64,000 nucleotides of DNA from Phocicoccus schoeneichii. GTDB taxonomy: Bacteria > Bacillota > Bacilli > Staphylococcales > Salinicoccaceae. A model generated the notes under the pieces. The model had not been told where the DNA came from. It did no database searches and was given only the letters and a program-made list of their open reading frames with translations. Made by a program: the position numbers and the translations under genes. Location of the stretch: the NCBI RefSeq assembly GCF_014635565.1, contig NZ_BMDB01000001.1, positions 124,001 to 188,000 on the forward strand, given 5' to 3'. Below, in pieces: positions 1-64,000 of this stretch; position 1 is the first letter of the stretch; each line of letters begins with the position of its first letter.

Positions 1-260
1 TCACTTATAAAGATAAAGACCACGCACTAGAAATTGCCAACGACTCAACTTATGGATTATCAGGTGCTGTATTTGGAGAAGACAAAGAAGCATTTGAATT
101 CGCTAAGCAGATGGAAACAGGAACGATAATATTAAATGGTGCAGCACGTAAACCATATGCACCATGGGGCGGATACAAAGAATCTGGAGTCGGTAGAGAG
201 ATCGGATGGTTTGGAATCGAAGAGTACACAGAAGTAAAAGTAGTTATGAATGACAAATAA
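1..260 (+). CDS. Aldehyde dehydrogenase family protein, C-terminal end (partial)
   Basis: Only the last ~85 codons are in the window; the reading frame begins at base 3 and ends with TAA at 258-260. The visible part is the C-terminal end of the catalytic and oligomerisation region of an NAD(P)+-dependent aldehyde dehydrogenase: a stretch with KQMETGTIILNG, then PWGGYKESGVGRE, then FGIEEYTEVKVV, which is the conserved ALDH ending. The catalytic Cys and Glu lie upstream of the window, so the substrate cannot be told. A strong terminator follows. Family assignment is secure; the particular aldehyde is unknown. Confidence 0.9.
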   Translation, partial: TYKDKDHALEIANDSTYGLSGAVFGEDKEAFEFAKQMETGTIILNGAARKPYAPWGGYKESGVGREIGWFGIEEYTEVKVVMNDK

Positions 261-275
261 CTGTGAGATTAGAAA

Positions 276-304
276 GCTAGGGCGAGCGTCCTAGTCTTTT
301 TTTA
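276..304 (+). terminator. Rho-independent terminator of the aldehyde dehydrogenase gene
   Basis: CTAGG and CCTAG arms (277-282 and 290-294) enclose a short loop and are followed by a run of seven T. Confidence 0.75.
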
Positions 305-371
305 TTTCAAGTTCTAGTGGTTTTTTAATCTGTGATTTAAAAGCAAATACAACTTTAAATATTAGGCATAC

Positions 372-406
372 AAAAAATACCATGTCTCCGATTCGGAAAC
401 ATGGTA
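372..406 (-). terminator. Rho-independent terminator of uspA
   Basis: Read on the minus strand, ACCATGT...ACATGGT arms with an inner CCGA/TCGG pairing are followed by ATTTTTT, 16 bases after the uspA stop. The remaining bases between 305 and 371 show nothing recognisable. Confidence 0.8.
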
Positions 407-421
407 AATTTCTTATAACTA

Positions 422-919
422 TTATTTTTGATTTTTAACGAGTTCGTCTGTAGCTACGACTGGCTTAAAGTTTTCTGGTAATGTTTCAGTTCTTACAACT
501 AAGACGTCACATGGTGAGTGGCGCACGATTGATTCTGAAACTGAACCAATAATGAATCTTTCTACTGCGTTTAGACCTGTAGAACCCACAACTACCAAGT
601 CTGCGTTCGTATCTTTAACGATTTTCTTAGGAATAACTGCTTTAGGCGAACCATATTCAACAACTTTCACAACATCAGTAACGCCTTGTTCTGTTGCGTG
701 GTGTTGATACCCTTCGAGTAGCTTTTCGGCAAATGTTTTCGCACGTTCCGAAATTGTACGGTCGTATGCTTCTACTGATGCATAACTTCTCGTATCAATT
801 ACGTTTGTCACAATTAAGCGTGCGTTGTTTCTCTTTGCGATGTCTACAGCTTTTTGGAATGCCCATTCTGCTTCGTGTGAACCATCAACTGCGATTAAAA
901 TATTTTTGTACCCTAACAT
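422..919 (-). CDS. Universal stress protein, UspA family
   Basis: A 165-residue single-domain cytoplasmic Usp protein of the ATP-binding (UspFG/MJ0577-like) kind. It opens with YKNILIAVDGSHEAEWAF, where the Asp of the first strand contacts adenine, and carries the nucleotide-binding motif GSTGLNAVERFIIGSVS (G-x2-G-x9-G-S) near residues 110-128. The C-terminal tail after LVVRTE is unstructured. Such proteins support survival in stationary phase and under stress; the specific role here is not visible. It has its own terminator and a good AGGAGG site just upstream of the ATG, and is divergent from ald, as in staphylococci. Confidence 0.93.
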   Translation of the reverse strand: MLGYKNILIAVDGSHEAEWAFQKAVDIAKRNNARLIVTNVIDTRSYASVEAYDRTISERAKTFAEKLLEGYQHHATEQGVTDVVKVVEYGSPKAVIPKKIVKDTNADLVVVGSTGLNAVERFIIGSVSESIVRHSPCDVLVVRTETLPENFKPVVATDELVKNQK

Positions 920-1082
920 TTAAAACTTCCTCCTTTAAAATCATCTTCTATATTTATATTACCCTATTTTTATAAAAATTAATTAAGATAAGTAAAAAAT
1001 TATTATGATTATTTTATTTTGTAATTGTGATACACTTGAAACGAGTCGAAGCGACAATATAAATTGAATTGAGGGGATATTT

Positions 1083-2198
1083 ATGATTATTGGTATTCCA
1101 AAGGAGTTAAAGAACAACGAGAATCGTGTGGGCTTAACACCATCAGGAGTATATGCATTTGTTGAAGCAGGACACGAAGTACGCGTTGAAAAAGGAGCTG
1201 GCGTTGGGTCATTCTTCACGGACGAAGATTACGAAGAAGTCGGCGCAAAAATTTATGACAACAGAAGTGACGTTTGGGCAGCAGATATGGTTGTGAAAGT
1301 TAAAGAACCTATCGAAGAAGAGTATGAGTTCTTTAGAGAAGGTCTTATTTTATTCACATATCTACATCTCGCACCAGAAGTAAAGCTTACTAAGGCTTTA
1401 AAAGATAAAAAAGTCACTGCCATTGCATACGAAACGATTACTGGTAAGAAAGGGGACTTACCATTGCTTGCTCCAATGAGTGAAGTAGCTGGTCGTATGG
1501 CTACTCAACTTGGATCTGAATACCTACAATCAATTAAGGGCGGACGTGGTATTTTACTCAGCGGTGTTCCAGGTGTTGAGCGTGGTAATATCACAATCAT
1601 AGGTGGTGGTAACGCTGGTACAAACGCAGCTAAGATCGCTATCGGTTTAGGTGCGAAGGTAACAATTATTGACCTTGATGCCAATCGTCTAAGAGAGTTA
1701 GAAGACATTTTTGGTACAAGTGTACAGACATTAATGTCAACACCACTTAACATCAAACAAGCAGTAGAACAGAGTGACCTTGTTATTGGTGCTGTTTTAA
1801 TCCCTGGTGCAAAAGCACCAACGCTTGTGTCTGAAGAAGTCGTTAAAAATATGAAAGCTGGTTCTGTAATCATCGATATCGCGATTGACCAAGGTGGTAT
1901 TTTTGAAACTACTGATAAAATCACGACACATGATGATCCAACATATGTCAGACATGGTGTGATTCACTATGCAGTAGCAAATATGCCGGGTGCCGTGCCT
2001 AGAACATCAACAATTGCACTTACAAACGCAACGTTAATGTACGGTTTACAAATCGCAAATCTTGGTCCAGAAGAAGCAGCAAAAAGAATCCCAGGATTAC
2101 TCCAAGGGTTCAACGTATATGACGGTCACGTCACGTATCAAGCTGTAGCTGAAGCTCAAGATATTGAATACACACCCATCGAGACATTAATTAAATAA
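1083..2198 (+). CDS. ald: Alanine dehydrogenase
   Basis: NAD-dependent L-alanine dehydrogenase (alanine + NAD+ + H2O to pyruvate + NH4+ + NADH), a cytoplasmic enzyme that feeds alanine carbon into pyruvate. At 371 residues it has the usual family length. The pyruvate-binding Arg15, Lys74 and catalytic-site His95 are present, the Rossmann motif GGGNAG is at 174-179, and the acidic residue that selects NAD is in IIDLDA (~197-199). GAGGGG sits 6 bases before the ATG. The 3' end overlaps, tail to tail, the last 8 bases of the minus-strand gene at 2191, so there is no room for a terminator outside coding sequence. Confidence 0.97.
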
Positions 2199-2766
2199 TG
2201 GCAGTAGCATTAAAAGGGATGAGTTTTAGAAGCTCATCTCTTTTTTCAATAGTTGAAACGACTGGGATGATTTCAATACGATTTCTAGCAAAACTTCTGA
2301 GCTTCGCTAGTGGTTGCAGAGCTTTAAAATCATGGAAGTCTAAATCTCTCGTATCATACATTATCCCAGATATATTTTCTTCAATTAATTCTTCCACTGT
2401 TTTGGAATGTAAGAAACTTGGGATTTTTGAGAACGCCGGTCCGATAATCAGATGTTTATCTCCAGCAAGTTTTGAAATCTCTCTTAAATAAATCTTATCG
2501 AGATAAACTGAATCATCCTTTAAAAACTGGTTCGTTAAAAATCCATCTACATCACCGTTTTGTTTTATAATTTCGTAATGAATATTATTCTTCATGAAAG
2601 TATCTGTTTCTTCTGAAGTGTTGATAGATATATACACTTCCGCTTCAGGATATAGTCTACGATACATATCAATCACTGTACGAGAAACACTATCTAAATT
2701 TTGAGCTGCAAATAACGCAACTTCATATGGAGTTGAAATTTGGTTTGTTCTGTAAAATGTTTTCAT
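2191..2766 (-). CDS. Conserved-looking protein of unknown function
   Basis: A 191-residue soluble protein without signal peptide or membrane segment. I chose the ATG at 2766 because GAGGTG lies four bases upstream; a GTG at 2778 would overlap that site. Hydrophobic strands alternate with helices ([26 protein letters not shown]), suggesting an alpha/beta fold, perhaps TIM-barrel-like or Usp-like, but I recognise no catalytic motif and no family. In S. aureus, as I recall, this slot holds an Xaa-Pro dipeptidase gene; this protein is not one. It ends in an 8-base tail-to-tail overlap with ald. Function unknown. Confidence 0.8.
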
Positions 2767-2793
2767 ATGGCACCTCACTCGTTATCATATCAC

Positions 2794-2822
2794 ATTAGAA
2801 TTATAGAGATGACTGTTATAAT
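2794..2822 (+). promoter_or_regulatory. SigA-type promoter for the metal-dependent hydrolase gene
   Basis: An extended -10 element TGTTATAAT (TATAAT at 2817-2822) with a weak -35 (TTAGAA at 2795-2800) lies 45 bases before the gene start and faces it. Confidence 0.55.
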
Positions 2823-2867
2823 ATTTCTCATAAGGGTATATGAATCATGAACAAGGAGGCATCATTT

Positions 2868-3551
2868 ATGAAACTTTCATATCACGGACATTCAGTCGTA
2901 CAATTTGAGAACAACGGTAAAAAAGTAATCATCGATCCGTTTATTAACGGAAATGAATCTACGGATTTAAAAGTAGAGGACATCGAAGTTGATTACATTC
3001 TATTAACTCACGGTCACAATGATCACGTTGGTGACACTGTGGAAATCGCGAAAAATAATAACGCAACTGTGATCGCACCATTTGAACTTGCGAATTTAAT
3101 GGAATCAAAAGGATGTAACGCAATCCCAATGGGTATTGGTGGTAAAAAAGAGTATGATTTCGGCGGTATAAAATTCGTTCATGCATTCCATTCAAGCAGT
3201 TATAACGAAGAGGATGGTTCTGTATCTTACACAGGCATGCCGACAGGTATTATTCTTTTTTTAGAAGATAAAAAAATATACCACGTTGGTGACACAGGAA
3301 TCTTTGGTGACATGAAACTCATTAGTGAAATCAATGGAGAATTTGATGTCGCGTTCGTACCAATTGGAGGTAACTTCACGATGGACGTGTCTGATGCTAT
3401 CATTGCAGTGGATGAACTCATCAAACCTAAAATAGCAGTGCCAGTGCACTTCAACACATTTCCTCCAATTGAGCAAGATCCTGAAGTCTTCAAAAAAGGA
3501 TTAAAAACAGAATGTCAGATCTTAAAACCAGGTGAATGTGTTAAATTTTAA
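2868..3551 (+). CDS. UPF0173 family metal-dependent hydrolase (YtkL-like, metallo-beta-lactamase fold)
   Basis: A 227-residue single-domain metallo-beta-lactamase-fold protein. The metal site LLTHGHNDHVGD gives His48, His50, Asp52 and His53; a second metal-site cluster is in YHVGDTGIFGDM, and PVHFNTFPP supplies the late His. This is the UPF0173 family (B. subtilis YtkL), whose physiological substrate is not established. The ATG at 2868 was preferred because GGAGG lies 8 bases upstream; an in-frame ATG at 2847 precedes the ribosome-binding site. The same gene lies near ald and nrnA in other staphylococci and bacilli. Confidence 0.92.
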   Translation: MKLSYHGHSVVQFENNGKKVIIDPFINGNESTDLKVEDIEVDYILLTHGHNDHVGDTVEIAKNNNATVIAPFELANLMESKGCNAIPMGIGGKKEYDFGGIKFVHAFHSSSYNEEDGSVSYTGMPTGIILFLEDKKIYHVGDTGIFGDMKLISEINGEFDVAFVPIGGNFTMDVSDAIIAVDELIKPKIAVPVHFNTFPPIEQDPEVFKKGLKTECQILKPGECVKF

Positions 3552-3554
3552 ATA

Positions 3555-3596
3555 AAAAATACGCAAGAGTGATTGATTTCACTTTTGCGTATTTTG
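3555..3596. terminator. Bidirectional terminator between the hydrolase gene and ytpI
   Basis: AAAATACGCAA and TTGCGTATTTT arms with inner AGTGA/TCACT pairing form a long hairpin flanked by A-rich and T-rich sequence, serving both convergent genes. Confidence 0.85.
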
Positions 3597-3600
3597 GTAT

Positions 3601-3963
3601 CTAGCGTTGTTTTTTTTCTCGCTGTTTTTTCTTTTCAAACTCTTCCCATGCTTTATCTTCTATAGGAAGATTTCCCTTAAAGTACTTACGTGCCTTGTTA
3701 AAATGCCACGCGTTAAATCCACCGAAAATAATAAAGATACCTCCGATGATATATGCCACAACGGTATGGAATTGGATGATTGAGTTTAACCCAAAAATGA
3801 CCATGAATATTCCAAACCAGAAACGTGACATAGCGTTATAGTACGCTTTTCTTACATCTCTTCTTGTTCTTACTTGAAGCACTTTGTAAACTAAAAATAT
3901 TAAGAATGACAAAATGAGTAATGTGACGATTGAAGAGATTAGGATTTTTAAACCGATATCCAT
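3601..3963 (-). CDS. ytpI: YtpI family membrane protein
   Basis: A 120-residue protein with three predicted membrane segments: residues ~5-27, ~50-67 and ~69-86, the last two close together in IIGGIFIIFGGFNAWHF. The C-terminal tail is highly charged and basic (KKKQREKKQR), presumably cytoplasmic. Its size, the hairpin of the last two helices and its place divergent from nrnA match the YtpI family of Bacillales, whose function is not known. GGAG lies ~10 bases before the ATG and is embedded in an inverted repeat (ACTACAA/TTGTAGT, 3966-3989) that could fold around the ribosome-binding site. Confidence 0.85.
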   Translation of the reverse strand: MDIGLKILISSIVTLLILSFLIFLVYKVLQVRTRRDVRKAYYNAMSRFWFGIFMVIFGLNSIIQFHTVVAYIIGGIFIIFGGFNAWHFNKARKYFKGNLPIEDKAWEEFEKKKQREKKQR

Positions 3964-4036
3964 TTACTACAACTCCATTCCATTGTAGTATAATTGGAAT
4001 TAACGATATATACAATACAGAACGGATGAAAATAAT

Positions 4037-4996
4037 ATGTTCACAAATTTCACACAACATTTAAATGAATTTAATAAATATAAAGAAGACATCTTTAAAG
4101 CGATTGAAGAAAATGATTCTATCGTCATTTTAAGACACATAAGACCGGATCCTGATGCACTTGGCTCTCAGTTTGCGTTAAAAGCATTTTTAAATAATAA
4201 GTTCAAAGAAAAAACTGTAAGAGCGTTAGGTGAGGGGGAATCGAACCTAGACTTTATGGGTCAGTTAGACGAGGGTGACATCAATGAATCAGATCTCGTT
4301 ATTATTTTAGACACAGCGAACGTTGAGCGCATTGATTATAAAGATGAAATTCCTGATTCTTGTAAAGTATTAAAAATTGATCACCATCCAAACAGAGAAC
4401 CATATGGAGACCTCAACCTTGTAGAAATCGGGGTTTCATCGACTTCAGAGTTAGTGTTCTTACTCATGCATGACTATGATGCTGATGCGATTACTGAGAA
4501 CGTGGCAGAGAAAACGTATCTTGGAATCATCGGAGACACGGGTAGATTCTTATATAACTCTTATCCAAGCACATATCAGGTGGCGGCAGAAGTAGTCAAT
4601 TACGGTGTGGATACAAGTGAATTATTGTCGATCATGTATAAGAAAAATCTGGATGACTTTAAATTCACAGGATACCTTATTAACAACTTTTTATTAACAG
4701 ACAAAGGAGTCGCATATATTTATGTGAGTGAAGAAGCACGTCGTGAATACGGTGTGTCAGAGACACAAGCGGCGTTACAAGTGAATCTATTCAGAGATAT
4801 AGAAGATGTAAAAGTGTGGTTCATGGCTTTAGAGTCTGGAGATGAAATCAGAGTCAGACTACGTTCAAAGAAAACAGTAATCAATGACGTGGCTGAATAC
4901 TTCGGTGGAGGCGGTCACCAATTAGCTTCAGGCATACGCTTTAGAAAACGTGAAGATTTACAAAAATTAATCGAAAAAATAGAAGAGAAATTATAA
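4037..4996 (+). CDS. nrnA: Bifunctional oligoribonuclease and pAp phosphatase NrnA
   Basis: A 319-residue DHH/DHHA1 phosphoesterase. The first metal motif RHIRPDPDALGS is at 33-44, the DHH triad at 115-117 (KIDHHPN), and the DHHA1 glycine-rich substrate motif GGGGHQLASG near 296. NrnA degrades short RNA oligonucleotides and dephosphorylates pAp in Bacillales, replacing the missing Orn. The ribosome-binding site is weak (GGATGA with an AT-rich spacer). A -10-like TATAAT at 3989-3994 lies in the divergent region shared with ytpI. dnaE follows after 21 bases, so the two are probably cotranscribed, as in relatives. Confidence 0.95.
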   Translation: MFTNFTQHLNEFNKYKEDIFKAIEENDSIVILRHIRPDPDALGSQFALKAFLNNKFKEKTVRALGEGESNLDFMGQLDEGDINESDLVIILDTANVERIDYKDEIPDSCKVLKIDHHPNREPYGDLNLVEIGVSSTSELVFLLMHDYDADAITENVAEKTYLGIIGDTGRFLYNSYPSTYQVAAEVVNYGVDTSELLSIMYKKNLDDFKFTGYLINNFLLTDKGVAYIYVSEEARREYGVSETQAALQVNLFRDIEDVKVWFMALESGDEIRVRLRSKKTVINDVAEYFGGGGHQLASGIRFRKREDLQKLIEKIEEKL

Positions 4997-5017
4997 TAGA
5001 AATAGAGGAGTGAACGT

Positions 5018-8000
5018 ATGATCAATTTAAATGTGCATAGTAGCTATGAATTTTTAAATAGCAATATTAAAATTGATCAGCTCTTAGAGAAAATAGTTGC
5101 AGATGGTCAAAGAAGTGTGGCGATCACTGATTTTAACTACATGCATAATACGTATGAGTTTATTCAGTCTGCACAAAATAAAAATGTCAAACCTATCGTT
5201 GGTTTGGCATTTTCTTTAGATGACGGCATGGAAGGTGTGCCATTTGTTTTATATGCTAAAAATAACTCAGGCTACCGTTTCTTAGCACGACTCTCTTCAA
5301 GATTGAGTTACAGCAATTTAACACATACACCAATATCATATCTAAAAGATATTACGGATTGCATTGTTGTTGCGAAAACAGATAAGGGAATTGAGTATCT
5401 AAAGGAGTTCAATATCGATGAAGATGATACATACGTTTCTCAAAAAATAAAAAATATAAATGGTTATAAACAAGCATATATTGAAGATGTGTTTTATCTT
5501 GAACCTGAAGATAAGCATGTCGTAGACGTGCTGCGTGCAATAAAGATGAATACAAAAATCGATATCGCACATTTAAATAGAGAAACAGGTCATGCGTTTG
5601 TTAAAACGTTTGAGGATGTAAATGTGAGTGAAGATATTTTACAAATGAATCAGGAGATTGTTGATAAGTGTAATATTGAACTTCCGCATGTAGAATTTAC
5701 ATTGCCTGTTTTTGATGAAACGAAGGATTCTAAACAGTATCTTTTACAAGAATTAGAAGAAGCGTTTAGTAAAAAAGTAAATCATAATCACGAGGCATAT
5801 CGTGAACGCATGATGTATGAGTACAAGACGATTATCGAAATGCATTATGAAGATTATTTTTTAATCGTCAGTGATTTAATTCGTTACGCAAAAAGTACGG
5901 ACATTTATGTGGGCCCAGGACGTGGATCGTCGAGTGCGAGTTTGGTGTCTTATTTATTAGATATTACTGACCTCGATCCATTAAAGTATGACTTGTTATT
6001 TGAACGTTTCTTAAACCCGGAACGTGTGTCCATGCCTGATATTGACATCGACTTTGCATCGGTAGATGTGCCTAAAGTAATTGATTATCTAAAGAATAAG
6101 TATGGAGATATGAATGTTGCGCACATTTTGACGTACAGTAATCTAACTGCAAAGAGCGCAGCTCGTGAAGTTGGACGAATATTTAGTTTCACAGATAGTG
6201 AAATGCGAGAAATTTCAAATATTATTGATGAGAATAATAACGACCTACTAGAAGCAATCGATTCAGAGCGCTTTAAAAACCTTGTAGATTTAGAAGATAA
6301 ATACAAAATCATCAGAGAAATTGCACCAAAATTATTAGGATTACCAAGAAATACATCCCAACACGCATCAGGCGTTCTCTTAGGTCGTTCACCACTTGTG
6401 GAGAATATTCCAACGATGTTTGATGGTGAGACAATGAAAAGCCAGTGGCCAATGAATGATGTAGAAGCTGCAGGACTTTTGAAAATTGACGTTCTAAGTT
6501 TAAATACATTGACGCTTGTACGCTACATCAATCAGCTTGTAAAGAGAAAGCATCCTAATTTTGATATCAACGCTGTTCCTTTTAATGATGAAAAAACATT
6601 CAAAATTCTGAGTGCAGGACTAACAAGTGGTATATTTCAGCTTGAATCAGACGGTATTACAAATGTTCTTAAGCGTTACAAACCAGAAAGTTTAATGGAT
6701 CTCGCACTTGTTCTTGCACTTTATAGACCTGGTCCGATGGGAGAAATTGATTCAGTTGTTAAGAAAAAACATGGCAAGGAAACTGTGGAGTATCCATTAG
6801 AAGCGCTAAAAACTATTTTAAAAGATACATATGGTGTCATGATATTCCAAGAACAAATTATGCAAGTTGCGCGTAAAGTTGCAGGGTACTCACTTGCTGA
6901 AGCGGATTTAATGAGACGTGCAATGGCTAAAAAGAACCGTGAGACGATGATGAAAGAAGAAGCAAAGTTTGTCACTGGTGGTATTAAAAATGGCTTTGAC
7001 AGAGATACTGTGTCGTCACTCTTTGATTTAATTTTAAAATTCGCAGATTATGGTTTCCCTAAATCCCATGCACTCGTATATGCGATGACATCATACCGCA
7101 TGGCTTATCTAAAAGCGCATTACAGCGAAGCATTCTATGCCGTGATGCTCATGGAACATAAGACTGAAGAAGATAAAAGAACAAAGACACTGAGTGAAAT
7201 GAAGCAACTTGGAATTAAACTGAAACGCCCGAGTATCAACAGTTCGAGATTTAGAAATACCATTAATGACGGCGTTCAACTTGGTTTTGGCATGATTAAG
7301 AGTATGTCAAAAAGACTTGGAGATGCGTTTGTACTGAATAGAAGTAACGAACCATATACGGATCTTTATGATTTTGTTACGAAAAATACTGAATTAAAGC
7401 CGAGTGAAACACAACTGCAAATGCTGATTTTATCTGGAGCAATGGATGATTTTAAAGAAAATAGAAAGACGATGTTACAAACTGTGCCTCGTGCATTAGA
7501 AGTAATTAAAGACGGTTTAGACTATGGTGGATTCTTAGAAACGTTAGGTTTTGGAGTCAAAAAAGAGTTCCATCATGTAGAAGAAATGTCTCAGATGGAA
7601 ATGATAGAAGGGGAGAACACATCATTAAACTTCTTTATTTCCACTCATCCTGTCTTGCTAATGGAAAGAGATTATGAATATATTCCGTTTGAATTACTCA
7701 GTAAGAAAAATAAAGGGCAGACGGGAACTTTCCTCTTATACAATGTGGACGTTAGAAAAATTACAACAAAAAATAAAGATGAAATGGCATATGTCGAAGT
7801 GACAGATGGTAGAGAGAATATTGATGCTGTACTGTTTCCAAAAAACTATTATGTGAATTTAGCGAAACTTCAACATAAATTTATTGTTGTAAATGGAAAG
7901 ATGGATGAATTCCGAGGATCAAAACAACTTGTCATTAATAAAATGTTTAACATTGAGGAATATGTACGAAACTATTTAGAGCGTTCAAGATATGCGTATA

Positions 8001-8158
8001 TAAGAAATACTAAAACAGAAGATATTATTGATTTATTTAATAAAAATGGCATTCCAATTTTTAATACAAAGAAAGAACACATTGGAAGTATTAGAAGAGA
8101 AAATTACACACAACTCATTACCCGAGTAGGTAAAGAAAATATCAGATTTATGCTGTAA
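5018..8158 (+). CDS. dnaE: DNA polymerase III subunit alpha DnaE
   Basis: The second replicative polymerase of low-GC Gram-positives, which extends primers before handing over to PolC. It is 1046 residues, typical for this clade. Order: N-terminal PHP domain (~1-200), polymerase palm with MPDIDIDFASVD (~338-348), the fingers and helix-hairpin-helix region, and an OB fold (~895-975). The palm approach GPGRGSSSASLVSYLL is intact. The PHP metal ligands are degraded: the usual first motif LHxHSxYS reads NVHSSYE, and the TDH motif reads TDFNYMHN, so proofreading by this domain is unlikely. GAGGAGTG gives the start. It lacks the extended C-terminal tau-binding tail of the E. coli protein. Confidence 0.97.
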   Translation: MINLNVHSSYEFLNSNIKIDQLLEKIVADGQRSVAITDFNYMHNTYEFIQSAQNKNVKPIVGLAFSLDDGMEGVPFVLYAKNNSGYRFLARLSSRLSYSNLTHTPISYLKDITDCIVVAKTDKGIEYLKEFNIDEDDTYVSQKIKNINGYKQAYIEDVFYLEPEDKHVVDVLRAIKMNTKIDIAHLNRETGHAFVKTFEDVNVSEDILQMNQEIVDKCNIELPHVEFTLPVFDETKDSKQYLLQELEEAFSKKVNHNHEAYRERMMYEYKTIIEMHYEDYFLIVSDLIRYAKSTDIYVGPGRGSSSASLVSYLLDITDLDPLKYDLLFERFLNPERVSMPDIDIDFASVDVPKVIDYLKNKYGDMNVAHILTYSNLTAKSAAREVGRIFSFTDSEMREISNIIDENNNDLLEAIDSERFKNLVDLEDKYKIIREIAPKLLGLPRNTSQHASGVLLGRSPLVENIPTMFDGETMKSQWPMNDVEAAGLLKIDVLSLNTLTLVRYINQLVKRKHPNFDINAVPFNDEKTFKILSAGLTSGIFQLESDGITNVLKRYKPESLMDLALVLALYRPGPMGEIDSVVKKKHGKETVEYPLEALKTILKDTYGVMIFQEQIMQVARKVAGYSLAEADLMRRAMAKKNRETMMKEEAKFVTGGIKNGFDRDTVSSLFDLILKFADYGFPKSHALVYAMTSYRMAYLKAHYSEAFYAVMLMEHKTEEDKRTKTLSEMKQLGIKLKRPSINSSRFRNTINDGVQLGFGMIKSMSKRLGDAFVLNRSNEPYTDLYDFVTKNTELKPSETQLQMLILSGAMDDFKENRKTMLQTVPRALEVIKDGLDYGGFLETLGFGVKKEFHHVEEMSQMEMIEGENTSLNFFISTHPVLLMERDYEYIPFELLSKKNKGQTGTFLLYNVDVRKITTKNKDEMAYVEVTDGRENIDAVLFPKNYYVNLAKLQHKFIVVNGKMDEFRGSKQLVINKMFNIEEYVRNYLERSRYAYIRNTKTEDIIDLFNKNGIPIFNTKKEHIGSIRRENYTQLITRVGKENIRFML

Positions 8159-8162
8159 ACAA

Positions 8163-8206
8163 TTGAAGCCATGTTCTAAAAGTGATATTATCGGTGGTAT
8201 GACCAC
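8163..8206 (+). promoter_or_regulatory. Promoter and FadR-type operator of the gntR-accDA operon
   Basis: TTGAAG (8163-8168) and TATTAT (8186-8191) are 17 bases apart, with a TG one base before the -10. Immediately downstream, across the predicted transcription start, lies a perfect inverted repeat GTGGT-ATG-ACCAC (8194-8206), matching the TnGTnnnACnA consensus of FadR-subfamily GntR regulators. The next gene encodes exactly such a regulator, so autoregulation of the whole operon is a reasonable inference. Confidence 0.72.
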
Positions 8207-8233
8207 TTTAAAATAGATAATGTAGGTAAGATA

Positions 8234-8650
8234 ATGAAGGAAAAAACAGGATTAGAGTATGTGCTACAGGAAATCAATAAGATAATTATTGAAGAAGATA
8301 TTAAGGTCGGTGAAAAACTACCTAGTGAACGATACTTAAAAGAGCAGCTTAATGTTTCTAGACAGAGTGTACGTGAAGCACTTCGTGCATTAGAAATGTT
8401 AGGTGTCATTTATGTTCGTATTGGCGAAGGCACTTTTTTAGCTGATTTTAAAAATCATAAGTTGTTTGAGTTAATCGGTAAATATATTGTGAGAACAGAC
8501 GAACAACGCATGGAACTATTAGATATACAACATATTATTGAGGCACATATTAAAGAGAAATATGATGGTGAAAAATCTGTCAGTGAAGACGATAATCAAA
8601 TTCTAAAAACGCTGTATGCTGTAATCAAGAGCTATACAGATAATTTATAG
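8234..8650 (+). CDS. Short FadR-subfamily GntR transcriptional regulator
   Basis: A 138-residue DNA-binding protein. The N-terminal winged helix-turn-helix (~5-72) is classic GntR: KVGEKLPSERYLKEQL, then VSRQSVREALRALEMLG and the wing residues IGEGTFL. The C-terminal FCD effector domain that normally brings FadR-type proteins to ~230 residues is cut to about 60 residues (FELIGKYIV...LLDIQHIIEAHI), with no sign of its metal-binding histidines. It stops 16 bases before accD, and no continuation is possible in another frame. It probably controls its own operon, hence acetyl-CoA carboxylase. The AGGTAAG ribosome-binding site is weak. Confidence 0.85.
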   Translation: MKEKTGLEYVLQEINKIIIEEDIKVGEKLPSERYLKEQLNVSRQSVREALRALEMLGVIYVRIGEGTFLADFKNHKLFELIGKYIVRTDEQRMELLDIQHIIEAHIKEKYDGEKSVSEDDNQILKTLYAVIKSYTDNL

Positions 8651-8666
8651 AATTGGGGAGTAAAAA

Positions 8667-9533
8667 ATGGTAATTGACTTATTTTATAAGCTAAATAAAA
8701 AACGTACAAAAACATATAAAAACGGCATTGATACAGGTGACAAACCAATCATGACAAAATGTCCGAGTTGTAAGAAGATGCTTTACACTAAAGAGTTAGA
8801 GAAAAGTGTGTTTGTCTGCCCGAATTGTGACTATCATTTCCCAGTTACTAGTCAAGAGCGTATGAAAGCATTGTTTGACGAAGGAACAGAAGTGAGACTA
8901 TTCGATATGATCACTTCTAGAAACCCACTGGATTTCCCGAACTATATGTCTAAATTAGAAAAAGACAAAGAAAAAGCAGACCTCAATGAAGCAGTTCGTG
9001 TGGGTCACGGAAAAATTAATGGTATCGATGTTGTTATTGCAACGATGGATACTAGAATTCGTATGGGTAGTATGGGTAGTGCTGTAGGAGAAATCTTAGC
9101 ACGTACGTTCAATTATGCGACTGAAAAGAAACTACCTGTCATCGTGTTTACTGCAAGTGGTGGTGCACGAATGCAAGAAGGTATACTGTCGCTCATGCAA
9201 ATGGCAAAAGTAAGTGTCGCGATTGAGAGACATTCAAACGCTAGACTACTGTATATTGCGTACATGACTCATCCTACAACGGGTGGTGTAAGTGCAAGTT
9301 TTGCTTCAGTTGGTGATATTAACTTAGCTGAAAAAGGTGCACTTATTGGCTTTGCTGGTCGACGTGTTATTGAAGAAACAATTCGTGAAAAACTTCCAGA
9401 TGATTTCCAAACAGCTGAGTTTTTACTTGACCATGGACAACTGGACAGAGTTGTTAATCGTAAAGAAATGCGTGTGACATTAAGCAATATTTTAAAATTA
9501 CATTGTGGCGGGGTGACTGAAGATGGCATTTGA
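8667..9533 (+). CDS. accD: Acetyl-CoA carboxylase carboxyltransferase subunit beta
   Basis: The beta half of the carboxyltransferase that moves CO2 from biotin to acetyl-CoA, making malonyl-CoA for fatty acid synthesis. The N-terminal zinc ribbon is complete: Cys32, Cys35, Cys51 and Cys54 (CPSC...CPNC). The crotonase-like core contains [16 protein letters not shown] and [14 protein letters not shown]. At 288 residues it is of normal length. GGGGAG lies 6 bases before the ATG. It overlaps accA by 11 bases, which ties the two subunits translationally. Confidence 0.97.
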
Positions 9534-10470
9534 TTTTGAATTGCCTATTGTTGAGCTCGAAGAGAAAGTGCAAGAGCTAAAAAAATATGCTTCAAAAAAC
9601 AAAATTGACTTATCTAAAGAAATTACCTTTTTAGAAAAGAAAATTGATGTGAAGCGTACTGAAATTTATTCGAACTTAACACCTTGGCAACAAGTTGAAA
9701 TTGCAAGATTCATTGAACGTCCGACAACATTAGAATATATCGATTCGATATTTGACGATTTCATCGAGTTCTTTGGTGACAGATACTACGGAGATGATAA
9801 AGCAATCTTAGGTGGTATTGCTTCATTTAATGGACAACCAGTTACAGTAATCGGTCATCAACGTGGTATGAACACCAAAGAGAACATCGAAAGAAACTTC
9901 GGTATGCCACATCCTGAAGGGTATAGAAAAGCACTGCGTTTAATGAAACAAGCAGAGAAGTTTAACAGACCAATCATCTGTTTCATTGATACTAAGGGCG
10001 CATATCCTGGTAAAGAAGCAGAAGAACGCGGACAAAGTGAAGCAATCGCAAAGAACTTAGTAGAAATGGCTGGACTATCAGTACCAATTATTTCAATCGT
10101 AATTGGTGAGGGTGGATCAGGTGGTGCACTTGCACTCGGTGTATGTGACAAGTTATACATGCTGGAAAACTCTACTTACTCAGTAATTTCACCAGAAGGT
10201 GCAGCAAGTATTTTATTTAAAGATGGTTCTTTAAAAGAAATCGCTGCTGAATCTTTAAAAATTACGGGTCAAGACTTATATGAACTTAAAATTGCAGACG
10301 GTTTAATTGAAGAGCCACTTGGTGGTGCACATCACGATAAACCATTTGTATTTAAAGGTACAAAAGCAATTATCGAACAAGGTCTAGACGAATTGTCTAA
10401 AATCAAAAAAGAAGATCTCGTTGATGCTCGATTTGATAAATATATGAAAATTGGAGACTTTGTTGAATAA
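9523..10470 (+). CDS. accA: Acetyl-CoA carboxylase carboxyltransferase subunit alpha
   Basis: Partner of AccD in the alpha2beta2 carboxyltransferase. It is 315 residues. The N-terminal helical part ([16 protein letters not shown]) is followed by the crotonase-fold domain with [18 protein letters not shown] and the oxyanion-hole glycine stretch [13 protein letters not shown], then the ending that carries [12 protein letters not shown]. The start overlaps accD, with GGGGTGAC as ribosome-binding site inside accD. A terminator follows directly. Confidence 0.97.
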
Positions 10471-10495
10471 GAGGCATTTTGCCTCTTTTTTATTT
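10471..10495 (+). terminator. Terminator of the gntR-accDA operon
   Basis: GAGGCA...TGCCTC with a 4-base loop, then TTTTTTATTTT, beginning right at the accA stop codon. Confidence 0.85.
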
Positions 10496-10520
10496 TAGAA
10501 ATTTTTATGGGTGGTATAAT
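10492..10520 (+). promoter_or_regulatory. Extended -10 promoter of pfkA-pyk
   Basis: TGGTATAAT (TATAAT at 10515-10520) with only a weak -35 (ATTTTA); it lies 27 bases before the pfkA start and just after the accA terminator. Confidence 0.6.
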
Positions 10521-10547
10521 ATAAATGATGACATATAAGGAGGCACT

Positions 10548-11507
10548 ATGAAGAATATAGCGGTACTTACGAGTGGCGGAGATGCCCCAGGAATGAATGC
10601 AGCGATTCGTGCTGTAGTTAGAAAAGGTAATAAAGAAGGATTCAATGTTTACGGTATATCACATGGCTTTTTAGGCCTTATTAGAGGTGATTTCAAAAAG
10701 TTAGAAGTAAGAGATGTGGGTGACATTATTCACCGTGGTGGCACGATTCTATATTCAGCGCGTTGTGAAGAATTCAAAGAAGTAGATGTGCAAAAAGAAG
10801 CGGTCAAAAATCTCGAAGAACATGACATTGACACCGTGATTGTTATCGGTGGAGATGGCAGTTTTAGAGGTGCACTCGCACTAGAATCTCATGGTATTAA
10901 AACAATTGGTATACCAGCGACGATTGATAATGACATTCCATTTACGGAATATACCATTGGGTTTGATACGTCTTTAAACACAATCTTAGAGGCAATAGAC
11001 AGAATTCGTGACACAGCAACAAGTCACGAGCGTACCTTTATCGTTGAAGTCATGGGTAGAGAAAGTGGAGCGCTTGCACTATATTCTAGTCTTGCGAGTG
11101 GTGCAGAAGTATCTCTCGTACCTGAAGTAGCTGAAGACATGCCAAAAGTGATTGAAAAGGTAGAAGAGAGTATTAAACTCGGGAAAAAACATTCGATAGT
11201 TATTGTGGCTGAAGGTGCTATGAGTGCTGATGAGTGTAGTAAAATGATTACGGAAGCACTGAATATTGAAGTAAGAACAAGTGTCTTAGGACATATACAG
11301 CGCGGAGGTAAACCAACCGCAAGAGATCGTATCTATGCATCAAGACTCGGAAGCACTGCTATAGATTTAATTTTAGAAGATAAACATCATGTTGCGCTCA
11401 TTGTAAATAAGGGTAAAATAGAGATGAAAGATTTTAAGAAAGTATTACAAGGAAACAAAATTCTCGACACATCAATACTTAAGATGATTGACGAGCTATC
11501 TATATAG
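10548..11507 (+). CDS. pfkA: ATP-dependent 6-phosphofructokinase
   Basis: Phosphorylates fructose 6-phosphate to the 1,6-bisphosphate, the committed step of glycolysis. It is 319 residues, as for bacterial homotetrameric PfkA. The phosphate-binding GGDAPG is at 10-15, GGDGS near 102, and the catalytic loop is ATIDNDI (~123-129). The fructose 6-phosphate residues are in VEVMGRESGALAL, and the C-terminal GHIQRGG is intact. AAGGAGG precedes the ATG. pyk follows after 9 bases, the usual pfkA-pyk operon. Confidence 0.98.
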   Translation: MKNIAVLTSGGDAPGMNAAIRAVVRKGNKEGFNVYGISHGFLGLIRGDFKKLEVRDVGDIIHRGGTILYSARCEEFKEVDVQKEAVKNLEEHDIDTVIVIGGDGSFRGALALESHGIKTIGIPATIDNDIPFTEYTIGFDTSLNTILEAIDRIRDTATSHERTFIVEVMGRESGALALYSSLASGAEVSLVPEVAEDMPKVIEKVEESIKLGKKHSIVIVAEGAMSADECSKMITEALNIEVRTSVLGHIQRGGKPTARDRIYASRLGSTAIDLILEDKHHVALIVNKGKIEMKDFKKVLQGNKILDTSILKMIDELSI

Positions 11508-11516
11508 GGGGATTCC

Positions 11517-13277
11517 ATGCGTAACACAAAAATTATTTGTACTATAGGACCAGCTTCAGAAGACAAAGAAACATTAGAAAAATTAATGTATGCAGGAATG
11601 GATATTGCACGACTTAACTTCTCTCACGGGAATCACGAAGAGCACCTTGCTCGTATTGAATCGATTCGTGAAGTATCAAAAAAAGTTGGTAAAAAAATCG
11701 GGATTTTATTAGATACAAAAGGACCAGAAATCCGTACTGGTGATATGGCAACGCCAATCGTTGAGCTTAAAAAAGGGGAAACTTTAAGCGTCTCTATGGA
11801 CGAGGTACTTGGTAACAGTGAAACAATTTCTATCACATATCCTGGCTTAATCAACGACATTACTGTTGGTGACGATATTCTTTTAGATGACGGTATTATC
11901 ACATTAAAAGTGACAGCAATTTTAAACGATGAAAACATCATCCAAACAGTAGTTCAAAATGACGGTATTATTAAAAACAAAAAAGGAGTTAACGTTCCAG
12001 GAGTTAAAGTAAATCTTCCAGCGTTAACAGATAAAGACCAAGCAGATATTCTTTTCGGTATTGAAAACAAGGTAGATTTCATTGCACCAAGTTTCATTCG
12101 TAAAGCGCAAGACGTTCTAGATATTCGTGAACTTCTTGAAAAGAATAATGGAGATTACATCAAAATCGTTCCTAAGATTGAAAACCAAGAAGGTATCGAT
12201 AATATTGATGACATTCTACTCGTATCAGATGGACTCATGGTTGCTCGTGGGGATCTCGGTGTAGAAATCCCAACTGAAATGGTACCTCTTGCACAAAAAG
12301 AGCTTATCAAAAAATGTAACTATGCAGGGAAGCCAGTAATCACAGCAACACAAATGCTTGATTCAATGCAACATAATCCAAGATGTACGAGAGCAGAGGC
12401 AAGCGACGTTGCGAACGCAATTTACGATGGTAGTGACGCGGTAATGTTATCTGGAGAAACTGCAGCAGGAAGTTATCCAGTTGAAGCAGTGACTACTATG
12501 TCGAACATTGCAATCAGAAGTGAAGAAGCACAAGACTATAAGAAACTATTAACGGATCGTACAAAATATCAAGATCCAACAATGGTAACAGCGATTGGTG
12601 TTGCAGCAGCACATACAGCCTTAAACCTAAACTGTCGTGCAATCGTTGCAGCAACAGAATCTGGACATACAGCTCAAATGATCTCTAAGTATCGCCCACA
12701 CGCAGACATCGTAGCAGTGACTCCACATGAACATGTGGCAAGACAATTACAGCTTGTCTGGGGTGTTCATCCGATTGTTAAACCTAGTGATAAAAATACG
12801 GACGAGGTATTAAACACATCTGTGCAGGCAGTTCTTGAAGAAGGGTTTGTCACTGAAGGAGATCTCATCATCATCACTGCAGGAGTGCCAACAGGACATG
12901 CAGGAACAACGAACTTAATGAAACTTCACGTAGTTGGAGACACATTAATCAACGCTCAAGGTATCGGAAAATTGTCTGGATTTGGTGAAGTATTAATCAT
13001 TGAATCATTAGAAGACTTAAAAGAAAAAGATACTAAAGGTAAAATCTTAGTCTTGAATGCAGTGGATGGAATGATGACACCACACTTAGTTGATGCTGCT
13101 GGTTTAATCACTGTTGAAGGTGGTTTAACAAGTCCAGGCGCAATTATTGGATTAAACCTAGAAATTCCAACAATTGTAGGTGCAACTGATGCATTTAAGG
13201 TATTGAGAAATGGTATGCAAGTAACAATTAATTCAGAACAAAATGTCGTGTATAGTGGACATGCGAATGTTCTTTAA
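11517..13277 (+). CDS. pyk: Pyruvate kinase
   Basis: Converts phosphoenolpyruvate and ADP to pyruvate and ATP. It starts [13 protein letters not shown]; the A domain holds the metal and PEP residues ([35 protein letters not shown]). It is 586 residues because of the extra C-terminal PEP-utiliser-like domain (~475-586) typical of Bacillales. In that appended domain the motif reads [11 protein letters not shown], with Pro at the position where PEP-utilising domains have a phosphorylatable His, so the domain cannot act as a phosphocarrier. GGGGG lies 6 bases before the ATG. Confidence 0.98.
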
Positions 13278-13295
13278 TAAAGGTTTGTGAAAAGT

Positions 13296-14015
13296 ATGAA
13301 AAAATTATTGTTTTATTGTCTCTTTATCGTTTTATTTTTATCTGGATGTGGCAGTGACAATAACGATACGAGTGAAGAGACTGAATCTACTGGATCAGAA
13401 TCAATCCAAGTAGAGGGAGAAAAAGAAGAATTAACAGGTCAATTAGTCATCGACAGATCGATTGAAAAGTATGGTAACGTTCATAGCTATGTGTTAAAGA
13501 CTAACATCGACATGTTAGAAGATGACAAAGCATTCACTATGAAGACAATCACGACGATTGATGGAAGTGAAAATGCGAAATTTGAAGCGGATATCGATGG
13601 TAATGTATCCACTTATTATGAAGTGGATGACAAAGCATTCACAGTTGAAAATGGTGAACTGAAAGAAACAGACGCATTAAATATTGCATCAAACGCATCA
13701 TATGGTGACATCATTAAAATTACTGAAGATCTAAAAGGCGGTAAAATTAAGCAAGAAGATGATCAATTCACGCTTACTTTTGATCTTGCGAATGAAGAAA
13801 ATCAAGAAGCATATTTTGGAAGTAACTTAGCGCAATCTGTAGGAGAATTTGAAGAATTAGAAGGCACACTTGTCCTCACATATTCTAAAGAATATCTCTT
13901 AACAAACGCGAAAGTAGAAGGAACAGCAAAATCCGGCGAACAAACGATCGGATTCGAAGCAACTTCAAATTTCCAAAACGTAGACTCAGTTGAAACAATT
14001 GAATTACCTGAATAA
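13296..14015 (+). CDS. Secreted lipoprotein, DUF6612-like
   Basis: About 239 residues. A basic start (MKKLL), a hydrophobic segment and the lipobox LSGC give a type II signal peptide cleaved before Cys ~19, so the protein should be a membrane-anchored lipoprotein. After an acidic linker, the body is mostly beta-strands (SYVLKTNIDM, ENAKFEADIDGN, FTLTFDLANEEN), resembling the DUF6612/LolA-like lipoproteins of Firmicutes; that family call is tentative. A GTG at 13287 is an alternative start, but it sits too close to the AAAGG site. It follows pyk by 18 bases and shares its transcript; a tie to glycolysis is not implied. Confidence 0.82.
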   Translation: MKKLLFYCLFIVLFLSGCGSDNNDTSEETESTGSESIQVEGEKEELTGQLVIDRSIEKYGNVHSYVLKTNIDMLEDDKAFTMKTITTIDGSENAKFEADIDGNVSTYYEVDDKAFTVENGELKETDALNIASNASYGDIIKITEDLKGGKIKQEDDQFTLTFDLANEENQEAYFGSNLAQSVGEFEELEGTLVLTYSKEYLLTNAKVEGTAKSGEQTIGFEATSNFQNVDSVETIELPE

Positions 14016-14020
14016 TCAAG

Positions 14021-14049
14021 GTGTAGGACTTATTTGTCCTGCACTTTTT
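14021..14049 (+). terminator. Terminator of pfkA-pyk-lipoprotein operon
   Basis: GTGTAGGAC and GTCCTGCAC arms (one G-T pair), 6-base loop, then TTTTTGTTTTT. Confidence 0.8.
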
Positions 14050-14189
14050 GTTTTTATCATTAACTCTTAACTTTTCTAATGATAATATAAAGTTATGGCG
14101 AAGGATAAGAAACGAAACTTTATCTTATACATTAAAGATATTAAAATAAGAGTAAGGATAGGTGTAGTAGTTTGTGATTTCAATAAGCA

Positions 14190-14231
14190 TTGATATACAA
14201 ACTTTGTTATACTTATGTTAAAACGGTTACA
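14190..14231 (+). promoter_or_regulatory. citZ promoter region with a cre-like operator
   Basis: A possible -35 TTGATA (14190-14195) and -10 TATGTT (14214-14219) are 18 bases apart; a stronger-looking TATACT at 14208 has poor spacing. TTAAAACGGTTACA (14218-14231) matches 12 of 14 positions of the CcpA cre consensus and would sit at the transcription start. CcpA control of citZ is known in B. subtilis; here it is inferred. The 235-base gap (14016-14250) holds nothing else beyond the upstream terminator. Confidence 0.5.
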
Positions 14232-14250
14232 TTTATAGGGAGGTATTTCT

Positions 14251-15369
14251 ATGCCTGAGAAAAGCTCTGGTTTAGAGGGTGTCGTAATAGGTGAATCAAG
14301 AATCAGTTCAATCATCGGCACAAAATTAACGTACTGTGGTTATGAAATCGATGATTTAGCAGAAAATGCTGAGTTCGAAGAAGTTATTTTCTTACTGTGG
14401 AATGATCGATTACCAAATAAAGAAGAGTTAGCTGACTTTAAAGCAAAGCTATTCAAGTTTATGTCAGTTACGACAAACAATAGTGAACAATTTAAAGCGT
14501 TCGCTGCTAACAAAGGACGTGCTATGGCAGCTTTAAGAACTTCCATTTCATACATCGGTATCTTTGATGAAAAGGCAGATGATATGAATGAAGATGCAAA
14601 TATGAATAAAGCAATTCGTATTCAAGCTGCGATGCCAGCAGTTGTTGCAGACTTTGAACGTCTGAGAAATGGACTGGAAACGATTAAACCTAAAGAAGAA
14701 TTTAGTTTTGCTAAAAACTTCCTTTACATGTTATTCGGAGAAGAACCGACAGACACACAAGTTGAGGCAATGAATAAAGCACTTATTCTTCATGCTGACC
14801 ATGAAATCAACGCATCAACATTTACAGCACGCGTGTGTGTAGCTACGTTATCAGATTTATATTCTGGTACAGTTGCAGCTATCGGTGCTTTAAAAGGACC
14901 ATTACATGGTGGTGCAAACGAGCAAGTAATGAACATGCTCACTGAAATTGGTTCAGTTGATAATGTAGAAGACTATGTCTATAAAAAACTTGAGAACAAA
15001 GAAAAAATTATGGGTATTGGCCACAGAGTTTATAAAGATGGAGATCCACGTGCGAAATATCTTGAAGATATGGCGAAACGTTTAACTGAAGAAAATGGTG
15101 AAAGCGAACTCTATGACATGAGCATTAAGATTGCTGAAATCGTTGAAAAAGAAAAAGGATTATTACCAAACGTTGACTTCTTCAGTGCATCTGTATATCA
15201 CTCAATGGGTATTCCACATGACTTATTCACTCCAATCTTTGCAGTAAGCCGTACTTCTGGTTGGCTTGCACACATGATGGAGCAATATAGAAACAATAGA
15301 TTGATTCGTCCACGTGCTGAGTATGTTGGACATGTTGGTAGAAAATACGAACCAATCGAAGAAAGATAA
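14251..15369 (+). CDS. citZ: Citrate synthase
   Basis: Condenses oxaloacetate and acetyl-CoA to citrate, entry to the TCA cycle. It is 372 residues, the short Gram-positive type without the NADH-binding N-terminal domain of E. coli GltA. The catalytic histidines are in [12 protein letters not shown] and [15 protein letters not shown], and the catalytic Asp in [21 protein letters not shown] lies 7 bases before the ATG. icd follows after 23 bases with its own strong ribosome-binding site and no terminator between, so they form an operon. Confidence 0.97.
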
Positions 15370-15392
15370 TAAAATATAAAGGGGTATTAATA

Positions 15393-16658
15393 ATGACAGG
15401 CGAGAAAATTTCAACTAATAATGGTGTTTTAAACGTACCAAACAATCCAGTAATTCCTTTCATCGAAGGTGATGGAATTGGACCAGACATTTGGAATGCA
15501 GCAGTTCGCGTATTCGATGCAGCTGTAGAGAAAGCATACAATGGTGAAAAGAAAATTGACTGGCTAGAAGTATATGCAGGTCAAAAAGCGTTCGACAAAA
15601 CTGGCGAATGGTTACCACAGGACACTCTAGATAAAATTAATGAATACCTTATTGCAATTAAAGGACCTTTAACAACACCAATCGGTGGTGGTATTCGTTC
15701 TCTTAACGTTGCACTGCGTCAACAATTAGACTTATATACTTGCTTAAGACCAGTACGTCACTATGAAGGTGTACCGTCACCTGTAAAACGTCCTGAAGAC
15801 GTGGACATGGCAATCTTCCGTGAGAACACTGAAGACATCTATGCAGGTATCGAGTTCAAAGCAGGTACGGATGAAGTTAAAAAAGTAATCGACTTCTTAA
15901 CAGAAGAAATGGATGTTAAAAACATTCGTTTCCCTGAGTCTTCATCTATTGCAATTAAGCCAGTGTCACAGGAAGGTACAGAGCGCTTAGTAAGAGCTGC
16001 AATTCAATATGCGGTAGATCATAAAAAACCAACTGTAACGCTTGTTCATAAAGGTAATATTATGAAATTCACTGAAGGTGGATTCAAACAATGGGGTTAC
16101 GACTTAGCTGAAAAAGAATTTGGAGATAAAGTTTTCACTTGGCAACAATATGACAAAATTGTTGAAGAGGATGGCAAAGACGCTGCAAACAAAGCACAAG
16201 AGGATGCTGTTGCAGCTGGTAAGATTATCGTAAAAGATTCAATCGCAGATATCTTCTTACAACAAATCTTAACACGTCCAAAAGAGTTTGATGTAGTTGC
16301 TACAATGAACTTAAACGGAGATTACATCAGTGATGCATTAGCTGCACAAGTTGGAGGTATTGGTATTGCTCCAGGAGCAAACATCAACTATGACACTGGT
16401 CACGCGATCTTCGAAGCAACACACGGTACTGCACCAAAATATGCAGGTCAAGACAAAGTAAACCCATCATCAGTGATTCTTTCTGGTGTATTAATGTTAG
16501 AACACTTAGGATGGCAAGAAGCTGCTGATTTAATCAACGAGTCAATGGAGAAAACAATTTCTTCTAAAGTAGTTACTTATGACTTTGCACGTTTAATGGA
16601 TAACGCAACTGAAGTAAAATGTTCAGAATTTGCGGATGAGTTAATCTCAAATATGTAG
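15393..16658 (+). CDS. icd: NADP-dependent isocitrate dehydrogenase
   Basis: Oxidative decarboxylation of isocitrate to 2-oxoglutarate with NADPH. It is 421 residues, a homodimeric type like B. subtilis Icd (CitC). Visible motifs are [12 protein letters not shown], the substrate loop [16 protein letters not shown] with the Ser that is the phosphorylation site in E. coli, and the metal and cofactor region [17 protein letters not shown] followed by [16 protein letters not shown]. In many Bacillales mdh or phoPR follow; here a transporter does. Confidence 0.97.
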
Positions 16659-16705
16659 TTAAAATCGTTACTAGATTTAATAATTGAATATGATAAAATA
16701 TACGT

Positions 16706-16735
16706 AATACATAAGACTTTTGCTCTTATTGTATT
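16706..16735 (+). other. Imperfect hairpin in the icd-abgT gap
   Basis: AATACATAAGA and TCTTATTGTATT arms (one bulge) are not followed by a T-run. It lies downstream of a possible extended -10 (TGATAAAAT, 16691-16699) and upstream of the terminator-like hairpin at 16751. Its role is unknown; it could be part of a leader of the transporter gene. Confidence 0.4.
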
Positions 16736-16750
16736 GCGGATATAAATATA

Positions 16751-16784
16751 GACCATCCAGATAATGGATGGTCTTTAAATTTTA
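16751..16784 (+). terminator. Terminator-like hairpin between icd and the AbgT transporter gene
   Basis: GACCATCC and GGATGGTC arms with a 7-base loop, then TTTAAATTTT; it ends at the ribosome-binding site of the next gene. It most simply terminates citZ-icd, but it might act as an attenuator if the transporter promoter lies upstream of it. Confidence 0.7.
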
Positions 16785-16796
16785 GGAGGCTTAATC

Positions 16797-18350
16797 ATGG
16801 CTGAAGTAAAACAAAGGAAGAACTTTTTCCAACGTTTTTTAGACTTCATTGAATGGAGCGGTAACAAACTACCTCATCCATTTACTTTATTTATTGGTCT
16901 AGCTATTTTAACGCTGATTCTATCAGCAGTACTTTCAATCTTTGACGTTTCAGTTGTGCACCCTGGTGATTCATCCGAAATTGTTGAAGTTAAAAACTTA
17001 CTTAGTGCTGAAGGAATTGAATACATATTTCTTAGCATGACAGATAACTTCATTGGATTCGCTCCACTTGGAGTTGTGCTGATTACAATGCTTGGAATTG
17101 GTATCGCAGAGCGAACAGGATTAATTGCAGCTGCACTGCGTGCGTTTATCTTTTCAATTCCAAAATCACTCATTACTGCAGGACTTGTCTTTGCAGGTGT
17201 TATGTCATCTGTAGCAAGTGACGCAGGATACGTTGTATTACCACCATTAGGTGCTGTCATTTTCTTAACTTTAGGAAGACACCCGTTAGCAGGTATTGCT
17301 GCAGCGTTTGCTGGGGTGAGTGGTGGTTTTAGTGCAAATCTCTTGCTAAGTGGTACTGATGCAATGTTGTCAGAAATCACTATGGAAGCAGCAGCGGTAA
17401 TCAATCCAGAGTATGTGGAGACAATGAACGTTGCAATGAACTACTACTTCATTATTGTGAGTGTGTTCTTATTGACACTCGTTGGTTGGTTTGTAACTGA
17501 GAAAATTGTTGAACCACGCTTAGGTGCTTATGATGGTAAATTCTCTGTGAACGTTGATGATGAGATGGCACCTCTCTCTAAATTAGAGAAAAAGGGACTC
17601 ATCTATGCACTGATTTCAATTATTGTATCTGGAATTTTAGTAGCACTACTCGTCGTATTCCCATGGTCACCATTACGTGGAGATGAAGGAACGTACTTAA
17701 ACACAATTATTCAATCACCATTTATGCAAAGTCTTGTACCAATCATTGCAATTCTTTTCTTCATCCCAGGGTTCGTATATGGTCGGGTAACAAAAGAAAT
17801 TAAAAGCGATAAAGACGTTGCGAATCACTTAGCTGAAACAATGGCAACAATGGGTACATTTATTGTTCTTGCATTTGCAGCAGGTCAATTCATTGCATTC
17901 TTCGCGGAATCAAACATTGGTCTCGTGATTGGTGTATACGGCGCAGAGTTACTTGAAACGCTTAATTTAAAGGGTATTCCTTTAATTATTGGGTTTATCT
18001 TAGTAACAGCAGTTATTAACTTATTCATTGGTAGTGCAAGTGCGAAGTGGGCGATGATGGCACCAATCTTTGTGCCAATTTTAATGCAACTTGGATACTC
18101 ACCAGAACTCACAACAATGGCATATCGTATTGCAGACTCATCAACGAATATTATCACGCCACTTATGACATATTTCGCAATTATCATTGCGTTCAGTCAG
18201 AAATATGTGAAGGATCTAGGTATCGGCACTCTAGTTTCAGTTATGTTACCGTACTCTCTATTCTTCTTAGTTATGTGGTCACTCATGCTCATCGTTTGGA
18301 TGATGCTTGGATTACCACTCGGACCAAATGCACCAATTCTTTATCCATAA
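16797..18350 (+). CDS. AbgT family transporter
   Basis: A 517-residue polytopic membrane protein with about 11-12 hydrophobic segments. It matches the AbgT (p-aminobenzoyl-glutamate transporter/MtrF) family: the N-terminal lead RFLDFIEWSGNKLPHP, then FAPLGVVLITMLGIGIAE, SSVASDAGYVVLPPLGA, and the second repeat with IGSASAKWAMMAPIFVP and DSSTNIITPLMTYFA. Family members import p-aminobenzoyl-glutamate (folate salvage) or export p-aminobenzoate and antimetabolites; direction and substrate cannot be read from sequence. AGGAGG gives the start. It occupies the site where phoPR stands in S. aureus and B. subtilis. The next gene is 76 bases downstream. Confidence 0.93.
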   Translation: MAEVKQRKNFFQRFLDFIEWSGNKLPHPFTLFIGLAILTLILSAVLSIFDVSVVHPGDSSEIVEVKNLLSAEGIEYIFLSMTDNFIGFAPLGVVLITMLGIGIAERTGLIAAALRAFIFSIPKSLITAGLVFAGVMSSVASDAGYVVLPPLGAVIFLTLGRHPLAGIAAAFAGVSGGFSANLLLSGTDAMLSEITMEAAAVINPEYVETMNVAMNYYFIIVSVFLLTLVGWFVTEKIVEPRLGAYDGKFSVNVDDEMAPLSKLEKKGLIYALISIIVSGILVALLVVFPWSPLRGDEGTYLNTIIQSPFMQSLVPIIAILFFIPGFVYGRVTKEIKSDKDVANHLAETMATMGTFIVLAFAAGQFIAFFAESNIGLVIGVYGAELLETLNLKGIPLIIGFILVTAVINLFIGSASAKWAMMAPIFVPILMQLGYSPELTTMAYRIADSSTNIITPLMTYFAIIIAFSQKYVKDLGIGTLVSVMLPYSLFFLVMWSLMLIVWMMLGLPLGPNAPILYP

Positions 18351-18426
18351 ATTTATCTTTTAATGTTTAAAGTCAAAATAACTCGGGTAAATTATTATTG
18401 AATCTAATTTTGTTAGGAGAGATATA

Positions 18427-18603
18427 ATGAGTAAATTTGATGACTTAAAGAAACAAGCAACTGACAAAGGTAAAGATTTTGCTAACGAGCAAGTGGACAA
18501 ACAACAAGAAGAACGTTTAAAAGGTAAAGATGGTGTCAATGAACACATTGACAACGCTCAGGAGAAATTCCTAAGCGGCGACAAAAAAGAAGACGAAAGA
18601 TAA
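18427..18603 (+). CDS. Small hydrophilic protein of unknown function
   Basis: A 58-residue protein with 11 Lys, 11 Asp/Glu-rich turns and no hydrophobic core, probably helical and extended. It begins MSKFDDLKKQATDKGKDF and ends with GDKKEDER. GGAGAG lies 6 bases before the ATG and a perfect terminator follows, so it is very likely a real gene. Its composition resembles small stress or antitoxin-like proteins (CsbD-like or Rv0909-like), but I see no diagnostic motif and do not assign a function. Confidence 0.75.
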   Translation: MSKFDDLKKQATDKGKDFANEQVDKQQEERLKGKDGVNEHIDNAQEKFLSGDKKEDER

Positions 18604-18623
18604 GAGAAATAGTTATTATATAT

Positions 18624-18661
18624 AAGCCTCGGCATGATTTAATTATGCCGGGGCTTTTTTA
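18624..18661 (+). terminator. Terminator after the 58-residue protein gene
   Basis: GCCTCGGCAT and ATGCCGGGGC arms with a 9-base loop, then seven T. Confidence 0.9.
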
Positions 18662-18663
18662 AT

Positions 18664-18692
18664 TTGTGATACATATAGGACACTTGTATAAT
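18664..18692 (+). promoter_or_regulatory. SigA promoter of polA-mutM-coaE
   Basis: TTGTGA (18664-18669), 17-base spacer, TATAAT (18687-18692), 31 bases before the polA start. Confidence 0.8.
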
Positions 18693-18723
18693 TTAAAGAG
18701 AGAAACTTCAAAAGGAGTACAGT

Positions 18724-21318
18724 ATGAATAAATTAATTTTAATAGATGGTAACAGTTTAGCGTTTAGAGCATTTTACGGATTACCACTACTGACCAGTCA
18801 AAGTGGACTACACACGAATGCAATTTTTGGGTTTGCACGTATTTTAGATAAAATCATTCGGGAAGAAGAACCAACGCATTTCCTTGTTGCATTTGATGCA
18901 GGTAAATCTACTTTCAGACATAAAAAATATGAAGCGTATAAGGGTGGAAGACAAAAGACACCACCTGAGCTTGGCGAACAGTTTGCACCGATTCGTAAAC
19001 TCATTGATGCTTATGGTATCAAGAGATATGAAGAGATGGATTATGAAGCAGATGACATCATCGGTTCACTCGCTAAACTTGCGAATGAAAATGATATGGA
19101 AACAATCATCATCACAGGTGACCGTGACTTAACTCAGCTTGCTGGTGAGAAAACTAAAATTTATTACACTAAAAAAGGTATCACAGATATCGATGTGTAC
19201 ACACCTGAATTCATTAATGAAAAGTATGGCTTAACTCCGCTTCAAATCATAGATATGAAAGGGCTCATGGGAGACTCGTCAGATAACATTCCAGGTGTTC
19301 CTGGAATCGGTGAAAAAACAGCGATTAAACTTCTAAAGAAATATGAGAGTGTTGAAGGTGTTTATGAAAACATCGACGAGTTAAAAGGAAAACAAAAAGA
19401 GAATTTAGAAACTAATAAGGACTTGGCGTTTATCTCTAAAGACTTAGCGACAATTTATAGAGATATGACATTTGACTTTACTCTAGATGACTTAAAGCTA
19501 CGTGAAGAGAATCAAGAAGAGAAAATTGAGATCTATAAAGAGTATGGATTCAATTCACTTTTAGAAAACATGGATGTACAAGAAGTTGAAGAAGTATCTG
19601 AATTTAAAGTTGAAACAGTTGATTCGTTAAATGATCTGAAAGAGAACGTTTCAATCTTCCTTGAAGCTGATGGTGAGAACTATCTTGAAGTAGAAGCAAG
19701 ATATTTTGGGGTGACTGATGGTGAGCGAGTATTTGTTTCTACGATTGACGAAGTTAAAGGTGAACTCGAGTCATTCATAAACTCACGTAAAACAATCAAC
19801 ACATATGATTTAAAACGTCAAATGGGACTTCTTTCACATCTTGATATTGAGTTTAGAGATTTTACAACGGATATCATGCTCGGAAGCTTTATTTTAGACC
19901 CATCTCGAAAAATTATTGATGTTGCTGAAACAGCACAAACTTTCAGCATCAATATTGATAACGATGAGTTTCTTTACGGAAAAGGAAGAACAAAGAAAAC
20001 ACCTACAGATGAAGAAGCGATTCCTTTCTTAAAAAATAAAATTATGGCGATCCATAATATATTACCGAAGATGGAAGTGCGTCTAAAACACGATGAACTC
20101 TTTGACCTATGGATGGACCTAGAGATTCCTTTAGCTAAAATCTTAGGTAAGATGGAACAGACCGGAATCACTGTGAATGTTAACACGTTAAAAAACATGG
20201 AGAATGAAATCGCAAGACAACTAGAAACAATCGTCGGTCATATCCATGAACTTGCAGGTGAGGCGTTTAATATTAACTCACCAAAACAGCTGGGTGAAAT
20301 TCTATTTGAAAAGCTTGAGCTACCTGTTATTAAGAAAACGAAAACTGGATATTCAACTGCGGTTGATGTATTAGAAAAACTAGAACCAAAACATGCGATT
20401 ATCAAACATATTCTAGAATATAGAACACTTTCTAAATTACAATCGACATATGTGATTGGGCTTCAAGGTGATGTTAAAGAAGACAGTAGAATTCATACGA
20501 GATTCAACCAGACGTTAGCACAAACAGGACGTTTATCTAGTGTGGATCCAAACTTACAAAACATTCCAATTCGTCTAGAAGAAGGTAGAAAGACGCGTAA
20601 AGCATTTGTACCTAAATCAGAAGATCACGTGCTTTTATCTTTAGACTATTCGCAAATTGAACTTCGTGTACTTGCATCAATTACTAAAGATGAAAAAATG
20701 ATTGAGGCTTTTAATAGTCACAATGATATTCACACAACGACAGCGGCGAACGTATTTGGCGTTCCAGTAGAAGAAGTAACGAGCGCAATGCGTTCAAATG
20801 CTAAAGCAGTTAACTTTGGTATCGTATATGGTATTTCTGACTACGGGTTAAGTCAGCAACTAGGTATCACGAGAAAAGAAGCAAAAGCGTTCATTGATAC
20901 GTATCTGGATACATTTGTACGTGTGAAAGAGTACATGAAAGATATCGTTAAAGAAGCAAAACGAGATGGATATGTAAAAACATTACTCAACCGTCGTCGC
21001 TATATGCCAGACATCAATGCGAGCAACTTCAGTGTAAGAAGCTTCGCAGAACGTACAGCAATGAACTCTCCAATCCAAGGAAGTGCTGCAGATATTATCA
21101 AGCTCGCAATGGTACATTATGACGAAAGTGAGAAAGTGAAAGAATTCGATGCAGAACTTTTACTACAAATCCACGACGAACTTGTCTTCGATGTTCGTAA
21201 AGATCAAGTAGAAGCATTTATACCTGTTGTTAAAGAAATTATGGAAAATGCGATTGAATTAGAAGTCGACCTAGAAGTTGATTATGAATACGGAAAAAAC
21301 TGGTATGAAATGGAGTAG
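18724..21318 (+). CDS. polA: DNA polymerase I
   Basis: Repair and Okazaki-fragment polymerase, 864 residues. The N-terminal 5'-nuclease domain (~1-290) is intact: LILIDGNSLAFRAFY, EADDIIGSL, TGDRDLTQL and GVPGIGEKTA. The middle region (~295-450) has the fold of a 3'-5' exonuclease but lacks the DEDD metal ligands (e.g. FLEADGEN at the first motif), as in B. subtilis and Thermus enzymes. The polymerase domain has motif A LLSLDYSQIELRV (~637-650), motif B RSNAKAVNFGIVYG (~691) and motif C LQIHDELVFD (~814). AAGGAG gives the start; mutM follows after 5 bases. Confidence 0.98.
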   Translation: MNKLILIDGNSLAFRAFYGLPLLTSQSGLHTNAIFGFARILDKIIREEEPTHFLVAFDAGKSTFRHKKYEAYKGGRQKTPPELGEQFAPIRKLIDAYGIKRYEEMDYEADDIIGSLAKLANENDMETIIITGDRDLTQLAGEKTKIYYTKKGITDIDVYTPEFINEKYGLTPLQIIDMKGLMGDSSDNIPGVPGIGEKTAIKLLKKYESVEGVYENIDELKGKQKENLETNKDLAFISKDLATIYRDMTFDFTLDDLKLREENQEEKIEIYKEYGFNSLLENMDVQEVEEVSEFKVETVDSLNDLKENVSIFLEADGENYLEVEARYFGVTDGERVFVSTIDEVKGELESFINSRKTINTYDLKRQMGLLSHLDIEFRDFTTDIMLGSFILDPSRKIIDVAETAQTFSINIDNDEFLYGKGRTKKTPTDEEAIPFLKNKIMAIHNILPKMEVRLKHDELFDLWMDLEIPLAKILGKMEQTGITVNVNTLKNMENEIARQLETIVGHIHELAGEAFNINSPKQLGEILFEKLELPVIKKTKTGYSTAVDVLEKLEPKHAIIKHILEYRTLSKLQSTYVIGLQGDVKEDSRIHTRFNQTLAQTGRLSSVDPNLQNIPIRLEEGRKTRKAFVPKSEDHVLLSLDYSQIELRVLASITKDEKMIEAFNSHNDIHTTTAANVFGVPVEEVTSAMRSNAKAVNFGIVYGISDYGLSQQLGITRKEAKAFIDTYLDTFVRVKEYMKDIVKEAKRDGYVKTLLNRRRYMPDINASNFSVRSFAERTAMNSPIQGSAADIIKLAMVHYDESEKVKEFDAELLLQIHDELVFDVRKDQVEAFIPVVKEIMENAIELEVDLEVDYEYGKNWYEME

Positions 21319-21323
21319 AGTAC

Positions 21324-22184
21324 ATGCCTGAATTACCTGAGGTAGAACTTGTTAAGCGTGATCTTGAAAAAATAGTCGGATTTGAAATTATAGATTATGA
21401 ATTATCGGATTACGTTTTAAATGGGCATAAAGGAAATAAGCGCACGATCGTAAAACAATCTTTACAAGAGTTTAGTCGTGTTCAATATAGTACGATATAT
21501 TCCCTCGGTAGACGAGGGAAGTATATGTACTTCTCTTTACGAAAAGAACAAAGTGATTTTAATTTGGTTGCACATCTCGGAATGAGTGGTGCGTTCTTTA
21601 TCGTGAACAATTTAGATGAAATCACGGAAAAGAACTTTAAAAAGCATTGGCAAGTGATTTTCAGACTATCAAATGGCCAAATACTTGTTTACTCAGACAT
21701 CAGGCGCTTTGGTGAAATGCGCATTGTAGATTCAATTGAAGGGTTTAAACCAATCGCTGAGATGGCACCTGAATACACTGAACCTAGTGCACGAGCACAT
21801 TTTATTAACACGCTTAAATCTGGTCGTTATAATGAATCGTTTATTAAACCAATCATCATGGATGCTAGAATACTTCCAGGGGTTGGAAATATATATGCAT
21901 CTGAAGCATTGTATATCTCACATATTTTACCAACAAAACGTGTTAAAAACATCAGTAGAGAAAGACTCTCAAATTTATTTGATGCGATAGTTGAAGTGTT
22001 CGAGCTGTCTTTATCTTACGGAGGTTCAACAATTTCAGACTATCGAAGCGTCACAGGTGGTAGTGGGGAAATGCAAAACAAGTTTAAAGTATACGGATTA
22101 AAGACATGTCCAGAAGGACATGAACTCAAAACGAAAGTCATGAGTGGTCGAAATACGTATTATTGTACGAAGTGTCAGAGGTGA
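21324..22184 (+). CDS. mutM: Formamidopyrimidine-DNA glycosylase
   Basis: Removes 8-oxoguanine and FapyG and nicks the abasic site. It is 286 residues. The catalytic N-terminal Pro and Glu are in MPELPEVE; the helix-two-turn-helix contains LPGVGNIYASEAL, and the lesion-probing region SDIRRFG is present. The C-terminal zinc finger is unusual: instead of C-x2-C...C-x2-C it reads C-x3-H (Cys262, His266) then Cys281 and Cys284. No ribosome-binding site stronger than GGAGTAG inside the polA end is seen, so it is coupled to polA. It overlaps the 5' region of coaE closely. Confidence 0.95.
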   Translation: MPELPEVELVKRDLEKIVGFEIIDYELSDYVLNGHKGNKRTIVKQSLQEFSRVQYSTIYSLGRRGKYMYFSLRKEQSDFNLVAHLGMSGAFFIVNNLDEITEKNFKKHWQVIFRLSNGQILVYSDIRRFGEMRIVDSIEGFKPIAEMAPEYTEPSARAHFINTLKSGRYNESFIKPIIMDARILPGVGNIYASEALYISHILPTKRVKNISRERLSNLFDAIVEVFELSLSYGGSTISDYRSVTGGSGEMQNKFKVYGLKTCPEGHELKTKVMSGRNTYYCTKCQR

Positions 22185-22189
22185 GCGAG

Positions 22190-22786
22190 TTGGATAATAA
22201 ATATAAAGTCATCGGTATTACGGGTGGAATCGCAAGTGGAAAGTCAACAGTCAGCGATTACATCAGATCAAAAGGATATCCTGTTCTTGACGCAGATATT
22301 TATGCGAGAAAAGTAGTGGAACCAGGTAGTGAAGGTCTTAAAGAAATCGTTGAAGCATTTGGTGAAGCTGCATTAAATGAAGACGGTACTATGAATAGAC
22401 AGTATGTAGGTTCTTTAATTTTCAATGATAAAGAGAAAAGAGATATACTGAACGGAATCACACATCCTAAAATCAGACAAATGATGAATGATGAGCGTGA
22501 TTTTTATCTTAAAACAACTCATGTGTTTCAAGACATTCCGCTTCTTTTTGAGAATGGACTTGAGGGCCAAATGGACGAAATTATCGTCGTTTATGTAGAA
22601 CGTGATGTGCAGACTGAACGCCTTATGTCACGTAACGAATTGAGTGAAAGTGAAGCAACTTCTCGTATAGAAAGTCAAATGTCTTTAGAAGATAAAAAAG
22701 CACGTGCAACGGTTGTTTTTGATAACACAGAAACGCGTGAGACTTTATACAAACAAATTGACGAATTTTTAAGTACTTTGTCATAA
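22190..22786 (+). CDS. coaE: Dephospho-CoA kinase
   Basis: Last step of coenzyme A synthesis: ATP-dependent phosphorylation of the 3'-OH of dephospho-CoA. I chose the TTG at 22190 because GAGGTGAG, which contains the mutM stop, lies 5-6 bases upstream; GTG at 22181 and TTG at 22163 are alternatives. This gives 198 residues, the usual length. The P-loop GGIASGKS is at 12-19; the CoA-site lid region with DIPLLFENGLE and a C-terminal helix follow. It is third in the polA operon, as in Bacillales. Confidence 0.94.
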   Translation: MDNKYKVIGITGGIASGKSTVSDYIRSKGYPVLDADIYARKVVEPGSEGLKEIVEAFGEAALNEDGTMNRQYVGSLIFNDKEKRDILNGITHPKIRQMMNDERDFYLKTTHVFQDIPLLFENGLEGQMDEIIVVYVERDVQTERLMSRNELSESEATSRIESQMSLEDKKARATVVFDNTETRETLYKQIDEFLSTLS

Positions 22787-22795
22787 AAAACATTG

Positions 22796-22831
22796 TGAAA
22801 ACGTTGTCAAAAACCGTTTTTATGGTATACT
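22796..22831 (+). promoter_or_regulatory. gapB promoter with overlapping cre-like operators
   Basis: TTGTCA (22804-22809) and TATACT (22826-22831) are 16 bases apart with TG before the -10. TGAAAACGTTGTCA (22796-22809), which includes the -35, matches 13 of 14 cre positions. AAAACCGTTTT (22810-22820) fills the spacer and is the exact reverse complement of the palindrome upstream of sdhC. Repression under glycolytic growth is inferred. Confidence 0.65.
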
Positions 22832-22866
22832 AAATATGATAAAAAATTAAAGGAGCTTTTTAAGTA

Positions 22867-23874
22867 ATGACTAAAGTAGCAATCAACGGATTAGGTAGAA
22901 TTGGAAGACAAGTATTTCGTATCGCAATGGAATCTGACAAACTAGATTTAGTTGCAGTTAACGCGAGCTACAAAGCAGAGGATCTTGCACACTTAATTAA
23001 CTATGACTCAACTCATGGTAAATGGGACAAAGTTGTAGAAGCTAAAGATGACGATACATTAGTAGTTGATGGTAAAGAAATCAAGATTACACGTGATCGT
23101 AACCCTGAAAACTTACCTTGGAAAGACCTTGGAGTAGATATCGTATTTGAAGCAACTGGTGCATTCAACCACGGTGACAAAGCTGTAGCACACATCAATG
23201 CGGGTGCAAAAAAAGTTGTGTTAACTGGTCCTTCTAAAGGTGGAGACGTTCAAACACTTGTTTTAGGTGTAAACGACGACCAGTTAGATGTAGAAAAATA
23301 TGACATTTTCTCAAACGCTTCTTGTACGACAAACTGCTTGGCGCCTGTTGCTAAAGTCTTAAACAACGCGTTTGGAATCAAAAAAGGTCTTGTTACAACT
23401 GTACACGCGTACACTTCAGACCAAAATATCTTAGACAACCCACATAAAGATTTACGTCGTGCACGTTCTGCTGCGGACAACATCGTTCCAACATCAACTG
23501 GTGCTGCAAAAGCAACAGCACTCGTATTACCTGAACTAGAAGGTAAACTAGATGGTATGGCATTACGCGTTCCAACTCCAAACGTATCACTTGTTGACTT
23601 AGTAGTAGAGTTAGACAAAAATGTTACTAAAGAAGAAGTAAACAAAGCATTAGAAGAAGCAGCTAACGGAGAGTTAAAAGGTATTTTAGAAGTAACACAT
23701 GCACCACTAGTGTCACGTGACTTCTACACAAACCCACATTCTTCAATCGTTGATGCAGATTTAACTATGGTAATTGGAGACTCACAAGTTAAAGTCCTTT
23801 CTTGGTACGATAACGAGTGGGGCTACTCAACTCGTACAGTTGAACTTGTTGAAAAAGTTGCAGAGAACCTTTAA
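22867..23874 (+). CDS. gapB: Gluconeogenic glyceraldehyde-3-phosphate dehydrogenase (GapB type)
   Basis: 335 residues. The Rossmann start is VAINGLGRIGRQVFR; the catalytic Cys lies in SNASCTTNCLAPV (~152) with the proton-relay His in TTVHAYTSDQN. After strand two the sequence is NASYKAEDLAHL rather than the NDL/D of NAD-specific GapA, the feature of the NADP-preferring GapB branch. Location between coaE and nrdR is the GapB locus in Bacillus and Staphylococcus. It should run 1,3-bisphosphoglycerate to GAP for gluconeogenesis. It is monocistronic with its own promoter and terminator. Confidence 0.95.
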   Translation: MTKVAINGLGRIGRQVFRIAMESDKLDLVAVNASYKAEDLAHLINYDSTHGKWDKVVEAKDDDTLVVDGKEIKITRDRNPENLPWKDLGVDIVFEATGAFNHGDKAVAHINAGAKKVVLTGPSKGGDVQTLVLGVNDDQLDVEKYDIFSNASCTTNCLAPVAKVLNNAFGIKKGLVTTVHAYTSDQNILDNPHKDLRRARSAADNIVPTSTGAAKATALVLPELEGKLDGMALRVPTPNVSLVDLVVELDKNVTKEEVNKALEEAANGELKGILEVTHAPLVSRDFYTNPHSSIVDADLTMVIGDSQVKVLSWYDNEWGYSTRTVELVEKVAENL

Positions 23875-23884
23875 TTTTAATAAT

Positions 23885-23912
23885 AAGGACAGAACCCATC
23901 TGTCCTTTTTTT
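23885..23912 (+). terminator. gapB terminator
   Basis: AAGGACAGA and TCTGTCCTT arms, 5-base loop, seven T. Confidence 0.9.
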
Positions 23913-23940
23913 GTTCTAATTTATTTGAGGAGTGTTCAAT

Positions 23941-24360
23941 TTGAAATTACAAAATGATCAAGGTAAAACAAATGCTTTAGAATTAGAAAAAGATATCGCG
24001 GAATTCAATGGTGAAACACATAAAGTTAAAATCCACGATGGTGATATTACTAAAGCAGGCCACATCTCAGTTAACACATTAAATATAAAAGAAGATTATC
24101 TCGATACGATTATTACTCGTTTTGAAAACCGTAATAGAAAAGTAGATAAATACCCTGGATTCACAGGGTTTTGTCTAATTAATAAAGACAATACGATTTC
24201 AGTATTAACTGGCTTTGAAAACCGTGAAAAATTCGATGAGTGGGTAGCAAGTACTGCTTACCAAGAAGGACACCAACAAAAACAAGACCGATCTGAACAA
24301 CAAGGTAGCGAATATTTAGTAGATCGACCAATTCGTGAACATTACTCAGTGATTGGATAA
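23941..24360 (+). CDS. ABM-domain protein (antibiotic biosynthesis monooxygenase-like)
   Basis: 139 residues starting from TTG at 23941, 8 bases after GAGGAGTG; a GTG at 23932 overlaps that site. The middle (~45-105) shows the ferredoxin-like dimeric alpha/beta pattern of ABM proteins: helix ITRFENRNRK, strand YPGFTGFCLI, strand TISVLTGF, helix FDEWVASTAYQEGHQ. IsdG-type haem oxygenases belong to the same superfamily, but the Asn-Trp-His triad of IsdG is not evident, so haem degradation should not be assumed. The tail is polar (QQKQDRSEQQG). Flanked by terminators on both sides. Confidence 0.8.
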   Translation: MKLQNDQGKTNALELEKDIAEFNGETHKVKIHDGDITKAGHISVNTLNIKEDYLDTIITRFENRNRKVDKYPGFTGFCLINKDNTISVLTGFENREKFDEWVASTAYQEGHQQKQDRSEQQGSEYLVDRPIREHYSVIG

Positions 24361-24363
24361 TAT

Positions 24364-24395
24364 TTACAGGAGCAAATCGCTCCTGTAATTTTTTT
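24364..24395 (+). terminator. Terminator after the ABM-domain gene
   Basis: TTACAGGAGC and GCTCCTGTAA arms, 5-base loop, seven T. A TATAAT at 24413-24418 just downstream probably starts the nrdR transcript. Confidence 0.9.
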
Positions 24396-24447
24396 ATGGG
24401 CGTATTTTCATGTATAATATAGTTAATAATTAAAATGAGGTGAGTTC

Positions 24448-24906
24448 ATGCGTTGTCCAAATTGCCAACATCAAAATACAAAAGTTATTGATTCACGTCA
24501 CGCTGATGATATGACAGTAATTAGACGTCGTCGTGAATGTGAATCATGTGGTACCAGGTTTACAACTTTTGAAAGAATCGAATTATCCCCACTTGTCGTT
24601 ATAAAAAAGGACAACACGCGTGAAAAATTTGATAGAGAAAAAGTATTAGAAGGTCTCATGAAAGCATGTGAAAAAAGACCAATTCCGTTTGAAGAAATTG
24701 AAAAGAGAACGGACAATATAGAAAAAGCATTACGCAATTTAAATAAAGCTGAAATTTCATCGAATGATATTGGCGAAGCTGTAATGAACGAATTAATGGA
24801 TTTAGACCAAGTTGCATACGTTCGTTTTGCGTCAGTTTATCGTGAATTTAAAGACATCAATCAGCTCATGGATGTCCTTCAGAACTTAAATAAAGGAAAA
24901 TCTTGA
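24448..24906 (+). CDS. nrdR: Transcriptional repressor NrdR
   Basis: ATP/dATP-sensing repressor of ribonucleotide reductase operons. 152 residues: an N-terminal zinc ribbon with Cys3, Cys6, Cys31 and Cys34 (MRCPNC...CESC), followed by an ATP-cone domain (~49-139) starting VVIKKDNTREKFDREK. GAGGTGAG precedes the ATG. It leads the nrdR-dnaB-dnaI operon, a conserved arrangement in Bacillales; its targets are not in this window. Confidence 0.97.
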   Translation: MRCPNCQHQNTKVIDSRHADDMTVIRRRRECESCGTRFTTFERIELSPLVVIKKDNTREKFDREKVLEGLMKACEKRPIPFEEIEKRTDNIEKALRNLNKAEISSNDIGEAVMNELMDLDQVAYVRFASVYREFKDINQLMDVLQNLNKGKS

Positions 24907-24907
24907 T

Positions 24908-26209
24908 ATGAATACAAGACTCACGCCAAGAACAGAATTTTTAGTGTATAACAAAGTCTCATTATCCCCATATGACCGGGAGATACTATCTGATATATAC
25001 ATGCCGTTAATTGGTCCCGTGTCTTTATCTATTTATAATTATTTAATTGATATGAAACAAGATATGACTGTACGTTTCCATAGTGAATTTATGGATATGT
25101 TAAATATCGAACTTTCAACGCTTACGAAAGAATTAGAAAAACTTGAAGCAATAGATCTCTTAAAAACATATGTGAATGATGATGAACACACGGACCAATT
25201 TTTATATGAGATAAAAAGCCCGTTAGATGCTGAAAGTTTCTTTAATGATCCGATGCTATCGATGTTTTTATTCGCGAAAATTGGGAGTAAGAAGTTTAAT
25301 GAGAAAAAAGCTGCATGGGTCTATTACACATTTCCAGATGGATTTAGTGACGTAAGTCGAAACTTTAAAGAAGTGTTCTCATCTCTTCGTATGAATGAGT
25401 TTCAAAAACCTACGGAGACATTTATTTCTAAAAACGAGTCTAAAGGTCCTAGAATTGATGTGACAGATTTTGACTTTGATATGCTGTATACACATTTACG
25501 GGGTACTTATGTTGAAAAAGGGTTCTTTAATACTGAAGTTCAGCGTACGATTGTGAAATTATCACAAGTTTTTAATCTATCTCTATATCAAATGAAAGAT
25601 ATTATTATTAAATCAACAGATCGTAAAGACGGTATTGATATCGAACTCTTGAAGCACTATGCATTAAGAGAATATAATGTGACTAGTGGTAAAGTTAATA
25701 AAAAACCACAACTTGAGACTCTAAATACACACGAAAACAGCACGGATTATTTCGAGCAGTTAGATGATATTTCACCTCTAAATCGTATTCAACATTTAAG
25801 AAATAACAATGCATCAAAAAATGATATGCGTATTGTGACAGAGCTTATCATGACAACTCAATTGTCTGATGGTGTCATTAATGTATTATTAGAATATGTC
25901 TTACAAAAAGGTGAGTATTTAAATGATAACTATGTTTTTTCAATCGCAAGAGATTGGGAAAATAAAGGATTTTTAACTGCTAAAGAAGCAAGTGAATCTA
26001 TATTAAGTTTCATGCAAGATAAAGAGAAAAAGAAAAATTATGCAAACAACCGCTTCAAAGTTTCTCATAAAACCATTGAACCTAAGTGGTTTACTGAAAA
26101 GAAGCCATCTGAAAATAATGATGAGAAGAAAACACTTGAGAAAACAAAACCAGAACTGAAGGATGATTCGATTGCAGCGCGTATCCAACAGTTTAGAAAT
26201 AATAGGTGA
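24908..26209 (+). CDS. dnaB: Replication initiation and membrane attachment protein DnaB
   Basis: Gram-positive primosome protein (not the helicase) that with DnaD and DnaI loads the replicative helicase at oriC and restart sites. 433 residues, with the two DnaB/DnaD-type domains: an N-terminal winged-helix region (~1-150; SPYDREILSDIYMPL is typical) and a C-terminal DnaD-like domain (~300-380). The end is charged and low-complexity. It starts one base after the nrdR stop and overlaps the possible upstream GTG of dnaI. Confidence 0.92.
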   Translation: MNTRLTPRTEFLVYNKVSLSPYDREILSDIYMPLIGPVSLSIYNYLIDMKQDMTVRFHSEFMDMLNIELSTLTKELEKLEAIDLLKTYVNDDEHTDQFLYEIKSPLDAESFFNDPMLSMFLFAKIGSKKFNEKKAAWVYYTFPDGFSDVSRNFKEVFSSLRMNEFQKPTETFISKNESKGPRIDVTDFDFDMLYTHLRGTYVEKGFFNTEVQRTIVKLSQVFNLSLYQMKDIIIKSTDRKDGIDIELLKHYALREYNVTSGKVNKKPQLETLNTHENSTDYFEQLDDISPLNRIQHLRNNNASKNDMRIVTELIMTTQLSDGVINVLLEYVLQKGEYLNDNYVFSIARDWENKGFLTAKEASESILSFMQDKEKKKNYANNRFKVSHKTIEPKWFTEKKPSENNDEKKTLEKTKPELKDDSIAARIQQFRNNR

Positions 26210-26214
26210 TTGAT

Positions 26215-27162
26215 GTGAAATCTATCGGAAACATATTTAATAAAGTTGGCGCGATAGACGAAATAAAACAGCGTCAAAATAGAGAAGAAGCACTCATTGA
26301 TGAGATTATTAATTCTAAAAAGATGCAGGATTTTATCAAAAATAGTGAAGAGAAAGTCACACGTCAAATGATTGTAGATGATCTCATTAACGCTAAGTTT
26401 TTTGTTGAACAGAAAACAGAATGCGAAGTCGATGAAAAAGGGAATTGTATTTCCCATCCAGAAGGTCTCGTGAATAATCTTGAAGTGCGTAACAATCGTT
26501 TGCATCTCTATTACACAAGATGTCCAGTGAGAGAGAAGCAGCTTGATTATGAGGAAAAAGAATCATTAATTAAGCGTTTTCACATTTCAAAAGATATCAA
26601 AAATGCGAGTTTTGATGACTTGTATCACGACTCTAGTTCAACTCGTAACGATGTCATTAAGAAATCAATTGATGCTGCAATCTCGATTGTGTCAGGTGAC
26701 GAACCAAAAGGCTTATATATCCATGGCCAATTTGGGGTAGGGAAGTCATTCATATTAGGATGCATTGCGAATGAGCTAAAAGAGAAATCAGTATCTTCTA
26801 TGATGATTTACATGCCAGAGCTATTAACAGATCTTAAATCAGGATTTAAAGATGGTTCAACAGAAGAAAAGTTACTCGCCATTAAAACTGCTGAAGTGTT
26901 AATGTTGGATGATTTAGGTGCCGAAGATATCACAGTGTGGTCGAGAGACGAAGTGTTGACACCAATCTTGCAGTCGCGTATGTCTCGTGGCCTTCCTACC
27001 TTTATCAGCTCAAACTATTCAGTTAATGATCTGATTGAGTTATATAGTCATACAAAAAACGGTGCTGAAGATAAAATCAAGTCATCTCGAATGGTGGAGC
27101 GTATTCGTGCACTCACTGAAGAAGTAGAACTGACTGGCTTAAACTATCGTCATAAGCAGTAA
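26215..27162 (+). CDS. dnaI: Primosomal protein DnaI (helicase loader)
   Basis: AAA+ ATPase that loads DnaC helicase. I chose GTG at 26215 (MKSIGNIF) because AGGTGATT lies upstream with proper spacing; GTG at 26206 overlaps the dnaB stop. 315 residues. The N-terminal part has the zinc-binding cluster around ECEVDEKGNC...H...C; the AAA+ core has Walker A GQFGVGKSF (~171-179), Walker B LMLDDLGAED and sensor SSNYS. Last gene of the operon; the thrS promoter begins four bases after its stop. Confidence 0.95.
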   Translation: MKSIGNIFNKVGAIDEIKQRQNREEALIDEIINSKKMQDFIKNSEEKVTRQMIVDDLINAKFFVEQKTECEVDEKGNCISHPEGLVNNLEVRNNRLHLYYTRCPVREKQLDYEEKESLIKRFHISKDIKNASFDDLYHDSSSTRNDVIKKSIDAAISIVSGDEPKGLYIHGQFGVGKSFILGCIANELKEKSVSSMMIYMPELLTDLKSGFKDGSTEEKLLAIKTAEVLMLDDLGAEDITVWSRDEVLTPILQSRMSRGLPTFISSNYSVNDLIELYSHTKNGAEDKIKSSRMVERIRALTEEVELTGLNYRHKQ

Positions 27163-27165
27163 TCA

Positions 27166-27194
27166 TTGCATTTATAGAATTATCAGTATATAAT
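27166..27194 (+). promoter_or_regulatory. SigA promoter of thrS
   Basis: TTGCAT (27166-27171), 17-base spacer, TATAAT (27189-27194), just after the dnaI stop. Confidence 0.8.
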
Positions 27195-27199
27195 ATATT

Positions 27200-27437
27200 C
27201 ATAAATTTCAAATAGTAAATTCAAAAGGACACAATTTCTTTTGGTATATTTTTAGAGAGTGCGTGGTCGGTGAAAATGCACAATATACACTTGGAGTTAC
27301 TCCCTTTTTCATTGCTTATTTAATCGTAAGCCGGTTTGGACCGTTAAATCCTAGCTGAGGCAAAAATATTAATTTTTGCGAATCAGGGTGGTAACACGGT
27401 GTATAGTCGTCCCTTTATTTAGGGACGGCTTTTTTTA
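27200..27437 (+). promoter_or_regulatory. T-box leader of thrS
   Basis: The 292-base gap before thrS carries a T-box riboswitch. The core GGGTGGTAACACGG (27386-27399) contains the UGGU that pairs with an uncharged tRNA NCCA end. It is followed by a terminator: AGTCGTCCCT and AGGGACGGCT arms (27405-27430) and seven T. Stem I lies around 27250-27330; ACT (Thr) occurs in the likely specifier area (27285 and 27298), but I could not fix which copy is read. Uncharged tRNA-Thr should allow read-through. Confidence 0.9.
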
Positions 27438-27454
27438 TTTTAGGAGGAATCGTT

Positions 27455-29389
27455 ATGTCAGACGTAAAAGTACAAGTTAAGTTTCCTGATGGAAATGTAA
27501 AAGAGTTTGATAGTGGCATTACTGCAGAAGAAATTGCGGGTTCAATTAGCCCAGGTCTTAAAAAAGCAAGTGTAGCAGCGCGCGTGAATGGTGAAATGTA
27601 TGATTTAACTCGTCCAATTATTGAGGATGCAGATATCGAATTATTCACTGACAAATCAGAAGAAGCGTTAGAGGTCATGAGACACTCTACAGCTCACTTA
27701 ATGGCGCAAGCATTAAAACGTCTCTATGGAGATGTAAAATTTGGTGTAGGTCCAGTAATCGAAGAAGGGTTCTATTATGATTTCGATATGGATGAGAGAA
27801 TTTCAGCGGAAGACTTACCTAAAATTGAAAAAGAAATGAAGCGTATTATTGATGAAAACATTCCAATCGAACGTTCGGTATTAACTCGTGATGAAGCCAA
27901 AGTTTTATTTAAAGATGATGAATATAAGCTCGAGTTAATTGATGCGATTCCTGAAGATGAAACTGTAACTGTATATTCTCAAGGTGAATTTACTGACCTT
28001 TGTCGTGGGGTACACGTTCCAAGAACTTCTAAGATTAAAGAGTTCAAGCTTCTATCTACTGCTGGAGCTTACTGGCGTGGAGATTCAAACAACAAGATGT
28101 TACAGCGTATCTACGGTACAGCATTCTTTAACAAAAAAGATTTAAATGCACACTTACAAATGTTAGAAGAGCGCAAAGAACGAGATCACAGAAGAATTGG
28201 TAAAGACTTAAAGATTTTTGAAAACAACCAATTAATTGGTGCAGGTCTTCCATTATGGTTACCGAACGGTGCGACTATTAGACGTGAAATTGAACGTTAC
28301 ATTGTCGACAAAGAAGTGTCACTCGGATATGACCACGTTTATACTCCAATTATGGCGAACGTTGATCTTTACAAGACAAGTGGTCACTGGGATCATTATC
28401 ATGAGGACATGTTCCCACCAATGGAAATCGGAAACGAAAAACTAGTTCTTCGTCCAATGAACTGTCCACACCACATGATGATCTATAAAAACGAACGTCA
28501 CTCATACCGTGAACTTCCAATTCGTATCGCAGAACTTGGTATGATGCACCGTTACGAGGCATCAGGTGCAGTTTCTGGGTTACAACGTGTACGTGGAATG
28601 GTTCTAAACGATGCGCACGTATTTGTTCGCCCAGACCAAATTAAAGATGAATTTAAACGTGTTGTACACTTAATTCAAGAAGTTTATGATGACTTCAACA
28701 TCACAGATTATTCATTCCGTTTATCTTATAGAGATAAAAACGATACTGAAAAATACTTTGATGACGATGAGATGTGGAATAACGCAGAAGCGATGTTGAA
28801 AGAAGCAGTAGAAGAAATGGGGCTAGATTACTTCGAAGCCGAAGGTGAAGCGGCATTCTACGGTCCAAAACTTGACGTTCAAGTAAAAACGGCTTCAGGT
28901 ATTGAAGAAACAATGTCTACAGTACAATTAGACTTCTTGTTACCAGAACGCTTTGACTTAAACTACATTGGTGAAGATGGGCAGAACCACCGTCCTGTAG
29001 TCATCCACAGAGGTGTAGTAGGTACAATGGAACGCTTCGTTGCATTCTTGATTGAAGAATACAAAGGCGCATTCCCATTATGGCTCGCACCAGAACAAGT
29101 CCAGATCATTCCTGTAAACTTAGATTTACACTATGATTATGCAAGAGAATTACTCGATGAGTTGAAATCTTATGGAATTCGTGCGAAAATTGATGACCGT
29201 GAAGAAAAAATGGGGTATAAGATCCGTGAAGCGCAAATGAAGAAAATCCCTTATCAAGTAGTTGTAGGGGACAAAGAAGTAGAAGCGAAAGAAGTTAACG
29301 TCCGTAAATACGGTGAGAAAGATCAACAGACTTTCCCTAAAGAAGACTTCTTATATAACCTTGTAGATGAAATTAGACTGAAGAAATAA
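27455..29389 (+). CDS. thrS: Threonine--tRNA ligase
   Basis: Class II aminoacyl-tRNA synthetase, 644 residues. Order: TGS domain (~1-63), the editing domain with [10 protein letters not shown] (~73) and the SAD region with CRGVHVP, the catalytic core with motif 2 and the zinc Cys in [12 protein letters not shown], motif 3 in [11 protein letters not shown], and the anticodon-binding domain (~545-644, from [10 protein letters not shown]). AGGAGG gives the ATG. Expression is controlled by the T-box upstream. Single-gene transcript. Confidence 0.98.
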
Positions 29390-29413
29390 ATTCGAATTAA
29401 TTTAAGCAAAGTG

Positions 29414-29442
29414 TTGACTTATATGAAAAACACATGTATAGT
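29414..29442 (+). promoter_or_regulatory. SigA promoter of infC-rpmI-rplT
   Basis: TTGACT (29414-29419), 17-base spacer, TATAGT (29437-29442) preceded by TG; about 25 bases after the thrS stop. Confidence 0.82.
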
Positions 29443-29586
29443 TATAAGAGTTGAATTGAACGAACAAGTTGAAGCTCCCGCTTCACACCCTCAGCAGTAA
29501 GTGTCACAGGGTCAATCGGGGAAGACATAATTATCATTTTATGTCTATTTCGAAGAGCGGGTGTTGCTATGCACCCGCTCTTTTTG
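29443..29586 (+). promoter_or_regulatory. L20-type leader with terminator, upstream of infC
   Basis: About 140 bases of untranslated leader end in a strong terminator (AAGAGCGGGTG and CACCCGCTCTT arms, 29553-29582, then TTTTTG). In B. subtilis, ribosomal protein L20 binds the corresponding leader and promotes termination at such a hairpin. Position and layout match that element (Rfam L20_leader); the L20-binding fold itself was not modelled. Confidence 0.72.
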
Positions 29587-29614
29587 TTCGTTAAATTTTT
29601 TGGAGGTGTCAACA

Positions 29615-30133
29615 ATAGCAAAAGACCAAACAATTATCAATAATCGTATTCGCGCAAAGGAAGTTCGATTGATTGGACAAGATGGTTCACAGCTAGGCAT
29701 TAAATCGACGAAAGAAGCTCTTGAAATGGCAGAACGAGTTAACCTCGACCTTGTCCTTGTAGCTCCTACTGCGAAACCACCGGTTGCGCGTATCATGGAC
29801 TACGGTAAGTTCAAATATGAACAACAAAAGAGAGACAGAGAAGCACGCAAGAAGCAAAAAGTGATTAGTGTCAAAGAAATAAGACTATCACCAACAATCG
29901 ATGAACATGACTTTAACACAAAGCTAAATCAAGCTAAGAAATTCCTTTCTAAGGAAGACAAAGTAAAAGCATCCATTCGATTCAGAGGTCGTGCGATCAC
30001 ACACAAAGACATTGGACGTAAAGTGTTAGAGCGTTTTGCGGAAGAACTCAAAGACGTTGGTCAAATTGAGGTTCGACCTAAGATGGAAGGTCGCTCAATG
30101 TTCCTCGTTGTCGCACCAAACAAAGAAAAATAA
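29615..30133 (+). CDS. infC: Translation initiation factor IF-3, AUA start codon
   Basis: IF-3 keeps ribosomal subunits apart and checks start codons. The start is the ATA at 29615: GGAGGTG (29602-29608) is 6 bases upstream, and the only standard candidate, GTG at 29606, lies inside that ribosome-binding site. This gives 172 residues, the normal length. The N-domain begins [20 protein letters not shown]; the linker is basic; the C-domain carries [15 protein letters not shown] and [15 protein letters not shown]. Non-AUG starts in infC are known to permit autoregulation, because IF-3 rejects such codons. Confidence 0.95.
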
Positions 30134-30155
30134 TATTTTTGGAGGATTCATTATC

Positions 30156-30359
30156 ATGCCTAAAATGAAAACACACAAAGGATATGCAAAACGTGTTAAA
30201 CGTACTGCTACTGGAAAATTCAAACGTTCACAAGCATTCACTAGCCATCTTATGGCGAACAAAACAACTAAACAAAAACGTCACTTACGTAAATCTGCTT
30301 TAGTTGCAAAATCTGACGCGCGTCGTCTAGTACATTTATTAGCCAAGGCTGCTAAGTAA
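30156..30359 (+). CDS. rpmI: 50S ribosomal protein L35
   Basis: 67 residues, basic, beginning [15 protein letters not shown] and containing [14 protein letters not shown], diagnostic of bL35. GGAGG lies 9 bases before the ATG. It sits between infC and rplT, the universal Firmicutes order. Confidence 0.98.
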
Positions 30360-30376
30360 TTTAAGGAGGAAACGAC

Positions 30377-30736
30377 ATGGCTCGTGTAAAAAATGGTCTT
30401 ACTTCACGTAAAAGACGTAAAAAAGTATTAAAACAAGCTAAAGGTTACTTTGGTGCCAAAGGTGCACTTTACAGAGTAGCAAAACAACAAGTTACAAAAT
30501 CTGGTCAATATGCATATAGAGACCGTAAAAATAGAAAACGTGAATTCCGTAAATTATGGATTGCTCGTATCAACGCAGCTGCACGTAACCACGACATCAG
30601 CTACAGCCGTTTAATGAATGGTCTTAAAATCGCTGGTATCGATATCAACCGTAAAATGCTTTCTGAAATCGCAATTGCTGATGATGCAGCATTCGGTGAA
30701 ATTGTTAAACAAGCTAAAGATGCTTTAAATAAATAA
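30377..30736 (+). CDS. rplT: 50S ribosomal protein L20
   Basis: 119 residues: a long basic N-terminal helix ([20 protein letters not shown]) followed by the globular C-domain with [16 protein letters not shown]. bL20 is an early 23S rRNA assembly protein and the likely repressor of this operon through the leader. AAGGAGG gives the start. Confidence 0.98.
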
Positions 30737-30747
30737 TATCTTTTTCT

Positions 30748-30779
30748 AATCCACATTTAAAATCAATGTGGATTTTTTT
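30748..30779 (+). terminator. Terminator of infC-rpmI-rplT
   Basis: AATCCACATT and AATGTGGATT arms, 6-base loop, seven T. Confidence 0.9.
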
Positions 30780-30825
30780 ATTTGTGTTAAAATAATCGTA
30801 TACATAATTTATTTGGAGGTACATA

Positions 30826-31899
30826 ATGGACAAGCAATTAGAAATGTTAAAAGCATTAACAGATGCGAATGGTGTGTCAGGTTTCGAAACGGAAGTTAAA
30901 GAACTCATGAGAGAATACTTAGAACCAAATTCTGACTCTATTATTGAAGATAACCTTGGAGGAATCTTTGGTAAAAAAGAATCAAAGTCTGGGAGTAAAA
31001 CAATTTTAATTGGTGGACATTTAGATGAAATCGGCTTTATGATTACTGAAATTGACGATAAAGGATACTTAAAATTCACTCCAATTGGTGGATGGTGGAA
31101 CCAAGTTCTATTATCTCAACGAATGACTGTCATTACCGAAAAAGGGAACCTTGTAGGTGTAGTTGGCTCAAAGCCACCACACGTATTAAGTCCAGAAGAT
31201 AGAAAAAAACCAGTGGATCTTAAAGATATGTTTATTGATATTGGTGTCGCGAGCAAAGAAGAAGCTGAAGAAGCAGGTGTCCAACTTGGTGACATCATCG
31301 TTCCATATACTGAATTCACGCAAATGGCAAACAAAGATTATCTTCTTGCTAAAGCATTTGACAACCGTTACGGTTGTGCACTCGCTGTAGAAGTATTAGA
31401 GAAACTTAAAGATGTAGATACTAACATCAACGTAGTATCTGGTGCAACAGTACAAGAAGAGGTCGGACTTCGTGGAGCAAAAACTGCTGCTCACAAAGTG
31501 AAACCAGACCTTGCAATTGCAGTTGACGTTGGTCTTGCGACGGATTCACCAGGTATGGACTCTAGAAACGGTAAAGGTAACCTAGGTGAAGGTCCATTAT
31601 TATTATTACTCGACGGATCTAACATTGGTCACGTTGGTTTCAGACGTCATATCCAAAAAATTGCTAAAGATAAAAACATCGACGTCCAACTACAAGCAAT
31701 TCCAGGAGGCGGAACGGATGCAGGTAGCTTCCATACAACTCATGATGGCGTGCCTTCAGTAGCAATCGGAGTCCCCCTTCGTTATATGCATTCAAACGTA
31801 TCTATCATGCACAGACAAGATTTTAAAGATGCAGTAGATTTAGTTGTAGAAATCATTAAATCTTTAGATGATGAAACGGTTGATTCAATTAAATGGTAA
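30826..31899 (+). CDS. M42 family metallopeptidase (YsdC/glutamyl aminopeptidase-like)
   Basis: A dinuclear-metal aminopeptidase of family M42, 357 residues. Visible metal and catalytic residues: GGHLDEIGFM (His, Asp), AFDNRYGC (bridging Asp), QEEVGLRGA (Glu base and ligand), DVGLATDSPG (Asp), and the late His in RYMHSNVSIMHRQD. A PDZ-like insert interrupts the core (~70-165), as in relatives that form tetrahedral dodecamers degrading short peptides. GGAGG precedes the ATG. The ysdC position directly after rplT is conserved in Bacillus. It overlaps the next gene by 7 bases. Confidence 0.94.
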   Translation: MDKQLEMLKALTDANGVSGFETEVKELMREYLEPNSDSIIEDNLGGIFGKKESKSGSKTILIGGHLDEIGFMITEIDDKGYLKFTPIGGWWNQVLLSQRMTVITEKGNLVGVVGSKPPHVLSPEDRKKPVDLKDMFIDIGVASKEEAEEAGVQLGDIIVPYTEFTQMANKDYLLAKAFDNRYGCALAVEVLEKLKDVDTNINVVSGATVQEEVGLRGAKTAAHKVKPDLAIAVDVGLATDSPGMDSRNGKGNLGEGPLLLLLDGSNIGHVGFRRHIQKIAKDKNIDVQLQAIPGGGTDAGSFHTTHDGVPSVAIGVPLRYMHSNVSIMHRQDFKDAVDLVVEIIKSLDDETVDSIKW

Positions 31900-32618
31900 T
31901 CACATCAAAAGATAACGCACGCATTAAAGAAGTGCGCAAGCTTCACAAGAAAAAAACAAGAGATAAAGAGAAACTTTATCTCATCGAAGGAGAACACTTA
32001 ATTGAAGTTGCAAAAGAAAACAACGCGCCTATTAAAGAAGTGTTTATCCAAGAAGATAAGACTTTTGACCTGAACTTAGGGTCAGTCAAGGTCACTGAAG
32101 TGAACGATGGTGTCATGAAAACATTATCTACTCTTGTAACGCCACCAGGGATACTAGCCGTAGTGGGTGAAGTCGACACTATTGAAAATAGTAAGCGTGT
32201 CTTAATCATTGATGGAGTACAAGATCCAGGAAATTTAGGTACACTGATCCGTACAGCTGATGCATTCAATTTTAAACAAATCGTGATGAGTCCAGATACC
32301 GTAGATGCTTATAACGATAAAGTATTAAGAAGCGCACAAGGATCACATTTCCACGTGTCTTTATCTCGCCGAGATTTAAACGAATTCCTAGATACTTTTG
32401 ATGGAGATGTAGTAACAACATCACTTGAAGGTGATACGGAACTTAAAGTGGACGAGTCAAAAAATATCGCACTCATTTTAGGTAACGAAGGTAAAGGGGT
32501 TACAGCAGCATTAATTAAAAGAAGTGATAAACAGTTTAAAATTGATATGACAGGTCACGCTGAAAGCTTAAACGTCGCTGTTGCCGGTGGAATTCTCATG
32601 CATCAGTTCAGAGTTTGA
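31893..32618 (+). CDS. TrmH/SpoU family RNA 2'-O-methyltransferase (YsgA-like)
   Basis: 241 residues. An N-terminal L30e-like substrate-binding part (~1-85, KDNARIKEVRKLHKKKTR...LIEGEHLIE) leads into the SPOUT knot domain with motif 1 VQDPGNLGTLIRTADAF, motif 2 IALILGNEGKGV and motif 3 AESLNVAVAGGILMHQF. SAM-dependent methylation of rRNA or tRNA ribose is expected; the exact site is unknown. The gene immediately precedes pheS, as ysgA does in B. subtilis, and its stop lies inside the pheS promoter -35. Confidence 0.94.
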   Translation: MVITSKDNARIKEVRKLHKKKTRDKEKLYLIEGEHLIEVAKENNAPIKEVFIQEDKTFDLNLGSVKVTEVNDGVMKTLSTLVTPPGILAVVGEVDTIENSKRVLIIDGVQDPGNLGTLIRTADAFNFKQIVMSPDTVDAYNDKVLRSAQGSHFHVSLSRRDLNEFLDTFDGDVVTTSLEGDTELKVDESKNIALILGNEGKGVTAALIKRSDKQFKIDMTGHAESLNVAVAGGILMHQFRV

Positions 32619-32643
32619 AAAAATTTAGAAATCAATGTATAAT
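32615..32643 (+). promoter_or_regulatory. SigA promoter of pheST
   Basis: TTGAAA (32615-32620) overlaps the stop codon of the methyltransferase gene; after 17 bases comes TATAAT (32638-32643). Confidence 0.82.
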
Positions 32644-32649
32644 CTATAT

Positions 32650-32866
32650 ATTAATAAAACAGATATATTTCAGATGAAATAGGCATAAATGACAAGACTC
32701 ATTATACAGAGAGAAGTGAAATGGTGAGAGCACTTCAAATGAGCGTCAGGGTTCACCTAATGATGAAATAGAGTGTCATTCACTTACGAATGATAAGTGC
32801 CTGGATAAGCCAGGAATTTAGGTGGTACCACGGAACTCCGTCCTATATTGGGCGGAGTTCTTTTTG
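32650..32866 (+). promoter_or_regulatory. T-box leader of pheST
   Basis: The core TTAGGTGGTACCACGG (32819-32832 region) is the canonical T-box bulge. It is followed by the terminator: GAACTCCGTCC and GGGCGGAGTTC arms (32833-32860) plus TTTTTG. Stem I contains GACTCATT (32696-32703) pairing with AATGAG-GTC (32739-32748), an inner GAAGTG/CACTTC hairpin, and GGGTTCACC with TTC (Phe) at 32752-32754 as probable specifier. Confidence 0.93.
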
Positions 32867-32896
32867 TTTTATTTTAAAATCTTATGAGGTGAAATT

Positions 32897-33958
32897 ATGG
32901 CAAATTTCGAAGAAATTAAACAGTCATTTCTAAGTGCTTTAAAAAAGGCATCTGATATGAAACAACTTCAAGATGTCCGCGTACAGTTCTTAGGAAAAAA
33001 AGGGCAAGTATCTACACTCATGCAACGCATGAGAGAAATTCCGAATGAAGAAAAGAAAGCATACGGACAAAAAGTGAATGCACTACGCACTGAAGTAACC
33101 GAGCGATTAGAAACAGCAATCAAAGAATTAGAAGAAAAACTTCTCCAAGAAAAGCTAGAAAAAGAAACACTGGATGTCACTTTGCCAGGACGGTCATTCC
33201 CGCAAGGGGGTATTCATCCAATCGATCGAATTATCACTGATATTGAAGACTTCTTCTTAGGTCTTGGTTACGAAGTACGTGAAGGATATGAAGTAGAGAC
33301 GGATTATTATAACTTTGAGGCGTTAAACCTTCCAAAAACACACCCAGCACGTGACATGCAAGATAGTTTCTACATCTCTGAAGAAACTCTACTCAGAACG
33401 CATACGTCACCTGTACAAGCACGTGTGTTAAACCAAGCGGACGGAAAAGGACCAATTAAAATTATTTGTCCAGGTAAAGTGTATCGACGTGACAGTGATG
33501 ACGCGACACACTCACATCAATTTACACAGATTGAAGGTCTAGTTGTAGATAAAAACATTCACCTCTCAGACTTAAAAGGCACATTAGAGTTACTCGCTAA
33601 AAACTTATTTGGTGAAGCGCGTGAAATTCGTTTACGCCCAAGCTACTTCCCATTTACTGAACCAAGTGTTGAAGTAGACGTATCTTGTTTCAAATGTGGT
33701 GGAGATGGTTGTAACGTTTGTAAACAAACAGGTTGGATCGAAATCTTAGGAGCTGGAATGGTACATCCTAATGTCCTTGAAATGGCTGGTTTTGATTCAA
33801 AAGAATATTCTGGATTTGCATTTGGGCTTGGTCCAGATCGTATCGCGATGCTGACATACGGTATTGAAGACATCAGACATCTATATACAAACGACTTACG
33901 TTTCCTAGAGCAATTTAAATATACAGAAGATAGAGGTGTTGTACATGAAAGTCTCTAA
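32897..33958 (+). CDS. pheS: Phenylalanine--tRNA ligase subunit alpha
   Basis: Catalytic subunit of the (alpha-beta)2 class II PheRS, 353 residues. The N-terminal coiled coil (~1-85) that contacts tRNA is followed by [11 protein letters not shown], motif 2 region [21 protein letters not shown] and the phenylalanine pocket, then motif 3 in [15 protein letters not shown] Cys cluster [17 protein letters not shown] is present, as in many Firmicutes. GAGGTG precedes the ATG. The 3' end overlaps pheT by 14 bases. Confidence 0.98.
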
Positions 33959-36347
33959 AGAGTGGTTAGAAACATTTATATCTGTTGATGCAGATACTGC
34001 AACACTTGCAGAAACAATCACAAGAGGTGGTATCGAAGTAGACGATATCATCGATTATACAGAGGGTATTAAAAATCTTGTTGTGGGATATGTTGAGAGT
34101 GTAAAACAACACCCTGAAGCAGATAAACTCAATCTATGCCAAGTAAATACAGGTGAAGAAACAGTACAGATTGTCTGTGGAGCACCAAATGTTAAAGCAG
34201 ATAGCTACGTTATCGTATCTAAAGTTGGGGGCAGACTACCTGGCGGTATTAAAATTAAAAAAGCGAAACTACGTGGTGAAGAATCATACGGTATGATTTG
34301 TAGTTTACAAGAAATTGGTATTTCTGAAGAATACGTACCTAAAGAGTATAAAGAAGGAATCTTTATCTTTAACGAGAAACAGACTCCTGGTACAAATGCA
34401 TTAGAAGCATTATATCTCGACGACCAGGTACTTGAATTCGACTTAACACCAAACCGAAAAGACGCACTCTCTATGATTGGTACAGCATATGAAGTCCGTG
34501 CATTATTTGGTGGCGAAGTAGTTGAACCTGAACTCAATATGACTGAAACAGAAGACATTTCTGGTATCTCTGTTAAAAATGAAGATAGTGAAGCAGTGCC
34601 ATTTTATGCGCTGCGCAAAGTAAATAACGTTAAGATTGCACCATCTCCAGTTTGGATGCAGCATCGTCTACTTAAAGCAGGTATCCGTCCAATCAATAAC
34701 GTCGTAGATATTTCAAACTACGTACTTTTAGAGTTCGGTCAACCGCTTCATATTTTTGACTACGACGCAATCGGTTCTAAGGAAATTGTTACACGTCGTG
34801 CTAAAGAAAACGAAAAGATGACAACACTAGACGGTAAAGAACGTACACTTCTAGAGTCAGATATTGTAGTTACAAACGGTAAAGAACCCGTAGCTTTAGC
34901 AGGTGTCATGGGTGGAGACTTCTCTGAAGTAACACACAATACGAAGAATGTTGTGATTGAATCGGCAGTATTCGAACCTGTATCTGTACGTAAGACATCA
35001 GGACGCTTGAACTTAAGAAGTGAAGCATCAAGCCGCTTTGAAAAAGGTGTGTCTCATGAGTTTGTAATTAAAGCACTAGACCGAACAGCGTATTTACTTG
35101 AAACTCTTGCTGGTGGAACTGTAGAAAAAGGTATCGTTTCTGACGGAGAACTTGATTTAACACCTACAGAAATCGATACATCAGTATCATTCATCAATAA
35201 CCGCTTAGGTTTAGACTTGAACGCTGATAAAATCACTGAAATACTAGATAAGCTTGGAATCGACGTAAAAGTTGACGGAGACAACATTCACGCGATTATC
35301 CCATCGCGTCGTGATGACTTAAAAATTCCTGAAGACATCACAGAAGAAGTGGCACGTATTTATGGGTATGACAACTTACCATCTACGCTTCCTGTGTATT
35401 CAGAAATAACACCTGGGCGTTTAACAGATAACCAAGTAAAAACAAGAATCATTAAAAATCAATTATCATCACTCGGTCTTTCAGGAGCAATCAACTATGC
35501 ACTTACTGAATCATCTCGCGCGACAGAATTTACAAATGCTACTGTTGGGTTACAGCTCACAATGCCTATGAGTGAAATTCACTCAACGCTTAGAACGAGC
35601 CTTATTCCTCATTTAGTAGACAACGTGACATACAACATGAATAGACAACGTAAATCTGTGTCACTTTATGAAGTAGGTAAAGTATTTGAAACTAATGGAC
35701 AAGATAAACTGCCAACAGAAATTACGAAGTTAGCTGCTGTAATCTCTGGACCACAGTACAGTGTGGAATGGTTAGGAGAATCGCTTCTATCTGACTTCTA
35801 CACATTAAAAGGTATTTTAGATAGCATATTTACAAGATTTTCTCTAAAACCACATATCACGTATGAGGCAACTAATGAATATAAAGAGCTTCATCCAGGG
35901 CGTACAGCTCATGTGCTACTAAAAGGTAAAGTCATTGGACTAATTGGTGAACTACATCCTAAGTATGCGGATGATCATGATTTAAACCAAACAACTGTAT
36001 TTGAAGTGAATCTCGATGAACTGTATAGAGAGACTGAAGGTACGATTCGTTATGAACAATTACCTAAGTATCCCCAAATTACGAGAGATATTGCTTTGGA
36101 AGTAAATAGTGAAGTCACTGTTCAAGATATTACAGATCTAATTTACAAACAGAACGTAAACTACTTAATTAATGTTGAACCTTTCGACGTATATGAAGGT
36201 GAACACATTGAAGCGGGCAAAAAGTCTGTCGCATTACACATAACTTATCTAAACAAAGAAGAAACTCTAACAGATGAAGTCGTAGAAACGCTTCATACAC
36301 CAGTAGTTGAAGCACTTCTAAGTGAAGGATTTAAGATTAGAGAATAG
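33945..36347 (+). CDS. pheT: Phenylalanine--tRNA ligase subunit beta
   Basis: 800 residues from the ATG at 33945, chosen because GAGGTG is 6 bases upstream. Order: tRNA-binding EMAP-like OB domain (~40-150; [19 protein letters not shown]), B3/B4 editing domain (~205-380), B5 domain (~400-475), the inactive synthetase-like core, and the C-terminal ferredoxin-fold anticodon-binding domain (~705-800, from [12 protein letters not shown]). It is translated in coupling with pheS under the same T-box. Confidence 0.98.
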
Positions 36348-36351
36348 TTTT

Positions 36352-36386
36352 AGACCGTCCTTATGATTGTAGGGACGGTATTTTTA
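36352..36386 (+). terminator. Terminator of pheST
   Basis: ACCGTCC and GGGACGGT arms with an 11-base loop, then ATTTTTAT. Confidence 0.75.
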
Positions 36387-36409
36387 TATCGATTTTAAGT
36401 AGGACTTAC

Positions 36410-36438
36410 TTGTTAATAAAAACCGTAATCGCTATAAT
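36410..36438 (+). promoter_or_regulatory. SigA promoter of cvpA-polX-mutS2
   Basis: TTGTTA (36410-36415), 17-base spacer, TATAAT (36433-36438). Confidence 0.75.
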
Positions 36439-36511
36439 AAATAGCATATCAAGTTAACGTCTAGATTTTGAAAAAGTAAAGCTAGAAATTACTGAGAAAA
36501 AGGGTTAGCAT

Positions 36512-37039
36512 ATGACACTACTTATACTACTTTTAATAATTATTGGCATGATTGTCGGATTTAGACGCGGAGGATTATTGCAATTCATCCATCTATTTGG
36601 AACTATATCGGCAATAATCATTGCGAGACTTAATTACAAGACACTTGGAAGCAAGTTAGATTTAATAATGCCTTATCCATCTAGTGCACTAGAAGTGGAT
36701 AATACAATTTTAAAAGATATACCAGATTTAGAGACTGCTTATTATTACATGGCTGCATTCTTTTTTATCTTTATTATTACTAAACTCATTATTCAAATTT
36801 TTATTAGTACGTTCGATTATTTACAACAAATAAATTTCCACGTTGTGGCATCGTCAATCGCAGGTGTTATATTTGGTGTAATTGAGACAATTTGTATACT
36901 CGTCGTTATTTTAGCTTTTGCAGCAACGATTCCAATGGATGCATTACAGAATGCAATTGACGGATCTGGCTTGGCTAAATTTATATTAAATCACACATTG
37001 ATATTATCTGACCGCTTGATGAGTTGGATGCAAATATAG
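36512..37039 (+). CDS. CvpA family membrane protein
   Basis: 175 residues with four hydrophobic segments (~3-12 to 18-40, ~78-100, ~108-135), the pattern of CvpA/YshB proteins. The N-terminal signature IIGMIVGFRRGGLLQFIHLFG is split here as IVGFRRGGLLQFIH, the most conserved part of the family. CvpA is needed for colicin V production in E. coli; its role in Gram-positives is unclear. Its position before polX is conserved. In Bacillus and Staphylococcus rnhC and zapA precede it; here they are absent between pheT and this gene. Confidence 0.88.
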   Translation: MTLLILLLIIIGMIVGFRRGGLLQFIHLFGTISAIIIARLNYKTLGSKLDLIMPYPSSALEVDNTILKDIPDLETAYYYMAAFFFIFIITKLIIQIFISTFDYLQQINFHVVASSIAGVIFGVIETICILVVILAFAATIPMDALQNAIDGSGLAKFILNHTLILSDRLMSWMQI

Positions 37040-37066
37040 GGCCTTTATTTTAGGTCCTATTTTTTA
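37036..37066 (+). terminator. Terminator-like hairpin between cvpA and polX
   Basis: ATAGGGCCT and AGGTCCTAT arms (one G-T pair), 7-base loop, six T, starting inside the cvpA stop codon. polX begins 12 bases later, so it may only attenuate. Confidence 0.7.
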
Positions 37067-37077
37067 TGGAGGTATAT

Positions 37078-38784
37078 ATGGCTGAAATTACTAAAAAAGA
37101 TATTATTCAATTGTTAGAAGAAATCGCAGTGTATCTAGAGTTAAACTTAGAAAATAACTTTAGAGTCTCTGCGTATAGAAGGGCTGCGAATGCACTTGAA
37201 ACGGATCAGAGAAGTCTCAGTGAGTTGGATTCCTTTGAAGGAATTAAGGGAATTGGTAAAGGTACAATCACTCTCATTAATGAATATATTAAGACGGGTA
37301 AGTCTTCATTACTCGAGGAACTAAAGAGTGAAACTCCAGCCGGACTTGTACAGATGACTAAAATCCCAGGTCTCGGTGCAAAGCGTGTCGCAAAGATTTA
37401 TGAAGCGACCAATATTGTAACTATCGATGAATTAAAGTCATTATGTGAAGACAATGGTCTTCAAAAGTTGCCTGGATTTGGTAAGAAGACCGAAGAGAAT
37501 ATATTAAATGGAATTAATGAACTCTTTACGAAACCTGATCGCTATCCGATCGATCAGATTCTTAAATTCAGAAAATTGATTGAAGATAAAATCAGCGCGT
37601 TCGACTTTGTTCAAAAATACGATGTTGCAGGAAGTGCAAGACGTACTAAAGAGACAAGTGGAGATCTTGATTATATTATTAAAACAAATAATGTATCGGC
37701 CTTTATCAGCAAGATGAAAGAGAGTCGTTTCTTTAAATCTGTAATAGCTGAAGGTGAGAAGAAGTTTTCAATTATCATCAAGGATGATTTTAAAGAGATC
37801 AATACGGATTTTAGATTCATTCAGGGGGATGAGTATTATTCCACACTCCAACATTTCACAGGTTCTAAAGATCATAATATCCGCATGAGACAAATTGCAA
37901 AGACGCGTGGAGAGAGCATCAGTGAATATGGCGTAAAACAAGAAGACGACAGCGTCATTACATTTGAAAGTGAGGAAGCATTCTACACTCATTTTGATTT
38001 ACCATTCATTCCACCTGCGATGCGTGAGACAGGTGAAGAAATCGATATGGATATATCTAATATCGTGACTTTAGACGACATCAAGGGCGACATTCACATG
38101 CACACGACGTATAGTGACGGTGCTATGAATATTGAAGAGATGGTCGAAGCGTGTATTAATCGTGGATATGAATATATGGTGATCACGGATCACTCTAAGA
38201 GTCTCGTAGTAGCGAACGGGTTAGATGAAAATAGATTATACAAACAGATTGAAGAGATTAATAAAATAAATGATAAATACCCGGAAATCGATGTATATGC
38301 AGGTACTGAGATGGACATCCGTCCAGATGGGACACTTGACTTTAGTGATGACACATTACAAGCGCTCGATTACGTGATTGCTGCGATTCATTCTAGCTTT
38401 AATCAGAGTGAAGCGGAAATTATGGAGCGTCTTAAGAATGCGTGTTACAATCCATATGTAAGACATATTGCGCATCCAACAGGTAGGCTCATCGGTGCGA
38501 GAAGTGGCTACCGTGTAAATATGGATGAATTAATTCAGATGGCAAAAGACACGAATACAGTACTTGAAGTCAATGCGAATCCAAAGAGACTTGATCTGTC
38601 ATCAGACGTCATTAAACATAAAGATTTAATACTTACAGTAAATACGGACGCACACCATACGCGTCATTTAGAGTTTATGAAGTATGGTATCGCAACACTA
38701 CAAAAAGGACTGATTTCAAAAGACCAAGTGGTCAATACGATGAGTCGTGAAGAGTTTAAACAATTTATAAAAAATGGTAAGTGA
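37078..38784 (+). CDS. polX: DNA polymerase/3'-5' exonuclease PolX
   Basis: Family X repair polymerase with a PHP nuclease. The ATG at 37078 is used because GGAGG is 6 bases upstream. 568 residues. Helix-hairpin-helix motifs GIKGIGKGTI and IPGLGAKRVAKI, polymerase palm with GSARRTKETSGDLDYII (catalytic Asp pair) and NTDFRF, then the C-terminal PHP domain (~335-568) with intact metal motifs GDIHMHTTYSDG, ITDHSKSL, HPTGR and NTDAHH. Unlike DnaE in this window, the PHP site is complete. mutS2 follows with 5 bases between. Confidence 0.95.
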   Translation: MAEITKKDIIQLLEEIAVYLELNLENNFRVSAYRRAANALETDQRSLSELDSFEGIKGIGKGTITLINEYIKTGKSSLLEELKSETPAGLVQMTKIPGLGAKRVAKIYEATNIVTIDELKSLCEDNGLQKLPGFGKKTEENILNGINELFTKPDRYPIDQILKFRKLIEDKISAFDFVQKYDVAGSARRTKETSGDLDYIIKTNNVSAFISKMKESRFFKSVIAEGEKKFSIIIKDDFKEINTDFRFIQGDEYYSTLQHFTGSKDHNIRMRQIAKTRGESISEYGVKQEDDSVITFESEEAFYTHFDLPFIPPAMRETGEEIDMDISNIVTLDDIKGDIHMHTTYSDGAMNIEEMVEACINRGYEYMVITDHSKSLVVANGLDENRLYKQIEEINKINDKYPEIDVYAGTEMDIRPDGTLDFSDDTLQALDYVIAAIHSSFNQSEAEIMERLKNACYNPYVRHIAHPTGRLIGARSGYRVNMDELIQMAKDTNTVLEVNANPKRLDLSSDVIKHKDLILTVNTDAHHTRHLEFMKYGIATLQKGLISKDQVVNTMSREEFKQFIKNGK

Positions 38785-38789
38785 TAATT

Positions 38790-41117
38790 ATGAACGAAAG
38801 AACATTAAGAGCATTAGAATTTAACGAGATTTTGATTCGTTTAAAAGAATATGCAATTAGTGATAAAACCAAAAAACAAATTAATATAGATATGTTCCAG
38901 ACACTTGAAGCGGATGTTAAAAAGACGCTCAGTGAAGTCGATGATGCGCTCACAATGCTTAGATATCGTCCAGTTGAAATGTCAGGAATACAAGACATCA
39001 CAAGCTACGTAAAACGCGCTAAAATCGGTAGTGTATTATCTGTGAATGAATTGATTGCGATTAAACAGATGTTAAATCGTAAGGACATGCTGATTGGTGT
39101 GTTTAATGAGTTTTATGATAAAGAGATTGAACTAGAAACGTTATCGCACTATGAGCGTGCTTTACCATCTGAACGTAGTCTCTATAATAAAATAGTTGAG
39201 ACGGTGGATGAGACAGGGGTATTAGACCATGCATCTTCAACTTTGTTATCTATTCGTAAGAAGATATCAAGAGAAGAGTCCGGAATTAGAACGCGTTTAA
39301 ACGACATTATGAGAAAGCATTCTAAGAAACTTTCGGATAGTCTCGTTACGATGCGTAACAATAGATATGTATTACCAGTTAAAGCAGACTCACAAAGTGA
39401 AGTGAAAGGGATTATTCATGACGTGTCGACGTCAGGTCTCACTGTTTATATTGAACCGATGGCAATAGTCGAAATTAGTAATAGAATTCAACATTTACGT
39501 GAAGATGAAAAGAATGAAGTCAATAAGATTTTAGCGGAACTTACAGGTCTCGTTGCTGAAAATGAGTATGACTTACTTCAAATTGACGAAGTACTTCATA
39601 TTTTAGATTTAGTATTTGCGAAAGCGAAATATGGTATGAGCTATAAAGGGACGATTCCAGCAATAGGTACAGATGAAAGTATCCATCTTGTGAATGCATT
39701 CCATCCACTTATAGACATAGAACAAGTGGTTAAGAATGATATCTTAGTCGATAGAGATACAACAGGAATCATTATCACTGGACCAAACACAGGAGGTAAG
39801 ACAGTAACAATCAAAACAATTGGGCTCTCTGTCATCATGGCTCAGTGTGGTATTCCAATCCCAGCACTTGATGGATCTAGACTAAGACTTTTCGAAAGTA
39901 TCTATGCAGATATAGGTGACGAACAATCAATCGAACAGTCATTATCTACGTTCTCGAGTCACTTAACAAACATTGCAGACATTTTAAATCGAGTAGATGA
40001 AAAGAGTCTCGTTATCCTAGACGAATTAGGTGCAGGAACCGATCCAGAAGAAGGTGCAGCACTTGCAATTAGTATTTTAGAATACCTATTAGACAGAGAC
40101 GTCACTGTAATCGCGACTACGCACTATCCGGAACTTAAATCATTTTCATATGGACGCACGAATACAATTAATGCCTCTATGGAATTTGACGTTGGAACTT
40201 TATCTCCAACCTATCGATTACTCATGGGGATACCTGGTAAATCAAATGCATTTGAAATATCAGAAAAACTTGGACTCGATAAAAATGTGATTGAACGTGC
40301 GCGTGCATTATCAGGTAGAGATAACTATGAAATTAATGAGATGATTGGCGCATTAGAACGTCATACGACTCATGCGCGTGATAATGAACTGGAAACGAAG
40401 CGACTCTTAAAAAATGCGGAGTCATTAAAACAAGAGTTAGAAGGATACAAGAATAAGTTCGAGCGTGAAAAACAATCGATGATTGAAGCGGCTGAAGAGA
40501 AAGCAAACGAGATCATCAAGAAATCAGAACGTAAAGCACAAGATATCATTGATGATCTAGAACTCATGAAGACACTGGGTGCGGATTCTATAGAACAGCA
40601 CAAATTGATTGAAGCGAAAAAGTCACTTTCTGATAGCTATTATCACAAGGCAATCAAAAAAGATGTTAAAAACGAAGTAGAGGAAAAGCTAGAGGTTGGT
40701 GACGAAGTTGACGTATTAACTTACGGACAAAAAGGTGTCGTGATAGACATTGAAGGCGACGATATCTCTGTGCAGATGGGCATCATCAAAATGAAAGTTA
40801 AAAAAGATGAACTCAAGAAGCGCAAACAAGAGAAGAAGAAAGCACCAGCGGTGAAGCGGGTATCTAGAATGAACGTGTCGAATACTTTAGATCTACGTGG
40901 TGAAAGATATGAGGATGCGATGATCAAACTAGACCGTTATCTCGACCAAGTGGTATTATCAAATCTATCAGAAGTGGAAATCATTCACGGTAAAGGGACT
41001 GGTGCACTACAAAAAGGTGTGCAGCAGCACTTAAAGCAACATTCAAAAGTTGCCACATTTAGAGGTGGATTACCAAGCGAAGGTGGATTTGGTGTAACCA
41101 TCGTGACAATGAAGTAG
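38790..41117 (+). CDS. mutS2: Endonuclease MutS2
   Basis: 775 residues from the ATG at 38790; the ribosome-binding site is weak (GGTAAGTG), consistent with coupling to polX. The MutS-like core domain and clamp are followed by the ATPase: Walker A TGPNTGGKTVT, Walker B LVILDELGAGTDPEEG. A long coiled coil (~515-610) and KOW-like part lead to the C-terminal Smr endonuclease domain (~700-775) with LDLRGERYEDA and IIHGKGTGAL. MutS2 acts on branched DNA and, in B. subtilis, on collided ribosomes; it lacks the mismatch-recognition domain. Confidence 0.96.
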   Translation: MNERTLRALEFNEILIRLKEYAISDKTKKQINIDMFQTLEADVKKTLSEVDDALTMLRYRPVEMSGIQDITSYVKRAKIGSVLSVNELIAIKQMLNRKDMLIGVFNEFYDKEIELETLSHYERALPSERSLYNKIVETVDETGVLDHASSTLLSIRKKISREESGIRTRLNDIMRKHSKKLSDSLVTMRNNRYVLPVKADSQSEVKGIIHDVSTSGLTVYIEPMAIVEISNRIQHLREDEKNEVNKILAELTGLVAENEYDLLQIDEVLHILDLVFAKAKYGMSYKGTIPAIGTDESIHLVNAFHPLIDIEQVVKNDILVDRDTTGIIITGPNTGGKTVTIKTIGLSVIMAQCGIPIPALDGSRLRLFESIYADIGDEQSIEQSLSTFSSHLTNIADILNRVDEKSLVILDELGAGTDPEEGAALAISILEYLLDRDVTVIATTHYPELKSFSYGRTNTINASMEFDVGTLSPTYRLLMGIPGKSNAFEISEKLGLDKNVIERARALSGRDNYEINEMIGALERHTTHARDNELETKRLLKNAESLKQELEGYKNKFEREKQSMIEAAEEKANEIIKKSERKAQDIIDDLELMKTLGADSIEQHKLIEAKKSLSDSYYHKAIKKDVKNEVEEKLEVGDEVDVLTYGQKGVVIDIEGDDISVQMGIIKMKVKKDELKKRKQEKKKAPAVKRVSRMNVSNTLDLRGERYEDAMIKLDRYLDQVVLSNLSEVEIIHGKGTGALQKGVQQHLKQHSKVATFRGGLPSEGGFGVTIVTMK

Positions 41118-41126
41118 GTGGATTTA

Positions 41127-41222
41127 ATGGGTTTTGATATGTATAAACTGGCGACAGTTGTGATTATATTTGCAGCTATTATGTTTTTATCTGGCATCAT
41201 ATATTTAGCGTTTTTTGTATAA
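41127..41222 (+). CDS. 31-residue single-span membrane microprotein
   Basis: An ORF of 31 codons starting ATG at 41127, with GTAGGTGG 6 bases upstream and beginning 9 bases after the mutS2 stop. It encodes MGFDMYKLA followed by a ~22-residue hydrophobic stretch ending YLAFFV, that is, one membrane helix and almost nothing else. The good ribosome-binding site, operon position and clean hydrophobicity argue that it is translated. Function unknown; in B. subtilis a larger membrane protein (YshE) follows mutS2, but I see no relation. Confidence 0.6.
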   Translation: MGFDMYKLATVVIIFAAIMFLSGIIYLAFFV

Positions 41223-41231
41223 GCAATTAAA

Positions 41232-41260
41232 TTGTGTAAGGAAAAGGTCTATATTATAAT
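41232..41260 (+). promoter_or_regulatory. SigA promoter of trxA
   Basis: TTGTGT (41232-41237), 17-base spacer, TATAAT (41255-41260), 34 bases before the trxA start. Confidence 0.78.
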
Positions 41261-41294
41261 AAGACCAGTACTAATTAGTGGAGGTATTTTAGAT

Positions 41295-41609
41295 ATGGCA
41301 ATTATCGATGTAAATGATGCAACATTTAAAGAAACAATTGGAGAGGGCGTTAAGCTTGTTGACTTCTGGGCACCTTGGTGTGGTCCTTGTAAAATGATCG
41401 CTCCAGTACTTGAAGAGGTTTCAGCTGACTTAGATGGTAAAGCTGACATCGTAAAACTTAACGTGGATGAAAACCAAGCAACTGCTGCTGAGTTCGGAGT
41501 AATGTCTATTCCAACTTTAATTCTGTTCAAAGATGGCGAAGAAGTTGATAAAGTTGTTGGATTCCAACCAAAAGAGCAATTAACTGCACTTATTGAGAAA
41601 CATCTATAA
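41295..41609 (+). CDS. trxA: Thioredoxin
   Basis: 104-residue thioredoxin with the active site WCGPC (Cys29 and Cys32), the cis-Pro loop SIPTLILF and the Gly-rich end [10 protein letters not shown]. It reduces cytoplasmic disulfides using thioredoxin reductase (not in this window). GGAGG lies 9 bases before the chosen ATG; the longer ORF upstream has no ribosome-binding site and overlaps the promoter. Monocistronic, between mutS2 and uvrC as in S. aureus. Confidence 0.97.
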
Positions 41610-41621
41610 TCAACAATTTAT

Positions 41622-41646
41622 AAAGCCGCTGATGCGGCTTTTTTTG
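41622..41646 (+). terminator. trxA terminator
   Basis: AAGCCGC and GCGGCTT arms with a 4-base loop, then seven T. Confidence 0.9.
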
Positions 41647-41660
41647 TTAGAGGGATAAAA

Positions 41661-43433
41661 ATGAAAGATTTAAAACTAAAATTATCAGTACTGCCAACAG
41701 AACCTGGTTGCTACCTGATGAAAAATAAAGATGATGAGATTATATATGTAGGTAAAGCAAAGAACCTAAGAAACCGTGTGCGTTCTTACTTCAGTGGTGC
41801 GCATGATGAAAAGACGATGCGGCTCGTGCAAGATATTGTTGATTTTGATTATGTGATTACGAACAGTGAAGTAGAGTCACTGCTGTTAGAGAATACGCTC
41901 ATCAAAAAGCATATGCCAAGATACAATATCTTACTAAAGGATGACAAGAGTTATCCATTTATTAAAATCACCAAAGAGAAACACCCAAGACTGATCGTTA
42001 CGAGAACAGTTAAAACAGGCACAGGTCTATATTTTGGACCATATCCGAACGCATTTAGTGCATATGAGACGAAAAAGCTATTAGACCGAATCTATCCTCT
42101 ACGCAAATGTGACACAATGCCCGATAAATTATGTCTCTATTATCACATAGGTCAATGTTTAGGCCCGTGTGTATATAATGTATCCGTAGAAACAAATAAA
42201 AAAATGATTAGTGGTATCACTCGTTTTTTAAATGGGGAAACAAAAGAAATTGTCTCAGATTTAGAAAATAAAATGATGAAAGCATCTGAAGAATTAGAGT
42301 TTGAGCGTGCTAAAGAATATCGGGATTTACTTGGACATATCGAACAGACAATGATGAAACAAAATATGTTGACGTCTGATATGACGTCTCGAGATTGCTT
42401 TGGCTATGCGATTCATAAAGGGTGGATGGCGATAAGTGTATTACTCATTAGAAATGGAAAGCTCATTGAGAAAAAAGCAGAGATGTTTCCAATTAATGAT
42501 GACATAGAAGAAGAGTTTAACAGATTTGTATTACATTTCTATGATATGAATTCAAACTTATTACCAAAAGAAGTGCACATTCCAAGAGAAATTAATAAGA
42601 GTATATTAGAAGAAGCATTGCCAGTAAAAGTGCATGCGCCACACAGAGGTAGTAAAAAAGAGATGGTGGATTTGGCAAAGAAAAATGCCGAAAATGCGGT
42701 TGAAAGTAAGTTCCTTCTCATCGCTCGTGATGAGGAACGTACAATAAAAGCAGTTGAAGCAATTGGAGAAGCATTAAATATAGAAACACCAAGACGTATT
42801 GAGGCATTTGATAACTCAAATATTCAGGGTGTGGATCCAGTAAGTGCAATGGTGACTTTTATCGATGGTAAACCGTCAAAAAAAGAGTATAGAAAATATA
42901 AAATTAAAACTGTAGAAGGACCAGATGACTATAGATCGATGGCTGAAGTCGTCCGTAGACGCTATACAAGAGTCTTACGCGAATCTTTACCATTACCTGA
43001 CCTCATTATCGTCGATGGGGGAATCGGGCACATGAACACGGTTAGAAACGTGTTAGAAGACGAACTTAGTTTAGACATCCCAATTGCTGGACTTAAAAAA
43101 GATGATAAACACCAAACGGCAGAATTGCTGTATGGAGATTCTGCAGATATTGTTCCCCTAGATAAAAAGTCACAGAGCTTTTATTTATTACAAAGAATTC
43201 AAGATGAAGTGCACAGATTTGCGATCAGTTTCCATAGGAATACAAGAAAGAAAACGTTGTTCCAATCTGCGCTCGATAATATAGAAGGCGTAGGTCCAAA
43301 ACGTAAGGCACAACTTTTAAAAACGTATGGATCAATAAAAAATATAAAATCAAAAACAGAAGAAGATTTTATTCAAATCGGTATACCGCAAAATGTAGCG
43401 CGTAATATCGTGAAAAAATTAACGGATATGTAA
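41661..43433 (+). CDS. uvrC: Excinuclease ABC subunit UvrC
   Basis: Dual-incision nuclease of nucleotide excision repair, 590 residues. GIY-YIG domain at the N terminus ([20 protein letters not shown], 3' incision), a Cys cluster near 150, UVR motif (~195-235; [20 protein letters not shown]), the RNase H-like 5' endonuclease ([27 protein letters not shown]) and C-terminal helix-hairpin-helix ([13 protein letters not shown]). GAGGGA precedes the ATG. Confidence 0.97.
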
Positions 43434-43436
43434 GGG

Positions 43437-43485
43437 AAAACGGTTTTATTATCATCTTGATTTAACGCGTAACTATGCGTAAAAT
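43437..43485 (+). promoter_or_regulatory. sdhCAB promoter with upstream palindrome
   Basis: TTGATT (43457-43462) and TAAAAT (43480-43485) are 17 bases apart. Ten bases upstream is the perfect palindrome AAAACGGTTTT (43437-43447), a partial cre match whose reverse complement lies in the gapB promoter and whose core is also at citZ. Confidence 0.6.
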
Positions 43486-43528
43486 ATAGATAACAATATG
43501 ATTTTTTGATTATTGAGGGGGGACACTA

Positions 43529-44140
43529 GTGTCTAAAAAGGATTCAAGCTTTTTTATTAGGAGGCTCCATTCCCTATTAGGAGTCATTCCACTGGGCGTA
43601 TTTTTACTTCAACACCTTATTGTGAACAACTTTGCAACAAGAGGTCCTGAAGCGTTTAACGTTGCTGCTGGAATAATGGGAAATTTACCGTTTGTTCTCG
43701 TTTTAGAAACATTTGTTATTTATTTACCAATTTTATTCCATGGTATTTATGGTATCTATATTGCTTTTACTGCGAAAAACAACGTGGGTCGCTACGGTAC
43801 ATATCGTAACTGGATGTTCGTTATCCAGAGAATTACTGGAGTGATTGCTTTCATCTTCATCGCTATTCACGTGTATCAAACACGTTTCCAAGTTGCACTT
43901 GGTCATGAAGTGAACTACGACATGATGGCTGATATTTTAGAAAACCCATTCTGGTTAGTTTTCTATATCATTAGCATTCTTTCAATCGTATTCCACTTTG
44001 CAAATGGTTTATGGTCATTCATGATTACTTGGGGTATTACACAATCTCCAAAATCACAACAGATTATGAGCTACGTAGCATTAGCAATTTTCGTTATTGT
44101 AAGCTTTATCGGAATACAAACTGTATTCGCATTTATCTAA
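43529..44140 (+). CDS. sdhC: Succinate dehydrogenase cytochrome b558 subunit
   Basis: 203-residue membrane anchor with five hydrophobic helices, the di-haem b558 type of Bacillales in which one SdhC replaces SdhC plus SdhD. Haem-ligand histidines are seen in RRLHSLLG, LLQHLIVN, LFHGIYG, IAIHVYQT and VFHFANGLW. It passes electrons from SdhAB to menaquinone. The start is GTG at 43529, with GAGGGGGG 6 bases upstream. Confidence 0.96.
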   Translation: MSKKDSSFFIRRLHSLLGVIPLGVFLLQHLIVNNFATRGPEAFNVAAGIMGNLPFVLVLETFVIYLPILFHGIYGIYIAFTAKNNVGRYGTYRNWMFVIQRITGVIAFIFIAIHVYQTRFQVALGHEVNYDMMADILENPFWLVFYIISILSIVFHFANGLWSFMITWGITQSPKSQQIMSYVALAIFVIVSFIGIQTVFAFI

Positions 44141-44154
44141 AGGAGTGTAACTAA

Positions 44155-45900
44155 ATGGCAAACAATAAAATTATCGTTGTAGGGGGCGGACTTGCGGGTC
44201 TGATGGCAACGATAAAAGCAGCCGAAGGTGGCGCACAAGTAGAACTTTTCTCGATTGTTCCAGTGAAACGTTCTCACTCAGTGTGTGCTCAAGGTGGTAT
44301 TAATGGTGCGGTGAACACGAAAGGTGAGGGTGACTCACCAATGATTCACTTTGACGACACAGTGTATGGTGGAGACTTCTTAGCGAACCAACCACCAGTA
44401 AAAGCAATGTGTGAAGCAGCACCGAAAATTATTCATTTACTAGACCGTATGGGTGTAATGTTTAACAGAACACCTGAAGGATTACTCGACTTCCGTCGTT
44501 TCGGTGGCACATTACACCACAGAACAGCTTTCGCTGGTGCAACGACTGGACAACAACTGATCTATGCGCTTGATGAACAGGTTCGTAAATATGAAGTAGA
44601 AGGTCTAGTTACGAAATATGAAGGTTGGGAATTCTTAGGAATTGTTAAAGATGACGAAGGTGCAGCACGTGGTGTTGTAGCTCAAAACATCGTAACAAGT
44701 GAAATTAAAACATTTGGTTCAGATGCTGTAATTATGGCAACTGGTGGACCAGGGATTATCTTTGGTAAATCAACGAACTCAATGATTAACACAGGTTCAG
44801 CAGCTTCTGTTGTTTATCAGCAAGGTGCAGTATACGCGAACGGTGAGTTCATTCAAATTCACCCAACAGCAATTCCTGGAGACGATAAACTACGTCTAAT
44901 GAGTGAATCAGCGCGTGGTGAAGGTGGACGTGTTTGGACTTACAAAGATGGTAAGCCATGGTATTTCTTAGAAGAGAAATATCCAAACTACGGTAACTTA
45001 GTTCCTCGTGACGTAGCGACTCGTGAAATCTTTGACGTATGTGTGAATCAAAAACTAGGTATCAACGGTGAAAACATGGTTTACCTTGACCTTTCACACA
45101 AAGATCCACACGAATTAGATGTTAAACTTGGTGGTATTATTGAAATCTATGAGAAATTTACTGGAGATGACCCACGTAAAGTTCCTATGAAAATCTTCCC
45201 AGCGGTACACTACTCAATGGGTGGTTTATACGTAGATTACGACCAAATGACAAACATTCCTGGATTATTCGCTGCAGGTGAATGTGATTACTCTCAACAC
45301 GGTGCAAACCGTTTAGGAGCAAACTCATTACTTTCAGCAATTTACGGTGGTATGGTTGCAGGACCAAACGCTGTGAAATACGTGAATAACCTCGAAAAAT
45401 CATATGAAGACCTGAACGAAGACGTGTTTACACGTGCAGCACAAGCTGAACAAGACAAATGGGATAACATTATGAACATGAATGGCACAGAAAACGCATA
45501 TAAAATTCACCGTGAACTGGGTGAATTAATGACTGTAAACGTTACAGTTGTTAGACACAATGACAAACTGATCGAAACAGATAAGAAAATTGTTGAGTTA
45601 ATGGAAAGATATCAAAATATCAACATTGACGATACAAAACAGTGGAGTAACCAAGCCGCGTTCTTCATTCGTCAATTATGGAACATGTTGGTACTTGCAA
45701 GAGTAATCACGATCGGTGCGTTAAACCGTAACGAATCTCGTGGTGCTCACTACAAGCCTGAATTCCCAGAGAGAAACGACGAAGAATGGCTGAAAACAAC
45801 TAAAGCATACTTTGAGGGTCCGTTAGAAGCACCAAAATTTGAATACGAAGATGTAGACGTGAGCTTAATTCCACCACGTGTACGCGACTATTCGAAGTAA
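44155..45900 (+). CDS. sdhA: Succinate dehydrogenase flavoprotein subunit
   Basis: 581 residues. FAD-binding start KIIVVGGGLAGLMATI, the covalent-FAD His in RSHSVCAQGGING, substrate residues in HPTAIPG and ARGEGGRVW, the catalytic Arg region, and the second FAD contact in AAGECDYSQHGANRLG. Oxidises succinate to fumarate in the TCA cycle on the cytoplasmic face of the membrane. It follows sdhC by 14 bases with AGGAG as ribosome-binding site. Confidence 0.98.
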   Translation: MANNKIIVVGGGLAGLMATIKAAEGGAQVELFSIVPVKRSHSVCAQGGINGAVNTKGEGDSPMIHFDDTVYGGDFLANQPPVKAMCEAAPKIIHLLDRMGVMFNRTPEGLLDFRRFGGTLHHRTAFAGATTGQQLIYALDEQVRKYEVEGLVTKYEGWEFLGIVKDDEGAARGVVAQNIVTSEIKTFGSDAVIMATGGPGIIFGKSTNSMINTGSAASVVYQQGAVYANGEFIQIHPTAIPGDDKLRLMSESARGEGGRVWTYKDGKPWYFLEEKYPNYGNLVPRDVATREIFDVCVNQKLGINGENMVYLDLSHKDPHELDVKLGGIIEIYEKFTGDDPRKVPMKIFPAVHYSMGGLYVDYDQMTNIPGLFAAGECDYSQHGANRLGANSLLSAIYGGMVAGPNAVKYVNNLEKSYEDLNEDVFTRAAQAEQDKWDNIMNMNGTENAYKIHRELGELMTVNVTVVRHNDKLIETDKKIVELMERYQNINIDDTKQWSNQAAFFIRQLWNMLVLARVITIGALNRNESRGAHYKPEFPERNDEEWLKTTKAYFEGPLEAPKFEYEDVDVSLIPPRVRDYSK

Positions 45901-45921
45901 TCTGAAAGGAGAATACAAAAA

Positions 45922-46683
45922 ATGGCTGAAACAATTAAGTTATCAATCAAACGCCAAGATAGCCCAGACTCTACAAGTTACTGGGAAGACTTTGAAATTC
46001 CTTACAGACCAAACATGAACGTCATCAGTGCGCTAATGGAGATTCAAAGAAATCCTGTCAATAGTAAAGGTGAAAAGACAACTCCAGTAACATGGGACAT
46101 GAGCTGTCTAGAAGAAGTTTGTGGCGCATGTTCTATGGTGATTAACGGTAATGCGAGACAATCTTGTACAGCATTAATCGATCAATATGAACAACCAATT
46201 AAGCTTGAACCAATGAGCACTTTCCCAATCGTAAGAGACTTGCAAGTGGACCGCTCAAGAATGTTTGACAGCTTAAAACGTGTGAAAGCATGGGTACCAA
46301 TTGATGGTACATATGATCTTGGAGAAGGTCCAAGAATGCCAGAGAAAAAACGTCAAGTTGCATATGAACTGTCTAAATGTATGACATGTGGTGTATGTTT
46401 AGAAGTGTGTCCAAACGTGAACTCAAAATCAGACTTCATGGGTGCAGCACCGATCTCACAAGTACGTCTGTTCAACTTACATCCAACTGGAAGCATGAGC
46501 AAGGACGAAAGATTAGATGCACTTATGGGCAAAGGCGGTATCGCTGAATGTGGTATGGCTCAAAACTGTGTAAAAGCTTGTCCTAAAGGGATTCCTTTAA
46601 CAACTTCTATCGCAGCTATGCAAAGAGAAACAACATTCCATATGTTCAAATCATTCTTTGGTAGTGACCACGAAGTAGAATAA
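45922..46683 (+). CDS. sdhB: Succinate dehydrogenase iron-sulfur subunit
   Basis: 253 residues. The N-terminal [2Fe-2S] ferredoxin domain has CLEEVCGACSM and a later Cys in QSCTAL; the C-terminal domain has CMTCGVCLEVCPN and QNCVKACPKG for the [4Fe-4S] and [3Fe-4S] clusters. Links SdhA to the haems of SdhC. Last gene of sdhCAB, with a strong terminator after it. Confidence 0.98.
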   Translation: MAETIKLSIKRQDSPDSTSYWEDFEIPYRPNMNVISALMEIQRNPVNSKGEKTTPVTWDMSCLEEVCGACSMVINGNARQSCTALIDQYEQPIKLEPMSTFPIVRDLQVDRSRMFDSLKRVKAWVPIDGTYDLGEGPRMPEKKRQVAYELSKCMTCGVCLEVCPNVNSKSDFMGAAPISQVRLFNLHPTGSMSKDERLDALMGKGGIAECGMAQNCVKACPKGIPLTTSIAAMQRETTFHMFKSFFGSDHEVE

Positions 46684-46687
46684 ATAA

Positions 46688-46727
46688 AAAATGTGCATAC
46701 ATCAAGTAGATGTATGCACTTTTTTAT
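46688..46727 (+). terminator. Terminator of sdhCAB
   Basis: GTGCATACATC and GATGTATGCAC arms, 5-base loop, six T. Confidence 0.92.
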
Positions 46728-46791
46728 GCGATTTTAGTGTATGGTTAGTGTATAATAAACTTTTTAAGTTAAACAATTAGGAGCGTTAATA

Positions 46792-47235
46792 ATGACAGAT
46801 AAAGAAATTATTATGTCAGTGGAGAAGTCGATCAGATACATTTCTGGACATGTGCGTGCACATGGTAGAGAAATCTTAAAAGAGTATGATATTTCACCAC
46901 TGCAATTCGTCGCTTTACAGTGGGTTAATGACAAGTCTGGTATTACGATTGGGCAAGTGGCATCAAAACTCTATCTTGCACACTCAACGACCACAGATAT
47001 CATCGATAAGCTCGAACAGAATGATTTTGTGAGACGTGAACGTTCTGAAGAAGATAAAAGGCTTGTTTTAGTAAAGATTGAAGACAAAGGATTAGAAGTG
47101 ATTCACAGAGTGATTGAAAAGCGTGTAGACTTTATCTCCAAGATTACAAGTAAACTTTCAGATGATGAAAAAGAATTGCTACCAGTAGCTTTACAAAAGC
47201 TACTAATGGAGAGCGAGAATCTCTTCAATGAATAG
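46792..47235 (+). CDS. MarR family transcriptional regulator (YsmB-like)
   Basis: 147-residue winged-helix regulator: helices MSVEKSIRYISGHVRAHG and the DNA-binding part ITIGQVASKLYLAHSTTTDIIDKLEQ with wing RRERSEEDKRLVLVKI. It sits immediately before murI, overlapping it by 8 bases, as ysmB precedes racE in B. subtilis. Ligand and targets are unknown. TAGGAG precedes the ATG, and a TATAAT at 46751-46756 probably starts the five-gene transcript. Confidence 0.92.
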   Translation: MTDKEIIMSVEKSIRYISGHVRAHGREILKEYDISPLQFVALQWVNDKSGITIGQVASKLYLAHSTTTDIIDKLEQNDFVRRERSEEDKRLVLVKIEDKGLEVIHRVIEKRVDFISKITSKLSDDEKELLPVALQKLLMESENLFNE

Positions 47236-48022
47236 AGCGATTGGTGTAATGGACTCTGGAGTCGGTGGACTGACTGTAGTTAAAGAGTTAATTCGCCAAC
47301 TTCCAAATGAAAAGATCATTTATTTTGCTGATAAAAAAAGATGTCCTTATGGAGATAAGTCTCAGATTGATGTAAGAGCATTTACCGAAGAGATTGCCCT
47401 GTTTTTATCAGCACATGATATTAAAGTATTGGTGTTAGCATGTAATACTGCTACAGCGGCAGCACTTCCTGAACTGAGAGAGAAATTAGACATTCCAGTC
47501 ATTGGGGTAATTAAGCCAGGATCTAGAAGTGCGATACAGATGACAAATAATCAAAATATTATCGTGTTATCGACTAAAGGGACTGCAGAATCTCACGCGT
47601 ACGGACGTAAGATCGCACGTATTAATAGGGATGTCAAAGTAACAGAATTTGCTTGTCCTGAATTTGTACCTCTTGTTGAATCCGGGCGTTATCATGACGA
47701 AAAAGAATCTGATAGAGTGGTAAATGAGGTCCTTTCATCACTTAAAAATCATGAAGCAGATACTGTGATACTTGGTTGCACGCATTATCCATTAATCAGA
47801 AACTCTATTCATAAGTTTTTCGATTATAGTAAATATATCGTTGATTCTGGATTTGAAACTGCACGAGAAGTCAGTGCGTATTTAGATTTCCATGATATGC
47901 TAAATACAGAAAAATTAGAAGTTCATCAGTTTTACATCAACGGTGAATATAAACGATTTGAAGAAACATTAAATAAATGGATATCGAATATGAAGTACTC
48001 CATTGAATCTGTAGACATGTAG
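47228..48022 (+). CDS. murI: Glutamate racemase
   Basis: Makes D-glutamate for peptidoglycan, 264 residues. Motifs: MDSGVGGLTVV, the two catalytic Cys in LACNTATAAALP and LGCTHYPLIRN, and PVIGVIKPG. The start ATG at 47228 lies within the marR end; the GGAGAG site is about 14 bases away, so initiation is likely coupled to marR termination. Confidence 0.97.
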   Translation: MNRAIGVMDSGVGGLTVVKELIRQLPNEKIIYFADKKRCPYGDKSQIDVRAFTEEIALFLSAHDIKVLVLACNTATAAALPELREKLDIPVIGVIKPGSRSAIQMTNNQNIIVLSTKGTAESHAYGRKIARINRDVKVTEFACPEFVPLVESGRYHDEKESDRVVNEVLSSLKNHEADTVILGCTHYPLIRNSIHKFFDYSKYIVDSGFETAREVSAYLDFHDMLNTEKLEVHQFYINGEYKRFEETLNKWISNMKYSIESVDM

Positions 48023-48030
48023 GTGAAGGT

Positions 48031-48621
48031 ATGAACAAAATAGTAATAGCAAGTGGGAATAAAGGGAAAATTGAAGATTTTAAAGCAATATTTAAAGATT
48101 TTGAAGTCGTTGGAATAAAAGAACTGATACCTGATTTTAATCCAGAAGAAACAGGTACGACTTTTGTAGAAAATGCGATTATTAAATCTGAAGAAGGTAC
48201 AAAACTCACTGGACTTCCAGTTGTCAGTGATGACTCAGGTCTTTCTGTAGAGGTATTAGACGGTGCGCCTGGCATATATTCAGCACGTTACTCAGGAGAA
48301 AATGCAACAGATGAGAAGAACAACGCATTACTTCTAAAAAACCTTGAAGGAAAAGAAAATCGTGCAGCGTACTTCACGTGTGTGATTGCAGTTTCAATTC
48401 CAGGAGAAGAGACTGTCACATATACTGGAACACTGCCTGGTGAAATTATGGAAGCACCTGTAGGCACTCATGGGTTTGGATATGACCCATTATTTAAGAC
48501 GCTTGATGGTACGCCATTAGCGAACTTAAATACAGAAGAGAAAGGTAAAATTTCTCATAGAGGAAACGCCATTAAGAAAATGCTACAAGATAAAGCTTTG
48601 TTTAACAAACTGCTAAAGTAG
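48031..48621 (+). CDS. rdgB: XTP/dITP diphosphatase
   Basis: Hydrolyses non-canonical purine triphosphates (XTP, dITP) and so protects DNA. 196 residues with IASGNKGKIEDF, the catalytic DDSGLSVEVLDGAPGIYSAR and GFGYDPLF motifs of the Ham1 family. GTAGGTGAAGG precedes the ATG. Follows murI by 8 bases. In B. subtilis rph lies between; here it does not. Confidence 0.97.
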   Translation: MNKIVIASGNKGKIEDFKAIFKDFEVVGIKELIPDFNPEETGTTFVENAIIKSEEGTKLTGLPVVSDDSGLSVEVLDGAPGIYSARYSGENATDEKNNALLLKNLEGKENRAAYFTCVIAVSIPGEETVTYTGTLPGEIMEAPVGTHGFGYDPLFKTLDGTPLANLNTEEKGKISHRGNAIKKMLQDKALFNKLLK

Positions 48622-48629
48622 GTGGATGT

Positions 48630-49112
48630 ATGAAAGTTTTAATTGTAAGTGACAACCATAGAGAAAAGAATATCATTGAAAATTTGAGTAAAACAATTCC
48701 AGCAGATTATTATATTCATCTAGGCGACAGTGAGTTTATCAGTGATGATCCAGAATTAGATGCTTATTTAACTGTGCTTGGGAATGTGGATTTTGATCGT
48801 TCGTATCAAAGACATGGAAAACTCAAGGATATTTTTTTCACACATGGACATTTGTTTGGAATAAAACATGACCGAACGACATTAGCTGAAAAAGCAGCTG
48901 GCCTCGATGCGAAATATGCGCTTTATGGTCATAGCCATGTCGCTAAAGTCGAGAGAATTAATGATGTGTATTGTATTAATCCTGGTTCAATTAGTTTTTC
49001 ACGTAATGAATATCCGGAAAGCTATGCAATTTTAGATACGGTTAAAGATGTTGTTCAGTACTACAACAGAAAGAATGAATTGATGGATACAATTCAGCTT
49101 GAGAATTTATAA
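48630..49112 (+). CDS. YfcE/MJ0936 family metallophosphodiesterase
   Basis: 160-residue calcineurin-like phosphoesterase of the small YfcE/YsnB type: metal motifs SDNHR, HLGDSEF, GNVDFD, FTHGHLFG and YGHSHVA are all present, followed by NPGSISFSRN. Generic phosphodiesterase activity is expected; the natural substrate is unknown. Position after rdgB is the same as ysnB in B. subtilis. Its last base is shared with the start codon of the next gene. Confidence 0.93.
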   Translation: MKVLIVSDNHREKNIIENLSKTIPADYYIHLGDSEFISDDPELDAYLTVLGNVDFDRSYQRHGKLKDIFFTHGHLFGIKHDRTTLAEKAAGLDAKYALYGHSHVAKVERINDVYCINPGSISFSRNEYPESYAILDTVKDVVQYYNRKNELMDTIQLENL

Positions 49113-49666
49113 TGAAGAACAGGATAGAAGTTAGAGATGGTCTTATAATGCGTGAAATAGAGGTTCATGAATATAAGACCATCCATAAACTTGTTACAAA
49201 AAACAAAGCATATCTAAGTGAATTTTTACCATGGGCAGCTTTTGATACAGAACCAGAAGATTATATTGAGACTTTAGAAGAATGGAAAAAAGGAAATGGC
49301 GAAACTGGGATGATGACACTTGGTGTTTATCATGATAATCATTTAGTAGGATTATGTGGGTTTAACACAATCAACCGTATGAATAGAAGCACGGAGATTG
49401 GATATTGGCTAGCAGAATCACATACAGGTAAGGGAATTATGACGGACTGTGTGACGAAGCTCGTTGAATATGGATATAATATATTAGGTCTGAATAGAAT
49501 CGCTATTATTGTAGATGTAGAAAATGTATCCAGCATTAAAATACCCGAACGATTAGGATTTGTACGTGAAGTTAGAATGAAAGATTATTTTTATCGTAAT
49601 GAAAGATTCTACGACGGATATTTGTACAGAATGACGAAGTTAGAATGGGAAGCGTTAAAGAAATAA
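49112..49666 (+). CDS. GNAT family N-acetyltransferase (RimJ/RimL type)
   Basis: 184 residues with the GNAT fold: N-terminal strand and helices, the strand GLCGFNTINRMNRSTEIGYWL, and the acetyl-CoA loop ESHTGKGIMTDCVTKLVEY (pattern x-x-G-x-G). The C-terminal ERLGFVRE motif is typical of RimJ/RimL enzymes that acetylate protein N termini or small amines. It overlaps the phosphodiesterase stop by one base (TAATG), has little ribosome-binding site of its own and must be coupled. Substrate unknown. Confidence 0.9.
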   Translation: MKNRIEVRDGLIMREIEVHEYKTIHKLVTKNKAYLSEFLPWAAFDTEPEDYIETLEEWKKGNGETGMMTLGVYHDNHLVGLCGFNTINRMNRSTEIGYWLAESHTGKGIMTDCVTKLVEYGYNILGLNRIAIIVDVENVSSIKIPERLGFVREVRMKDYFYRNERFYDGYLYRMTKLEWEALKK

Positions 49667-49716
49667 AGAGATTTTCATAAATATGTAAATTTTGTAAAAA
49701 TCTATGCTAAATTCTG

Positions 49717-49746
49717 TTGACAATAAGGAACGATATTGGATATAAT
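49717..49746 (+). promoter_or_regulatory. Strong SigA promoter of tRNA-Arg
   Basis: Consensus TTGACA (49717-49722), 18-base spacer, consensus TATAAT (49741-49746), ending 22 bases before the tRNA. Confidence 0.88.
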
Positions 49747-49768
49747 AATACTTGTGTTCAAGAGAGAT

Positions 49769-49842
49769 GTCTCAGTAGCTCAGCAGGATAGAGCAATGGC
49801 CTTCTAAGCCATCGGTCAGGGGTTCGAATCCCTTCTGGGACG
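49769..49842 (+). tRNA. tRNA-Arg (anticodon TCT)
   Basis: A complete 74-base cloverleaf: acceptor GTCTCAG/CTGGGAC, D-arm GCTC/GAGC, anticodon arm ATGGC/GCCAT with loop CTTCTAA (anticodon TCT at 49803-49805, reading AGA/AGG), T-arm AGGGG/CCCTT with TTCGAAT. The CCA end is not encoded (the genome has GCTA). Own promoter and terminator. Confidence 0.97.
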
Positions 49843-49857
49843 CTAATTAATAAGAGA

Positions 49858-49890
49858 AACACCACAGCCAAGCGGTTGTGGTGTTTTTTT
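49858..49890 (+). terminator. tRNA-Arg terminator
   Basis: AACACCACA and TGTGGTGTT arms with extra CC/GG pairing in the loop, then seven T. Confidence 0.9.
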
Positions 49891-49910
49891 GTGGTTGAAA
49901 TTCAATGGAA

Positions 49911-50019
49911 AATTTGTACGACAAATTCAGCTTAAAAAAGTGTTTTTATCGATAGTTTGGCGCTCAAACTGAATTTAAGCGTCAAAGTCTGACGAAATCA
50001 CAAAAGTTTGTCGCTCAAA
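49911..50019. repeat. Short intergenic direct and inverted repeats
   Basis: The non-coding gap 49891-50127 contains an inverted repeat AATTTGT-ACG-ACAAATT (49911-49927) and two direct copies of GTTTGkCGCTCAAA (49955-49968 and 50006-50019; 13 of 14 identical, 51 bases apart), with a related AAGCGTCAAA (49978-49987) between them. No ORF, promoter or RNA gene was recognised. It may be a remnant of a dispersed repeat family; the rest, 50020-50127, is featureless AT-rich DNA. Confidence 0.6.
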
Positions 50020-50127
50020 ATGTTAAACACAAGATTATGATTTGACTATATGAGTATTCATTTCTGACGTTGTTTTCAAACATTTCTACTTTATTTTGGC
50101 TAGTAAATTCTACTCAACACTATAAAC

Positions 50128-50156
50128 AATAAAACAGACACCTTACGGTGTCTGTT
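50128..50156 (-). terminator. Terminator of merA
   Basis: On the minus strand, ACAGACACC and GGTGTCTGT arms with a 4-base loop, then TTTTATT. Confidence 0.85.
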
Positions 50157-50162
50157 CTTCAG

Positions 50163-51491
50163 TCATTCCTTCACATTAAACAGGTCATTTAATGATTCTG
50201 TCATCGTAGGGTGTGTATATATGTTGTCTCTCAACACTTCATATGAAATTTTTTGATCGATTGCTAGTTTCACTATGTTGATCATTTCTTCGGATTCTTT
50301 TCCGTAGAGTGTTGCTCCGAGTACTTCGTTTGTTTCTGCATCGACTACTGCTTTGAATAATCCTCTTGGATCGTTATTGATTTTGTGTCTAGGGATACTA
50401 TTTACTGGTAGTTTTCCTTCTTTAATTTCTTTACTAGCTTCTTTTGCTTCTTTCGCTGTCATCCCAACGCGTGATAGTGGTGGGTCTATGAATACTGTAT
50501 ATGGTACTGCTCCACGGTTTTCTGTTGTACGTTCTTTATCACCATATAAATCATCTTTCACAATTCTAAAGTCATCGAGTGAGATGTACGTGAACTGCAT
50601 GCCACCTTTTACGTCACCAACGGCATAGATTCCTTCTCTAGTTGTTCTAAGGTGTTCATCTACTTTAATTTCTTTACGGTCAGTGAGTTCGATGTCCGTG
50701 TTTTCTAATCCTAAATCCACATTTGGTTTACGTCCTATCGCAAGTAACACTGCGTCTGCTTCGAATGTTCCTTTATTTGTATGAACAATCGTGTGATCTT
50801 CTGTATCCTCAAATTTTTCTGATTCTGCTTCTGTTACAAAGTTAATGCCTGCTTCAGTTAAATCGTTAATTGCAGCATTTCTAATTTCTTCATCTTCTTT
50901 AGGCATGAGTATATCACTACGTTCTAACACAGTCACGTCTGTTCCTAAATTATTAAACATGCTTGCGAATTCTAAAGCAATATATCCGCCACCAATGATA
51001 ACTAGTCGTTTTGGTTGCTCTGATAAATTCATGATACCCGTTGAGTCATAGAGTCTTTTTGAAGTTTTCACACCTTCAATGTCGGGGATAACTGGAGAGG
51101 CACCTGTGTTAATTACAATGTTTTTTGATGTGTAAGTGTCTAACAATTTGTCATTGTCATCAAATACTTCTACTTCATAATTTGATTTAAATTTTGCTTT
51201 TCCATCAACGACTTCAATGTTTTCATCTGTCGCAAGAGTGTTATAGTTCTTTTTGTTTAACGCACCGACAACTTCTGATTTTCTTTCAAAAGCATCAACA
51301 AATGATTTGTTTAACTCACCATCATGTACTAATACTTTAGAAGGTATGCAGCCAATATTGATACATGTCCCACCATACATCTTGTTGGACTGTTCAATTA
51401 CGGCAACTTTTTTTCCTTGTCTTGCGGCTGTCTTCGCAAGTGTTTTACCTGCTTTACCGAATCCGATAATTACTAAGTCAAATTGTTTCAA
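50163..51491 (-). CDS. merA: Hypothiocyanous acid reductase MerA (RclA-type flavoprotein disulfide reductase)
   Basis: 442-residue FAD-dependent pyridine nucleotide-disulfide oxidoreductase. FAD site LVIIGFGKAGKTLA, redox-active disulfide CINIGC (Cys43 and Cys48), NAD(P)H site VIIGGGYIALEFASMF, second FAD motif AVGDVKGG, and dimerisation domain ending YTHPTMTESLNDLF. It lacks the N-terminal HMA domain and C-terminal Cys pair of mercuric reductases and matches the staphylococcal MerA/RclA group that reduces hypothiocyanous acid and protects against HOCl. The start is TTG at 51491 with AGGAGG 8 bases upstream. The hypR regulator that adjoins merA in S. aureus is not next to it here. Confidence 0.9.
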   Translation of the reverse strand: MKQFDLVIIGFGKAGKTLAKTAARQGKKVAVIEQSNKMYGGTCINIGCIPSKVLVHDGELNKSFVDAFERKSEVVGALNKKNYNTLATDENIEVVDGKAKFKSNYEVEVFDDNDKLLDTYTSKNIVINTGASPVIPDIEGVKTSKRLYDSTGIMNLSEQPKRLVIIGGGYIALEFASMFNNLGTDVTVLERSDILMPKEDEEIRNAAINDLTEAGINFVTEAESEKFEDTEDHTIVHTNKGTFEADAVLLAIGRKPNVDLGLENTDIELTDRKEIKVDEHLRTTREGIYAVGDVKGGMQFTYISLDDFRIVKDDLYGDKERTTENRGAVPYTVFIDPPLSRVGMTAKEAKEASKEIKEGKLPVNSIPRHKINNDPRGLFKAVVDAETNEVLGATLYGKESEEMINIVKLAIDQKISYEVLRDNIYTHPTMTESLNDLFNVKE

Positions 51492-51628
51492 GTTCTTTTC
51501 CTCCTAAATATTTATCTCATATTTACATTAAGACGAAATAAAATTAAATTCAAGAAATGCGTTTTGAGTACATTCGATAAAATTCGGGTAAAAGATATTA
51601 AACAGTTAAAAAGAAAGTAGTGATAACC

Positions 51629-51880
51629 ATGAGAGTTTATAAGGTTGAAAAGAAAATTACAAAGTATCTTTTAAAAGATATTGAATCAAAAGATATTGCA
51701 GATGCAGCAGGTGTGAGTGTATCAACAGTTGAACGTTTACGTGAAGAAGATACATCTCTAGATAACGCACAGTTCTCAACTGTTAAAAAATTGTACATTG
51801 CTGCAATGGCAGAAGAGAAGAAAAATAAAAAAGCCAAGAAAAAGAAGAAGAAAAAAGATAAAAAGAAAAAGTCTAAATAA
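51629..51880 (+). CDS. Small HTH protein with polylysine tail
   Basis: 83 residues from ATG at 51629 (a GTG at 51620 is possible; neither has a good ribosome-binding site). The first ~60 residues form a helical domain with a helix-turn-helix-like stretch KDIADAAGVSVSTVERLREE, as in small XRE/sigma-like DNA-binding folds. Residues 64-83 are 16 lysines out of 20, followed at once by the stop. The tail would bind nucleic acid nonspecifically. It lies between merA (divergent) and an ABC exporter whose promoter has palindromes, so a regulatory role is possible but unproven. Confidence 0.7.
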   Translation: MRVYKVEKKITKYLLKDIESKDIADAAGVSVSTVERLREEDTSLDNAQFSTVKKLYIAAMAEEKKNKKAKKKKKKKDKKKKSK

Positions 51881-51888
51881 TAACGAAT

Positions 51889-51922
51889 AACCTGAAGTAA
51901 TATATATAACTTCAGGTTTTTC
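51889..51922 (+). terminator. Terminator after the HTH-polylysine gene
   Basis: AACCTGAAGT and ACTTCAGGTT arms with a 10-base loop, then TTTTCTTTT. Confidence 0.85.
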
Positions 51923-51933
51923 TTTTAAACAGG

Positions 51934-51971
51934 TTGACATATACGTATCATAACTATATTATCTTAGATAG
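51934..51971 (+). promoter_or_regulatory. Promoter of the ABC exporter with two palindromes
   Basis: TTGACA (51934-51939), 17 bases, TATTAT (51957-51962). ATACGTAT (51941-51948) lies in the spacer and TATCT-T-AGATA (51960-51970) overlaps the -10 and start region. Both are operator-like; no binder is identified. Confidence 0.65.
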
Positions 51972-51994
51972 TACAGATAGAAAAGAGGGGCAAG

Positions 51995-52861
51995 ATGGAA
52001 CTATTAAACGTATCGAAAAAATACGGTGGCAACTATGTATTAGAAAATGCGACGTTTGATCTTAATCCAGGTGTAACTGGATTAATTGGAAGAAACGGTG
52101 CAGGTAAAACAACTGTAATGAAAATTATTTGTGAAATTATACAAAAGCATGAAGGGCGAGTAAATCGTGGTGAAAACTTTACAGTAGGTTACTTAATCGA
52201 AGAGCCAAAGTTATACCGTCATAAATCTGGTTGGTATAATATCAAGTACTTCTCTAGTGTCTATAAATCAGCTGCTGATAAAGCATATATTGATTATCTT
52301 GTAGATGCTTTAGACATGCGTGGATACTTAAAACGTAAAGTTGGAAAGTATTCAATGGGGATGAGGCAAAAACTTGGTCTTGTGATTGCGATGTTAAATA
52401 AACCCAAATACTTAATTTTAGATGAACCTACTAACGGTATGGACCCAGATGGTTCGATCGATGTATTAAAAATCATTCAAGAGTTCTCAAGAAAATTCGA
52501 CATTTCAGTTCTTATCTCAAGTCATAAATTAGAAGATATTGAAATGATCGCGGATGACATTCTTTTCATTGAAAAGGGACGTTTATCTGAAAAAGTACTC
52601 ATCAATGAATTAAAATCTGGTACTTATATTGAGTTTATTTTTGATGAAGATGAAGCAAGACAAGCGTTTGAAATTTTAAGTGAAAGCGTACAGGATCTGG
52701 AGTTAAAGGGTAATGTGGTACGCATGTCTTATAATGGTGACTTCTCAATGTATTTAGAACGCATTGCTAAATCTGGATTATTCCCAGTAGATATGAACAA
52801 GAAGACAACATCACTGAAAGATTATTACTTCAAAATGATTGACCAAGGAGAGGTGAAATAG
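51995..52861 (+). CDS. ABC transporter ATP-binding protein
   Basis: 288-residue ATPase of an ABC-2 type exporter. Walker A IGRNGAGKTT (~31-40), signature YSMGMRQKLG, Walker B YLILDEPTNGMDPDG, switch His in LISSHKLEDIEMIAD. A C-terminal regulatory extension (~205-288) is typical of bacitracin or lantibiotic-immunity-like ABC proteins (BcrA/LanF group). Cargo is unknown. GAGGGG precedes the ATG, and the permease gene starts at the base after its stop. Confidence 0.92.
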   Translation: MELLNVSKKYGGNYVLENATFDLNPGVTGLIGRNGAGKTTVMKIICEIIQKHEGRVNRGENFTVGYLIEEPKLYRHKSGWYNIKYFSSVYKSAADKAYIDYLVDALDMRGYLKRKVGKYSMGMRQKLGLVIAMLNKPKYLILDEPTNGMDPDGSIDVLKIIQEFSRKFDISVLISSHKLEDIEMIADDILFIEKGRLSEKVLINELKSGTYIEFIFDEDEARQAFEILSESVQDLELKGNVVRMSYNGDFSMYLERIAKSGLFPVDMNKKTTSLKDYYFKMIDQGEVK

Positions 52862-53641
52862 ATGAATATACTTAAAGTCGTTGGATATGATATCAGAGAT
52901 TTCTTTGCGAGTTGGTTAACATATCTATTCCTATTTTTCTCTGTTGCACCTGCAATTGGTATGATTGTGTCTGCACAATTAATCGATGATCTTTCAATAA
53001 ATGGATACTTTTTAGCGTATGCGTTTGGTTCATTTGCTATTATATTTGTTATTGTATCCGCAGTACGTGTGTTCACAAAAGATATTACTGAAAACACGAA
53101 TATGTTATTTATGAATAGTAAATCTAATCGTACAATCTATGCAATCGGAAAAATAATCAGCATGGGATTTGTTGGTTTTATCTATGGTGCAATTCTTGTG
53201 ATTGTATTACTAATTGGGAAGGCATTAGGCACAGATCTTTTAGAACCCGCTCCATTTATTTCTCCAGCAGAACACGAATCGGTAGGGCATTTACTTAGTG
53301 AAGCGTTACTTGGTTATGTAGTTGTAGCACTAGTGTTTGGTACTATTTATCTGTTCTTAAGTCTATTTATAAGAAGATCAGTATTCGTCTTCGTGATCGC
53401 AGTAATTGTGACGTTATTCTATCCAATTATTGAATCACTTGGAAGTTTAGCATTTAGTGCATTATTCGAAAAAGACGCGAATATATTCATAGATTTCTTA
53501 CAAAAGTACTTCCCATTCAGTGCAGCAACATCAGGAGTATCGGGAATCTCAATCACAAACCCACAATTCTTAATGATGGGTATTTACTTTGTAGTATTCT
53601 TGGTACTCACAATTATCAAAATCAGAAAAACAGATTATTAG
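52862..53641 (+). CDS. ABC-2 type transporter permease
   Basis: 259 residues, six predicted membrane helices (~15-33, ~50-70, ~97-120, ~148-170, ~172-195, ~230-250), and no large extracellular loop. It forms the membrane part of the exporter with the preceding ATPase. The start codon directly abuts the ATPase stop, and GGAGAGGTG lies inside the ATPase end. Sequence is not specific enough to name a substrate. Confidence 0.88.
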   Translation: MNILKVVGYDIRDFFASWLTYLFLFFSVAPAIGMIVSAQLIDDLSINGYFLAYAFGSFAIIFVIVSAVRVFTKDITENTNMLFMNSKSNRTIYAIGKIISMGFVGFIYGAILVIVLLIGKALGTDLLEPAPFISPAEHESVGHLLSEALLGYVVVALVFGTIYLFLSLFIRRSVFVFVIAVIVTLFYPIIESLGSLAFSALFEKDANIFIDFLQKYFPFSAATSGVSGISITNPQFLMMGIYFVVFLVLTIIKIRKTDY

Positions 53642-53647
53642 AATTAA

Positions 53648-53687
53648 AAATCCTGGTAACAACATACTGTTACCAGGATATATTTAT
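53648..53687. terminator. Bidirectional terminator between the ABC permease gene and queT
   Basis: TCCTGGTAACA and TGTTACCAGGA arms, 6-base loop; TTTTT follows on the minus strand and an AT-rich run on the plus strand. Confidence 0.88.
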
Positions 53688-54158
53688 TTACTGCTCTATA
53701 CTTCTAGTCAGCATCATACGGTCTCCGAATCTAGAAATTAAGAATGTACCGATTAGTGTCACAATTAAATTTGAGATAAAGATCGCAACGAATGTTGGCC
53801 AGTATGGAATTCCTAATACTTGCCAAAGCATTAATGGCACAATGATTGCACATAATAGTGAGTATTGTACTGCGTTAACCCATACATTTTTCACAAAATA
53901 ACTAATTGTGTAGGCGATAACTGAGATCGATAATCCTACCGCAACATCAATTGGTCCAAGTGATGAGAATGCATTCGCAATAACTACACCAATCAGTAGT
54001 CCAGGAATGTACTTTCTATTAAAGAAAGGTACCATTGCAAGCATTTCACTCACACGTAGTTGGATTGCTCCAGTCCCAATCGGGTTGATTGTCGTGAAGA
54101 CAACATACAGCGCTGCTAAAATCGCGTTAATTGCTAAATCGCGCGTTGACATTTTCAT
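53688..54158 (-). CDS. queT: Queuosine precursor transporter QueT
   Basis: 156 residues with five or six membrane helices. QueT-family signature in the N-terminal half: AALYVVFTTINPIGTGAIQL, RVSEMLAMVPFF and FSSLGPIDVAVGL. It is the substrate-binding S component of an ECF transporter for queuosine precursors (preQ0/preQ1), needing EcfAA'T encoded elsewhere. The ATG at 54158 is preferred (GGAG 8 bases upstream); a TTG at 54164 is too close. A preQ1-I riboswitch directly precedes it and contains the ribosome-binding site, which fits the function. Confidence 0.93.
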   Translation of the reverse strand: MKMSTRDLAINAILAALYVVFTTINPIGTGAIQLRVSEMLAMVPFFNRKYIPGLLIGVVIANAFSSLGPIDVAVGLSISVIAYTISYFVKNVWVNAVQYSLLCAIIVPLMLWQVLGIPYWPTFVAIFISNLIVTLIGTFLISRFGDRMMLTRSIEQ

Positions 54159-54166
54159 ATTCAATT

Positions 54167-54205
54167 CTCCTTAGTTTTTTATACAGGGATGGTTACGAAC
54201 CTGTT
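54167..54205 (-). promoter_or_regulatory. PreQ1-I riboswitch upstream of queT
   Basis: On the minus strand: P1 arm ACAGG, loop TTCGTAACCATC, P1 arm CCTGT, then the A-rich tail ATAAAAAACTAAGGAG. This agrees with the class I preQ1 aptamer (stem, C-containing loop and AAAAAACTAA tail). The tail runs straight into the AAGGAG ribosome-binding site of queT, so ligand binding should hide that site and block translation. Confidence 0.9.
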
Positions 54206-54322
54206 AATATTTAACCTATAATAGTATACCAAATGGATTACTTTTATTCTATAGTCTTCGGTTTAGAAATTAAGTTAGATAGTGTATCCTTGTTATATAA
54301 GACTATTTTTAGGAGTATATCT

Positions 54323-54934
54323 ATGAGTAAATTTGACGAACAGATTTTAGTAGTAAAAACAGATACTTTACTAAATGAAAAACAGAACGCATTTAATGGA
54401 TTTATTGATAACAAAGATCCAAAGTTTGATGAAATTGTTCAGACACTACCACAGTTCGAAGTAAAACGTCGTGGTGATATGGAAGAAGATCCTTCATATA
54501 AACAATTGATCAGCTATGCAATCATTGCGTCAGGTGACGAAACTCTTGTATATAAAAGATTAGAAGGTGGCGGTGAGTCACGTTTACATGGTCTTTTATC
54601 TATCGGAGTCGGAGGTCACATGAACGATATTGAAGACGTTACAGACATCAAAGAAAAAATGATGATAAACGCAGCAAGAGAACTTGAAGAAGAAGTTGGA
54701 ATCACTGAAGACAAGTTAAAATCATTTGAAATCGTAGGTCTCATTAACGATGACACAAATGAAGTAGGACAAGTGCACATCGGCCTTGTATTCAAAGTTG
54801 AAGTAAATAAAGAAGATATCTTCAGCAACGAGGAAGATACAATTGAACTTATTTGGACGAATGACAGTGAGTTGAATTCATTATCTCCATATGAGTCTTG
54901 GAGTGAACTCATCATTCGTGACGCCTATGCGTAA
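54323..54934 (+). CDS. Nudix hydrolase-like protein
   Basis: 203 residues; the ATG at 54323 has GGAG 8 bases upstream, while the longer ORF begins in the queT leader. The Nudix domain is in the middle: SIGVGGHMND, then AARELEEEVGI, which supplies the RE..EE core. Between the conserved Gly and the REL segment there are about twelve more residues than the classical 23-residue Nudix box, as in a subgroup of predicted phosphoesterases. The N-terminal ~60 residues (MSKFDEQILVVKTDTLLN) match that subgroup too. Substrate unknown. It overlaps the next gene by 8 bases. Confidence 0.87.
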   Translation: MSKFDEQILVVKTDTLLNEKQNAFNGFIDNKDPKFDEIVQTLPQFEVKRRGDMEEDPSYKQLISYAIIASGDETLVYKRLEGGGESRLHGLLSIGVGGHMNDIEDVTDIKEKMMINAARELEEEVGITEDKLKSFEIVGLINDDTNEVGQVHIGLVFKVEVNKEDIFSNEEDTIELIWTNDSELNSLSPYESWSELIIRDAYA

Positions 54935-55913
54935 AAAGAACATCAGAAGCCATCCTCGCTTCATTCAAAAGTTACAACGTGATTTAAAACAATACTATTA
55001 TGACGAGGATTATTACACGTACATTCAACAGTTTAAAGCACTTCAAGAACTAGATTTTCCTTCATCTGAGTACTTTGAGATGTACTATGAATCATTATTT
55101 CACACAGGGCAAAATGAAAAAGCATTATTTTTTGGCGAGACTTTTTTTCAAATGCTAGATGATGACCACGAAGATAATGCGCTACACATGATCATGATCA
55201 TAAGAGCATTAAAAAATTTAGAACGTTACGAAGAGGTTGAAAACTGGTTGGTGGCTATGGCTAAAAATCCCTATTTAGGGGATTTAGACCCATCTGTTTT
55301 AGAAAAGCTAGAGATGATTCTTCAATCTGACATTACAGATTCTTCCAAAGATGAACACATGATCCAACCAGAATTTGATGGTAATATTGAAAAAACAATT
55401 ACTGAAGGATCTGTAGAAGCGAGACTTTCAGCTGTTGAATTTATTTTTAATAAAAAAGTAGAAGGTTATGTTGATCTCATCAGTCGCTTATATAAAAATG
55501 AAGAGATACTCATGATTCAGAGCCTGATGGTTGGATATTTAAAGGCGATGGATTACAATGATGAACCAATTGAATTGAATAAATTTGGTAAGAAGTTCAA
55601 GAAATACACCTCTGAATTTAAGACATTCGACAAAGAAGCAAAAGTAGTTAAAACGATCGAGTGGATCGATGATATTGGTGCTAGAAAATTTGAAGGTAAC
55701 GACGAAAAAATCCGTCAAACATTGGAAATGTTTATGAACTTCTCTATTTTATGGTATCCTTACCATGTGCCGTTCACACCACAAAAAATTGCCAATATCT
55801 TCATAAACTATATAAGAGTATTGCATAATGAGTTAGACGAGAAAAACTTCCATGGTGAGCTGGCAGATTGGGTATTTTTAATTCAAGATGAAATTGAAAG
55901 ATTAAACCAATAA
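54927..55913 (+). CDS. TPR-like protein (YsoA homologue by position)
   Basis: 328 residues, soluble and nearly all helical, with repeated helix pairs (YYTYIQQFKALQELDF, YFEMYYESLFHTGQNEKALFF, ALHMIMIIRALKNLERYEEVENWL) that look like tetratricopeptide units. The location immediately before tig is that of ysoA in B. subtilis and the equivalent S. aureus gene. Function unknown. The start ATG at 54927 is inside the Nudix gene end and has only a weak ribosome-binding site, so it is probably coupled. Confidence 0.82.
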   Translation: MRKKNIRSHPRFIQKLQRDLKQYYYDEDYYTYIQQFKALQELDFPSSEYFEMYYESLFHTGQNEKALFFGETFFQMLDDDHEDNALHMIMIIRALKNLERYEEVENWLVAMAKNPYLGDLDPSVLEKLEMILQSDITDSSKDEHMIQPEFDGNIEKTITEGSVEARLSAVEFIFNKKVEGYVDLISRLYKNEEILMIQSLMVGYLKAMDYNDEPIELNKFGKKFKKYTSEFKTFDKEAKVVKTIEWIDDIGARKFEGNDEKIRQTLEMFMNFSILWYPYHVPFTPQKIANIFINYIRVLHNELDEKNFHGELADWVFLIQDEIERLNQ

Positions 55914-55920
55914 CAATCAT

Positions 55921-55949
55921 TTGAACACTTATATGTTTATTGCTATAAT
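55921..55949 (+). promoter_or_regulatory. SigA promoter of tig
   Basis: TTGAAC (55921-55926), 17-base spacer, TATAAT (55944-55949) with TGC before it. Confidence 0.85.
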
Positions 55950-56002
55950 ATATAGGTTAAATAAACAAGTGAAATCATGTATTACAACGGAGGAAATTAT
56001 TT

Positions 56003-57292
56003 ATGTCTCAAACACAAACTTGGGAAAAACTAGAAGGTAACGAAGGTACATTAACAATTACAGTACCTGCAAAAGAATTTGAGAAAGCTTTAGACGAAGC
56101 TTTCAAAAAAGTATCTAAGGAAGTTCAAGTTCCAGGATTCAGAAAAGGAAAAATTCCACGTCAAATGTTCGAACAACGTTTTGGTGTAGAATCACTTTAC
56201 CAAGACGCTTTAGATATGGTTTTACCACATGCATATGGTCATGCAGTAGAAGAAACTGGAATTAGCCCAGTTGATCAACCTGAAGTAGAAGTAGAAGAAA
56301 TCGAAAAAGGTAAAGATTTAGTTCTTAAAATGACAGTAACTGTAGAACCAGAAGTTAAACTCGGTGAATACAAAGGCTTAGAAGCTGAAAAAGTTGAAGC
56401 TGAAGTCACTGACGCTGAGGTTGATGAACAAATCGAAGCAATGCTTGCACAATACGCTGACTTAGTTGTTAAAGAAGAAGGCGAAGTTGCTCAAGGCGAC
56501 ATCGTTAACCTTGATTTTGAAGGATTCTTAAACGACGAGCCATTCGAAGGTGGTAAAGCAGAAGGTCACGAACTTGAAATTGGTTCTGGTCAATTCATCC
56601 CAGGATTTGAAGAACAATTAGTTGGTCTTAAATCTGGAGACGAAAAAGACTTAGACATCACTTTCCCAGAAGAATACCACGCTGAAGAGCTTGCTGGTAA
56701 ACCAGTTGTATTCAAAGTGAAAATCAATGAAATCAAACAAAAAGAAACTCCAGAATTTAACGACGCGTTCGTTAAAGAAGAATTAGAAGGTTTCGATGCA
56801 GACACTGCTGAAGGTGTTAAAGAATCAATCAAAAAAGATTTAGTAGCTGCTAAAGAAGAAGAAGCAGACTTCAAAATGAAAGAATCACTCGTATCTCAAG
56901 CGTCAGACAACGCTGAAATCGATGTACCTGAAGCTATGGTTCGTAATGAACAAGACAGAATGCTTCAAGAATTCGAACAACGTCTATCTCAACAAGGACT
57001 TAACTTAGAACTTTACGAGCAATTAACTGGTCAAGGTGCTGATGCTATGCGCGAGCAAATGAAAGAAGATGCACTTAAACGTGTACGCACAGGCTTAACT
57101 TTAGGCGCAATTGCTGAAGCAGAAGGCATCACAGTTGACGACAGCGATGTTGACAACGAATTAAGCAAACTTGCTGAACAATTCAACATGCCAACTGAAG
57201 ATGTCAAAAAAGTACTTGGTGACTTATCAGTTCTGAAAGCAGACGTGATGAACCAAAAAGCAATTGATTTCTTAGTTGAAAACCAAAAATAA
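56003..57292 (+). CDS. tig: Trigger factor
   Basis: Ribosome-bound chaperone and prolyl isomerase, 429 residues. N-terminal ribosome-binding domain with the tip [19 protein letters not shown] (~42-60), FKBP-type PPIase domain (~160-245; [14 protein letters not shown] and [10 protein letters not shown]), and a C-terminal helical chaperone body. Highly expressed composition; GGAGG before the ATG. clpX follows, as is common in bacteria. Confidence 0.98.
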
Positions 57293-57314
57293 TTGAATGA
57301 ATCATTCTAACATT

Positions 57315-57345
57315 AAGCTCTGCACTAAAGTGTGGAGCTTATTCA
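57315..57345 (+). terminator. Weak terminator after tig
   Basis: AAGCTC...GAGCTT arms with inner TGCAC/GTGTG partial pairing, followed only by ATTCAATT; termination may be leaky into clpX. Confidence 0.4.
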
Positions 57346-57421
57346 ATTGATTTAATCAGTTTAATTGAAATAGTGAGTATTCTGTTGTAAGATACTAAAG
57401 AATGAAAGGTCGGTGCAATAC

Positions 57422-58678
57422 ATGTTTAAGTTTAATGAAGATGAGTCAAATCTCACATGTAGTTTCTGTGGTAAAAACCAAGACCAAGTACAGAAATTAA
57501 TTGCAGGTAGCGGTGTTTACATTTGTAACGAATGTATCGAGCTATGCTATGAAATTATTGAAGAAGAATTAAAAGATACAGAAACAGAATTTCTAACAGA
57601 AATTCCAAAGCCTAGAGAAATCTTAGAAGCCCTTGATGAGTACGTAATCGGACAAGATAAAGCGAAGCGTGCATTAAGTGTTGCAGTCTACAACCACTAT
57701 AAACGCATCAATCAACGTGGGGACGACGAAGTAGAACTCTCTAAGAGTAACATTGCATTAATTGGCCCAACAGGGTCAGGTAAAACATTACTTGCACAAA
57801 CGCTTGCACGCACGTTACATGTTCCGTTTGCAATCGCAGATGCTACAAGTCTTACTGAAGCAGGTTATGTTGGAGATGATGTAGAAAATATTCTATTACG
57901 TCTCATTCAAGCAGCAGATTATGATGTTGAACGCGCTGAACAGGGCATTATTTATGTCGATGAAATCGATAAGATTGCTAGAAAAGGTGAAAACACTTCA
58001 ATCACTAGAGACGTTTCTGGTGAAGGTGTACAACAAGCCCTTCTTAAAATCTTAGAAGGTACAGTTGCAAGTGTACCACCACAAGGTGGTAGAAAGCACC
58101 CAAACCAAGAGTCTATCCAAATTAATACGAAAAATATTCTATTCATTCTAGGTGGAGCATTTGCTGGAATGGAAGAAATCATTAAACGTAGAATCGGTCA
58201 CAAAGTGATCGGCTTCGGTGGACAGTCTGAAACAGCTGAAACAAATGAAGAGTTAATGGCACTTGTACGTCCAGAAGACCTTCAGAGCTATGGCTTAATT
58301 CCAGAATTTATTGGTCGTGTGCCAATTATTGCTAATTTAGAGGAATTAGATGTGGATGCATTAAAAGCAATTCTTACTGAACCTAAGAACGCATTAGTAA
58401 AACAATATACACGCATGTTAGAACTTGACGATGTTGAATTAGAATTCGATGAAGATGCACTTGATGCAGTTGCAGAACTTGCAATTGAAAGAAAAACTGG
58501 TGCACGTGGACTTCGTTCTATAATCGAAGAGCGCATGGTTGATATCATGTTTGATGTACCATCTAATGAAGACATTAAGAAAGTACTCATTACTCGTGAT
58601 ACAATCATAAATGAAACAGAGCCACAAGTTTTTGATGAAGACGGCAAAGAGCTCGATTTAAACAAAAAAAGTGCATAA
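57422..58678 (+). CDS. clpX: ATP-dependent Clp protease ATP-binding subunit ClpX
   Basis: AAA+ unfoldase partner of ClpP, 418 residues. ATG at 57422 is preferred over GTG 57413, by comparison with the MFKFNEDE start of relatives. Zinc-binding domain with Cys13, Cys16, Cys35 and Cys38; Walker A GPTGSGKT (~115); Walker [18 protein letters not shown]; the ClpP-docking IGF tripeptide in KVIGFGGQ; sensor 2 in [11 protein letters not shown]. No lon genes follow, in line with their absence from staphylococci. Confidence 0.98.
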
Positions 58679-58688
58679 ATTATAAATA

Positions 58689-58717
58689 ATGGCTGTCGCG
58701 TTCGACAGCCTTTTTTT
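58689..58717 (+). terminator. clpX terminator
   Basis: GGCTGTCG and CGACAGCC arms, 4-base loop, seven T. It ends 13 bases before engB, so engB may depend on read-through or a promoter inside clpX. Confidence 0.88.
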
Positions 58718-58730
58718 AAAGGTGAGGATT

Positions 58731-59318
58731 ATGAAAATAAACCCAAATAAAGTAGATATTATTATTTCAGCAGTATCAAAAGAACAATACCCAGAAACTG
58801 GTCTCAGCGAAATCTCACTTGCAGGTCGTTCTAACGTTGGTAAATCTAGTTTTATCAACGCTGTTTGTGGTAGAAAAGGTGTTGCCAGAATTTCAAGTAA
58901 ACCAGGGAAGACAATCACATTAAATTTCTATGATGTAGATAACCAATTTGTTTTTGTTGACGTTCCCGGATATGGATATGCAAAACAATCAAAAAAAGAA
59001 CGTGAAAAATGGGGAGCAATGATTGAAAGTTATTTAACTGGACGTAAGGAAATGAAGGCATGTATTCAGTTAATCGATCTTAGACATCCACCAACACAAG
59101 ATGACATTCAGATGTATGATTTCTTAAAATACTATGAAATTCCAGTAATTATTATTGCGACAAAAAGCGACAAAATTGCAAAAAGCAAGATAGAAAAACA
59201 TGTCGGAGTGATTCAAAAGAACTTACAAGTAGAACCAGAAGATGTGATAATTCCGTTTTCTAGTGTAACTAAACACAATTTAGACCGCGTTTATAAGGAG
59301 ATCGCTGACAGAATCTAA
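58731..59318 (+). CDS. engB: Ribosome biogenesis GTPase EngB (YsxC/YihA)
   Basis: Essential GTPase for 50S assembly, 195 residues from the ATG at 58731 (GGTGAGG 6 bases upstream; the longer ORF runs through the terminator). G1 GRSNVGKSS (~32-40), G2 region [14 protein letters not shown]3 [10 protein letters not shown]4 TKSDK, G5 SSVTKHN. The same clpX-engB-hemA order is found in S. aureus. Confidence 0.97.
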
Positions 59319-59409
59319 ACAATTTGTGACAGTCCGCTCATTCCTCACATTTTACAAAAGTTTTCTGTTATTATAAATAACATATGAATGAATTTAAGGG
59401 GGCACACAC

Positions 59410-60753
59410 ATGCATGTAGTTGCACTCAGTCTAAACTATAGAAATCTAGATGTCGAAGATCGTGAAAAAGTGACATTCGAAGAAGAAGATCTTAAAGACG
59501 CGTTGCATAAAATTCGCGGACAAAAGAGTATCTTAGAAAGTGTCCTATTATCGACTTGTAACAGAACAGAATTATATGTAGTCAGTGATCAAGTTCACAC
59601 TGGAGTTTATTACACACAAAAATTCTTAGCAGATTATTTTGGATTAGACTTTGATGAAATAAAAACCATCACAGAAGTTCGGGAAGGTGATGATGCCATA
59701 AACCACCTATATAGAGTCACAGCAGGTCTCGATTCAATGGTTGTTGGTGAAACACAAATTCTTGGACAAATGAGAGATGCATTTATAGAAGCACAAGAAG
59801 AACATACGACAGGTAAATTACTCAACCGACTGTTTCAAGATGCGATGGCTGTAGCCAAAAGAGGACATACTGAAACAGAGATATCAAAAAATGCGGTAAG
59901 TATTTCTTACGCTGCAGTTGAACTTGCAAAAAATGTATTTAAAAACATTAAAGAGAAGCGAATATTAGTCGTTGGTGCCGGTGAAATGGCTGAAGAGTCA
60001 TTACTCAACTTAACTTCAAATGGAATTTCTGATGTTACGGTAATCAATAGAAGTGAGCCAAGTGGTAGACAGTTAGCTGAAAAATACGGTGGCGATTATA
60101 GACCGATGAACGAATTAACGGAGTGTCTAAAAGAAACGGACATCGTGATTTCATCTACACGAGCAACTGATTTTGTCATTACGTCTGACATGGTAAATGA
60201 AGCAATGAGAAGTCGTCCAGATGAGTCATTACTTCTAATAGATATTGCTCTGCCACGTGACATTGAGCCGGAAGTCACAAATATTCCAAACGTTTATATG
60301 TATAACGTGGATGATTTAAACGGACTTGTCGATTCTAACTTAGAGTCACGCTTAAAAGAAGCAGAAAAAATCGAAGAGATGATCGATGAATCTGTGGATG
60401 CGTTTAATGGTTGGGTAGACATGCAAGGGGTGCGTCCTGTCATTCAAGCGATGAGAAAAAAAGCTTTAGATATACATGAAACAACGTTTCAAAGTGTCTT
60501 AAACAAAATGCCAGATTTATCTAAACGCGAACAAACAGTTATTTCTAAACATATGAAGAGTATCATCAATCAAATGCTTAGAGATCCAATTACCTATACA
60601 AAAGAACTCGCAGGAGATAAAAAGGGTGGCATTCAGCTTACTGAACTTGAGAAACTCTTTGGTATCGAAGATATCGTACAAGAGATTTCTGAAGAAGAAA
60701 CAAAAAAAGCGCTCGAAAAGAATGAATTAATAAAAGAAAAACAGTTGAATTAA
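59410..60753 (+). CDS. hemA: Glutamyl-tRNA reductase
   Basis: First committed step of haem synthesis by the C5 pathway: glutamyl-tRNA to glutamate-1-semialdehyde. 447 residues. Catalytic Cys50 in LSTCNRTELY; specificity motif GLDSMVVGETQILGQ; NADPH-binding Rossmann domain ILVVGAGEMAEESL; C-terminal dimerisation helix. GGGGG precedes the ATG. hemX, which follows hemA in S. aureus and B. subtilis, is missing; hemC begins 61 bases later. Confidence 0.98.
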   Translation: MHVVALSLNYRNLDVEDREKVTFEEEDLKDALHKIRGQKSILESVLLSTCNRTELYVVSDQVHTGVYYTQKFLADYFGLDFDEIKTITEVREGDDAINHLYRVTAGLDSMVVGETQILGQMRDAFIEAQEEHTTGKLLNRLFQDAMAVAKRGHTETEISKNAVSISYAAVELAKNVFKNIKEKRILVVGAGEMAEESLLNLTSNGISDVTVINRSEPSGRQLAEKYGGDYRPMNELTECLKETDIVISSTRATDFVITSDMVNEAMRSRPDESLLLIDIALPRDIEPEVTNIPNVYMYNVDDLNGLVDSNLESRLKEAEKIEEMIDESVDAFNGWVDMQGVRPVIQAMRKKALDIHETTFQSVLNKMPDLSKREQTVISKHMKSIINQMLRDPITYTKELAGDKKGGIQLTELEKLFGIEDIVQEISEEETKKALEKNELIKEKQLN

Positions 60754-60786
60754 CCTTTCTATGCTCTGCATTGAAAGGTTTCTCTA
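60752..60786 (+). other. Hairpin between hemA and hemC
   Basis: AACCTTTC and GAAAGGTT arms with a 13-base loop, followed by TCTCT; a weak terminator or mRNA processing site at most. Confidence 0.4.
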
Positions 60787-60813
60787 TAAATAAATATATA
60801 GGTGAGGTAAATA

Positions 60814-61746
60814 ATGAAAATAGTTAAAGTCGGTACGAGACGTAGTGGACTCGCAAAAACTCAAACATTACAACTCATTAATGAGTTAGAAAAAAGAAAT
60901 CCCGAAGTTAAATTCGAAACAGTAGAAATTGTAACTAAAGGCGATCAGATCGTAAATGTCCAACTGTCAAAAGTAGGCGGAAAAGGACTATTCGTAAAAG
61001 AGATTGAAGAAGCATTGCGAAATGGTGAAATAGACATGGCTGTTCACTCACTTAAAGATGTTCCAAGTGAATTACCTCCAGGTTTTGAACTTGCTGCTGT
61101 GCCAGCTCGAGAAGATAAGAGAGACGCGTTCCTTTCTAATAATAACGTTTCATTCAAAGACTTACCACCAGGCAGTATCGTGGGTACATCGAGCTTAAGA
61201 CGTTCAGCACAACTCAAAGAACTACGTGATGACATCACTGTAAATTGGGTGCGCGGAAATATCGATACAAGAATTAAAAAAATGGAATCAGGTGAATATG
61301 ATGCCATTATCTTAGCGGCTGCCGGATTAAAACGCATGGGATGGGGAGACACAGTTGTTACTGAGTATTTCGATCCAGTTGAATTTATTCCTGCGATTGC
61401 TCAAGGTGCGCTAGGTGTTGAAATTCGTGAAGGTGACACTGAAATGAAAGAAATCTTAAGCACCATTCATGACGAAGAAACTTCAACAACAACTTCAGCA
61501 GAACGCGCATTCTTAAAACGTATGGATGGGAGCTGCCAAGTACCCATTGGTGGATATGCAGAGTTTGTAGATGGCGAATTATACCTAACTGGACTCATCA
61601 TGAATGAAGAAGGTACTGAGAAATTCCTAGTGAAAAAATCTGCAGATGATCCAATCGAACTAGGAAACTTAGTTGCGGATGAAATGGAAAAAATTGGTGC
61701 GAAAGAAATCATTGAGCGAATCAATGAAAACAATCGAGAATCTTAA
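60814..61746 (+). CDS. hemC: Hydroxymethylbilane synthase (porphobilinogen deaminase)
   Basis: Polymerises four porphobilinogens to hydroxymethylbilane. 310 residues. Start VKVGTRRSGLAKTQT, catalytic Asp region EEALRNGEIDMAVHSLKD, PGSIVGTSSLRRSAQL, and the dipyrromethane cofactor Cys241 in DGSCQVPIGGYA. GGTGAGG gives the start. It overlaps hemD by 23 bases. Confidence 0.98.
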   Translation: MKIVKVGTRRSGLAKTQTLQLINELEKRNPEVKFETVEIVTKGDQIVNVQLSKVGGKGLFVKEIEEALRNGEIDMAVHSLKDVPSELPPGFELAAVPAREDKRDAFLSNNNVSFKDLPPGSIVGTSSLRRSAQLKELRDDITVNWVRGNIDTRIKKMESGEYDAIILAAAGLKRMGWGDTVVTEYFDPVEFIPAIAQGALGVEIREGDTEMKEILSTIHDEETSTTTSAERAFLKRMDGSCQVPIGGYAEFVDGELYLTGLIMNEEGTEKFLVKKSADDPIELGNLVADEMEKIGAKEIIERINENNRES

Positions 61747-62419
61747 ACGAATTATAGTGACGCAAAGCCACTGTAATCATAAAGAAACGAATCTAGAGGT
61801 ATTGCACCTTCCAATTATCTCGTTTGAACAACTCTCTTTTGAAAAGACGAAACTAATTGGTACGTTTGATTGGGTTGTCATTACGAGTAAAAATACAGTG
61901 ACATTCTTTAAAGAATATCTTAAAAATATAGAGTATAAGCATATTGCTTCTATTGGAAAAACAACGACAAAAGCACTTTTAGATGCAGGGTTTAAAGTAG
62001 ATTTTGAACCGAGTACATTTACTCAAGAAGGGTTTATGGAAGAGTTTAAGGTTAATTCTGATATGCGTATTCTTTATCCTGCAAGCAACGAAAAACGTCC
62101 TTTGATGCGAGACTTTATGAAAGATCATGATGCTGAAGTCGTTGAAATTGAATTGTATCATCCAGTCGGTAACAAAGATTCAATAAATAAAATTAAAAAT
62201 AACCTTTTAAGTTCTGATGCAATCACATTTTCAAGTCCGTCTGGTGTTCATGTGTTCATGTCGAATTTTGAAAAAGAGGTACTAGATAAAATTACGGTAG
62301 CCTCAATCGGTCATGTCACAGAGCGTACGCTTAAAGAGTACGGGATTTCATCAATTATGCCAAAAGAAGCGACATTAAATTCAATGATAGAGATGTTAGA
62401 AAAGGAGTTATATGAATGA
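61724..62419 (+). CDS. hemD: Uroporphyrinogen-III synthase
   Basis: Inverts ring D and closes hydroxymethylbilane to uroporphyrinogen III. 231 residues from the ATG at 61724, inside the hemC end, with only a weak GAGCGA site. As usual for HemD the sequence is poorly conserved, but the two-domain alpha/beta pattern is there: [38 protein letters not shown] and [15 protein letters not shown]. Position between hemC and hemB supports it. Confidence 0.92.
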
Positions 62420-63396
62420 AATTTGATAGACACCGTAGACTAAGAAGTTCACAATTTATGAGAGATATTGTGAGAGAGAATTCTTTATCTAAAAATGATT
62501 TAATTTACCCAATATTTGTGGTCGAAGAACCAGATATTAAAAAAGAAGTTCCATCAATGAAAGGCGTATTCCAAATTTCATTGAACAGACTTGAAGAAGA
62601 AATTCATGAAGTTGTAAAACTTGGAATTAAGTCTGTTATTTTCTTTGGTGTTCCAAATGAAAAAGATGCATTAGGTACGGGTGCATATGATGAAAACGGA
62701 ATTGTGCAAGAAGCATGTAAATTATCGAAAAAGTTATATCCAGAGTTACTTGTTATTTTAGATACGTGTATGTGTGAATATACGGATCACGGACACTGTG
62801 GTGTAATTAACGAAGAGACTCAAGATGTGGATAACGATAAATCACTCCCTTTACTTGTAAAAACTGCCGTATCTCAAGCGAAAGCTGGAGCAGACATTAT
62901 TGCGCCATCAAACATGATGGATGGTTTTGTAGCTGAAATCCGTAAAGGATTAGATGAAAATGGGTTTGAACATATTCCTATCATGAGTTATGGAATTAAA
63001 TATGCTTCTAAATTCTATGGTCCATTTAGAGATGCTGCAGAAAGCACGCCATCATTTGGTGACCGTCGCACGTATCAAATGGATCCAGCGAATAGACGAG
63101 ATGCTCTGCGTGAACTCGAAAGTGATGAGCGTGAAGGTGCGGACATGATGATTGTAAAACCAGCATTATCTTACCTTGATATTATTCGGGACGTTAGAAA
63201 TAGTTCAAACTTACCAATTGTTGCATATAATGTAAGTGGTGAGTACTCAATGACGCGTAATGCCGTTGACCAGGGATTATTAGATGAAGAAGTTATCATG
63301 GAACAAATGCTTTCTATGAAGCGTGCAGGTGCTGATTTAATCATCACATACTTCGCAAAAGACTTATGTAAAATGATCGATAAAGGAGAAAACTAA
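62416..63396 (+). CDS. hemB: Delta-aminolevulinic acid dehydratase (porphobilinogen synthase)
   Basis: Condenses two 5-aminolevulinates to porphobilinogen. 326 residues. Zinc-site cysteines in [14 protein letters not shown] show a Zn-dependent enzyme; the two Schiff-base lysines lie in [17 protein letters not shown] and [12 protein letters not shown]. It overlaps hemD by 4 bases (ATGA) and shares one base with hemL; AAAGGAG precedes the ATG. Confidence 0.98.
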
Positions 63397-64000
63397 TGAA
63401 TTTCGAAACTTCAAAATCATTATTTAAAGATGCAGTTGACCTAATGCCAGGTGGGGTAAGTTCACCGGTTAGAGCCTTTAAATCTGTAAAGATGAACCCA
63501 GTATTTATCGACAGTGCAAAAGGTGTCATGGTTAAAGACGTAGATGGAAATGAATATATTGACTACGTATTAAGTTGGGGACCACTTATTTTAGGGCATA
63601 GTAATGACCGCGTCGTGAAAGCGATTCAAGACCAAGCGACAAAAGGGACATCATTTGGTGCACCTACAGAGCTTGAGAACCAATTAGCAGAAATCGTGAT
63701 TGACCGTGTGCCATCAATCGAGATGGTTAGATTTGTATCTTCTGGTACTGAAGCTACACTATCTGCACTAAGACTTGCACGAGGATATACAGGGCGTAAC
63801 AAAATTTTAAAATTTGAAGGCTGCTATCACGGTCACTCAGATTCACTTTTAATTAAAGCGGGTAGTGGTGTCGCAACCCTTGGACTCCCGGATTCTCCAG
63901 GTGTTCCAGAGGGTGTAGCAAGTAACACAATTACAGTCCCTTACAATGATAAAGAATCACTAAAACAAGCGTTTGAAAAATTCGGTGATGATATCGCAGC
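63396..64000 (+). CDS. hemL: Glutamate-1-semialdehyde 2,1-aminomutase (partial)
   Basis: The first ~201 codons of HemL, which turns glutamate-1-semialdehyde into 5-aminolevulinate with PLP. Visible: [15 protein letters not shown], the PLP phosphate-binding [15 protein letters not shown], and [10 protein letters not shown]. The PLP lysine lies beyond the window end. AAAGGAG precedes the ATG, which overlaps the hemB stop (TAATG). HemL would complete the path from glutamyl-tRNA together with HemA. Confidence 0.97.

Follow-up and report, generated by a model that had tools for sequence, protein, structure and literature searches.

The window analysed here is a 64,000-nucleotide stretch of the Phocicoccus schoeneichii genome. 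Between a gene for hypothiocyanous acid reductase and one for an ABC transporter ATPase, it carries a short frame for a helix-turn-helix (HTH) protein that ends in a run of lysines. The features of the locus are as follows.

49769..49843, forward strand: tRNA-Arg (TCT), called by ARAGORN
50163..51491, reverse strand: gene for hypothiocyanous acid reductase MerA, transcribed away from the HTH gene (NF041853 at 781.9 bits, cut-off 650)
51492..51628, no strand: intergenic region of 137 bases common to merA and the HTH gene, with no inverted repeat beyond chance
51629..51808, forward strand: mini-HTH core, residues 1-60, of the phrog_1529 / AcrIIA15-NTD / Aca11 kind by profile and fold matches
51713..51775, forward strand: codons 29-49, recognition helix and next loop, with the acidic cluster E35, E39, E40 and D41 found by charge comparison with the family
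51818..51877, forward strand: lysine tail, residues 64-83, 16 of 20 lysine
51889..51918, forward strand: terminator-like hairpin followed by a U-rich run (-15.4 kcal/mol, z -4.7)
51995..52861, forward strand: PmtC-like ABC transporter ATPase, below the NCBIfam cut-off, conserved right flank (87% identical in the sister species)

The open reading frame at 51629-51880 (forward strand) translates into 83 residues and a stop. Its last 20 residues (64-83, KKNKKAKKKKKKKDKKKKSK) include 16 lysines, in agreement with the length and composition given in the original prediction. A GTG codon at 51620, 9 bases upstream, is a possible alternative start that would yield 86 residues. The isoelectric point is 9.97 for the whole protein, 7.96 for residues 1-60 and 10.48 for residues 61-83. 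Among 782 frames that begin with ATG and span 60 residues or more, taken from all six frames of 464,000 of the genome's 1,777,222 bases with no gene calls, this frame has 16 lysines in its last 20 residues and the runner-up 7, a measure whose threshold was picked after the sequence had been seen. The last 21 codons comprise nine AAA and seven AAG, interspersed with codons for N, A, D and S, and the longest run of A in the tail is 6. This mixture of codons and the shortness of the A runs show that the tail is more than a plain poly-A tract. The tail contains no X XXY YYZ heptamer in frame. Ribosomal frameshifting was considered and rejected: a -1 shift, tried at two points, runs into a stop after 3-4 residues each time; shifting by +1 yields 12-24 residues.

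In folding analysis, the stem-loop directly 3' of the stop codon was equalled by none of 200 shuffles; the hairpin at 51889-51918 is absent from the list returned by a consensus terminator scan. Ahead of the HTH gene, a single promoter-like match was found on its strand, a weak one (9/12). A search of the short region 51492-51628 for an inverted repeat or operator gave a best palindrome that was matched by 17 of 40 shuffles. Downstream, the ABC pair resembles PmtC/PmtD, with both proteins under the NCBIfam cut-offs. The gene's neighbours are thus merA and the PmtC-like ATPase, with no known anti-CRISPR candidate adjacent.

A coupling of the HTH gene with merA was rejected, since no mini-HTH family member was found at 18 other merA loci with flanks of up to 1.5 kb. 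The MerA protein itself shares 77% identity with the MerA of G012, a genome from another genus of the same bacterial family, and at most 59% with those of other relatives. Apart from P. schoeneichii, only two genomes of that bacterial family have a mini-HTH, and G012 is among them. The likeness of the two MerA proteins could reflect transfer or close kinship.

The original prediction recognised no named family for the protein. A PHROGs search changes this: the protein alone matches phrog_1529 at E 1.9e-9, and the same profile matches the N-terminal domain (NTD) of AcrIIA15, a staphylococcal anti-CRISPR, at 4.5e-21 and three further homologues at 1.5e-24, 7.2e-18 and 5.8e-17. A profile built from 14 members retrieved the AcrIIA15 NTD (8jfr) at 1.8e-20 and Aca11 (9lx2) at 1.1e-13, while a single-sequence comparison with AcrIIA15 gave only E 0.12. 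HTH matches in Pfam and NCBIfam were all sub-threshold, with nothing close to any NCBIfam cut-off. Assignment to the LacI family was rejected, PF00356 scoring 21.0 and 23.6 bits against a gathering score of 27. Defence families were likewise set aside, as only weak matches were obtained (PADLOC mad1, E 0.0054 with the full protein and 0.0033 with the core; AbiEi, 0.027; RmrA, 0.0094).

The predicted structure is in line with the profile matches. An AlphaFold2 model (mean pLDDT 80.1) contains four helices at residues 3-14, 20-27, 31-39 and 49-81, with the HTH formed by helices 2 and 3 (residues 20-39). The pLDDT is 76-92 by block over residues 1-60 and 54-59, a low-confidence range, in the tail. 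The top Foldseek match is 8jfr (probability 1.00, TM 0.86 on the target, E 2.7e-3), and Aca11 was found at E 2.4e-2. VIA-align superimposed the model on 8jfr with Z 10.3 and an rmsd of 1.3 over 61 residues, and on Aca11 with Z 9.8. Because the family alignment went into the modelling, this fold match is not independent of the sequence evidence. With that dependence, the HTH core of the original prediction is borne out: the model folds as a four-helix HTH, and its best solved matches are the DNA-bound AcrIIA15 NTD and Aca11. By sequence matches and modelled fold, the 83-residue protein belongs to the phrog_1529 mini-HTH family. This family is carried by phages and plasmids and includes the AcrIIA15 NTD and, by profile and fold, Aca11. 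Phage anti-CRISPR genes are regulated by domains of this type.

The core is widespread. It was found in 95 of 157 genomes of the order (E up to 1e-6), often in several copies. Within the bacterial family, however, it was found in just 3 of 33 genomes, and the single other species of the genus gave no match. Members occur on viral contigs (3 loci in one search and 12 in another, with at least one contig common to both), and phage phiMR11 has a weak match, orf66, whose gene follows that of the endolysin. Many members are stand-alone proteins of some 60-70 residues, and others carry a C-terminal domain (for example L064, 172 aa; L088, 153 aa; L091 and L092, 188 aa). The lysine tail, however, is present in 1 of 61 distinct family frames, namely the protein described here, the next best having 6 lysines in its last 25 residues; these frames come from members whose loci were available rather than from all matches of the 157-genome search.

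No direct orthologue was found in the genome contigs or the viral contigs, and a scan of the viral contigs with two single homologues gave no match. At a coverage of at least 80%, the phage and plasmid records contained no orthologue, only weak matches in 48 phage and 30 plasmid records (best E 0.3 among the phage matches listed and 5e-3 in plasmids), in searches where the BLAST low-complexity filter may mask lysine tails. Across 398 genomes of the class, 28, including the P. schoeneichii genome, had a match at E up to 0.001, with no orthologue elsewhere; many of the other matches were 330-370 aa long, as LacI-type regulators are. A search of open-licence papers found no bacterial HTH protein with a polylysine tail. 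The original prediction suggested looking for homologues with a conserved core and a variable tail. The core is common, but the tail was seen in this protein and, as a scrap, in the sister species, and nowhere else.

That scrap was located by blastn synteny with the sister species (genome G001). The two genomes are 80% identical up to window position 49849, about 6 bases past the 3' end of the tRNA-Arg gene, and similarity resumes at 51950 at 78%; the same tRNA-Arg lies at positions 344-418 of the sister locus (L033). The variable segment in between (49843-51950, from tRNA-Arg to the PmtC-like gene) holds merA and the HTH gene in the window and a uridine-kinase-like gene in the sister species. 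There merA is absent (no match at E 1e-100), as is the HTH gene. No integrase-like gene is present among the listed frames of the variable segment in either the window or the sister species.

In frame after the stop of the kinase gene, and upstream of the promoter of the ABC gene, the sister species carries ATA AAA AAG AAA AAG AAA TCT AAG TAA TAA, which reads IKKKKKSK followed by two stops. The HTH gene in the window ends GAT AAA AAG AAA AAG TCT AAA TAA TAA. The scrap thus differs by one extra AAA codon and an AAA/AAG change, with lysine kept. A pattern search found this lysine-tail end once in each of the two genomes of the genus. Among 58,142 stops (464 kb of the P. schoeneichii genome and 16 kb of the sister genome), the scrap is the only case with at least 6 lysines in the 7 codons before the stop, a threshold chosen with the sequence in view and one that the tail end in the window (5 of 7) does not reach. 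The presence of a lysine scrap at the syntenic place indicates that a lysine tail there predates the species split. The simplest reading of these sequences is an ancestral gene ending in a lysine tail that was replaced in the sister species by kinase cargo. We infer that this gene had the same HTH core, of which only the tail end remains in the sister species.

These data also bear on the suggestion, made in the original prediction, that slippage could change the length of the tail. The ribosomal version is not supported, given the lack of an in-frame slippery heptamer and A runs of 6 at most, but a change in length, by one lysine codon between two species, did occur. On sequence grounds, this difference points to replication slippage or codon-wise indels, not to ribosomal slippage.

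To examine the DNA-contact face, residues were mapped by alignment onto AcrIIA15, the number in the lysine-tailed protein being the AcrIIA15 number plus 5. In the structural study of AcrIIA15 (PMC10901769), S25, Q26 and K31 contact bases, S14, S15, N16, S30, N34, K37, T43 and S46 contact phosphates, and either K31A or K37A abolishes DNA binding. At the base contacts, S25 corresponds to S30 and K31 to R36, so the chemical type of both is preserved. The AcrIIA15 residues Q26, K37, S14, S30, N34 and T43 are changed, with S14, S30 and N34 becoming E19, E35 and E39 and K37 becoming T42; contact positions also vary widely across the family. All four of positions 35, 39, 40 and 41, which were selected after the sequence had been seen, are acidic, compared with none in 49, one in 25 and two in 2 of the 76 other distinct members. 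The net charge of residues 30-48 is -3, against -2 to +6 in the other 76. The core is therefore the most acidic among these 77 members at the site where AcrIIA15 touches DNA, in a set limited to available loci, from which rows shorter than 50 residues and members identical to the lysine-tailed protein over residues 21-50 were removed. Taken together, the acidic positions E19, E35 and E39 and the net charge of -3 make an AcrIIA15-type DNA face that is unusually acidic in the same protein that carries a polycationic tail. This suggests that the tail took over part of the DNA binding.

Several known proteins resemble this arrangement in part. The AcrIIA15 NTD (PDB 8jfr, 8jfu, 8jfo) is likewise a four-helix mini-HTH of about 56 residues, and phrog_1529 is the best match for both; the lysine-tailed protein differs in having 23 tail residues after the core instead of a Cas9-inhibiting domain, and in having T or E at the equivalents of K37, S14, S30 and N34. 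Aca11 (PDB 9lx2) is described in PMC8934645 as a stand-alone anti-CRISPR-associated regulator of Streptococcus mobile elements. It is a stand-alone mini-HTH of similar size and fold, and its 71-residue chain leaves no room for a 23-residue tail. Aca autoregulators lie beside an anti-CRISPR gene and have inverted repeats in their own promoters; the short upstream region here has none of these repeats beyond chance. With neither such a repeat nor an inhibiting domain in the sequence, membership in the Aca proteins or AcrIIA15 is not supported.

A second resemblance lies outside this fold. In HU proteins of the HupS/HupB type, the lysine-rich region is C-terminal. Such bacterial HU-type proteins, for example Streptomyces HupS and mycobacterial HupB, bear lysine-rich regions, and acetylation of HupS lowers its DNA affinity about twofold, according to PMC11229371. 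The likeness is one of working principle only, a cationic extension on a DNA-binding core; their fold is that of HU, in contrast to the four-helix HTH modelled here. By analogy, the lysine-tailed protein may work like lysine-tailed HU proteins without being one.

The reading we prefer, tentatively and at slightly less than an even chance, is that of a phage-type regulator whose specific contacts have been weakened and whose lysine tail supplies general nucleic-acid affinity. It would have originated as a phage- or plasmid-borne mini-HTH regulator of the AcrIIA15-NTD / Aca11 kind, which would have gained a polycationic C-terminal tail while several AcrIIA15-type DNA-contact positions turned acidic. 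Most likely, sequence-specific binding by the HTH would now be slight or changed, and the tail would hold the protein to DNA (or RNA) by general electrostatic attraction. The protein could then serve locally as a DNA-binding or nucleoid-type factor of low specificity. Nonspecific nucleic-acid affinity is a plausible predicted property of such a tail, and the protein is probably dimeric; in its family, dimers would form through the loop that follows helix 3. We infer expression, binding and the role of the tail. Several points count against this reading: specific binding may persist, because S30 and R36 are retained in kind; contact positions differ widely between family members in any case; no core-bearing orthologue was found outside the P. 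schoeneichii genome; and the fold match depends on the family alignment, with low confidence in the tail. A bolder form, which we consider unlikely, is a charge-inverted HTH, in which a phage-type repressor domain has an acidic DNA face and the polylysine tail binds instead; this would be a minimal nucleoid-type protein of a new sort, or one that gates itself by neutralisation between tail and face.

The retained S30 and R36 would suit an ordinary sequence-specific regulator, either an autorepressor or a regulator of the divergent merA, with a merely accessory tail. The 137-base region shared with merA fits such a role, and the HTH domains of AcrIIA15 and AcrIF24 repress their own promoters, as stated in PMC10901769. 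However, the upstream inverted repeat is no better than chance, no family member was found in the flanks (up to 1.5 kb) of the 18 other merA loci, and the phosphate-contact positions are acidic; this reading is unlikely on balance. The opposite exceptional charges within one protein, 16 lysines in the tail and net -3 over residues 30-48, could also mean that the tail folds onto the acidic HTH face, within a monomer or across a dimer, until a polyanion or partner displaces it and switches binding on. In the model the last helix (49-81) extends away, at low confidence, and we hold this arrangement to be improbable.

A decaying mobile-element remnant with no present function, whose lysines arose by chance read-through into A-rich sequence or by repeat expansion, would account for the loss of the gene from the sister species, for a variable segment that starts at a tRNA gene and for the extra AAA codon, which is consistent with repeat drift. 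Set against it are an intact frame with its own terminator-like hairpin, a tail of mixed AAA and AAG interrupted by N, A, D and S that is no simple repeat, and a sister scrap that keeps lysine despite a codon-wise indel and an AAA/AAG change, which makes a lysine tail at this place older than the split. Decay is rather unlikely. A fusion of the AcrIIA13-15 anti-CRISPR type, in which the tail stands in for the Cas9-binding domain, has in its favour that the N-terminal domain is of the AcrIIA15 kind, yet the inhibiting domain of AcrIIA15 (residues 57-170; PMC10901769) is missing and no Cas9 (TIGR01865) was found in the 92%-complete P. schoeneichii genome, which makes it highly improbable.

If the preferred reading of weakened specific contacts is correct, a mobile-element repressor domain would have become a low-specificity DNA binder through a lysine tail and an altered contact face, a simple, testable route for a possible origin of nucleoid-type proteins. 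The unannotated microprotein is now tied to a structurally solved regulator family, so its binding is directly testable.

Two other settings of the mini-HTH family were observed elsewhere. In a Staphylococcus genome (L195, G135:C29), five family genes lie on one strand within 4.7 kb (2150-6788), at 2150-2413, 3750-3959, 5184-5384, 5680-5904 and 6591-6788, mostly with long gaps and near a contig end. Judged by coordinates, similar clusters occur in G087, G089 and G141, and such clusters may be accessory or anti-defence islands. On the S. aureus plasmid NZ_CP029628.1 (L039), two divergent genes each encode an N-terminal mini-HTH followed by a long C-terminal region of unknown function, a layout that resembles the AcrIIA13-15 fusions.
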